Source of the DNA: Albula goreensis | Taxonomy: Eukaryota > Chordata > Actinopteri > Albuliformes > Albulidae | Direction of reading: 5' to 3' | Length of the DNA: 64,000 nt | NCBI GenBank assembly: GCA_022829145.1 | Contig: CM040747.1 | Coordinates: 33,620,052-33,684,051, forward strand | Shown here: one piece after another, positions 1 to 64,000 of the stretch | How the letters are laid out: each line of letters starts with the position of its first letter | Numbering within the stretch: the stretch's first letter is position 1 | Program-made: the position numbers and the translations under genes | Notes under the pieces: generated by a model | What the model saw: only the letters and a program-made list of their open reading frames with translations | Told to the model about the DNA's origin: nothing | Database searches by the model: none

Positions 1-62
1 CAGCCCCGTTGCCCTTTCTGGTGAAGACAAAAGGTGTTCATCCATATTTTGTGTGATTCCAG

Positions 63-3000
63 AAGCTTCCGCAGTCCCCGGCTGATCGAAGCTCTGGGGA
101 CTCATTCCCCAGGAAGCTGGACCCTCCCCTGGTGGATGAAGTGGATCAGCCTCCAGCAACCTCCGGCAGAGTGTATGCAAATGAAGGGTGAGCCCTCATT
201 GGGTTACGCCGCTGTCAATCATGTGTTCCCCTGCAGGATAGCTGACCTGCACTGGCACAGTCTAGATTTGTGACCATACTAGGGCCCATACACTAGAATG
301 GTCCTGTGCGTTTAGGGTAAAGCTCTCTGAAGCAGTGAGAAAAATGCTATTTTACACAAAAAAAGTGCAAATATAATTGAATTAACTTGTATTGAAAGTG
401 CCCATCAAAATTTAGCGAGACCAATGAATATTGTATGAGTTGCTTTCATTTCTCATACAGAAGCTGGTGTTTGGTATTCAGATCTACTGCTTTGCTTTGT
501 TCTCGGCTGGTGAAAGCTTACGATTAAGAAAAGCTTACGATACCAGGGAATGTGCTCTGCTAGTAAACCAATGTTCCGTATTAAGAAATGTTTCTGAAGT
601 TAACTTCTGATCGAAGGTGACTTCTGATGTCTTCCGCGGTGCAGTCAGTGTGCGGAGCTGCCTAAGAGCCGACCCAAGTTCACCCTCAGAAATTGCAAGC
701 AACAGTCAAATGACAGGAAGCCCCAGCCAGAAAAGTTATCTATCAGATAATCTGTATCAGACTGAGCATCTGGTACCAAGAATTTTCAGTCTTTCCAGGT
801 CTGACATGCGTTGCTATGGTTCCCTGCCCCAGGGCGACATGCGAGGGCAACCGGGGGACAGATGCGGCGTTTTCACCGCCGAAGCGTAGGCCAGAGGCCA
901 CGCCCCCCGTCGGCGCTAGGCCGCGGGAGCAGAGCATGTACCTCAAGGAGCCGCTGCAGCTCAACGGCGCCACCGAGTTGTGCTTCGAGGAAGTGCGGGC
1001 TTGGCGATACCAGCAGAGGGCCACTTTGGAACTGGCAGGTAGCGGCTATGTCACGGGAGGGATTTTTATGAGGGAAAATGTTTAGGGAAAATGGGAAATT
1101 TTCAAACTCGAAATGATTTGTATATCATATATAAAAAAACTTCCCCATGCCCCCATTAGAAAAGGAGGCTAAACTGAAGAGGGAGAAAGAGGAACTCAAA
1201 CTGCAGATCGAAGAAAAAGAACGGCTTCTCCAGCGGTACATCAACCAAACAACCACCCAGTGTACGGTGAGACAGTGTTTCTCCTTAGCGCGTATATCTG
1301 ACTTTATACTCTTTTTTTGTTTACTTTTGCAGCATTTTTAGACGCTTGATTGTCATAATGCTAACTGCGTATAAATATGCCCACTTCTGTTCCATGAATG
1401 GTCTCTATTTTTATTGTTTGTGCCTTCAGATAATGGAAACAATCTATATATCGTCTGCCTCTATTTACTGTAGTTACTTGATAATGGCTCGCTCCTAACT
1501 GCAGTCTCAGTATGACAGTTGTTTGGCCTAGCCTAGCCTAGCTAGATTAACTTCATATATTTTTAGTTATACAACCATGTCAAGATACCCCCCTCAGTGT
1601 GTGTGTACGAACATCATCCTTCCAAGTAAAAGTAGCTGCTCTATACAATCACTGAATTATAATAACCATGCCAAAAATCTGTACAGAGTTGTTGGAATGT
1701 TCTTGGAATGCATCCAGAAATGTTTTACATTAGATTTTACATTACATTACAAATGTTTTACAAATGAAATTGAAGAAATGGGCTAAGACCTAGAGTTCAG
1801 CACAGTTTGCAGTTGCCATCGGGCTTTTGGATTGTCTCTCCATTTTAACTTTCAGTGTAAATACATGTTTCAGCAACTTACTTTATTAACATTACTTCTT
1901 GTGAATTTATGTTTTAAACACTGAATGTCAGCCTGGACCCGCCCCAGCTGTGCCAAGTGTCGTCATTGCAGTGCCCAGTGTCCATGACGGATCCAGCTCT
2001 ACATCTCCATTACATTAGTAAGCCAACTCTACCCTGCATGCCCTTCAAGCTCAGGGCAGCCATCTTGGCTCACTTGTCAAATCCTAACTACTAAACATAC
2101 AGTAACATAGACAGTGGTTGTTTTATGCACTTGTTTTTGTGAAACGGTATCTTCCATATTTTTCCTCCTCTTTCACAGCCCTGGGTTTCCTGACCAAGAC
2201 AAAGACATTGGCTCAGGTAGGTTGGAAGCATGAGGATTTTTGAGTGGACTGTTTGAGTGTTCTGTTGGCATATTCAAACCCTCAAACTCTATTGTTCTGT
2301 TTAACAAAAAAACTTTTGTCTGCAGTTATGTCTGTAAATATGTCACTTCTCATTGCCAGACAGATGTTATCGTTCTTAGGCTGCTGTTTAGGGTGGATGT
2401 GAAAGAATATTTTTTTACAATTTTTGCTGATAAATAATTGAATAGTGCTGCAAGTGAGAGATTGGTGATCTCATGGTTTGGTATTTGGATATTTGTTCAT
2501 ATCTTTGGCTCCGTTTGTGACTGTCATTTCAGACGATGTATTTCTGAGCCCTTTGCCGAAGGAGGTGTTTAATTTTGGGCCGTTTTTGTCTGCATCTGGT
2601 AAGACCTTCTACAAACACATCAACGTCAATGATAAAATAGGTTTCACCTGTAATGGAGTCATATGGATGGGTATTGACCGAAACAGTAAGGGTTAAGCAT
2701 CTTCGCAAAGTTAAAGTGGTCAACCCGGAAATCAAACTGGCAATCTTGAAGGTACAAAAGTTGTCCAATTCATTATCCACTGCCAAGGAAAACACCTCTT
2801 CCTGAAGGAAGTGGGATGGGTTTGAAACAAGAGGTTAAATAATTTTTGGTTAAAATAAATTGTATTCTGTAGAAGTAAATGTATGTTTTGTTGCTTTCGC
2901 TATTTTATAAGAGAAAAAAATGTTACTATTCCAGTTCAAAAATATGCTATGGGCTTCCTAAATATGACATCCAAGCAAATTAATCATTAAGCAAAGTTGT

Positions 3001-6000
3001 TTTAAGCTTATCTAGGTATCTTTCTGTGCCCTGTAAAATTGTGGTGTTGTATCTCAAATACAGATATGTTGAAACTGACTGCTCATTTTACCAGTGCCTA
3101 GCTTATTTTGGGAGGTAGCTCCTCCTCCCAGAGTGATTCTTTGAGAAAATCTTGATTTATTTGGTGGTTTTTACAAGATGGCGGCGCCCTCAAGATTCAG
3201 GAGGACAGGTGCGCGTCAAAGTTCTCGCCGTTCACCATCTTTGATGAGAGTTCCACCTGTGAGCCATCACGGGCCGTGTAAGTCTCCGAAGGGCCGTGTG
3301 GAAAAATAATGGACGTTGACATTTAGTTATGTGTGTTTGAAACCGCTTAAATCTAAACTCTGCTATTGATTTGTAGGGCACCTGTACCCGTGCGGCATAA
3401 GGTTACCAGGAAGGCTTTGGCTGTCATAAGGAAACCAACAGGGGATGGATCTCCAAAGGAACCTGTACCTGAAAATGTAAAGCTTTTCAGAATTGCATCC
3501 AACACGTTAAACCGATGTGCAGATCTTGTGTATCATCCTCCCTGACTGGGAGCATTGACGTGATCCGGTCATCGCAAGTGGGTGTTTTTAGGACCCATTT
3601 GAAGCAGTCGGTAACATGTGTGTTTCGCCAGGTAATAGACATTTGAGCAGTAAATCAAACGTTACGTTGTGTTAACTGCAGTCACATTCTTCCTCGCCAG
3701 TTCCTGCTCAGTTTCAGTCTAACAAGTACCTCGCGTATCGCTTCACGTAATGCGGAAGTCTGTTACGTTTGACCGCAATGTAAGATACGTCGATTTTAAA
3801 GGTCCACGATCATGGGGCAATGATGAAATTGGTGCACACTGAGTAAGTACTGCAGTGTTTATTTAAAAACTGTGTGACCTCATTTCACTGCTTTAAATGC
3901 CATTTATGTAAATTGTTTAGGGAACGTAAGTGTCTCTCTGACAAACTTATGTGAATTGCATTTCATGCAGTGTAGTGATTTTCTCTCAAACATCAGCATT
4001 GTTCCGACAAACCTCAGAGAGGGCAACCTCTGGCGCAGGGTCCTCCAAAATGTATCAAGCGGGCTCGCACCAGATGCAGATTTAAAATCATTAATCAAAG
4101 TCACCTCTTCGCTTTCCCAGCATGCAGTGGGGAGGACCGAATCCCCGAATGATCCAACGCTCGTCAGCAGTAACCAAAGTGAGATGCTATTCCAAAGCCC
4201 AGAGGGCACCGGTGACTTTGCCTCGTTGGCACAGTTGGCCTCCACCCCCCTCAGGCCTGGCACCAGCGAGGGGACCGGCCTGGCACTGCCCAAGAGCCCA
4301 TGTGACCTCCCCACTGATACCCCAAAGGACGAGAGCGCCAAACCCACCACAACTCCAAGGCAGAAGAAGCTCAGGTACTTGGTATGGGTGGAATAGGAAT
4401 AGTGGGCTAGTGTCCTTCATCTCCAGGTCTTCCAAAGTTCTAGGCCCCCTCCTCCCAGGTAGGGCACTGCTGTTATTCCTTTAAGCAAGGTTCTTGATCT
4501 GCCTTAGGGAAAATATCTAATTCTGTGAATTGGTTGAATGCAAAAACAAGGTTAATGAAATGCGAGTCACTCTAGGTAAGAGCAAATGTAAATGTACATT
4601 GACTTCCTCGCATTATGTGAGAAGGGCATTTGAAGGGTAAATATCCCAAGACAGGCTATTGGGTCAAATATCAGATTTTTCCTTTTTGGAGATATATTGT
4701 GGTAAGTAGCAATTATTATGGGGTACAATTTGACTAGCTCTATTAGTAGACTGAGAGGTGGAATAACAGTGGAAAACCTTGATGTTTCAAGTGCGGACGC
4801 CTGGGCAAGAAACTAAGCATACGTCTATGGGAAACAAAGCAAACCGTAATGAGGAAAGCCTTTGTCAGGTGAAAATAAAGTGGCTGTCATAAGGGTATTT
4901 GGTCTTCTTTATTGACCAAAAGATGGAAACAAAATCCATCAAGCAGGCAGGGAGTCAGGTCCAAGATCAGGTATCATAGGTGTACCCCATGTGCCTGTCC
5001 AAGGTCCCATGTAATAACAAGCTTTGCTGTGCTCACTGCAGCCCGATCCAGGAGGCCACATTGGAGGATGGGTGCTCCACTTCCTCCTCCTCTTCCTCCG
5101 TGGGGAGTCTCGCTACCCAAAACAATTCCTACCCCACTAGTGAGCTGGAGCCAGCCCAGTGTGATTCAAACCCTATGTCTGGTATGCCCTCCTGCCATCG
5201 CCCAGCACACCACTGATTACAGTCACAGTCCTCATGGTTTTATACATTTTCTTGTATGTTTTTCATTGGGCATAGTTGCTCTACCATCTGTATGCAAGCA
5301 AGGAGTTCTGTACAGGAACTACATGGACATCTGTAAGTCAGTGGCAATTTAAAACACTTTACAGTACTCACAGCGACTATATTACTCAGTACAGTAGCGT
5401 TGACCGTATGAGGATGGAATTTATGGACCCATAGGTTGTTTTGTGACTCCTCATTTTTCTATCTCTAGAGTGTATTTGTTTTTCAGAGTGTTATGAGACA
5501 CTACCTGCTAATGAAGGAGACATGTCTCTAACCAATCATAACCTTTGCGTACCTGGGCATCCCATTGGGTGGGGCTAACGCAGTCATATCCCTGGGGAAA
5601 CCTCTTTCACGTTTCTGACGATGCCTTTTGTTAACAAACATCTTCAGTGCAATGGGTCCTTCTCTTTCCCTGTAGAAACAGAGATGGTGGATCCCTGCAG
5701 TGCCCGTATGAGGCGGCAGCTGCTGGGGGAAGTGGACCTGAGCTCCTATCCCGGCTTTCACAGGAAAGAGGGGAACCTGCCCTCCATCAACGAGTACGAC
5801 GTGCTCTCTCTAGGTAACTTCTCCAAAAAAAAACCATGGCACTCACTGGTTTGGCAGGTCATGCTGGTTTTTGCCATGACCGCATATTGAGTCTTTATTG
5901 GTGGAAATGGGTCACATGAGATGGGTCATATGACACTTCCCTTTAGGAAGTTAATATGACCCCAATGGACTCCCCACCATTTCTTATTTCGTATTAAGCA

Positions 6001-6861
6001 ACATCGAGAGAACATACGATTGTATTTGGTTCCTCTCTGTATTTAGTTCTTTCCTCTTGAGAGACTGTTTTCTGTTATCTCTCTAAATGTGACTGTCCTA
6101 CTATTATTCCAGATGATGAGATCTTCATAATTAAGTGCAAAATCAACAGCGGCGAAAACCACACATTTTGCCTGGAGACGAGCAAAATGATGACCATCAA
6201 GGTACAGCGCCGACCGTAATGGGGCCCAGCCCGAAAAGCGAAACGGGTTCAGAGGTACGAGACTCCGGCCTGCAAACGTGATGTGAGAAATGAAGGGCAG
6301 CTCTCGCCTGTGCAGGTGGACTTCCAGAGCATTCCGTGGGATTTCTACGTCGCCTGCCAGCTGAGGAAGCGTCTGACCTCTGACTCATCTCGCCGCCACT
6401 GCGACCACACAAGCTGCTTTCTGTACGACGACGGCTACATCACGGTAACCCGGGGCAGCTGTGCGGGCACTCTGCAGGTACGTTTAACAGACTTTAACGG
6501 CCTGTCTGCGTGACAGTAATCGCATTGATTTAAGCACTTATTTACAAGGAAGCAATGTCTTAAACCATCTGTTGTATCTTATCCAGAGATTTTTAAAAAA
6601 TTATTATTACATACCGTACATTTATACAGCTGGTAATCTGGTTGGTTTGCTGCGCAGGTAGACCAATCTGTTAGTTAAGCTTCATTCTCTAAGCATTATA
6701 CAACATTAAAGTATGTAATAAGTGCGTTCAACTGGGTTATTTGCAGTGATAACAACCGAAGACTAAGTGGCTATTTGTCCCTCAGACTGACTTGCTTAAA
6801 TTCTGAGTTTTTTTTTCTTTTTCTTTCCCCCCCACAGTTCACAAAAATTCATATGTATAAA

Positions 6862-6892
<31 letters not shown>

Positions 6893-8482
6893 ATCGGGTG
6901 GAGGGGGACTGTCACACTTGCATATAATTGTCAGTTGAATTAAAACGGAAAATGTTTATTGAATTTAGGGCAAAAGTCAAAGCAAAAAAGCTTGGGGGAA
7001 ATTTTACCATTAGTGCTGGTTACTGAGACTGTCTTTCTGTCCCGTCATTAGGAGCTCCTGGACAGATCTGAGCTGCCGCGCAATATAGCGGCTTTCCTTG
7101 TGATGGAGCTGCTGGAGCTGGTGGAGCAGATGCATGCCTGTCACCTGGTGCATGGAGACCTCCGCCCTCATACCCTCATGCTGTTCCACTGGTAGACCGC
7201 CTATTTCAGGGATACCATTTTAGGGGTGGCCCTACCCTCCAGTATGGGGTCACAGTGTCTCGCACAGGAATCTCATGGAGCACTGTGGAGATTAAGGGCC
7301 TGGTTGACTACACCATTTAGCATGTGCAACAAAAAAAAAGAATAAGAAAGCATTTGATTGGTCGAGGTAGATAATTTGCTCCAATCACAAACCATGTCAT
7401 TGAAATTGCTTTTCGCAAAAGGTATTAACGTGTCCTAAAGGCTTTGATAGATCCGGCCCTAATAGGCATGTCACACTGCACTTAGCCCAGGGCTAAAAGC
7501 AAGAAAATGAACGGATGGATGGATGGATGGATGGATGATTCCCGAGGGAGCAGAGATTGTTCTTGCATTAATGGCTGCTCCCTCCCCTCACGCTCACTCA
7601 GGGATGAGTTTGAGAGGGCGACCAAAGTGTTGAGGGCCCTGGACTCCTCCTGCTGCGTGGACCTGGACCTGCAGCCCGAAGTGACTTCCTGCCGAGGACT
7701 CCCCGCATCTCGGGCCTACCTCAGACAGGGCATCCTGTCACCCTCTTCTTCGCCCTACCAGGTAGCCCTTTCACACGACCCCCATGACTGAGGTTTCGAT
7801 AGAGTATAACGGTAACTTTCTGGCCTAGCTTCCTGTGCCAGAATTTTTTCCGTTTTTCAGGTTGATTTTGGTTGGCTTAGGTGGTTTATCACTTTCACAC
7901 TCCCACTCTGCTGAATTACTAACTGAGCATTGTATTAACGCAGAGGGTGGGCATTTACATCAACTTAGCATAACAAGCTAATCCGGCTCATATTTGTGAA
8001 ATCAGGCATGAGAGACACAAAGCCAGCTCCTCCTTGGGCATGAACGCCGTTTAAACAAGCTTGGTGTTTGTCCTTGTGTCTGAAATATACAGGTGGACCT
8101 TATTGGGATTGCCGAGACCGTCCATGTAATGCTGAAGAAGCAGGAAATGCGGTTGGTGGAGGAGGACTCGGAGTGGAAGCCAGCTGAAAATTGGGAGTCC
8201 TCTTCCGGGTACACGCTTCTCCATACACTCACGGTCTAACTTTTCGCGGCCTACCGCTGGAGTGTAATTTGGACCACTCCAGAGGTAGACCGCATCAAAG
8301 CATTCGGTCTTACCGGGTGTCGCGTTGGCTTTTGCAGAGACGGCGTAGCCTGGCAGCGGTTCTTCCGGAAGATTCTGAATCCGGGAACCCGGTCCAGCGT
8401 CGCGGTCTTGTCAGAGCTGCGGCGGGACCTGGAAACGCATTTCAAGCTGGAACTCAACTCTCTGAGCGCCTTTTTCACATGA
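63..8482 (+). CDS. bub1b: BUB1B (BubR1) spindle checkpoint protein, 3' part, 17 exons, 5' end outside window
   Basis: BubR1 is a mitotic-checkpoint-complex subunit that inhibits APC/C-Cdc20 and recruits PP2A-B56 to kinetochores. Exons read from splice sites with continuous phase: 63-187, 833-1038, 1160-1266, 1932-2017, 2179-2216, 2533-2598, 3178-3277, 3377-3476, 3971-4374, 5042-5181, 5676-5813, 6113-6201, 6316-6477, 7052-7191, 7602-7761, 8093-8208, 8338-8482 (stop TGA 8480-8482). These 2322 nt give 773 codons plus stop; the human protein is about 1050 aa, so the N-terminal TPR/KEN part lies upstream of the window. Recognisable blocks in order: GLEBS region (FEEVRA), charged coiled coil, FTIFDESS block (human FSIFDE), LSPIQE, then the kinase-like domain with HGDLRPHT in place of HRD and no DFG. 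No frameshift or stop was seen. Symbol assigned from domain order and synteny with PAK6. Individual small exons (2179-2216, 2533-2598) rest on phase matching. Confidence 0.93.
833..1038 (+). CDS. bub1b: BUB1B exon with GLEBS (BUB3-binding) motif
   Basis: This exon follows a ccccag acceptor and ends at a GTAGCG donor. Its first base completes a glycine codon split from exon 63-187. The translation ends with MYLKEP...ELCFEEVRAWRYQQR, which lines up with the human BubR1 GLEBS block (FSFEEIRAEVF). In the BUB1/BubR1/NUP98 family the adjacent glutamates contact the BUB3 propeller, and both are present. The next exon (1160-1266) continues as a lysine/glutamate-rich helix, as in the human protein. 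Confidence 0.88.
4370..5054 (+). other. bub1b: KARD-type PP2A-B56 docking motif LSPIQE, split by an intron
   Basis: Exon 3971-4374 ends KKL plus two bases (AG) of a serine codon; exon 5042-5181 supplies the C and continues PIQEATLEDG. The spliced reading is LSPIQE, which fits the B56 consensus LxxIxE and aligns with human BubR1 LSPIIE in the KARD region. In the family, phosphorylation of the serine by CDK1 and of flanking sites by PLK1 strengthens B56 binding; whether that applies here is inferred. An acidic and serine-rich stretch follows, as expected. Confidence 0.85.
6864..6892. repeat. (GT)n microsatellite
   Basis: Uninterrupted GT dinucleotide run in the BUB1B intron between exons 6316-6477 and 7052-7191. 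Confidence 0.95.
7294..7461 (-). mobile_element. MITE-like foldback element, family M1, copy A (reverse orientation)
   Basis: About 168 bp in a BUB1B intron. The left end (agggcctggtt...tttagcatgtgcaa) and the reverse complement of the right end (agggccggat...) match the ends of copies at 20531-20690 and 28591-28768 in opposite orientation. TA dinucleotides flank the ends, and the interior contains paired attgg/ccaat blocks. It looks like a nonautonomous TA-target DNA transposon derivative; the superfamily is not determined. Confidence 0.6.
7513..7537. repeat. (GGAT)n microsatellite
   Basis: Six tandem GGAT units 64 bp upstream of a BUB1B exon acceptor. Confidence 0.95.
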
Positions 8483-8589
8483 AAGCTTCCGAAGACGCCC
8501 TGTCTCATGCTTCATGTAATGACGTATGACTGCAGATTAATATTTTCAAAAGAGAGACATTTTTTCTGACTTTTTTATGTACTACCTTC

Positions 8590-8595
8590 AATAAA
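8590..8595 (+). terminator. bub1b: BUB1B polyadenylation signal AATAAA
   Basis: Canonical hexamer 108 nt after the BUB1B stop codon, followed by a T-rich stretch. It implies a short 3' UTR (8483 to about 8615). Confidence 0.75.
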
Positions 8596-11500
8596 ATTAT
8601 TTTTTTTAGGTAATTCACTAATGAATGTATTTGAAAATGTCTGTTGATATACTGTTAACTTGATTGGAATGTGTCAGTGAGGTAAAAAATAATGACTAAT
8701 TAAAAAAAAAAAATGAAATAATAATAATGCTACTAAGAAATGCACATACAGAGCATGTCCGAAGAAGTGACTTGCGTTGCCACCAGGTATTTTTTCCACC
8801 CATACACAAATTAGCTCCTCTACCTGGCTGAAGAGTTGTGCTAATTAAAATCAGCATGTTTAGTGCTTTTATTTTGTAAAGCCAGGATTTTCCCACCCCT
8901 GAATATATTTATCTTTTTAAGAAAGAAGCCTTTTTAATTGGCCTTGATTTGTCATTCAAAAAAAAAAAGTTTTCCTTGGTTTACGCCCAGCCTGGCTGAG
9001 CATACTTCACAGCGCGCGTCACGTCATTTTCTGGGAGGGCACTGGGCACTGTTTTCTGGAGGCAAACCAAACGTGTCGGCCGTCCCTGCAGCTGCGAGAA
9101 ACGTTCGTTCACATTAGCTGGCTGCCGTTTTGAAAGCAGGATGTAGGCATATCACCAGCGTCATCTGCTCTACATGGATGTTTAGCAGAGACGGCAAGTT
9201 TTTTATATCTTCGCCTGACTTGGGCAGTTTTCAGGGTTAAGAAACTGTCAAGTGACTCCTAAAGGTGAAGCGGCTTTTTTATCCCTGCGGTCAGGTAAGC
9301 AATAATAGTGGTGGAAGCATAGACTTCCAGGAGGGCATGTTCGATGTAAGACTGGAAGAGGGGTGCCCATGATTCATTTGAGAGTCAAAGCGGAGCCCCT
9401 TTGGGCTGACAGTGTGACAGAAACTGGCTAAACAGCTCCTGGGTAGCTGTGCAGGGGAGCTGGGTTGTTGTTAGTGTTAGCCATGTGGTTATTGTGGGTC
9501 CAAAGGTTTGCTGTAGTCACACCCAGAAGGTAAGGCAGCGACACCCGGGCTCAGTTATAAAGACTTGGATCGGTGTCAACACGGTGAGTGACAAGCATGA
9601 AAAATAAGGCAGAGGACAAAAATGCATTGTAACGGGGCACGTTGGGTAAACTGAGGAGAAACGGCAGCGGTCGCTCAGTGTTTCGGCTGAAGGTAGCGGC
9701 TGCCTTAGATGTTGATTACAGTAATTATGTAGCTCGAAGTTCAAAGGAGACATTAATGGACTTTGCTCACAATGTGGAAGGATAACATTTATGAATTTTT
9801 CATTGACAGATGCTAACAGAATTATGTGTGAAATTAAATAGCTTAGTTTTTTCTTATGTTTTTCATTTGGGTCCCCATTTTTCTAAAATTAAAAATTCCT
9901 AATTTTAACATTGTCTCAAAGTGAAAATCTCTGAAACCCACAGCCTGTTTTTGTATTTTCAAGTAAATACAACGATAGTACAAAGGTATTTTTTTGCAAT
10001 AAGGGGAGACCAAATGAAAACCAAGGCTTTTGTAGTGAGGGATTGGATAACTTTGCAGTTAACTGAAACTCTTCTGTGTGTCTGGCCCTTTAAGAAAGAC
10101 AGAAATACATCAGCCAGTATTACTCACATTTTACTGGCTGTCATCGTACTGGCACTTTTAGCCATATCAGTCAGCAATCAAAATACTTGTCAGAACTTTT
10201 CCCGTCTTTGCTTCATGTGGGAGCAGTTTCCTAATTTGGTAATATCAGTTGTTTGCTTTGACAGCTCCCTAATCCATGGTAACACTCAGTTTACAGTCAC
10301 ACAGAGCGCAGGAATTTACTTTTAAAGCCATTTGGTGATTTTCTCAAGAAAACATTGTCATTGCCTTTCCCATGTATAAGCGAACAGCCTTATGGTATTA
10401 TGTTTCAGGAAATGCATGCTTCAATATCTGGAGACGATTTTAATTTTCAGTTTCACTGCTGGATGTGCTTTCCTCCAATCAGAGCCCAGTAAAAGAGCGC
10501 AGAATCTCATATTGCATGTGCTTATGGCATACGAAAACCTCATTAATTGAATGAGACCTTTGGCTCTGAAATAATGTTTGTATAATGATTACCATAAACT
10601 GCAAACAAAATATCATATCAGCTATCTATAATCCTAATCACTTTGCACATGGAACTTTCCAAAAGAGTATTTCACTGACACGTTCAGCAGTATGCTTGTC
10701 AAATTATCCGTTACATCTGACTGGCTGCTGTTGCTGCCCTTCCCATTTCGATTCCCCAGGTGATCACTGCAAAAGAAAACAGAGGTATCAGTTGACCTGC
10801 CTGAATAAATAAACCTAAAATAAACAACTAGCTCCACACTAGAGCACAACACATGGTTTTACAGGTGCCTGTGGAAATCCAAAGACCATGCCATACATTT
10901 TAATGGGCAATGATACACTGTATTGTATTGATGTGCAAGTTAGCATTACAGATAGATGTAAGACGTGTACCATATCATGGTAAATTCCACAGTGTCAAAT
11001 AAAATGTAAACAATATTCCACGCATTATTACGATATATAAAGACAGGTTGGGTTTTTTTTTTGCCTGGTTTTGGCATTTCAAGCACGTTCGCTAAATACA
11101 CCCAAAAAAAAAAAAATCACGGCGACAAGGCAGGACACAGTGACAGCCACCTTGAACCACAGTCAATAAACACAGGCGGGCGGGGGAAGGGAAGGGTACA
11201 AACGACATCCACCCGGTCCGCAGGGACCTATGTGATGAAAGATAATGATACAGATCACGCTTGGACCGCCGTTCTGCTCGTCTCACTTGATGATGGAGAG
11301 AGAGACGAGCGCCCGTTTATGCGGGCCGTGTCCTGAAACATTCTTGCGCGTCGCGCCGCATTCGCTGCGTTTAACTATTCTCCCAGTCATCGTTAAGGAT
11401 CCCGTTTTTTCCGATGCCTGCAGCATACGCGACCTGTCTGTCTGGGTATGAGTTAGCACAGACGTTTCATTCCTGTCACGAATATGTTAGAAATCTTGTG

Positions 11501-12481
11501 TCAGGGCAAAGCGGAAGCTGACTAAGCAGAGCGCTAAACAGATGTAAAGATCTGAAACCCATCTCACCTCCACGAAGCCCCCTAAGCTGTGAGCAGGTGG
11601 GGGAAACTTTGTTTGGACGTATCAGCTGAATTATAAATCAGTTCCACAAAGGTCCACGAGCTTGCTGTGAGCTCATTGCATCCAAACATGTTCCCCAGGG
11701 CTTTTTTTTTTTATTTTTGCACTTCAGTCAGAACAATTGAACCAGCTGGAGAGTATTGGCCTGATTTATCAAAGCTTCCAGTATTGTCAATGACATGATT
11801 TGTGTTTTGAGAGCGTGAACTACCATAAACAATTACATTTTGTCTTTGTCTTTAAGCACAAAAACAGCTATGTGAATACTTAACGCTTTAGGTAAGCAGG
11901 CCTTAATACGTACTCACAGTGTGTGTATTCTCTATTATGTGTATGTGTGTGTTGTTTGGCAGAGAAGAACCCACTATGCCTGTCATTTTCAGAGCGACTA
12001 CTCAACAGGACAAGTAGGTCAATAGCCAGGAAGTGACTGACTGGCATGAACTAAAAGTCTTAAAATGGATAGACAATCATGCTCCAAAAAAGATCAGTTA
12101 GGTGCATACAACCAAAATCAATTCTAAATTACAAAAGGTAATTACCAGAACTGGTACAATAAGCAGTGACATCCCCATGTCAGATATGTTTAATAAAATG
12201 GACACCAGTGGAAACACAGTAAAGACTAACAGTTATCAGCTTATTTTTCTCCTGTGGTTTTTTATTTGACAATAATAACACTCTTTATTCAACCTGTTTT
12301 GAATGAGGAGCTGCCCTCTTCCACAGTGTTAGGCAGTGGCCTATATCCCAGTGTTTGCAGTTGAAAGCTGATGAAGGCCGTTCTATATTACCTTCAGTAA
12401 TTTTGGTGAGGTGGATTACAAAAAACAGTTATTACAGGCCAGTGACAGGCGGTAATTTCTCCATGTAATACTCCAAAGAAA
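8596..12481. other. Intergenic region between BUB1B and PAK6, no gene recognised
   Basis: AT-rich, with several A/T homopolymers and only short random ORFs. The single item of note is a perfect-consensus splice donor (CAG|GTAAGC) at 9294/9295, after a moderately GC-rich stretch from about 9000. That could mark a noncoding first exon of PAK6 or of a BUB1B-PAK6 read-through; it is listed separately. Confidence 0.6.
9000..9294 (+). promoter_or_regulatory. Candidate noncoding 5' exon (PAK6 or read-through), ends in strong donor
   Basis: The stretch contains several CpGs (for example around 9013-9022 and 9071-9080) and ends CGGTCAG|GTAAGC, an ideal U1 donor. PAK6 must have at least one upstream noncoding exon because its first coding exon begins at a 3' splice site (21851). 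Assignment of this segment is conjecture. Confidence 0.25.
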
Positions 12482-12886
12482 GTGGCTCTGCTCCCCTCGC
12501 TCTAAGATGCTGGGTGGCGAATGGCAGGGGGGAGGTGGAGAAGGTGGCTTTGCTCCCCTCGCTCTAAGATGCTGGGTGAGGAATGGCAGGGGGGAGGTGG
12601 AGAAGGTGGCTCTGCTCCCCTCGCTCTAAGATGCTGGGTGAGGAATGGCAGGGGGGAGGTGGAGAAGGTGGCTCTGCTCCCCGCTCTAAGATGCTGGGTG
12701 ACGAATGGCATTGGGGAGGTGGAGAAGGTGGCTCTGCTCCCCTCGCTCTAAGATGCTGGGTGAGGAATGGCATGGGGGAGGTGGAGAGAAGGTGGCTCTG
12801 CTCCCCTCGCTCTAAGATGCTGGGTGAGGAATGGCAGGGGGGAGGTGGAGAAAGTGGCTCTGCTCCCCTCGCTCTAAGATGCTGGA
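12482..12886. repeat. 62-bp minisatellite, about 6.5 copies
   Basis: Tandem units of about 62 bp. Each has a CTCTGCTCCCC block, then GCTCTAAGATGCTGGGTGA, then GGAATGGCA, then a G-rich GGGGGGAGGTGGAGAA end. Small indels occur (one unit lacks CTC, another gains GA). The strong strand asymmetry of G creates overlapping spurious ORFs on both strands. Confidence 0.95.
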
Positions 12887-13039
12887 TGCTCCCGAGACAG
12901 CCTACCTTAAATCATCCAATCACAGGTGCCAGAACTTGAACGGGCCAGACTGAGTTCAGTTTAATGCTTTATTTTCCATCTTCAGGGGGTCAGCCTCCAC
13001 AGAACCATGAAATGCCATACTGTAACCATCTGCAAGGAC

Positions 13040-13265
13040 ATCCTAAGAGAGGGAGACAAGAGATTAGAACAAGGTGAGGAGATAGAGAGAGCGTGAAGGC
13101 AAGTGAGCTACAGAAAGATATAGTGCAAGGTAGTGAACGAAGGAGAGAGAAAGAGGGTGGAGAGGGAGATAGAGCATGACAGAGAGAGTGGGGGTAGGGG
13201 AGAAGGAGGGCAAGGGAGGAAGACAAAGGGAGGGAAAGAGGATCGTTTAGTGACAGAGCGCGAGA
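13040..13265. repeat. Purine-rich (GA/GGA) tract
   Basis: About 225 bp made largely of gaga, ggga and aaag on the + strand, with few pyrimidines. It lies immediately upstream of the GC-rich segment 13265-13500. Such tracts can form triplex DNA and are common near promoters; function is not shown. Confidence 0.8.
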
Positions 13266-13510
13266 GACAGGCTCCGCGCCCCGCCCCTCTGCCTGCTCTG
13301 CGCTCTCACCCCCGGTGACTCGCCTCCGGAGTCAGCTCCGACTCAGCCCGTCCCGGGGAGCAGGGGGAGCAGGGGGGAGCAGCAGGAGGGAGCAGGAGGG
13401 ATGAGAGATTAGCGCTGCCGTCGCGATGAATCACCTACAGCAGGGAGTGCTTGAGCTGGCGGCCTGTCTCGGCGCTTCGGGGGAAGAGCCCAATCAACTT
13501 TCCCAGGCAA
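13265..13510 (+). promoter_or_regulatory. GC-rich candidate promoter / noncoding exon upstream of PAK6
   Basis: CpG-containing, GC-box-like (ccgccc) sequence, with G runs at 13355-13400, then a short open stretch from ATG 13426. It is the most promoter-like stretch between BUB1B and PAK6. No TATA box is obvious. A link to PAK6 is inferred from position and orientation only. Confidence 0.35.
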
Positions 13511-14025
13511 GCCACTGCCTGCAGTGTGTGAGTTTTGGCTCTGCAGATGTGAGTGTGAGTGTGTGTGTGTGTGTGGGCACGTTCTCACTTACATGCTCTG
13601 TCCTGCACTAAAGAGCTCTTCACCAGTGTTTAAGGTAATCAAGCATGTCATTTTTCATTCATTCGCATATCTAAACTCCACTTTCTTATGCCCCAGGTGG
13701 CAGAGGGGAGGGGTAACAGGGTAAGGTAAGAGGAGAAATTAGTTTAACTCCACCAGCGAGTGGCTCTGTGAAGCGGTACAGGAGCGTTGCACTGACATGG
13801 GAAACAACAAGCGGGACAGACAAAAGAAGCTTTGAAAATTTCACAGATACAGCTTGTCTCAAAAGAGGTCTCCACTCGTTCCCTGCCCTCCTCTGGCACT
13901 GTTCTTAGATGGAGCTTTATCCGTGACAAGGTGAGACAGTGATAGCAGCCATGCTCTGTGTTTTGCTCGGTTTATTGTTTGCTTTTGATTATGGTTATGT
14001 AATATAGTATAGCGTTTGGAGGGCT

Positions 14026-14160
14026 GGGCTTGTAACTCTCAGGCTGCAGACTTGATTCCAAGTGGGACTGCTGCAAAGTACCTCACATTAATTGCTTAAA
14101 CACATAGCCAATGGGTGTGAGAATGTAAACTATGTAAGTTACTCTGTCTACAATGGATTG
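14026..14160 (+). mobile_element. tRNA-derived SINE, degenerate
   Basis: The B-box-like segment (cttgattccaagtggg) is followed by a family-typical middle (ttgcttaaacacatagcc) and tail (gtaagttactctg, cf. the fish SINE tail ending in taagtcgctctggataa). It resembles the copies at 34451-34618 and 38732-38825. Confidence 0.6.
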
Positions 14161-14170
14161 CTTTGTCAGT

Positions 14171-14372
14171 TTATAGTCAAGTGGCTAAGGTACATAACTG
14201 GAGCCCCTGAGGTTGGTGGTTCAAGACCCAGTCTTGCCCCAGCAAGAACACCATTGCTGTTGGGCCCTTAACCTCATGTTGCTCCCAGGGGGATTGGGCC
14301 TTGGTTAACCCAAGCAACTGTAAGTTGCTTTGGATACAAGTGTCACCTAAATAAATGCAATGCTTTTCTGGA
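14171..14372 (+). mobile_element. tRNA-derived SINE with L2-type 3' tail
   Basis: The A-box-like segment (agtcaagtggctaagg) is followed by a consensus RNA polymerase III B box, GGTTCAAGACC, at 14218-14228. The body contains the fish-SINE phrase gggcccttaacctcatgttgctc, and the tail gtaagttgctttggataca ends in acctaaataaatgcaatg. The promoter boxes plus non-tRNA body make this a SINE rather than a tRNA gene. It sits directly next to another SINE at 14026-14160. Confidence 0.82.
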
Positions 14373-16840
14373 CAGCTCGATCAGTCTGGTTTCTATGACA
14401 AGACTAGTGATGAGCGCTGCCCTGGTTAACATTTTTCAGTTAGCTATTTCCATATGTTCGCGGCAGTTAAAGTGCTGTAGGGCACTGTACTGGTGAAGTA
14501 TGAAATCCTATCGTTGAGCAAGTTGTAACTACTGTGCCAAGTCCTTTTAGGACATTGCTTACTGCAAACCTCAGTTAAACTTACGTTACGCTGGTATCTC
14601 AACATGCGTTACCCTGGAATAAGAACATGCATGCGAAGATATGGAGATACAATGTGCTGTCACTGGCTGAGGTGGATTAATGGCGTGACAGTCTACGAAT
14701 GTGTACCTGGATTGGAAAAACGTCCAGCTTCTGTCCTGACTGCCATGACGTTTGGTCATGAAGCAGAAGGTATAGCTGATGTAAAAATGTTTTTTTTTTT
14801 TTGTCAAAAATATCTTGAGGATCATCTTTTTTATATTTATCAACAAAAAAATCTTGCGTGTCTGTTTATTTTAATATGGAAAACAATGTACGCTTCTACG
14901 TGGCACAGTTCATATTTTTTTAGAGTTGCGATGCCACCCACAGTAAAATATTCATACAAGCGCTACCGCAGAATCTTAATTTCAGTTCCAGATAACCTTC
15001 CCTTTCCCAACCGAATCCCCAGCAAAATAAGTGGAAGAAAAGACCATTAATAGTAAACCTTGACGATCCCCCATAAATATAGATGTGACAGTTGACCCAC
15101 GGGGTAGAACTTTTAATTGCTGAGGGTTAGAACAACCTGACAGGCAAAAAAGAGACAGGGAGAGAGAAGTGGCAAGCGATTGTTCAAAAATAATATAACA
15201 ACAAATAAAAACAGCTATTATCCATATCGTACAAAGATAGAATAGGCCAACCTCGACTCACGCAACCTCTATGCATTATGCATTTAATTGGGCTCTTTAA
15301 TATTTGCCGCTCCTGTTTGTGGGGAAAGCTGAGAGGTTTTTTTTTTGTTGAGCGGTATATAAAACGAGTGAATGCAAATGGTATACAGACAGGCTGGTAA
15401 CTGCACATCGCATTCCAAATTATGTAAATTTTGAATATTTTAAAGTAACTCTGGGGAAAGGGAGCAGGACTGGATGTAGTTGACCGTGTTTACAGCAGTG
15501 TGCTGCTCAGGGCACTGTAGCGTATCAATCGATGAAGGCCGGCTCAGGAGTCCGTTCATTTTGTCTTACAAGAGCAGCACGGTGATGCTTCTTTATTCAG
15601 CCCAAGGGACCGCTTACAGGCCCGGTGCAAGACAGGGGTATCTTTAATTAAGCAGAGTGCGCATGTGTCTTTACGGCCGGCAATATAAAACAAGCTTAGT
15701 TAGACTTTTTTGTGGTGGGGGGGTTCAACGAACCCATTAAACAGGAAGAAATCAATTCCTTGTACGTGGTGGGCTTATATCATGGGATCGGATGCAGAAA
15801 AATACGGACGACATCGATGAGACATCTCCATCAGGTCACCGGTAAATCAGTCAAGTGGTATTTTTGCATGACTGTTTGCGAGCAGAGATCACATAATTCT
15901 TCACAACAGTCATTTTCTAAATGGAATCAGAATTATTTCTAAAACCTGCAAATGTGAACTTTGTGGAAAATATGAAGTTAATCGATTCTTCTTCTGTGTG
16001 TTGATTGTCGTTTTACACAAGACCGCTCTGTTTTCTCCGTACAGAACTGATGTTTAAAATCAGAAACCTCCTTTTTTCAGCCTCCCTGTGGTGGAGAACT
16101 GAGAGAAAACAATGCTGGAGTATTCTGCCCAAATACATCTTATAAGGCAAGTTGAAACAAGGCAAAAAACATCTCAACAGGGTCTTTCATGAGCAGAATC
16201 AAGAAGATTTGTCAAACCAAAGGCTCATGTCCACACTCGTACAGCGAATACATTTTTAAAAGAAACAGAAATGTGAAGGGTCTTATAATACCAAAGGGCA
16301 GTTAATGCTGTCATTGAGAGTTTGTCAAGAACAATGAAGAACAAGTTTGCTCAGTGTGTCAGTGATAATCCTTAATGAAACAGCCAGCTTTGTTAAAAGG
16401 TTAGCAATGGTGTTTGTAGATTTAAATACCAATCATCGACTGTTTATTCTTTCTCATGACATATTTCAGATTTAAATTACACAATCCGTTGTAGGAATAA
16501 AATCTGAATGGTCTCTGGAAAAAAATGCTTCTTGTATTTTGGGATAGTGGACATTCATCCTTTAGGTAACATAACAAATTTGAAGTTATGCATAAGTTTT
16601 GATCAAACGATCCTCTGGTTTTCCATTAAAACGTTAGATTTGAAACTGTATGAAAATGCATATGTGGAGCTGGTTCTGTAACATTTTCTAGTATTAAAAC
16701 AGTCTACACCGTTTCTATTCTAGGTAAAAAAAAAGTAATTTAGCCATTATAACTCAATCAAGCACGTGAAATAATGCAGTTTACTTTGGGGGTCATTTAG
16801 TATATACAAAGGTAGTTGGGCGGGGAGTGTGTATGTGTTC

Positions 16841-16894
16841 GTGTGTGTGTGTGTGTGTGTGTGATAGAGAGAGGGGGGGAGAGAGAGAGAGAGC
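16841..16894. repeat. Compound (GT)n-(GA)n microsatellite
   Basis: GT run at 16841-16863 followed by a GA/G-rich run to 16894. Confidence 0.95.
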
Positions 16895-16914
16895 AAAAGA
16901 GAATAATCTGCATA

Positions 16915-17156
16915 AACGTACCGATTCCCTCTCCTTGGCTCGCCCTTCTCTGGCTGACATCTTCGTATTTGGAGCTAGCATCGCTGCAGCACACGTGGGG
17001 AAGCTGCGCAGTGCACGCACGCCGCTGGCTCCTGGATTCTCGCATTGCCGACGAGTTGTTACTGCGGCTCGACTCTGATGTTTCTGGGCTGATGTTTCCG
17101 AGCTGGCAGAGCTCTTGCTCCTGTGGGAATGGCATACTGGCCTGGATTTGCCTCCG
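16915..17156 (+). promoter_or_regulatory. Second candidate noncoding exon / regulatory block upstream of PAK6
   Basis: Moderately GC-rich and CpG-containing block in otherwise AT-rich DNA, ending at a possible donor (CTCCG|GTAACA). It is open in several frames without recognisable protein similarity. Low confidence. Confidence 0.2.
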
Positions 17157-17159
17157 GTA

Positions 17160-20100
17160 ACAGTCACCCTGGAGCGGCTCGCTATTTTGAGGATGGCGTG
17201 CATCACCTGTCATTTCTCTTGGAAAGAGCGGTAAAAAAAAATAATTCGTTCGCTACGTTTCAGAATGCGGCTGTCATGGCTTCATTACTGAAATAAAAAC
17301 GACGCAACTGCCTTGTACATTTAACAATACCTTTAACTGGATACGTAAATGCCCTCTGATTTAAGACTGTAGAATGAGCCTACATTAATTGCAGTAAATT
17401 GATTTCTGCATATTAGCCTAGCATTGAAGAGTTTAGGAAGGAAGATTTTAACGCTGACAAATCATGTCTGTTGTCATTTATTATTATTATTACTATTTTT
17501 ATTATTATTACTAGATATCCAGAATAAGTTAGGGCAGTCCATGATTTGCTGTAATTTGAGCCGGCGTAAACATTTTTCAGGAACTTTGAGCTCTCTATGG
17601 ATGTTGGAGGATATGTGCTGAGGCGATTAGGACTTTAAACATCGATAAAATCCATATAATATGTTCTCTTTGACCGGTGTGAAGCGCATGCTGCCAGGAC
17701 GAACCAGTCTGATTGAGTGACGAGTCTAGTTCCGATATGGTGTTTCATTTACGAGTTTGTACAGAGAAAGTGAAATGAGGATATCTTAATATAGGAAGAT
17801 CAGTATTAATCAGACACCTGTGGTCAGAAGTTTTGATTCAGGAACAAGTTGATCCATGGTAAAATGACTTGCAATGTGTGCATTTGCACATAACTATCAG
17901 CTCTCTGAAAAGTTACCTTTTAAAATGATTTAAAATATCATTAGCATATTTAACCATGTCGGTTATCTGATTTTAAACGGTATAACCCTGAATGAAATGA
18001 TAATTCTCGGCCTCTTGTCACGCGAATCCCCTTACACCCTGTTACTGTAGGAACTCGCGTTTTATCCTGGGGTAAATATCGACTGACCTACATGACTGCA
18101 TGCTGTTTGACTCGATATCTGGTTCCGCAGTGAAACCCTTTGCCACTAGCCTATCACAGTTTGGGGTCCCTCTGCCCTAAGGAACACTGGGAAACATAAT
18201 TGATGGGGGTATGGTTTCATTAACTTTAGAATGGGTGGAATTACAGTGACCAGTCAATTAATGACATATCTGAACCGTTCGCCGGGACACAGTTATTATT
18301 TCAGATCAGTGAATCGCTCATAGCATATACTAGTGCTGCTTAGCTGTGGTTTCAAAAATGACTTTCACTGTCACAGTGGGGGACAACTTAAGGTCAAAAA
18401 AGTTTACATTTACTATCTCAAGTTCCAAAAATGAGCTTTCTCCGTCATAAACGCACATTGCATAGCTTTGTTTGTAGTACTGTGATAGTAGTATTGTCAT
18501 TTTAACACAAAGATAGAATTAACTTGTTGCTGAACACAGATTACACTGATGTTTGTTGCAGGCCTTCGGGGACAAATGGTTAAGTGTTATCATTCCAATT
18601 TCCTAGATACCAATAGCTAACAAGTTGTCTACACATGTCAATGAAATATTCTGGCTAGCTTAAAGCTCTAAATGTATCCAGTTGGGTTATCATGCAATAT
18701 CCTGTTTTTTGCTTAAAATCATGTTTCCCTCCTATGCACAAGTTACTGAGGGGGAATTTTTAAGAAACAAACCTGGCTATAGCAGTAATGTGATCATAAA
18801 GTTAGCTTGTTATGCTAACTATTGCTAACTGCAGCTTGAGGAACTGGCAACATGTATTTAAGAGCATAAAATCTTGTATAATAGCAGTTACCCCAGCCCA
18901 GTTCATGGGAAGCTTAGCCAAAGTGGCAAATCTTGACAATCTGGCTATAAAACTTGACTAAGTAGTGTATTAGCTATGACTGTGTGTCAGCCTGCAAGGT
19001 TAAACAAATAAACAGGTATGTTAGCAAGTTAACTTAATCAACAGACAGTGTAACTTGAATACAGCTGAAGCAATATTTAAATATTATGAATCTAAAATGA
19101 TATTAGCCATATCTCTTCTGACTTTGCATGTCTGAGGATGTCTATCAATGGGCATTACGAAATCTCAGACAGGTTTTCGATCCATCTCTGAGAAATATTA
19201 TGAGTTTACGCACATTTTGAATCAGTGATACTGATTCCCAGTGCACAAAAAACATTTTTTTAAGAGGTCAGAAATTCTAAAACTACAGTTTGCTGAAGCA
19301 AGACTGACTTCAAAGACAGTATTTTTTTTACTAGACAGTGCATCCAGAATACACGGACAGATACCACGGTCAGTTGTTATAATCTGTTCTTGTGTTCAAC
19401 TTCATCTTTGTGAAGGTCCATATGTATTGATCCAGGGCCTCTGGCTGGATTCTGACTGACTTCTAAAGTCACTTTCTCATAGTTTTGGTTACAATCTGCA
19501 CAGCGAAATCTGCCCCTTAGAACGGTGACACAAACAGCAATTGTTGTTAGCCACTAGGTTTTACATCACACCTGGTCAAGTGAAGGAGATGTCTGGGGCT
19601 GAATATTTGAATGAAATGACCGCCAGCTTAATGAGAAAAATCGCCCTTGTTTTGAAACGTCAAGGGTTGGCAGGTTCACCTACGTATTCTGATCTGAAGG
19701 CTTAAGGCCACTACATTTCCTGTTTTTCAGCAACATGCTAGTGACTGAACCTGAACGAGTTTTAGTTTTAATTACCATGCAATGATGTGATTAGCTTCAT
19801 CGCTTCTGGGCATTTAAAAGTTTGTATGTGACATGTTCTGCTTGCCCCGTGTCAACACCCGAGGGAACGAAGTGCAAATAAGCATTATGCGTAATCTGAG
19901 GCCACCCCGCCTGGAACAGTATTTCCCGGAGGAAATAACGTATCGTGAATGTAGCCCTGCACCAAGTCCCCCGCTTCTTTCCAAGTGTAATTTTCATAGT
20001 TTCTCTTTAATTGTGATAGAAAGAGGTCACAGTCCTCTATCCCTGGGCGACAGGCGGAGATTACTTTGTGCTCGGTTCTTTTTATGTTTCCACATGCGGT

Positions 20101-21850
20101 GCCTTTCTCATTCTTCACTCTACAGAGGGATAAATGATTACGTTTTACCGTCACTGTCAGGAGTCGACGTCTTAGTTGAGGCTGTTCTGCAAGTTTAAAA
20201 ATCACAGCAAATATTAATCCCCATTGTGCTATAATGGCACTGATCTTCAGGAATGTTTTTGTAAAAGAAAAAAAAAGAAATTTGTGGTCAGGTACTACCT
20301 TTGATTGATCACATTCTCATGTAGGTGGGACTCCAGTTTGAACCGGCTGTTCAGAGCTCAGAAATTCTCTGGTGCTCCTTGTGCAATAAATGTAAACGTC
20401 GTCAGAAGTCCAATGGTGCAGATAACCAGCCTTGAAAACATCTTTTTGGTAAAAAAAAAATCAATACATGTTTTCCAGACACTTTGACAGAGAATGAGAG
20501 TCCATAGCTGTGCCTGTTGTATTGTCCTGTTAGGGTCAAATTCATCAAAGCCTTTAGCATGTGCCATTTTAATCGGCATGACTTGTGATTGGATCATACA
20601 AACCACCTTGACCAATCACATGCTCTCTTAGTCTTTTTGCACCCGCAAAAAGATTTGCGCATGCTAAATGCTTCAGTAAATGAGGTCCATAGCGCACTTG
20701 TCGTGTGTCTGGCCTGTTCCTCGATTTGACTCTAAGTTTTCCCAGCCTCCCCCACTGAAAGACATTTTCGTTGTTGTTTCTCTCTCCAGAGTAGACTTGC
20801 TCGTTCCCTTAATCCACATATTTCCAGGGCCTATACCGCTGATTCCAGTTTTTTTTTTGCAGAATAAAGGCAAGACTGGCTTGAACAACAAAACTGAAAT
20901 TACTCAGTGCATCAAATATCCACATATTTAAATTAAAGAGTTGGATTACCCATTGGGGGAAACCATTGGTGTACTCCTTTTGAAGGCAGTGTGAGGCATT
21001 TTAGGATTGTCTCGTTTGATGTGGTGGCGACTCTGCAAATCGCAAAGCAGATAACTCTGTGACTTACAAAGGTCATGCAGTACTCATTTGTGCTTGGCAC
21101 TCACCATTTGTTTACATGCTGTCAGAAGCTTTAAAAAGTTAATACACGAGAGAGTCAGCTGTGTAAACAGACACACATGAGGAGAGGGGGGCAGCGCAAC
21201 ATAGCCCAAGGCTGATATTCGAAAGCATGTGACTTCTTGAATGAATGCTAGGATAATCTTCATTTCATATGTGCTAAGCTCACAATTCAAACCTGCTCCT
21301 GTCTCCCATTCCCATTCATAATCTTCATTTTTCATAAAGCATAAAGGCAGGGACAGGCGAGACCAGATTGTGGTGTGAGATTATGTTACCAGTCAACAGT
21401 TTCTTTGTACCTTCACCCTGACATGTAGGTAGACAATACATGTGACTGCAGGAAATGTGATGCAAATTCATTGACCTGCAGTCGAGACCGTTTGTCTTCT
21501 CTCTGTTCCTCCTCTCCCTTCGTGTTCAGCAGCAAATGAGGAGAGAATTTGCTCATTGCTTGCCGAAAAGTACAGTGTGACATGCTTCAGGTATGAGGAA
21601 TCTTGTGACAGCAGGCTCACCTGGTTGTTTCAGTTTTCCTCATGGCTCGCTCTTAGAACGCACGCGTCTTTCCTTCTCACGAGCACAGTAAACACAGAGC
21701 TCTGTTCATGCTAGGATCGCTGGCTCTCGCAGTCTCTTCGCAGCTGCTTGTGAGCGGCTTCATGCCCCTCTCCATTCGTGGCTAAGGGGCAGGGGTGGGG
21801 GGAACGCCAGCTTTTTCGTGCCGTAACGTAAGACCCTCTCCCTTCCTGCA
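17160..21850. other. Intergenic / PAK6 5' intron, no gene recognised
   Basis: AT-rich sequence with only short unrelated ORFs. It contains one MITE-like element (20531-20690) and a TTA-rich patch near 17478-17510. No protein-coding exon could be supported on either strand. Confidence 0.6.
20531..20690 (+). mobile_element. MITE-like foldback element, family M1, copy B
   Basis: Starts agggtcaaattcatcaaagc and ends gctaaatgcttcagtaaatgaggtcc. The ends are imperfect inverted repeats and the middle has gtgattgg...ccaatcac, a second inverted pair. It is closely similar to 28591-28768 and 35229-35350, with TA at both borders. Confidence 0.7.
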
Positions 21851-21851
21851 G

Positions 21852-36569
<14,718 letters not shown>

Positions 36570-37260
36570 CCCGGTCGGCCTTGCTCGCACCCTCATTGGC
36601 CAAGGACTCTAAACCCCGCCCACACCCACACCGTCCCCACACTTCCCCCCCCGAGTCAAACACCATCAGAACAAAGAGAGAGGCACATTTCTGACACGAC
36701 GTAAGGCTGAAGGAAAGTGACAGACGCTCGTTCTTATTTGTTGGGGTGGTATGTACTTTGTTCCTGCTTGTGATAGACAGTCTAAGTCCTAGGAGGTGAT
36801 AAATTATGCGTGGACCAATGGGAACAGCCGCTGCAGATGGGAGGAGCCAGCAGGCAACCAGGAAGTCATCTGCATCACATTGGCCATCATTTTTAAAAAG
36901 TGGAGTGTGGGACCCTGAGGTCTTATGACTTGTGGAACCTGGGTTAAAAATCGTCCAGGAAGCTGCAGGACACAACAATCAAGACAACAAAAACGGCAGG
37001 TTTTAACAGAAATTATTTTTGTCAAGATGGCTCCTGCTTTTCTTTGGGAAAACGTGTAACGGACAATGCCGGACCATAGTGGCAACAGTGGTGTCGCATT
37101 CAAATGATGCTGCACTTTCTGTGCATCAAGGGGTACGCTTGTTTTTTTATACGGACTGTATGCGACTGGATTTATATACAAATCCACTTGCGCTCTGAAG
37201 GTTGTAAAATCCATATTTTTTCAGATGTGTAAAAAGATGTATCCTCATAACCACATTAAA
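36570..37260 (+). other. pak6: PAK6 3' UTR, probable, with ATTAAA signal
   Basis: Follows the stop codon. The first candidate polyadenylation hexamer is ATTAAA at 37255-37260; a canonical AATAAA lies further down at 37622-37627. The true end is not determined. Confidence 0.5.
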
Positions 37261-37627
37261 TCACAGCCTTTCTTAAGAGCAGATCACCGCATTACTGTAC
37301 CTGCTTGTGTCTCGTCACATTTTTAATATCATTTCTCTCTTAATTCTGGACATATCATTATATTTATATCTGTTGGCCTGTTTCGTCATTTAGAGGCTCA
37401 GTCTAGTACGGATACGTCTGTGAAAGTGGCCAGTTTTGAAATTTCAGCAATGTTTCACTTCTGAGCTCAACGCTAACGTGCATTAATGGAACACAGATCA
37501 TAGGAACATAATGATGTCATAACAACATTGCAAATGTCAACTTACAACTGCCTGACGTGTTGAATGATGTGATAAATGATGAAGGGATGATCAATGCAGG
37601 AAGTAGCACAAACAGCAATTAAAATAA

Positions 37628-40600
37628 AATAAAAAAACAAACAAAACTACATGGATAATAATGTAGTGGGTTTTCCGCATATATTGCTACATTGTAATTA
37701 ACAAATGGTTCTCACACTGATGTCTAGTGTATAAACATCATTTACGCATTTCCTTACCCTTCATCTATCGTAGCGATTTTAATTGGTACTTTCGAGCCAG
37801 TGACAGGAGCGATCTTGCATGTTCTTGCAAATACCTTATTAATGAGGTTATGGCGAATAGCCCATCACTTCAGGCGAATAACTGGAAAGCACTTTGTGTG
37901 TGTCACAATTCATTTGACACATCCAGCTTTTTCCAGAAGATTCCAAGAAATGAATCAGGACAAAATATTCTTACTGCGGTATCACAAAACATCTGAAGCC
38001 AGTCGGTATTCATTTTCGTCCCGTCATCACATTCTTTAAATTCCCGTGCTCGAAGAGACGTCTTCAAAATCAAACGGTCAGATAAAACACCTCCTCTATT
38101 CTGCCGGTAAGAGAAACTGGAAATATCAAACTGAGCTACATCGGAAAAATGGTAGACACTAACAGCATTGTCCAAGGTTTAGTATGAAATAACTAGTACT
38201 AATAAGCAAGTTACACTTTTCAAGTGGGGTCTTTTTTACATGGCTTAAAATCCAGTCTGTGTTAAGAATATCAAGTGGATATGAGCAGACAAGGGGCTGT
38301 CTTCATAAAGTATGTGCTGACCTGGGATCAGTTTTTCCATTTACCTCAGAACAGATAAAATAGGATATGTACCAGGAAACCCTGGCTCTAGATAACCTCT
38401 CCTGCTCTGAGATAATTATCACTACATGCCTAGACTTGTCTGTCGATTTCAATATTTTCTTAGCAATGCTTTCGGTTCAGCTCCATTTGGAGCCAAAGGA
38501 CGGAACAACAGAACAATGTCAAACTAGGGTGGCGGGTACAGAAGGTGACGATAACAGAGCATTGAAAAAGACAAATAAGATTGTGCTTAACTGGACAGTC
38601 TGATCTCAGACATGACTTGATTAATTGGTAAGATTAATTGCGGTATCTGCAGTGTAATTATTCTCTATAAGATCGTTAATCCTAGACAAGCACTTATTCA
38701 GTCTGGTATATGTATCACGATCTTAAGCCATTTAAACAGCTGGATATTTACATAGAGGTTCCAGGTTACTGACAGAAGCAGGGTTACATTAGGATTCAAA
38801 CCTGCAGCCTCTCAAACCACTCTGCACATTTTTTTGAGAGAGGAAAAATTTCCCTTTAACGGGAATGCATTTGGATCGCCATTCCTTTATCACCTTTTAA
38901 AAATTCAGAACAGCCTTCATGATGCTCTGAACCCGAGGTATAAGAAGCTGTTGGGGGTTGGGATCTTGTTTCATGTGATAAAGCACACGGATATGTGAAA
39001 AATTCCTTTTTATCCATTTGAATGTCCAGTTGCTCCTCTCGGCCTGTTTCAACAGTGAAAATTTCTCGGTATGGTGCAATAAAAAGGGGGGGTCCTCCAA
39101 CATCCAATAAGCCGCCCACTTCTCTTCACTACTGCCCACCACTTGTACATTGGTAGCGGCTGCACTGCAAACAGGTGGTGTAACTATACAGTTTTCTGAC
39201 CTGCCTGTACCACACTGCAGATATCTATCACAGCATGCAGAAGAAATGTAAACAGAGTACAAACTTGGCTAACCAGCCAGAGGCATTTAAACACAGGTTT
39301 ACCATTAAGTCCTACATGGTCAGAAAGCCATTCTTTCTAAGATTGATAATGTATATGTAAGGCTTATGTTTCAATGCTACTTCTTTTCTTTTTGACGTTT
39401 TAGTTAGCTGTTAGCAAGACCCAAATTCTCTGAATTGGTACTGTTAAATATTAAGACTTCAGTACGGACAGGGTCATTGAATGAAGTTGTAGGACTTCCA
39501 GTCACGTTCTGGGATGGAAACCTTTGTTGCTAGTGTTACTCAACGAGACTGTCCCGACACAACATTTAATCAATATCAGAAACCCATACACGGTACCTTT
39601 TCTTAAAAAACAGAAAAAGATACGCAAATACACATGTACATACACAAACAAACAATGGCATGATTTTGATCAGCTCGGTTTCTGCACTCCTTTGGAAGGG
39701 GCACAAGGCAGATGGCATCTTTCTGAGAGGAGACATGATTCTCAGCTTGACTGTTTCAAAAATATCGTGTTAGCCACAATGAGAAGCTTATCGCAGAGTT
39801 AAGGCTCTGTGCGAGGCTATGGCAGGCCACAGAAGTGAGTAAGTGAGACATCTCTGTTAAGTAAAGCACTTTGCAGCAACCGGCTTGTGTTATCAGAGCT
39901 CAGAGAAGCCCTTGAGATCTGGCAGTGAGCTATGTGTGAGCTGTTATCATTAGGGGCGACTAAATTAAGCAAGCCCATGAAGGCCGCTGCTGTCTCTTTT
40001 AAAGGGCACACACAAAATGATTGGAGTGGGACCCTTTGTCTCAAAATCCTTCCCCCCCCCACCACCCTGCTCAACTGGATGTAAAAGACTGTTCTATTTA
40101 AGTACTTGCCTACTTCAACTTGAATATTGCACAAAAACAAAGATGGAATGAAATGTTCAGCTGCTGTGCAATAATATTGCGCAGCGTTTTCTATTTCTGT
40201 CAGCCTTCTCTGAGCTTTCTAATTCTCTTACAACAAATGCATTAATTTATGAGGAAATGAAGTGGAGGTATTTGAATCTGTGATGGAACCTTCATCCTGT
40301 AATTATGGTACTATATAATTATTAGTGGAAAGTATATGAAACAATGATCATTATATTTATTATTTCATATTGTGAAAAGGATGTTTAGTTCTTAGACAGG
40401 GATTAAGTGTTAGCTGGGCTATGGTAACCATTGTGTGTCCATCAATCTCTCAATGACCTTCGACATGCAACCACTGATGTCGTTTTTCATTGTTTGGCAT
40501 ATGTTGCCATGATTTTCGTCACCATTCCCCTTAAGACAATTAATAATTTTCGCTTTCAAGTTTGCTTTGAAGTGGTGCATCTACAATTCATGCAGCTATT

Positions 40601-41370
40601 CATCCTCTTTCAAAATCTATTAGATTCCCCCAACTGGTTTAGTAACTTGCATATTGCAGCACTGATTTTAGTGCTGTTATAGCCAAGAAATATCAGTGAT
40701 TAATACTGAAATTAATATGAAACACATTATGATTTAACTCCTTCAAAGTTGTCCTTGAATTCTCCTTCAGAGTTGTTCATATATATGTATTTTTTGGGAG
40801 CTCTGTTACAGGACAATGGAAAAAATAAGTGCAAGAGTTACCCCATGCACTGAGATATTTAAAGAGCAGAGCTGAGAGAGAATGAGCTCTCGCGGTGTAG
40901 CAGGACTGACAGGCAGGTGTCCGTGTCATCTGACTTAGGGACTTGTGATAAGAGTCATTGGGGCTTAGCCAGAGCCAGATAAATCCGTTCCAAACCTGAG
41001 CATGTGGTCAGTCCAGACTGACAACCCCCTCATTTCAGCCTGTTTCAAGCTTATCCACATACCTCTAACCTGGACATCTAATGTGGACATTTGATTCTGA
41101 ACTATGACGAGAAACAGTCATAAAGGGAAATATATAGAAAAATCACGTGTCCAGAAATAACCCTTAAGTACTGGTCAGTACTTTTCATTAGTAGAGGTGT
41201 ATGGAATGTATAGTGGGAAAAGTGGGGGAAGGGTATGGAGTCTAAGAAGGTCTACAGAGATAAGATGAGGTGCCTGTTGTCCTAAAATGGATATTAGCAA
41301 GTATGGATCACTAAATTGACCCCTCTCAGTAGATGTAGGACCAAATTGGATTTTTCCCCTCCCATGTCTC
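37628..41370. other. Intergenic region between PAK6 and the myosin copy
   Basis: No gene recognised. It holds a SINE at 38732-38825 and a possible further repeat around 38290-38365. The remaining ORFs are short and without recognisable motifs. Confidence 0.6.
38732..38825 (-). mobile_element. tRNA-derived SINE, 5' part, minus strand
   Basis: The reverse complement reads gcagagtggtttgagaggct, then the B box ggtttgaatcc, then, after a gap, gtaaatatccagctg. This is the same order as in the SINE at 34451-34618. Confidence 0.6.
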
Positions 41371-41379
41371 CAGCTACCT

Positions 41380-41389
41380 CCTTATTTGG
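41380..41389. promoter_or_regulatory. Exact CArG box (SRF site) upstream of the intronless myosin
   Basis: CCTTATTTGG fits CC(A/T)6GG exactly. It lies 13 bp before a TATA box and 120 bp before the myosin ATG. CArG boxes are the SRF sites of many cardiac and skeletal muscle promoters. Confidence 0.5.
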
Positions 41390-41402
41390 CAGTTTTGTTG
41401 TC

Positions 41403-41410
41403 TATATAGG
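41403..41410 (+). promoter_or_regulatory. TATA box candidate for the intronless myosin
   Basis: TATATAGG; initiation would be expected near 41432-41436, leaving a 5' UTR of about 75 nt before ATG 41509. Inferred from position; no start site is shown. Confidence 0.45.
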
Positions 41411-41508
41411 TTTCACACAGTGCTTTGGGCTTGTCAGTAATCCTCTGCATTCAGTGAAAGCCTCTGTTGTTTCTGTTTGAGCAAGCTCAGCTCTTCTCAC
41501 ATTGCAAG

Positions 41509-44500
41509 ATGGGTGATGCTCTCATGGCTGAGTTCGGGAAGGCAGCTCCGTATCTGAGGAAGTCTGACAAGGAGCGGCTGGAGGCCCAGACCAGGCCCTT
41601 CGACATCAAGACCGAGTGCTTCGTGGTCGACGATAAAGTGGAATATGTTAAGGGCCAGATCACCAGCAAAGAGGGGGCAAGGTGACCGTGAACACTGAGG
41701 ACGGAAGAACCGTGACCGTGAAGGAGTCAGATGTCCACCCACAGAACCCGCCAAAGTTTGACAAAATTGAAGACATGGCCATGTTCACCTTCCTGCATGA
41801 GCCCGCTGTGCTGTTTAACCTCAAAGAGCGTTACGCCGCCTGGATGATCTACACCTACTCTGGGTTGTTCTGTGTGACAGTGAATCCTTACAAGTGGTTG
41901 CCTGTCTACGACTCGGAGGTTGTGGCAGCCTATAGAGGAAAGAAGAGATCCGAGGCTCCCCCCCACATCTTCTCGATTTCAGACAATGCCTATCAGTACA
42001 TGCTTACTGACCGGGAGAACCAGTCTGTCCTCATCACCGGAGAATCCGGGGCTGGGAAGACTGTGAACACCAAGAGGGTCATTCAGTATTTTGCGAGCAT
42101 TGCTGCTGCAGGCGGAGGAAAGAAGGATACCAGCAAGGGAACGCTGGAGGATCAAATCATCCAAGCTAACCCAGCTTTAGAGGCTTTCGGCAATGCCAAA
42201 ACTGTGAGGAATGACAACTCCTCACGTTTCGGGAAATTCATCCGCATTCATTTTGGAGTAAGTGGCAAACTGTCCTCTGCTGACATTGAAACGTACCTGC
42301 TTGAGAAATCTCGTGTCACTTTTCAGCTCAAATCTGAGAGGAACTACCACATCTTTTTCCAGATTTTGTCCAACAAAAAGCCAGAACTACTGGACATGCT
42401 GTTGATCACTAACAACCCATATGATTATGCGTATGTCTCCCAAGGAGAGGTGTCGGTCGCTTCAATTGACGACTCAGAGGAACTGATTGCAACCGACAGT
42501 GCCTTTGATGTGTTAGGCTTCACAGCAGATGAGAAGATGGGTGTTTACAAGCTGACAGGCGCCATCATGCACTACGGCAATATGAAGTTCAAGCAGAAGC
42601 AGCGCGAGGAGCAGGCAGAGCCTGACGGCACCGAGTCAGCTGACAAATCGGCCTACCTGATGGGGCTCAACTCGGCTGACCTCTGAAGGGACTATGCCAT
42701 CCAAGGGTTAAAGTCGGCAATGAATATGTCACTAAAGGCCAAAATGTAGATCAAGTCTACTACTCAATTGGTGCACTGGCTAAGTCAGTGTATGAAAAAA
42801 TGTTCAACTGGATGGTGGTGAGAATCAACCAGTCTCTTGAAACCAAGCAGCAGCGTCAGTATTTCATAGGTGTGCTGGACATTGCGGGGTTTGAGATATT
42901 TGACTTCAACACCTTTGAGCAGCTCTGCATTAACTTCACCAACGAGAAACTGCAACAGTTTTTCAACCATCACATGTTTGTGCTGGAGCAAGAGGAGTAC
43001 AAGAAGGAGGGAATTGACTGGGAGTTCATTGACTTTGGCATGGACTTGCAGGCTTGCATCGACCTCATCGAAAAGCCCCTTGGGATCATGTCGATTCTGG
43101 AGGAAGAGTGCATGTTTCCAAAAGCCAGCGATCAAACCTTTAAGTCCAAGCTCTACGACAACCACTTGGGTAAGTCGAACATGTTCCAGAAGCCACGCGT
43201 AGTGAAGGGCAAGGCGGAGGCACACTTTGCCCTTGTTCATTATGCCGGTACGGTTGATTACAACATCTCAGGGTGGCTGGTGAAGAACAAAGACCCGCTA
43301 AATGAAACTGTGGTGGGACTGTACCAGAAATCCTCCCTGAAGCTGCTCAGCACCCTGTTCAGCAATTACGCTGGTGCAGAAGGGGGTGACAAATCTGGCA
43401 AAGGGCCAAAAAGAAAGGGTCCTCTTTTCAAACAGTGTCTGCCCTGCACAGGGAAAACCTCAACAAACTCATGAATAACCTGAGGACCACCCACCCCCAT
43501 TTTGTGCGGTGCTTGATCCCCAACGAAAACAAGACACCAGGAGTCATGGATAACTGCCTTGTGATGCACCAGCTTCGTTGTAATGGTGTGCTGGAAGGCA
43601 TAAGAATTTGTAGAAAGGGCTTTCCAAATAGAGTCCTGTACGGCGACTTCAAGCAGAGGTACAGAATCCTGAATGCTTCTGCAATTCCCGAGGGCCAGTT
43701 CATCGACAGCAAAAAGAGTGCCGAGAAACTGCTGGGATCTCTGGACATTGACCACACCCAGTACCGGTTTGGACACACTAAGGTCTTCTTTAAAGCTGGA
43801 TTACTGGGCACACTGGAAGAGATGAGGATGACCAACTTGCCCGCATCATTACGAGAATCCAGGCCAATGGCCGTGCCCTACTCATGAGGGCAGAGTACCA
43901 GAAGCTTGTGGAACGCAGGGATGCATTGATGGTCATTCAGTGGAATCTCCGCTCCTTCCTGGGCGTGAAGAACTGGCCCTGGATGAAAATGTACTTTAAG
44001 ATCAAACCCCTGCTGAAGAGTGCAGAGTCAGAGAAGGAAATGGCAAACATGAAGGACGAATTCAACAAGCTGAAGGAAGCCTTGGATAAGTCAGAGGGCC
44101 GACGGAAGGAGCTGGAGGAGAAGATGGTGTCCCTTCTGCAGGAGAAGAACGATCTGCACCTCCAGCTGCAGTCTGAACAGGACACACTGACGGACGCGGA
44201 GGAGCGCTGCGAACAGCTGATCAAGAGCAAGATCCAGATGGAGGCGAAAGCAAAAGAGCTGATAGAGCGACTGGAAGAGGAGGAGGAGATAAATGCGGAT
44301 CTCACTGCCAAGAAACGCAAGCTGGAGGACGAGTGCTCCGAGCTGAAGAAAGACATTGATGACCTGGAGCTAACCTTAGCTAAGGTCGAGAAAGAGAAAC
44401 ATGCTACGGAGAACAAAGTTAAAAACCTGACTGAGGAAATGGCCTCTCAGGACGAAAACATCATGAAGTTGACAAAGGAGAAAAAGGCTTTGCAGGAAGC

Positions 44501-47303
44501 CCATCAGCAAACACTTGACGACCTTCAGAGTGAGGAGGACAAGGCAAACACGCTGACTAAAGCCAAGATTAAGCTTGAGCAACAGGTTGATGACTTGGAG
44601 GGCTCTCTGGAACAGGAGAAAAAAGTCAGAATGGATTTGGAACGTGCAAAAAGAAAGCTTGAGGGGGACATAAAACTGACCCAAGAGAATGTGATGGATT
44701 TAGAAAATGACAAACAGCAACTTGAAGAGAAACTCAAGAAAAAGGACTTTGAAATTAATCAGCTGAATGGGACGGTGGAGGATGAGCAAATGGTGAGCGT
44801 TCAGCTGCAGAAGAAGCTGAAGGAGAACCAGGCCCGCATTGAGGAGCTGGAGGAGGAGCTGGATGCTGAACGTGCATCCCGAGCCAAGGTGGAGAAGCAG
44901 CGGTCAGACCTATCGCGTGAGCTGGAGGACCTCAGTGAACGGCTGGAAGAGGCTGGGGGTGCTACTTCCACCCAAGTGGAACTCAATAAGAAGAGAGAGG
45001 CTGAGTTCCAGAAGCTGCGCAGGGACTTGGAGGAGTCTACCTTGCAACATGAGGCTACAGCTGCTGCGCTGAGGAAGAAACATGCAGACAGCGTGGCGGA
45101 GCTGGGGGAGCAGATTGACAACCTTCAGCGCGTCAAGCAAAAATTAGAGAAAGAGAAGAGTGAGCTAAAGCTGGAGCTGGATGACTTGGCCTCCAATATG
45201 GAGAACGTCATCAAGGCTAAGGCTAACCTTGAGAAGTTGAGTCGCACTCTTGAGGATCAGATGAATGAGCACAAGACCAAGGCGGAGGAGACCCAGAGGG
45301 CTCTCAATGACTTCACCACGCAGAGGGCCAAGCTGCTCACTGAGAATGGGGAGCTCAGCCGCCAGCTGGAGGAAAAGGAGTGCCTGATCTCTCAGCTCAC
45401 CCGAGGCAAGAGCTCCTACACTCAGCAGCTAGAGGACCTTCGCAGACAACTTGAGGAGGAGGTGAAAGCAAAGAACTCCCTGGCACATGCGGTTCAGTCT
45501 GCTCGCCATGACTGCGACCTGCTGAGGGAACAGTACGAGGAAGAGCAAGAGGCCAAGGCGGAGCTGCAGAGGGCGCTGTCAAAGGCCAATACAGAGGTGT
45601 CCACCTGGAGGGCTAAGTATGAGACTGATGGCATCCAGAGGACCGAGGAGCTGGAAGAGGCTAAGAAAAAACTGGTCCAGCGACTGCAGGAAGCTGAAGA
45701 GGCAGTTGAGGCGGTGAATGCGAAGTGCTCCTCCCTTGAAAAGACGAAGCATCGCCTACAGAATGAGATCGAAGACCTCATGCTGGACCTCGAGCGATCA
45801 AACGCGGCATCCGCAGCTCTCGATAAGAAACAAAGGGTGTTTGACAAAGTCCTAGCGGAGTCGAAGCAGAAGTATGAGGAGTCGCAGTGCGAGCTGGAGT
45901 CGTCTCAGAAGGAGGCTCGAACCCTCAGCACTGAGCTCTTCAAACTGAAGAATGCATATGAGGAAGCCCTTGATCAACTGGAGACTACAAAGAGGGAGAA
46001 CAAAAACTTGCAGGAGGAGATCTCAGACCTCACCGACCAACTTGGCGAGGGAGGGAAGAGCGCTCATGAACTGGAAAAAGCTAGAAAGCAGCTGGAGCAA
46101 GAGAAGGCAGAACTGCAGTCTGCTCTAGAAGAAGCTGAGGGGTCTCTGGAACATGAAGAGAGCAAGATCCTTCGGGCTCAGCTGGAGTTTAACCAGGTGA
46201 AGGCAGACATTGAGCGCAAACTGTCTGAGAAGGACGAAGAGATGGAGCAAGTTAAAAGGAACTACCAGCGCATGGTAGAATCTTTGCAGACTTCCCTTGA
46301 GTCAGAGACCAGAAGTCGCAATGAGGCCCTTAGGGTAAAGAAGAAGATGGAGGGTGACCTCAATGAGATGGAGATCCAGCTGAGCCAGGCTAATAGGCAG
46401 GCTGCCGATGCCCAAAAGCAGCTGAAGGCTGTCCAGGCATACCTGAAAGACACTCAGCTGCAGCTGGACGATGTCTCTCATGGGAGCGAAGATCTGAAAG
46501 AGAACATCGCCCTTCTGGAGCGCAGGAACAACCTGTTGCAGGCAGAGCTGGAGGAGCTGCGTGCCATGCTGGAGCAGACGGAACGTGGGCGCAAGCTAGC
46601 GGAGCAGGAACTCACCGATGCCACGGAGAGGATGCAGCTCCTACACTCCCAGAACACCAGCCTCATCAACCAGAAGAAGAAGCAGGAGGCGGACATCATC
46701 CAACTCCAGAACGAGGTGGAGGAGGCCATTCAGGAGAACCGCAATGCTGAAGAGAAGGCTAAGAAGGCCATTACCGATGCCGCCATGATGGCGGAGGAGC
46801 TGAAGAAGGAGCAGGACACCAGCGCCCACCTGGAGCGCATGAAGAAGAACATGGAGCAGACCATCAAGGACCTGCAGCATCGCCTGGACGAAGCTGAGCA
46901 GATAGCCATGAAGGGAGGGAAGAAGCAGCTGCAGAAGATGGAGGGCCGGATCCGGGAGCTGGAAAATGAGCTGGAGGCAGAGCAGAAGCGCGCTACAGAG
47001 TCCATCAAGGGGGTGCGGAAGTACGAGCGGCGCATCAAGGAGCTCACCTACCAGACGGAAGAGGACCGCAAGAACATGGCCCGTCTCCAGGACCTGGTGG
47101 ACAAACTCCAGCTGAAGGTGAAGTCCTACAAGAGGACAGCCGAGGAGGCCGAGGAACAGGCGAACGCGAACCTGGCCAAGTTCCGCAAACTGCAGCATGA
47201 GCTGGAGGAAGCGGAGGAGCGGGCTGACATTGCGGAGTCCCAGGTGAACAAGCTCCGCGCCAAGACCAGGGACGGCTCTGGAAAGAAATCCCACGATGAA
47301 TGA
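41509..47303 (+). pseudogene. Intronless sarcomeric myosin heavy chain (cardiac/slow type), four 1-nt deletions; retrogene or processed pseudogene
   Basis: One uninterrupted block encodes a full-length class II sarcomeric myosin heavy chain: actin-activated motor, lever arm and coiled-coil rod. ATG 41509 starts [19 protein letters not shown], and the rod ends [17 protein letters not shown] at TGA 47301-47303. Length is 5795 nt; allowing for four single-base deletions gives 1932 codons, against about 1935 in human MYH7. Seen in order: P-loop GESGAGKT, switch [11 protein letters not shown], switch [12 protein letters not shown], both SH1/SH2 cysteines ([12 protein letters not shown]), lever-arm IQ region, WPWMK and IKPLLKSA hinge, and an unbroken rod. 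Frame is lost near 41673-41677, 42681-42684, 43400-43413 and 43826; the remaining 3.4 kb from 43884 is open. Vertebrate sarcomeric MYH genes normally have well over 30 coding exons, so this is a retrocopy. No poly(A) tract or clear target duplication remains. It is MYH6/MYH7-like by sequence, but the parent cannot be fixed. Whether it is expressed is unknown. Confidence 0.9.
43884..47303 (+). CDS. Open 1139-codon part of the intronless myosin: lever arm and rod
   Basis: A single frame from the IQ region to the stop. Heptad-repeat coiled coil with the charge pattern of a sarcomeric rod, conserved [21 protein letters not shown] and [22 protein letters not shown] blocks, and no stop or frameshift over 3.4 kb. 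A methionine at 43884 could in principle start a headless product, but that is only a by-product of the upstream deletion. Confidence 0.85.
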
Positions 47304-47428
47304 TTCAATCGCCTTGTCTTCTGCAATTACACATTTTGAACAGTAGTGATTGGTGACCCGGAAACAGAGAGGGTAAATATCCTACCTTTTAACTTATCAT
47401 TACTTTCAACCATTTATCCTTCTCCATT

Positions 47429-47434
47429 AATAAA
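47429..47434 (+). terminator. AATAAA polyadenylation signal after the myosin copy
   Basis: Canonical hexamer 126 nt after the myosin stop codon. It is not followed by a poly(A) tract, so there is no direct retroposition tail. Confidence 0.55.
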
Positions 47435-49900
47435 ACAAACAATTCAGCATGGTGACAGAATTACATGGTGAATTAATCATGGTGATAGAATTACTGTTCT
47501 TTCCAAATACGCGCATCATTGCTATGTTCAAAAATTGTTTTCATCTGTTGATAATTGTACTCTTCATTCTCTGACCAAATTTACAGCTTTGTGAGGTCTG
47601 TGTACTAATCCTGAACACAAAGCGAATGCGATATACAGATAAAACCTTCCCTCAAAGTAAATCATTTTCTCTTTGTGGTGATTAAAATTGATTTGAATGC
47701 AGTCCCCTTTTATCATGTACATTTTGCAACACAAGAAATCTACAGGACAGAAAGAAGAGAAAGACTTCACATTACTTTCCCATCGATTATCCAGATAATC
47801 ACCATCCATGTGAATTAAACAAGCTCACATTGTAGCTTTTGAAGAAGCACACAGACTGCAGACAACTTGTACTGTTTCAGGAGCATTTAAATGGCAGAAT
47901 ATTGCAGATCAAATAAACACGTTTTATATCACTATCCCCTGACTTCAGACAGAGAAAAAGAACTGTTAACAAGTGATACACAAGTAAGTAAACAACACAA
48001 TCACCACATTTAATTGATAATCACGTACTCTGCATCCGTTGATGTTAATTTTTGGCAAATAAAATGTTATCATTAATTAAGGACAGTAAACGGTAACAGG
48101 CTGAGAATAATGGTAGCTTTAAAGGTGGAGCTTTTACTTAAAGTCCCGAAAGTTTCCAGCTCACTATTGGCTACTAGTTTTGAATGCATGAAAATATTTC
48201 ATAACCCAGTAATGGTTATGTTAGCATGGGTTTCTTTTTTCTTCATACGTCTTTGGCAGCTGTTTACTCTTTATGTAAGGATGCGTTCCTTGGGTTTGCA
48301 GCTGCTGTCTTACAAGTGCTTTCTTCAAAAGGAGAAATAACAAAAGCGTGACCCAGTTTCCTAGCATGCGGGTTTTCAGTCCCTGTGCCCCACTCGGTCC
48401 CACTGCTCGCCAAGGCTTTGTCCGTCTTCAGGCCTATTTTAATTTCAAACCACTGCATGCTAAAAAGCCACAATGTATAAGGAATCAGTGTTCCATGCTA
48501 ATACTCCATGCTAATACTCACAGAGTACTGGCAAATTCCCATCGCGAAATGTATGAATGGGTACGGCATCTGGTATTTTGAAAGGAAACAGGCAGAATGG
48601 TGCTGACGATCATGCATCTATGCTCAAAGAATATTTGGGGTTCATGTGGAAAATTCAGAGACCTAAGAACTGCCTTCTTTTGATTTCTGCAACAGTTGTA
48701 CGTTATTCCGGGGACAAATAACCTCACTGCCATGTATTAGGAAAGATGTGTTATTTATATTTTAAATAATACATTTTGAGCTTGTAATTTGTGCTGTTTA
48801 TCACAAACACAACAATAAAAACACTGCATTTCACAAAAAAATTGAGCAATGTTCTTTGTGTGTGTGTTTTTTTTAATTATTAATATTTAATCTGGAAAGT
48901 TATTTTCCTACATGACATCAAAATAATCACCTCTTTTGTAAAACCTCAATATTCCATTTTAGTGCACCTGACTTAAGTTATACTTTTGACATTGTTTTAA
49001 ACAATATATGTTAAGAACATGTATACATATTTAAAACTCTAGATTACACTAGATTACTTGTATTGCTTACTTGTAGATTACTTGTATTGCTTCTTAAATC
49101 AGTGCTACTCAACCCCAGCTCAAGTCACAACCTACACTACCAGAGGAGGAGGAGTAACACATGACAGACAAATCAAGGGTCCAATAGCAGTGTGCCATGT
49201 AATAATTGAACCACCAGTCTCTAAGTCACACACCCATTGCCGTCAGTGTATTACTACACTGCTCTGCTCAGGTAGAACTGGACACAATACTTCAAACTTG
49301 ATGAAACTGCTGATACGGCCACTGCTTTTATGATAGGAAACGGGAGTTAACTAGACAAATGAAACACCAGATGAAAACGTAGTCATATTTTGATGTGACT
49401 AAATTACACATACAGGAATCTGTACGTTTCTGTTATGCAGGATGTTTTAAAATGACAGATTAAACAGATTTTGAAAGTGCTGGAATAGCTGTCAGAATAG
49501 TCCGTGAGTCAGAGAAACCACAAAATTATTGACTGTGTCATAGGTAACAATATCTGAAATTATGATTTTCAAATAGGTTGTGACAGGTCTCAGTAGAGAC
49601 ATAAACAACGATGAACAGTGACTTAGAAAGCTAATTCATGAATTAATTCATTATGAGGATAATAATGTCTTTTTTTATTTGACTTCACTGTGCTACAGAT
49701 TTATTGCAACAATAATGTAAAATTACTATAACTGGCTGTCAGTTACACTTGGAATTGCTTATTTCATTATTATTGCAGCAACAGTTGTTTTATGATATTG
49801 GTATTATTATGAAAGAATAAATAGTACTTACAATATAAAATATGTTGATTTTCACATTTTGGTAAACTAGGAAAGAAGGTCTTTATATGTATTCTCCCTC
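47435..49900. other. Intergenic, AT-rich, no gene recognised
   Basis: Short ORFs only. Simple T/A-rich stretches near 48860-48890. Nothing with protein similarity was seen on either strand. Confidence 0.6.
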
Positions 49901-49904
49901 GTCA

Positions 49905-50110
49905 GTCAATCAATCGATTAGTCGACTGAAAGAAAATTAATCGCCAACTATTTTGATAATCGATTAATCATTTGAGGCAAAAATGCCAAACATTTGATGG
50001 TTCTATGTTCTCATATGTGAGAATTTTCTGCTTTTCTTACATTATAGTAAACTGAATAGTTTGGGGTCTTGGACCGTTACTGCAATATTTCCATAATCAA
50101 GACAGAGAAG
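49905..50110. mobile_element. Dispersed repeat with atcgattagtcgactg core
   Basis: Contains atcgattagtcgactgaaag, then attaatcgccaactattttg and ataatcgattaatcatttga, then gccaaacatttgatggttc. This arrangement is one I remember as a common interspersed repeat in fish genomes. Class not certain; boundaries approximate. Confidence 0.5.
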
Positions 50111-51480
50111 CTAATATTGAAAATAATATAGATGACCATTACTAAAATGATAATTGTGTAAGTGGGCTGAATTTATGAATATGAGGTGATGAAGATACAA
50201 GGCCTGAACATGCATATACACTATCTTTGAATATGAGAGTGTTTTAAACAAAATGCAATGGAATATACAATAAAATCTTGAAGAAGAATCAACACCAGAT
50301 TTTCTCCTTCACTGATGTCTTTTGTAGAGCTGGGCAGAGTTATAACCCATAAGAATGAAAAGACAGTCTTGTTGTGAGCCTGATAATCTAAGGTAACCAG
50401 CATATAAAGGTGTAGGCATTATCATAATGCAACACTAATGCTACAGGCCCGCATAGTTGGAGCAGAAGAATATGTTACATGAGTTTCAGGGTAGCCAGTG
50501 AGCAGTATTGCCATTTTTGAACAGTATAAACAAACAGCAAAAAGGTGAAAAGTAAATCCAGGTGCTACATTTTAAAATACACCATGTTAAATGAGACTAT
50601 AATTGACTATAATTACATTACTGTTGGCTACATCATTATAATATTAGTAGGAACTTTGTCTATGGTGATCTGTGCTTTATATTCAATTGCTGTACAGTAC
50701 TACCCTCTGATGGTCAAAAAAAGCAAAGATAGTATAGATTCTTTTAGAGATGTGGTTTTCACCCTCCATGTCCATATGGCATTCTGTATTTCGTTTCTTC
50801 CCTCTCTTTAAATAGCCATACTAGTTTTTACTTTTTATGAATTTCAAGGAATATTATGAAGTTCATGCTGCAGGTGTCTGAGGCCATGTAATTTGACAGT
50901 AAAGAAACAAGGGGGCCCCCTGCACTTAGTACCAGAAACTAAATTGTCATTGACATTGATATATTTCACCATTTCATTTTGTCCACCTAATTCCTCTGTT
51001 ATTATTTGCACAAAAACGGAAGAATCGTTGATTTAAATGTATTTAAATACTCATGTTTTATACATAAAACTACTATTGCCATTATTAACCATTTATGTCT
51101 TCCAGTACAGCTTGTTGAAGCAAACTTAATATTGTTCATGTAAGATTTTAACTACTAAACGTGCCTGTGGAAATTTTTATACAAACCGCTACTGCCTCAA
51201 CCAAGAAAATTGACTGGCCAGATGAGATTCATATATTTTTTAATACTTTCATTCTTAGAAATTGAGGCTTGGGGACCATATTTATCAAAGAAATGTTTTG
51301 TTTCTGAATATTTTTATTGGGGTGGTTGTTAATGGCCTCATCTATGCCTAGTGTAGATTGTAAGTTGAAAAAATTCTGTGTATCATGCAGTAATTCAGTG
51401 TACTTCACAAAGACGTACAATACTAATAATTTGCATTTGTTTTGTTTTTTTAATTAAGTTGACGTCCATTTCTTCCAATA
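50111..51480. other. Intergenic, AT-rich, no gene recognised
   Basis: No supported coding, RNA or repeat feature beyond short A/T runs. Confidence 0.55.
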
Positions 51481-51492
51481 TTATGGAACGCT

Positions 51493-51714
51493 CTAAAAAT
51501 ACAATTCCTGCCCGGTTTCAGCCACTTGTGTAGTAGTGTGATACAAACGTATCATTGAACATGCATATGAAATTGGCACGATATGTGAGACTGGCGTTAC
51601 ATCTTTGGCTGTGGCTGAGTGCACAAACGCCTCCTGCTCACTTAGGCCTCCATCCAGCACGGCCACAAAGTCCCTCATTTCAAACGGAGCTGCTGATTGC
51701 ATGGTGTCCGCCAT
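51493..51714 (-). CDS. Unrecognised 73-aa ORF or first exon with TATA/CCAAT-like upstream, speculative
   Basis: Minus strand, ATG at 51714. Begins MADTMQSAAPFEMRDF. The segment is GC-richer than its surroundings. On the minus strand it is preceded by a TATA-like element (complement of taaatata, 51751-51758) about 40 nt before the ATG, and by attgg (CCAAT box in reverse) at about 51731-51736. The acidic, amphipathic first 37 residues look more protein-like than the tail, so a splice donor (AAAGAT|GTAACG) could end a real exon near 51601. No family was recognised and it may be chance. Confidence 0.2.
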   Translation of the reverse strand: MADTMQSAAPFEMRDFVAVLDGGLSEQEAFVHSATAKDVTPVSHIVPISYACSMIRLYHTTTQVAETGQELYF

Positions 51715-52564
51715 GCCCGCTGCTGATTCAGCCAATGGGAGCCCAGGGCCTAAATATATGCCGCGAATACATGTACTGCCTTATGAAAAATCACGTTTCG
51801 GTTGATGTTCAAATCTGGCAAAGCCTTTAAAAGACGGGACGTTTGTGAAACGGCCTGAGCTTTATTTTGACCTTTGCGCTGACAACGCTTTTCATAAAAT
51901 GATGTTAATAACTACGATTTAGCTGTGCTGGACGACCTAAAAAAACATCTGCTCATCAAAAATGGTAGAAAATTCAAACTTTCTGTCAAATAGCCAAATA
52001 ATAGACATTCTTCAGAGTAATAAAGGCCATACTTATTTACGCATTTGGTCACAATATTTACTTAGACATTAATGAGAATTATTTGAAGTAGGAAGTAAAA
52101 ATGGACTCATCATTGTATCTTGTTACGTTATAAGTAGCAACGTAAGATGCTATTTGAGCTACAGTATGTCGGTATATCACTGAGCACACAGCGGTAAGTG
52201 CTTCTCATGTCTCAATGTTACATAACATTACTGTTTTTGTACAGATGAGCGCAAAGGTGATATAATTTCATGGTGTAAAGCTGAAGTAGGCCCAAATGTT
52301 AACGGAACCCATTAAAGGAACTGGTTTCTCAGATGACTGAAGTGATGTAACTGGTTTCGTGAAATGAGATCTCTCTCAGTATCCTGAATGATTCCATGTT
52401 ACAGAGTTCAACTTGTAAATATGTTAACACAATTGCTAAGTTACATGACATTTACATTTTGTAAAATAGTGCCATTGTTTGGATGTTAGATTCGGCGTTA
52501 TATGAAAGCAAAGGAGAACTGTAAAAACAGGTGGTAGACTTCATTTTAAAATGTGTTTTTCATA

Positions 52565-53183
52565 CTACGGGTTGAATATCCCTTATCCGAAATGCCTGGG
52601 ACCAGAGGTGTTTCGGATTTTGGATTTTTTCGGATTTTGTGATATTCGCATATACACCCATTCCCAAGCGTATACTTTATACAATACTTTAAGCGATACT
52701 CCAAGCATACTTTTTATATTTACATATATGTTTGATTTTTTTTAAAAAAGTATACAGTTATGCGTCGCTTAACGTCCACAAGACGTTCTGTAAAATATGA
52801 TGTTATGTGAATTCGGACATTGAACGAAACGTACTTAGCAAAGCTATATGGGATACTGCAGTGTAGGCTATCTGTATTGACTAAATAGCCATGATACTGT
52901 ACACATACAGTACTATATTTCAGCCAATATATCTGGCAAAGTAATACATAGGTTAAAAAGGTTACGTCCGCTACTTCCTCCTCTCCGACAGGGATTTCTG
53001 AACTCTTATTGTAACCTTATTACTTGAACTTGAAAGTGTTTTTGGCCAGAAAAAGTATTGAGAAGGAGCACAATCAACTGGGATGTATATATAAAACGCA
53101 GGTTAAACAATAATAATTTTCCGCTCTCAAAAAGTTTCGGATTTTGGAGCATTTCGGATTTCGGATTAGGGATGCTCAATCTG
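52565..53183. mobile_element. Tigger/pogo-like DNA transposon relic with a second element nested inside
   Basis: The left end gggttgaatatcccttatcc plus cggattttgg, and the right end ttcggattttggagcatttc then ggattagggatgctcaatct, form a long inverted repeat (complement: ttgagcatccctaatccgaa). Inside, from about 52754, is cagttatgcgtcgcttaacg, the start of a different Tigger-type element. No transposase ORF remains. Confidence 0.65.
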
Positions 53184-55500
53184 CATATTCTAAATGATCC
53201 CAACATGCTGAGTGAATAAGATGAATGTGGGAAAAAACTGCTGTCAATATCTGTGGGATTAAGTTTCTTAATGTGTAATTTATGCGCATACTAATGTTAC
53301 CTATTAAGGTTGTAATGAGTTGATAACCTTGAGTTCAGAGGTCCCAAAGCTCTCCTTATGTGCCTTTGTGCAAACTCCTTGCTTAATTATTTACCACGTG
53401 GGACAATTATTGTACTGGGGATATGAAACAGCTGCTATTCCCGGTTGCAGTTGTTGATTGAGAAACTTATTTATTACATTCATAACAGTGGGTGGCTATA
53501 ACTACAGCGACTCACCACAACAGCCCATTTCAGGCCTTTCGTGCCACAAAATTGTGCTGTCTGGCTTTCTCCCAACAGACATGCCTGGCAGGGATGCCAA
53601 CAAGAGTGTGTGCACGCAATTGTGGTCCAAAGGACAAAAGAAGTTTCAACCAGGTAACCTTTTTGTTCGGTTTGAATCCACTAGTTATATTAAAAATAGA
53701 TTGTTGAATGTAGATAAAAATGGATCGCATGAATGACCTCTAGTTCACGTAAAAATAGTCCTCTATGCAATTTAGAAAATCTGTATATATTGTAGCATAC
53801 ACTCAATATACCTAAAATGACTACTCTAACAGAGGTATTTTTGCCAGGTAGTCACGTGTACTGAAGACAGGTACATACAACATAAATGCCTCCAACCGCT
53901 GGGGGTGGGTCAGTAGAGAACTCCTCCCCCCCAATGCCCTTGTATCCAACGTGAACTACGGAGCGGCCACCTCCAGTCTCTCAATGTGGTCCTCCAGGCT
54001 TGATGTACTCCACGTGCTGTCGTCTTACGTCACCCCACACATGCCCGGGCGCAAGTCCGTGCTTGTCACACCAAATACAGCTTCGGCGACAAATACGTCA
54101 GCCATTGGCTGGAAAGGCGGTGTATGTCCTCTAAGACAGCTGTGTGTGTGTGTGTAATTCTCCTCTTCACTCTTGCCTGCATGTCAAAAATGCATCAACA
54201 AGACACCAACGTTTCCACATTTTTGTTTTGATAATCGGGCAAATTACTTCGTGTTGCCTCTCACGGGAAAGTTGTCCAGAATAAAACAGTAATTTTGTGT
54301 TCTACAATGTCGGTTTGTTTAACGCCTTTTAGAGCAACCTTGCTCCAAGTTGCACAAGTGTTCTATCACAGCGTGCTCTAAACATCTCAAGTCTGAGGGC
54401 CGTGGTGATTTGACAAACTGTGAATCTATTTTAAGCCAAAACGCAAAAATTGCCTTGTTATATCTGATACCCTGAGATCGTACGTTCGATTCCTGCTAAG
54501 ACTGTCCTGATTGCATTTTTGTAGGCTACAGTACGATTTTGAAGTAATTCGTAACCTAACAGCAAACACATGTTCCCTTGTACCCACAAAATTTGCTGCC
54601 CCAACAGTAAAGCATGATCGATATCCGCTCCCCGCCTACATTGATATATTATCGAGAAATTCAGTAACCGCTGTCCAAGGTTCTGAAGCAAGGCCTTAGA
54701 GCCCAACCTGACACGCTTTTTCAATAAACAAGATTATATGGCATATTATCAACTGAGAAAAACAAAAACGCATTTTTAAAATCATATTTATCACGTTAAT
54801 TTTTTACGAAACACCCCCGGCTCATGTGTGCTTAATTTACGAGCACAAACATAAATAACGAGGGGCTGAGAAGTAGAGAAGAATTCAATTAGCCTACAGT
54901 GTACGAACGATGCTTCAAAAAGGAAAGCTCTAACACCGCTGTCAATAGGTATTCTGCTCCACAGGAGTTAAAGGAAGAATGACTTTCAGGCGAACGGTTT
55001 ATGAGAGGGCAAAATTGTGCAAATCTACACTCCGGATTCAAAACTAACAAACGAACAGAATCAAAATACTTATTCTGTTATCAAAATAGAGTCGAGTTTG
55101 GGCATTCTATGGTTTCCAAACACGTAAACTGCGGTGGATTACAGTCAGATTAATTAATGCAGACCTCTCAGTGGGTGTTGCCCCTTTAAGACCGCTCGCC
55201 CGCCTCCTTTACAGTATTTGATGCTGAGCCATCTACTTCATTTGTTGAATAAGAAAGAGGCGTTTTATGTACCTCATGATCGCGTATAATAACGGATAAA
55301 TCACACCACAGCCTGTACTGCGGAATCCCCGTATTGCTGGAGGTTTGATGATTTCAGATCACGGAGAGTTGACGGATGCTGGAAAACATCGCCAGAACCT
55401 GGCTGTTATTTTCATATGGAAACAACGCAGGCATGGATTTCAAAGACAATCCGCGGTTCTCTCCGAAGGCCAGATAAATGAAAGCAAAACCCGTTTTGTT
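53184..55500. other. Intergenic, INAFM2 upstream region
   Basis: A GC-richer block at 53890-54125 is open for 60-odd codons but matches nothing I recognise. A B-box-like cgttcgattcc at 54485-54495 may belong to a worn SINE. GC content and CpG rise from 55170 towards the INAFM2 start, consistent with its promoter, but no TATA box is evident. Confidence 0.45.
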
Positions 55501-55509
55501 TCAAAATAG

Positions 55510-56616
<1,107 letters not shown>

Positions 56617-57151
56617 TACTAATGCGTCTCTAATATCTCCTTTTACATACTCTACTTTAACTAATGATACGCCACTACATATTGTGTCATGCCTTAAACC
56701 TTATTTTTCATTCTTATGTTGGATAATCAAAACCAAGGTCATGAGAATATAAATCTCTATCACCTCGGAAGGAACTATCGAAACCTATGAACAATTATAT
56801 ATAACAGAGAAACGACTTTGGATTGCAGTACATGTAAATACAATGTGGTTTATTTAGAGGTAGCCAGTCTACGGAAATGGAGCCATGTTTGCCAGAAGAC
56901 AGACATTTGTAATTCTCGTTTTTGTTTAAATATAATCAGTTTCATTGTACGAATTTATCAGGAATCGACTGGCAGTGGAACTCATAATGTGTCACACTCA
57001 GGTATGTGCATATAACCATGTATATGTGGGATATACTGTACTCGTTATTGTATATAGGAAAGATCTTGTATGCGCTGCCGTCGGTAAAAGTTTAGCCAAA
57101 TTAGGTACTTTTTATGAAAGAAACAATGTACAATAGATATATCATGGAACA

Positions 57152-57157
57152 AATAAA
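57152..57157 (+). terminator. inafm2: INAFM2 polyadenylation signal AATAAA
   Basis: Canonical hexamer 536 nt after the stop codon, giving a 3' UTR of about 560 nt. Confidence 0.7.
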
Positions 57158-57179
57158 ATTCCTTGTAAAAAACTCTGTT

Positions 57180-60130
57180 GTTTAGGTTTTATTAGATATT
57201 TAACCGAAAAAGCCATCCAATTCAATAGTCATAAGTTATTTGTAAACGAAAAATAGTTTCCAGTGACAGAGAGAAATTGTCTAAGGATGACAATAATAGC
57301 GATATTAATATCGGTTGTGAGTCTGTATTAGGTAATGGGGGACGTGATTCGTTTTGGTGTGAAAGAAGTGGCAGGTAAAGCATGGTTGAAGGAGTTTTGG
57401 ACTCACTATCGCAGCTCTAAATTCAAGCTGTTCGGATCTGCTTTTCCTTAGTGACATCTATGACGCAACGACCATTGGATGCGTTAAATGCACACTGACA
57501 TTGCTGAGACCCGTTTATGCCTGATATTGCGAGACACAGCTGTCCGGCTATTGTTTGTTAAAAGTGAAGTGTCGCTTTGTTGAATGTGACACATAAAGTA
57601 GTCCACAATGCTCTATTTAAAATGTAAAGGTAGTGTGTACTAAAACTGGGAACAACAATACATACATATCGAATCACAACAAAAACGGAAATAAAACGAA
57701 AAACGCTTTACCAAAGACATAATGAAATTATCAAAATACATTTAAAGTGCACAACATCCAGCATATGTGCTAGACAATTTGACCTCTGGTTTATTCACAC
57801 AGAATATCAATATAGCCCTTGAAAAGGGTCGTATGACAGTACGTAATTCGGAATTTGAACATATTTTGAGTATAAAACAAAAAGCATATGGCAACTGTAT
57901 AAAATAAACCATACAGTGCCTGTATGTTTCAAGCTGTTCGGGTACACATGTTCACACTGAGAATATTTGATTTGTCTACTCGTAACACGACAATCGTGTC
58001 GCTAGTCAATCTCCACGCAGAGTACGGACAGGTCTGTCAAAATACTCCTTGAATCTTGCCGCTCCAGGTAGGTGTTGAGGCCAATTTCCACGGGACCTCA
58101 GAAGGTGTTACTGTATCCAAGGGCAGTTCATCAACTTGTACTTAATTCTATCGTCGGTGAAGCAGCATTCTCAATGATTGACAGCTCTGCTGTTGTAAAC
58201 CAGACATTGAAGGTGCACCACGACGGACTGTGCAAAAGCAACTTAACCTGCCCCGTTTTCATTTACCATATGAAAAGTTTAATGCACTCTGCACAGGCTC
58301 CTGCATTTACAAACATTCCAAAAGTACTGACTGTCAGAAAAGCCTTTCGATATCCAGGACTTTTGATTATCATGAACTACAAAGTGTTTATGTAAATACT
58401 TATGATAATTAATAGTGTTATAATCTTTATACTTCAATGTATTTACTCTTGTATTTTGCCGTGAGAGACCGATGAGTGACTTTAGCAGATATCTGGAAAA
58501 AATGTAACAGGAAAAGCAAATCTCAAAATCACTCTTTACTGCCCTAAAATAAATGTTGAGCCCTTTATGTTACCATGCCAACAGATGATACAACAGAGAT
58601 ATGGCACACTCACCATACAATAAGAAAACAAGAGGGAGATCCACCAATTGCAGAATACATTGGTAATACTCAAAACAAGCAAAGCCAATAGGAATGTTAT
58701 AATCAGACTCCATGATTGGTGGAGCTGCTCCCTGTTTTCTGATGCACTACCCCATTGGTCAGCCCCAAATGCAGGTCTGCAGGGGAGTATCCAATACCAG
58801 GGTTTACTAATTTTTCAAATTGAGAAAATTCTCCTCATGACAGAGATGGCTACTTACTAAAAACTTTGTCATATATATCAAAGCTCGCTCTTTTTTCAGT
58901 GTGACAAAATTTTGAAGATGTTTGACCTGCTGTTGGGAGCCATCTTGGCGGTGTCTACTGATTGGCCATTCTGATGCAGACGAATAAAATCTACACATCA
59001 GCCCTTTCAATACACCTCACCCCTTCTCCGTGACAAACCGCTGGTCACCTCAAGGCGTTTTGAATTTCTCTGCTAGTGCAAGTCTGTCTGTGCTCGCTGG
59101 ATGCTGCAACACTTAAGACTGGGACGGAATCCAGCCCAGTTTCACGACTGGACTCTCTGCACTCCACATGAAATTCAGAGTGTTTCAACTCAGTTCAAAG
59201 GCACTGAACACCTGTGGAAAAAAACTCCACTCAATTAAGCTTTTCATGTGCGTTGTTTAGATGGTCTTCGGACATAAAAGCACTCACGCAGCCGAAATGG
59301 CTAAAACGGCTACCGCAGAGACGTCAAAAAAAAAAAAAAACAAAGCATAAAGCATCCCAGGTTCAAATGTGCTTTACAAACTGATTTTTCCGAGAGGGAA
59401 GCCATTTTAAATTATTAAAGTGGGGTTAGGAAAAAAATAAAATTACATGCAATAAAGAGGCAAATTAGCTGAGCTTGCTATCAATTATGGTCAGAGATGG
59501 TATTTAGATGCATTATGTGGGTTCATTCTGCACAGCCTCTGCAGCTGTGAGTCCATTACCCATAATGCAGTGTTTATGTGTGCAGCACTCAGAAAAAGCA
59601 GACGCGCGTGTGCCGAAGAAGTTGTAAGGCATAAAGTGCTTGTGTACCAGGTTTTGTAGCATGCAAGGGAAGGACATCGATACAGATGGCATAGCGTTGG
59701 CTCTGGAAGCCTGGTGCATATTTTCAATGGTGTTCAGCAATGTATTGTCTGAGCCTTGCGGGCCTATTGTCAGATCCTATTGTGGGTGACGAGGGGATGG
59801 AGGCACACAGAGAAGCATCGCAGCGTGTCACATGACCCCCCCCCCACCTTTGTGTAGAGATCCTCAGCGGGAGAGACTGCTAACGTTTTTGAGTTCGGCA
59901 AAACTAAAACATCTCAAACAGCGATTCTGAGGGGGAAAGCTCAAGGGCGCGACTCAGACCGAGCAGTCAAATTTCAGAGAGGGAAATGGCAAACATGCGA
60001 AAACACAGAAACACACTCACACCCCTTTTCCCTTTTGCTTTCTGAACGTGCTGGGCAGAGACATGCTGTTGTGAGCATACAGAGATCTGAGACTCAGCTG
60101 AAGAGCTTAGATCAGTGAGCCCCTGTGATA
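57180..60130. other. Intergenic, no gene recognised
   Basis: Short ORFs only. A poly(A) run at about 59326-59340. Nothing supports a coding exon or RNA gene. Confidence 0.55.
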
Positions 60131-60137
60131 CACTCTG

Positions 60138-60290
60138 CCTGCGGCCGCTCTCTGTTATGATAGTCTGCCTGCGACAGCTCTCTATGGCAACGTTCTGTCT
60201 GTGACATCACTCCAGCTAGGGCAAAGCTCTGCCAGTGACATCACCACAGCTATGGCAACACTCCCCCAGTGACATCACTTTGGCAATGAC
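60138..60290. repeat. Degenerate tandem repeat, unit about 30-34 bp, five copies
   Basis: Successive units start tctgcctgcggccgctctct, tctgcctgcgacagctctct, tctgtctgtgacatcactcc, tctgccagtgacatcaccac and tcccccagtgacatcacttt, each ending in a variant of atggcaac. Unit length and sequence drift along the array. Confidence 0.75.
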
Positions 60291-60373
60291 AGCACTGAAT
60301 CTATAACATCACAACGCCCATAAGGGTTCTCCATTGGATGACAGCTCAATGACTCCCATGTGCCATGATGTAC

Positions 60374-60576
60374 GTGTGCCTATTAAATAATGAGACTAAT
60401 GCTCAAGGAAAACAACTACTTCAAGCGATGCATGACAGCGAACTGAGGACGTGAGCGGGTCGAAACTTTCAGGGGTCGTTTATGCTTGCCCCTTGGTCAA
60501 TGTATACCACGTGCTTCGCGCATGCGCACTGTGATTCGACGTACATAAGCCCAGTCTCATTATTTAATAGCCACAC
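60374..60576. mobile_element. Short inverted-repeat element (203 bp), MITE-like
   Basis: The left end (60374-60397) and the reverse complement of the right end (60553-60576) agree at 23 of 24 positions around the core ctattaaataatgagact, which is perfect over 18 bp (60380-60397 and 60553-60570). The interior has several CpGs and no ORF. No clear target duplication was found, so transposon class is open. Confidence 0.6.
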
Positions 60577-62120
60577 CTCGTATGTCCATTAACGTCTTAT
60601 AGATGTGACACAGCTACCCTGTTTTAAAGAAACAGCACCCTTAATCAGGACAAGCTGCTCCCCTTTACCATTTTAGAGCACACCATGCTCTAGAAACTAG
60701 GCATATGATTGGTGTATCTATCCCTGCCTGTGGTCACATGAGTGCGATGACATAATCCTGAACCCTGTCCAACATCACCAAACAGTGATGGTAACGAGTG
60801 CTTACAACTCTGTGTTAGCAAGCAACTGTAATAGAATTCCTGGTTTTAAATTACCATATTAGAGTAGGAGGGTAAATGAGGTGGGAGAGAAAAAAAGGAC
60901 CTTTTAACTCTTCAAAGTCAACGACACTTATGAAGGTTACAGAAAATGCCAGCTGAACTGTGGAACTGGGGTGTCAAACATGCCACTTCTTTCTCTTAAT
61001 TGCTACCGGAAACTTCCATATTTTGAACAGCTGGAGTAGTAATTGCACAACTGAAGGCTGAACTTGACTGAGCTGAAATGAATCAAAAATGTATGAAGAC
61101 GGCTATAAATACAGATGGAAATCTCTGTACATGCATGTCGCTGTTCAACAAGATTCTTCACAAGGATGATCAGAGATAACCAGAAGAGGGGAGCATGGCT
61201 GTCTCTATCTCACACACACAAACACACACAGCTGGTGGGACCTCGTGGGCACGTGACACGTGACATTGTCTAAGTGTGGCCGTGCCACAATGTCACGACA
61301 TCGGCATGACACTGCAGAGGATTCTAGAATGCCACATCATTAGGGTACCAACGAGAGGGAGGCAGAAGGCTTGCTGGAGCTGTTTGGACTCCTGACTAAG
61401 ACTCTCCTTCCCTTACATTGTTTAGATTTTTTCATTTGTCGACACCACGTTTCAGCAAGCCTTGATTAACATTTGCGTTCCTTGGCCAATGGTAGAGCAC
61501 TTCCTTATTTCCTCGTTATAGTTTGACCCCTTCATGATACAGGAGCAACCACGCACACATTTATTACGGTAATACTTTATAAAGCCCCGTATTAGTGCAT
61601 GAAGTACTTTTTACATGCCTGTTTGAATATCGCTGTGGTCGTGCTAAATGAGCATAGCATGTAAAAGATTAGCCAATTAAGCGTAAGTGTCCATTAAGAG
61701 GGCTGATTGCGGCTTCCGCTTTGGGAAATGGGAAGAAAGCTGGCGTCTCCGGCGAGGAGGCCCGCTCCTGGGGCGGCCTCTGTAATTGGCACAGCGTCCC
61801 AAGACGACAGGGCCTGCTTAATTAACATGGACAACATCCTTTCTGCCTTGTCCTGTTTTCGCATCACCCTCGACGCAGGGGCAAACGCAACTTAATGAAC
61901 ACGAAAGATCACTTTCAACAAATGATTTAGTCCCCATGACCTGGTGTCTACACTTTCAGAAATTGGGACCACACTGCTTTCACCTACCAGACGATAATTT
62001 AATAATATATTATATTTGATCGAATGTGATTTGAGCTTGTATTTGAGCCCTTTCTGGAAGAATTGTTTTCTGAACGGCACATTACAGAAAATATAATCTT
62101 TAGTTGTTTGAGAACTAACC
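60577..62120. other. Intergenic, no gene recognised
   Basis: Contains a small perfect 11-bp hairpin (61259-61269 with 61287-61297, 17-nt loop) and a short CA-rich run near 61212-61230. A GC-richer stretch at 61700-61895 is open for 62 codons without recognisable similarity. Confidence 0.5.
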
Positions 62121-62123
62121 CGA

Positions 62124-62222
62124 CTGATCCAGGAATGCAGGTATGCAGGTATGCAGTGGTTATCCTCCATGGCTGTGAATGACATGGAGTAAAACTGCTC
62201 CATACCTTCATTCCTGGATCAG
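62124..62222. other. 99-nt near-perfect hairpin (foldback MITE or pre-miRNA-like)
   Basis: The outer arms 62124-62145 and 62201-62222 pair at 21 of 22 positions. Pairing continues inward (gcagt with actgc, then ctccatg with catggag) with a small bulge, leaving a loop near 62171-62183. Size and stem quality suit a microRNA precursor, but small palindromic transposon derivatives give the same picture. Confidence 0.5.
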
Positions 62223-64000
62223 CCATGCATTGAACAAAGAAATATAAACAGTTCAGGGGTTGCAATCTGCCTGGAACCAAACCCAGAATACAAAGCGGGG
62301 CTCCAGGACCCAGGTTAAAGAATCCTCATTCTAGACAACCAATATCCATACCTCTAATGACTACGCTATGTTCCTATCTCACTGGACATTTGTTCCAAGA
62401 GGAAGTGGGGTGGGGGGGTTGGGTTGGTTGAGGTGGACCAGAGATGTCACCACGTCTCCTCTAATGTAATCAATCACGCTAATCCCCGGGACAGGATGAC
62501 CCTCAACGGGAAGGAGGTCATGTGGTAGCGTCTCGGAAAAGCCTGCGTTCGCCAGGGAACATCTCAATCTCATGATTGCTCCGGCGGCAGATGAGAAAGC
62601 AACATCTATAAGCACATAACATGCAACCTCAGCAGCACAGCAATCTCTCGTTCATAGGATATATTACTGAGCTCATATCGAACCATCTACCAGAGATTTT
62701 AGCGCGATGCTTCCCGGTAATGACCGGGGTAACCGCAGTGGATAGAGAGGGTTCAAGAGATCGAAACATTCTGTCTAACCAAGATAAGCCCGTTATTTTG
62801 CCTTTGCGAACAGACTGCAATCCTGAATGCATATCTTCAGCTGGACGGCAAATGGATAAAACACAAATGAAAATGACAGTGTAAGGTGAAAATAATATTA
62901 ATAATTTTAGTACATCAATATTAATAAGTATCGCAGATCCTTTGTATGGCTTTTTACTGTTACTAGTTAATTTATTCAAGGAACAACATTCCCAGTATCA
63001 ATCCACTAAAAAATTCAGTATAAAAACTTCCAGCTAGTTAGATGGGTATTCTGTAATTATATTGATATTGACCTAATGAGCGAAACACATTGTTGTAATG
63101 ATTTCATATTGTAAAAATACTTCCATTTTGAATATTTTCAGATGTGCTGGACACCAGAGATACATAAATGACTTACTTCGGCATTGTTTCTCAATAGAAC
63201 AAGTCCAATATGCAGGAGTTTTATGTATTTATTCTTTAGCACTGCACTGCTAACGGTGTTCTCTTCAGTGGCTCTGTTTATATTTTTCCCTATATGTGTG
63301 CCACTGAGACAGTGATAACACCTACACTCTCCATGTTTACGTTAGCCAGAATATGATTCCAAAACAATTATGCAACTGTTAAGAATCAGGGCTCGTAAAA
63401 TGGTTCCCACTCACTTTTTCCTTCTTTTCCGAAAAAAAAAAACAATAAACAAACACTTAAATGTACTTCTAGCCAGCAACCAAATAAATTTAGGCAGTGC
63501 CAGTAAAATATTTTAAGAGTTTTACTGCACTGCTCAAAATCACCCTCTATATTTGGTTATGGCGTTTTCACAACGTATCGTGAAAGACACAGTTATTTCT
63601 TTGTTTTCAGTTCAAGCTTGCAAGAAAAAAAAAAAAAAAAAAACTTTGTGCCGTTTTATACCTTGGGAAAGCATTTTTTTACTCTATTGATGGACAAAAT
63701 AAAATGGCCACATATTGTGTGCTCCCAACTACAAATGGATTAAGTGGCTGTCCAAAACCTACTGCCATTTCCATTCATTGTGTGTGGAACATTTTTCGTG
63801 CAATATCTCTCTTACACCTGATGGATTAAAAAAAAAAATCAACATTAAACAGACTCAAAGGTGTCCTACTCCTGCAGGGAATGTAGGTAGTTGAACCCTT
63901 TTCACATCTAAACTTGACTCAAGGCGAACCAGGTTATTATTGGCTGTATGAAAGAACCAAGTGAGCTAGGCCACATTTTGATCTCCGCGGAGAGAAAACT
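62223..64000. other. Intergenic, AT-rich, no gene recognised
   Basis: A/T homopolymers at about 63431-63441 and 63625-63642. Short unrelated ORFs only. Confidence 0.55.

Follow-up and report, generated by a model that had tools for sequence, protein, structure and literature searches.

The locus studied here raises the question of how a sarcomeric myosin heavy chain came to lie in a single exon, and whether this gene, broken by four frameshifts in the assembly, is a copy of an ordinary multi-exon gene, a pseudogene or a working gene in its own right. The window, by which we mean the whole 64-kb stretch of Albula goreensis DNA that was analysed, had earlier been described from its letters alone (the sequence-only reading). 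Our preferred answer, to which we give a probability of about 0.72, is that it contains the fish ortholog of myh6, a retrogene that arose before bowfin and teleosts parted and that replaced its lost multi-exon parent in an atrial role, the frameshifts being errors of the assembly.

Structure of the gene and its neighbours

On the plus strand of the window, five successive open frames (5795 bases) join into one myosin heavy chain of 1932 residues. The coding region, its segments and its neighbours are as follows.

27468..28025, +: upstream neighbour, a PAK6-like exon in which the kinase domain begins
41509..47303, +: intronless coding region assigned to fish myh6/amhc, 1932 codons across four one-base frameshifts
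41509..41672, +: frame segment 1, residues 1-55 (frameshift-aware alignment)
41673..42682, +: frame segment 2, P-loop and switch I motifs (alignment, motif match)
42683..43404, +: frame segment 3, switch II motif (alignment, motif match)
43405..43826, +: frame segment 4, SH-helix cysteines and converter (alignment, motif match)
43827..47303, +: frame segment 5, uninterrupted frame for the lever arm and the entire rod, with the stop at its end (alignment, motif match)
55510..56613, +: INAFM2-like ORF, downstream neighbour (InaF motif PF15018, E 1.2e-16)

In a frameshift-aware protein-to-DNA alignment, the Anguilla MYH6 protein (P0004) was aligned over residues 1-1932 of 1932 in one stretch without an intron, with one-base deletions at four places (about 41673, 42683, 43405 and 43827, that is, residues 56, 393, 634 and 775) and not one in-frame stop over all 1932 codons aligned. 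Motifs for the P-loop, switch I, switch II, the SH-helix cysteines and the lever arm were all found in the window protein, and the best match of the rod part among solved structures was to Myosin-7 chains. These results, together with the placement in the MYH6 clade described below, uphold what the sequence-only reading had proposed on structure: a full-length, intronless gene of cardiac or slow type, with four single-base deletions and no other in-frame stop, and with motor signatures, lever arm and rod preserved. The flanking PAK6 and INAFM2 genes that it named are recovered in a more guarded form. For the kinase exon, PAK6 was the top match among solved structures, with PAK5/7 1.7 bits behind (109.4 vs. 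107.7 bits), and the downstream ORF, which carries the InaF motif, is likely INAFM2, with INAFM1 as the other candidate. The window also holds two minisatellites, at 12477-12885 (62-base units, 6.6 copies) and at 30908-31257 (53-base units, 6.6 copies).

Identity and copy number

Whole-protein identity to the window protein was 95.6% in Megalops atlanticus, 95.2% in Anguilla and 94.6-94.8% in Conger, Synaphobranchus and Aldrovandia, followed by other teleost myosin-6 proteins (about 87-92%) and then by myosin-7 types (about 83-86%). The closest proteins to the rod, among the best 120 of 7952, were full-length elopomorph myosins (Conger, Synaphobranchus, Aldrovandia and Anguilla, 94-95%). In a FastTree tree of 49 sequences, 46 of them drawn from the 176 retrieved proteins and three from the genome itself, the neopterygian MYH6 clade consisted of exactly the 22 MYH6 sequences chosen, the window gene, Amia and Atractosteus included, with a support of 1.0. 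The elopomorph MYH6 group had a support of 0.99, and a group of the window gene, Aldrovandia and the eels that excludes Megalops had 0.98, so that the window gene branches after Megalops and before the group of Aldrovandia and the eels (supports 0.99, 0.98 and 0.90). The myosin gene on chromosome C16 of the same genome was grouped with the Albula glossodonta myosin-7-like protein (support 1.00). The tree by itself thus indicates a probably albuliform, bonefish-like source.

A DNA search of the assembly (932 Mb) returned 272 matches, in which the window gene, located on C7, appeared once and the other listed matches were exon-sized, at 71-93% identity, the best of them belonging to multi-exon myh7-like genes on C16 and C3. 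No second MYH6-type gene was found in the assembly by this search, in which the best candidates were scored, and the evidence for the absence of such a locus is strong but not absolute. The idea of an unusual duplicate made from an ordinary multi-exon gene was therefore not supported, no other MYH6-type gene being present among the scored matches. As judged from these comparisons, the window gene is best regarded as the fish myh6 itself, the ortholog of zebrafish amhc/weak atrium, and not as a stray retrocopy. No relative was found among viral contigs. As a separate observation, positions 1423-2487 of the locus L004 (C1:22292688) hold an open frame of 354 residues in which sequence resembling the myosin-IX N-terminus leads into the beginning of a myosin head; it is not a second intronless sarcomeric myosin.

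The window gene resembles the fish myh6 (amhc, weak atrium) of other species in protein clade, in its long uninterrupted exon, in its primer sites and in that no second copy was found, and differs from it in the four one-base frameshifts of the Albula assembly; its entire coding region is intron-free, whereas the published fish myh6 marker covers about nt 459-1325. The teleost myh7-like genes, here those on C3 and C16, belong to a related cardiac/slow family within the same genome. The tetrapod MYH6/MYH7 pair likewise encodes cardiac/slow-type sarcomeric myosins (three mammalian proteins, P0025, P0083 and P0100, are 84.5-85.7% identical to the window protein), but these tetrapod genes are multi-exon, whereas the window gene has no coding intron. 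In the pages available of PMC4177693, miR-208 lies inside one of the tetrapod introns.

Protein constraint and the four frameshifts

At 1258 positions the 21 other MYH6 proteins all share one residue, and the window protein showed no change at any of them; each of the 21, tested in the same way, had from 2 to 19 such changes. Its terminal branch in the FastTree tree (0.0157) was the shortest among the six elopomorph MYH6 sequences. In comparison with the C16 gene, dN was 0.104 and dS was saturated (2.67), so that a branch-specific dN/dS cannot be given; by the protein, purifying selection acts on this gene and constraint is unrelaxed. The long protein-level selection that had been postulated for it is thus supported by the invariant residues, the short terminal branch and the lack of stops. 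One residue is at odds with this: tryptophan 1453, conserved in 159 of the 161 sarcomeric MYHs aligned, is serine here (TCG, 45861-45863) and cysteine in Megalops atlanticus, probably by two separate changes in related fishes. The invariant-site count does not register it, since Megalops also departs from the tryptophan.

The meaning of the frameshifts was assessed with a control in which the same aligner and filter were applied to 23 other MYH loci of the assembly, some of them overlapping, which yielded, over 15177 codons, 25 raw frameshifts, 10 of them supported, and not a single stop. The myh7-like gene on C3 (C3:37483876-37498500), whose first 66 residues were not found, has 4 supported (8 raw) frameshifts in 1849 codons, and that on C16 (C16:12258501-12272791) has 3 supported (3 raw) in 1914 codons, neither with a stop; the two genes hold N runs of 582 and 71 bases, respectively. 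The other 21 loci, which are partial, gave 3 supported (14 raw) frameshifts in 11414 codons; these loci have short exons, are often compared with a less closely related query, and reveal frameshifts less readily. With 4 raw and 4 supported frameshifts in 1932 codons, the window gene is like the two whole genes and above the partial loci. The presence of frameshifts without stops in the C3 and C16 genes points to residual indel errors in the assembly, and the four frameshifts of the window gene are likely errors of the same kind, a reading for which the control is uneven and which rests mostly on these two genes, because the partial loci show fewer frameshifts.

About 4.2% of random point changes would produce a stop, and four real indels in a neutral copy would usually be accompanied by tens of substitutions, many of them at invariant residues. 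Assembly error is the likelier explanation because the stops and invariant-site changes expected of a neutral copy are not seen. It could be supposed that an old functional gene was very recently pseudogenised in this lineage and that all four frameshifts are real, since all of them pass the control filter and the 21 partial loci have a lower supported rate; we consider this improbable, given the intact invariant residues, the lack of stops, the similar breaks in two multi-exon myh7-like genes, and the fact that the fish would be left without the only MYH6 found. Far less credible still is an ordinary neutral processed pseudogene. Lack of introns and frameshifts are what such a copy would display, but no parent was found in the genome among the best candidates scored, and a search for relaxed constraint gave instead the shortest elopomorph branch and unchanged invariant sites, so that this candidate was rejected. 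We conclude that the gene is probably intact in the animal. The sequence-only reading had set the age of the copy against its lack of stops beyond those due to the deletions: the part on stops and selection stands, and the frameshifts are better read as assembly errors than as decay, with the unevenness of the control kept in mind. For the Albula assembly, this means that frameshifts need not indicate pseudogenisation.

Extent and age of the intronless state

In the myh7-like gene on C16, the coding sequence is interrupted by 35 introns, each 81 to 452 bases long, at the usual MYH positions (one of them displaced in the alignment by a frameshift); in the window gene all coding introns are absent, the 5' ones included. 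How far this state extends among fishes may be seen from a phylogenetic marker. According to the available sections of Li et al. (2007; PMC1838417), zebrafish and torafugu were screened for single-copy exons of more than 800 bp, and myh6 (zebrafish exon ENSDARE00000025410) was one of ten markers tested. Genomic DNA served as the template for amplification of the markers, and for myh6 a 735-bp fragment was obtained from 14 taxa, with torafugu and the bowfin Amia calva among them; by the criteria of that study no paralog of the marker was found in zebrafish, medaka, stickleback or fugu. The myh6 nuclear exon is also given, with 789 bp and 874 taxa, in the part available of Betancur-R et al. (2013; PMC3644299). 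The primer sites are present in the window gene.

41966..41989, +: site of primer myh6_F459, 3 mismatches
42014..42036, +: site of nested primer myh6_F507, 2 mismatches
42803..42825, -: site of primer myh6_R1325, 0 mismatches

F459 lies at coding position 458, or 459 allowing for the first deletion, and R1325 at 1317, or 1319 allowing for two deletions, which implies two additional codons at this point in zebrafish. Between residues 168 and 417, nine introns of the multi-exon gene would fall within the outer amplicon, and at least seven, between residues 211 and 417, within the sequenced inner part. The long uninterrupted exon is common, at least in part, to fishes from bowfin through pufferfish, and in print it is documented for the marker segment only (about 0.86 kb of the motor part). 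If the intronless state is homologous across the marker taxa, it predates the bowfin-teleost split, for which the accessible text of PMC3682800 gives 327.8 Ma (296.2-358.1), with an elopomorph crown of 215.2 Ma.

The titles, abstract beginnings and passages covered of the open-licence PMC literature contained no outright statement that fish myh6 is intronless or a retrogene. A term search did not find myosin in the main texts on European sea bass single-exon genes (PMC8207432) and deuterostome intronless genes (PMC3155783). The available portions of PMC3912159 and PMC3091775 hold nothing on a fish myosin retrocopy, and those of PMC13286355, PMC4894956 and PMC10185342 nothing about myh6 exon structure; in the excerpts at hand, MYH6 of Sebastes is given as 1934 residues (PMC8228858), and in PMC10297432 rhodopsin is called intronless and MYH6 appears only as a barcode marker. 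Torafugu MYHM5 was considered as an intronless precedent and rejected, being a MYH14 gene with miR-499 in an intron in the part available of PMC3716903. The gene and its long exon were already known and are in routine use, which limits the surprise; the account of a retrogene replacement was not met in this literature and would be ours. The window myosin is several times longer than rhodopsin, and no multi-exon parent was found for the myosin among the matches scored. The two are alike in being intronless, the intron-less rhodopsin being of presumed retroduplication origin and in regular use in teleosts (PMC6650399, in part).

Origin of the gene: retroposition or loss of introns in place

We hypothesize that a spliced MYH6-type mRNA was reverse-transcribed and inserted between pak6 and inafm2 before bowfin and teleosts parted, that the retrogene came to run behind a muscle-type promoter with two CArG boxes for SRF, a GATA motif and a TATA box, and that the multi-exon MYH6 parent was lost, an mRNA from a gene without coding introns then giving rise to the atrial thick-filament myosin. 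We infer that this retrogene, which would have taken over the atrial role, dates from the bowfin-teleost split or earlier. According to the passages available of PMC2786259, the gene mutated in zebrafish weak atrium is myh6, which encodes the atrial MHC; by orthology, the window gene would have an atrial function. The putative regulatory elements are as follows.

41258..41263, +: GATA-type motif
41281..41290, +: perfect CArG box, CC(A/T)6GG
41380..41389, +: second perfect CArG box, its first base 23 bases ahead of the TATA box
41403..41409, +: TATATAG, resembling a TATA box, its first base 106 bases ahead of the ATG
47429..47434, +: poly(A) signal AATAAA, 126 bases past the stop codon

The GATA motif, both CArG boxes and the TATA box all lie within 255 bases upstream, and neither strand of the window has a further CArG-TATA pair. 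Among 20000 first-order Markov stretches of 260 bases, 10 had a CArG-TATA pair and 3 had two CArG boxes. No MEF2 site was matched in the upstream 700 bases. As predicted motif matches, these elements are arranged as in a compact muscle gene, and transcription would probably start near 41430. On the 3' side no poly(A) remnant was found, the longest run of A in the 397 bases after the stop being 5, in agreement with the earlier description; in a gene of this age, neither such a remnant nor a target-site duplication would be expected to persist.

Alternatively, the introns may have been lost in place, through recombination of a myh6 cDNA with its own gene, in which case pak6-inafm2 would be the ancestral address of a multi-exon myh6. 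We regard this as unlikely. It would fit the ordinary order of the promoter-like elements upstream, the missing poly(A) remnant and the failure to find a second MYH6 among the best candidates scored. Human MYH6 and MYH7 are neighbours, whereas the window gene (C7) is not linked to its nearest multi-exon relatives, the myh7-like genes on C3 and C16; in Erpetoichthys, the myosin-6-like, myosin-6 and myosin-7 proteins are recorded on contigs of one same size. Retroposition is favoured because all coding introns are gone, those at the 5' end too, and because the gene is on another chromosome than the myh7-like genes, as well as by the Erpetoichthys records.

Retroposition would also bear on miR-208. 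In the text available of PMC4177693, this microRNA is intronic to Myh6 in the coelacanth and to Myh6/Myh7 in mammals, and it is missing in ray-finned fishes, spotted gar included. Loss of the host intron by retroposition would account for its absence in ray-finned fishes; according to the same text it is missing in cartilaginous fish too, which a neopterygian retroposition cannot explain. We consider the odds about even that all neopterygian atrial myosins are encoded by a 5.8-kb retrogene more than about 300 My old that replaced its parent, the lost intron explaining the loss of miR-208. Whereas the coding sequence of a sister gene in this genome is cut up by 35 introns, this heart motor gene works as one exon, a state that apparently dates from before bowfin and teleosts parted. 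If retroposition is confirmed, the case would be a retrogene replacement of great size and age, whose link to the loss of miR-208 can be tested.

Traces of introns in annotated proteins

Annotated proteins offer a further, weaker test of the intronless state in the rest of the gene, since introns tend to leave traces in the output of annotation pipelines. Of the 176 retrieved proteins, 160 of suitable length were aligned, those with more than 87% identity to the window protein being taken as MYH6-type (a Perca protein at 87.3% is borderline). The 46 MYH6-type proteins have no internal insertion of at least 6 residues and 13 deletions, none of which has both edges at MYH exon junctions (one, in Atractosteus, has its left edge on a junction). 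In the 114 other MYHs, 15 of 21 insertions lie within two residues of a junction and two deletions match the exon 211-241 exactly. This pattern is suggestive only as support for an intronless fish MYH6, because some of the insertions in the other MYHs lie in loops 1 and 2, which are naturally variable and at junctions, and because one region (1083-1116) accounts for 7 of the 13 deletions in MYH6-type proteins and overlaps a single exon without matching its edges. In the Megalops protein, the gap of 58 residues runs across a canonical junction and does not follow it, which is what an intron called falsely within a continuous frame would produce. Seven MYH6 models from different fishes (P0034, P0036, P0037, P0040, P0043, P0120 and P0137) lack 27-32 residues around 1083-1116, with edges that vary, and these gaps are probably false introns introduced by automatic annotation.
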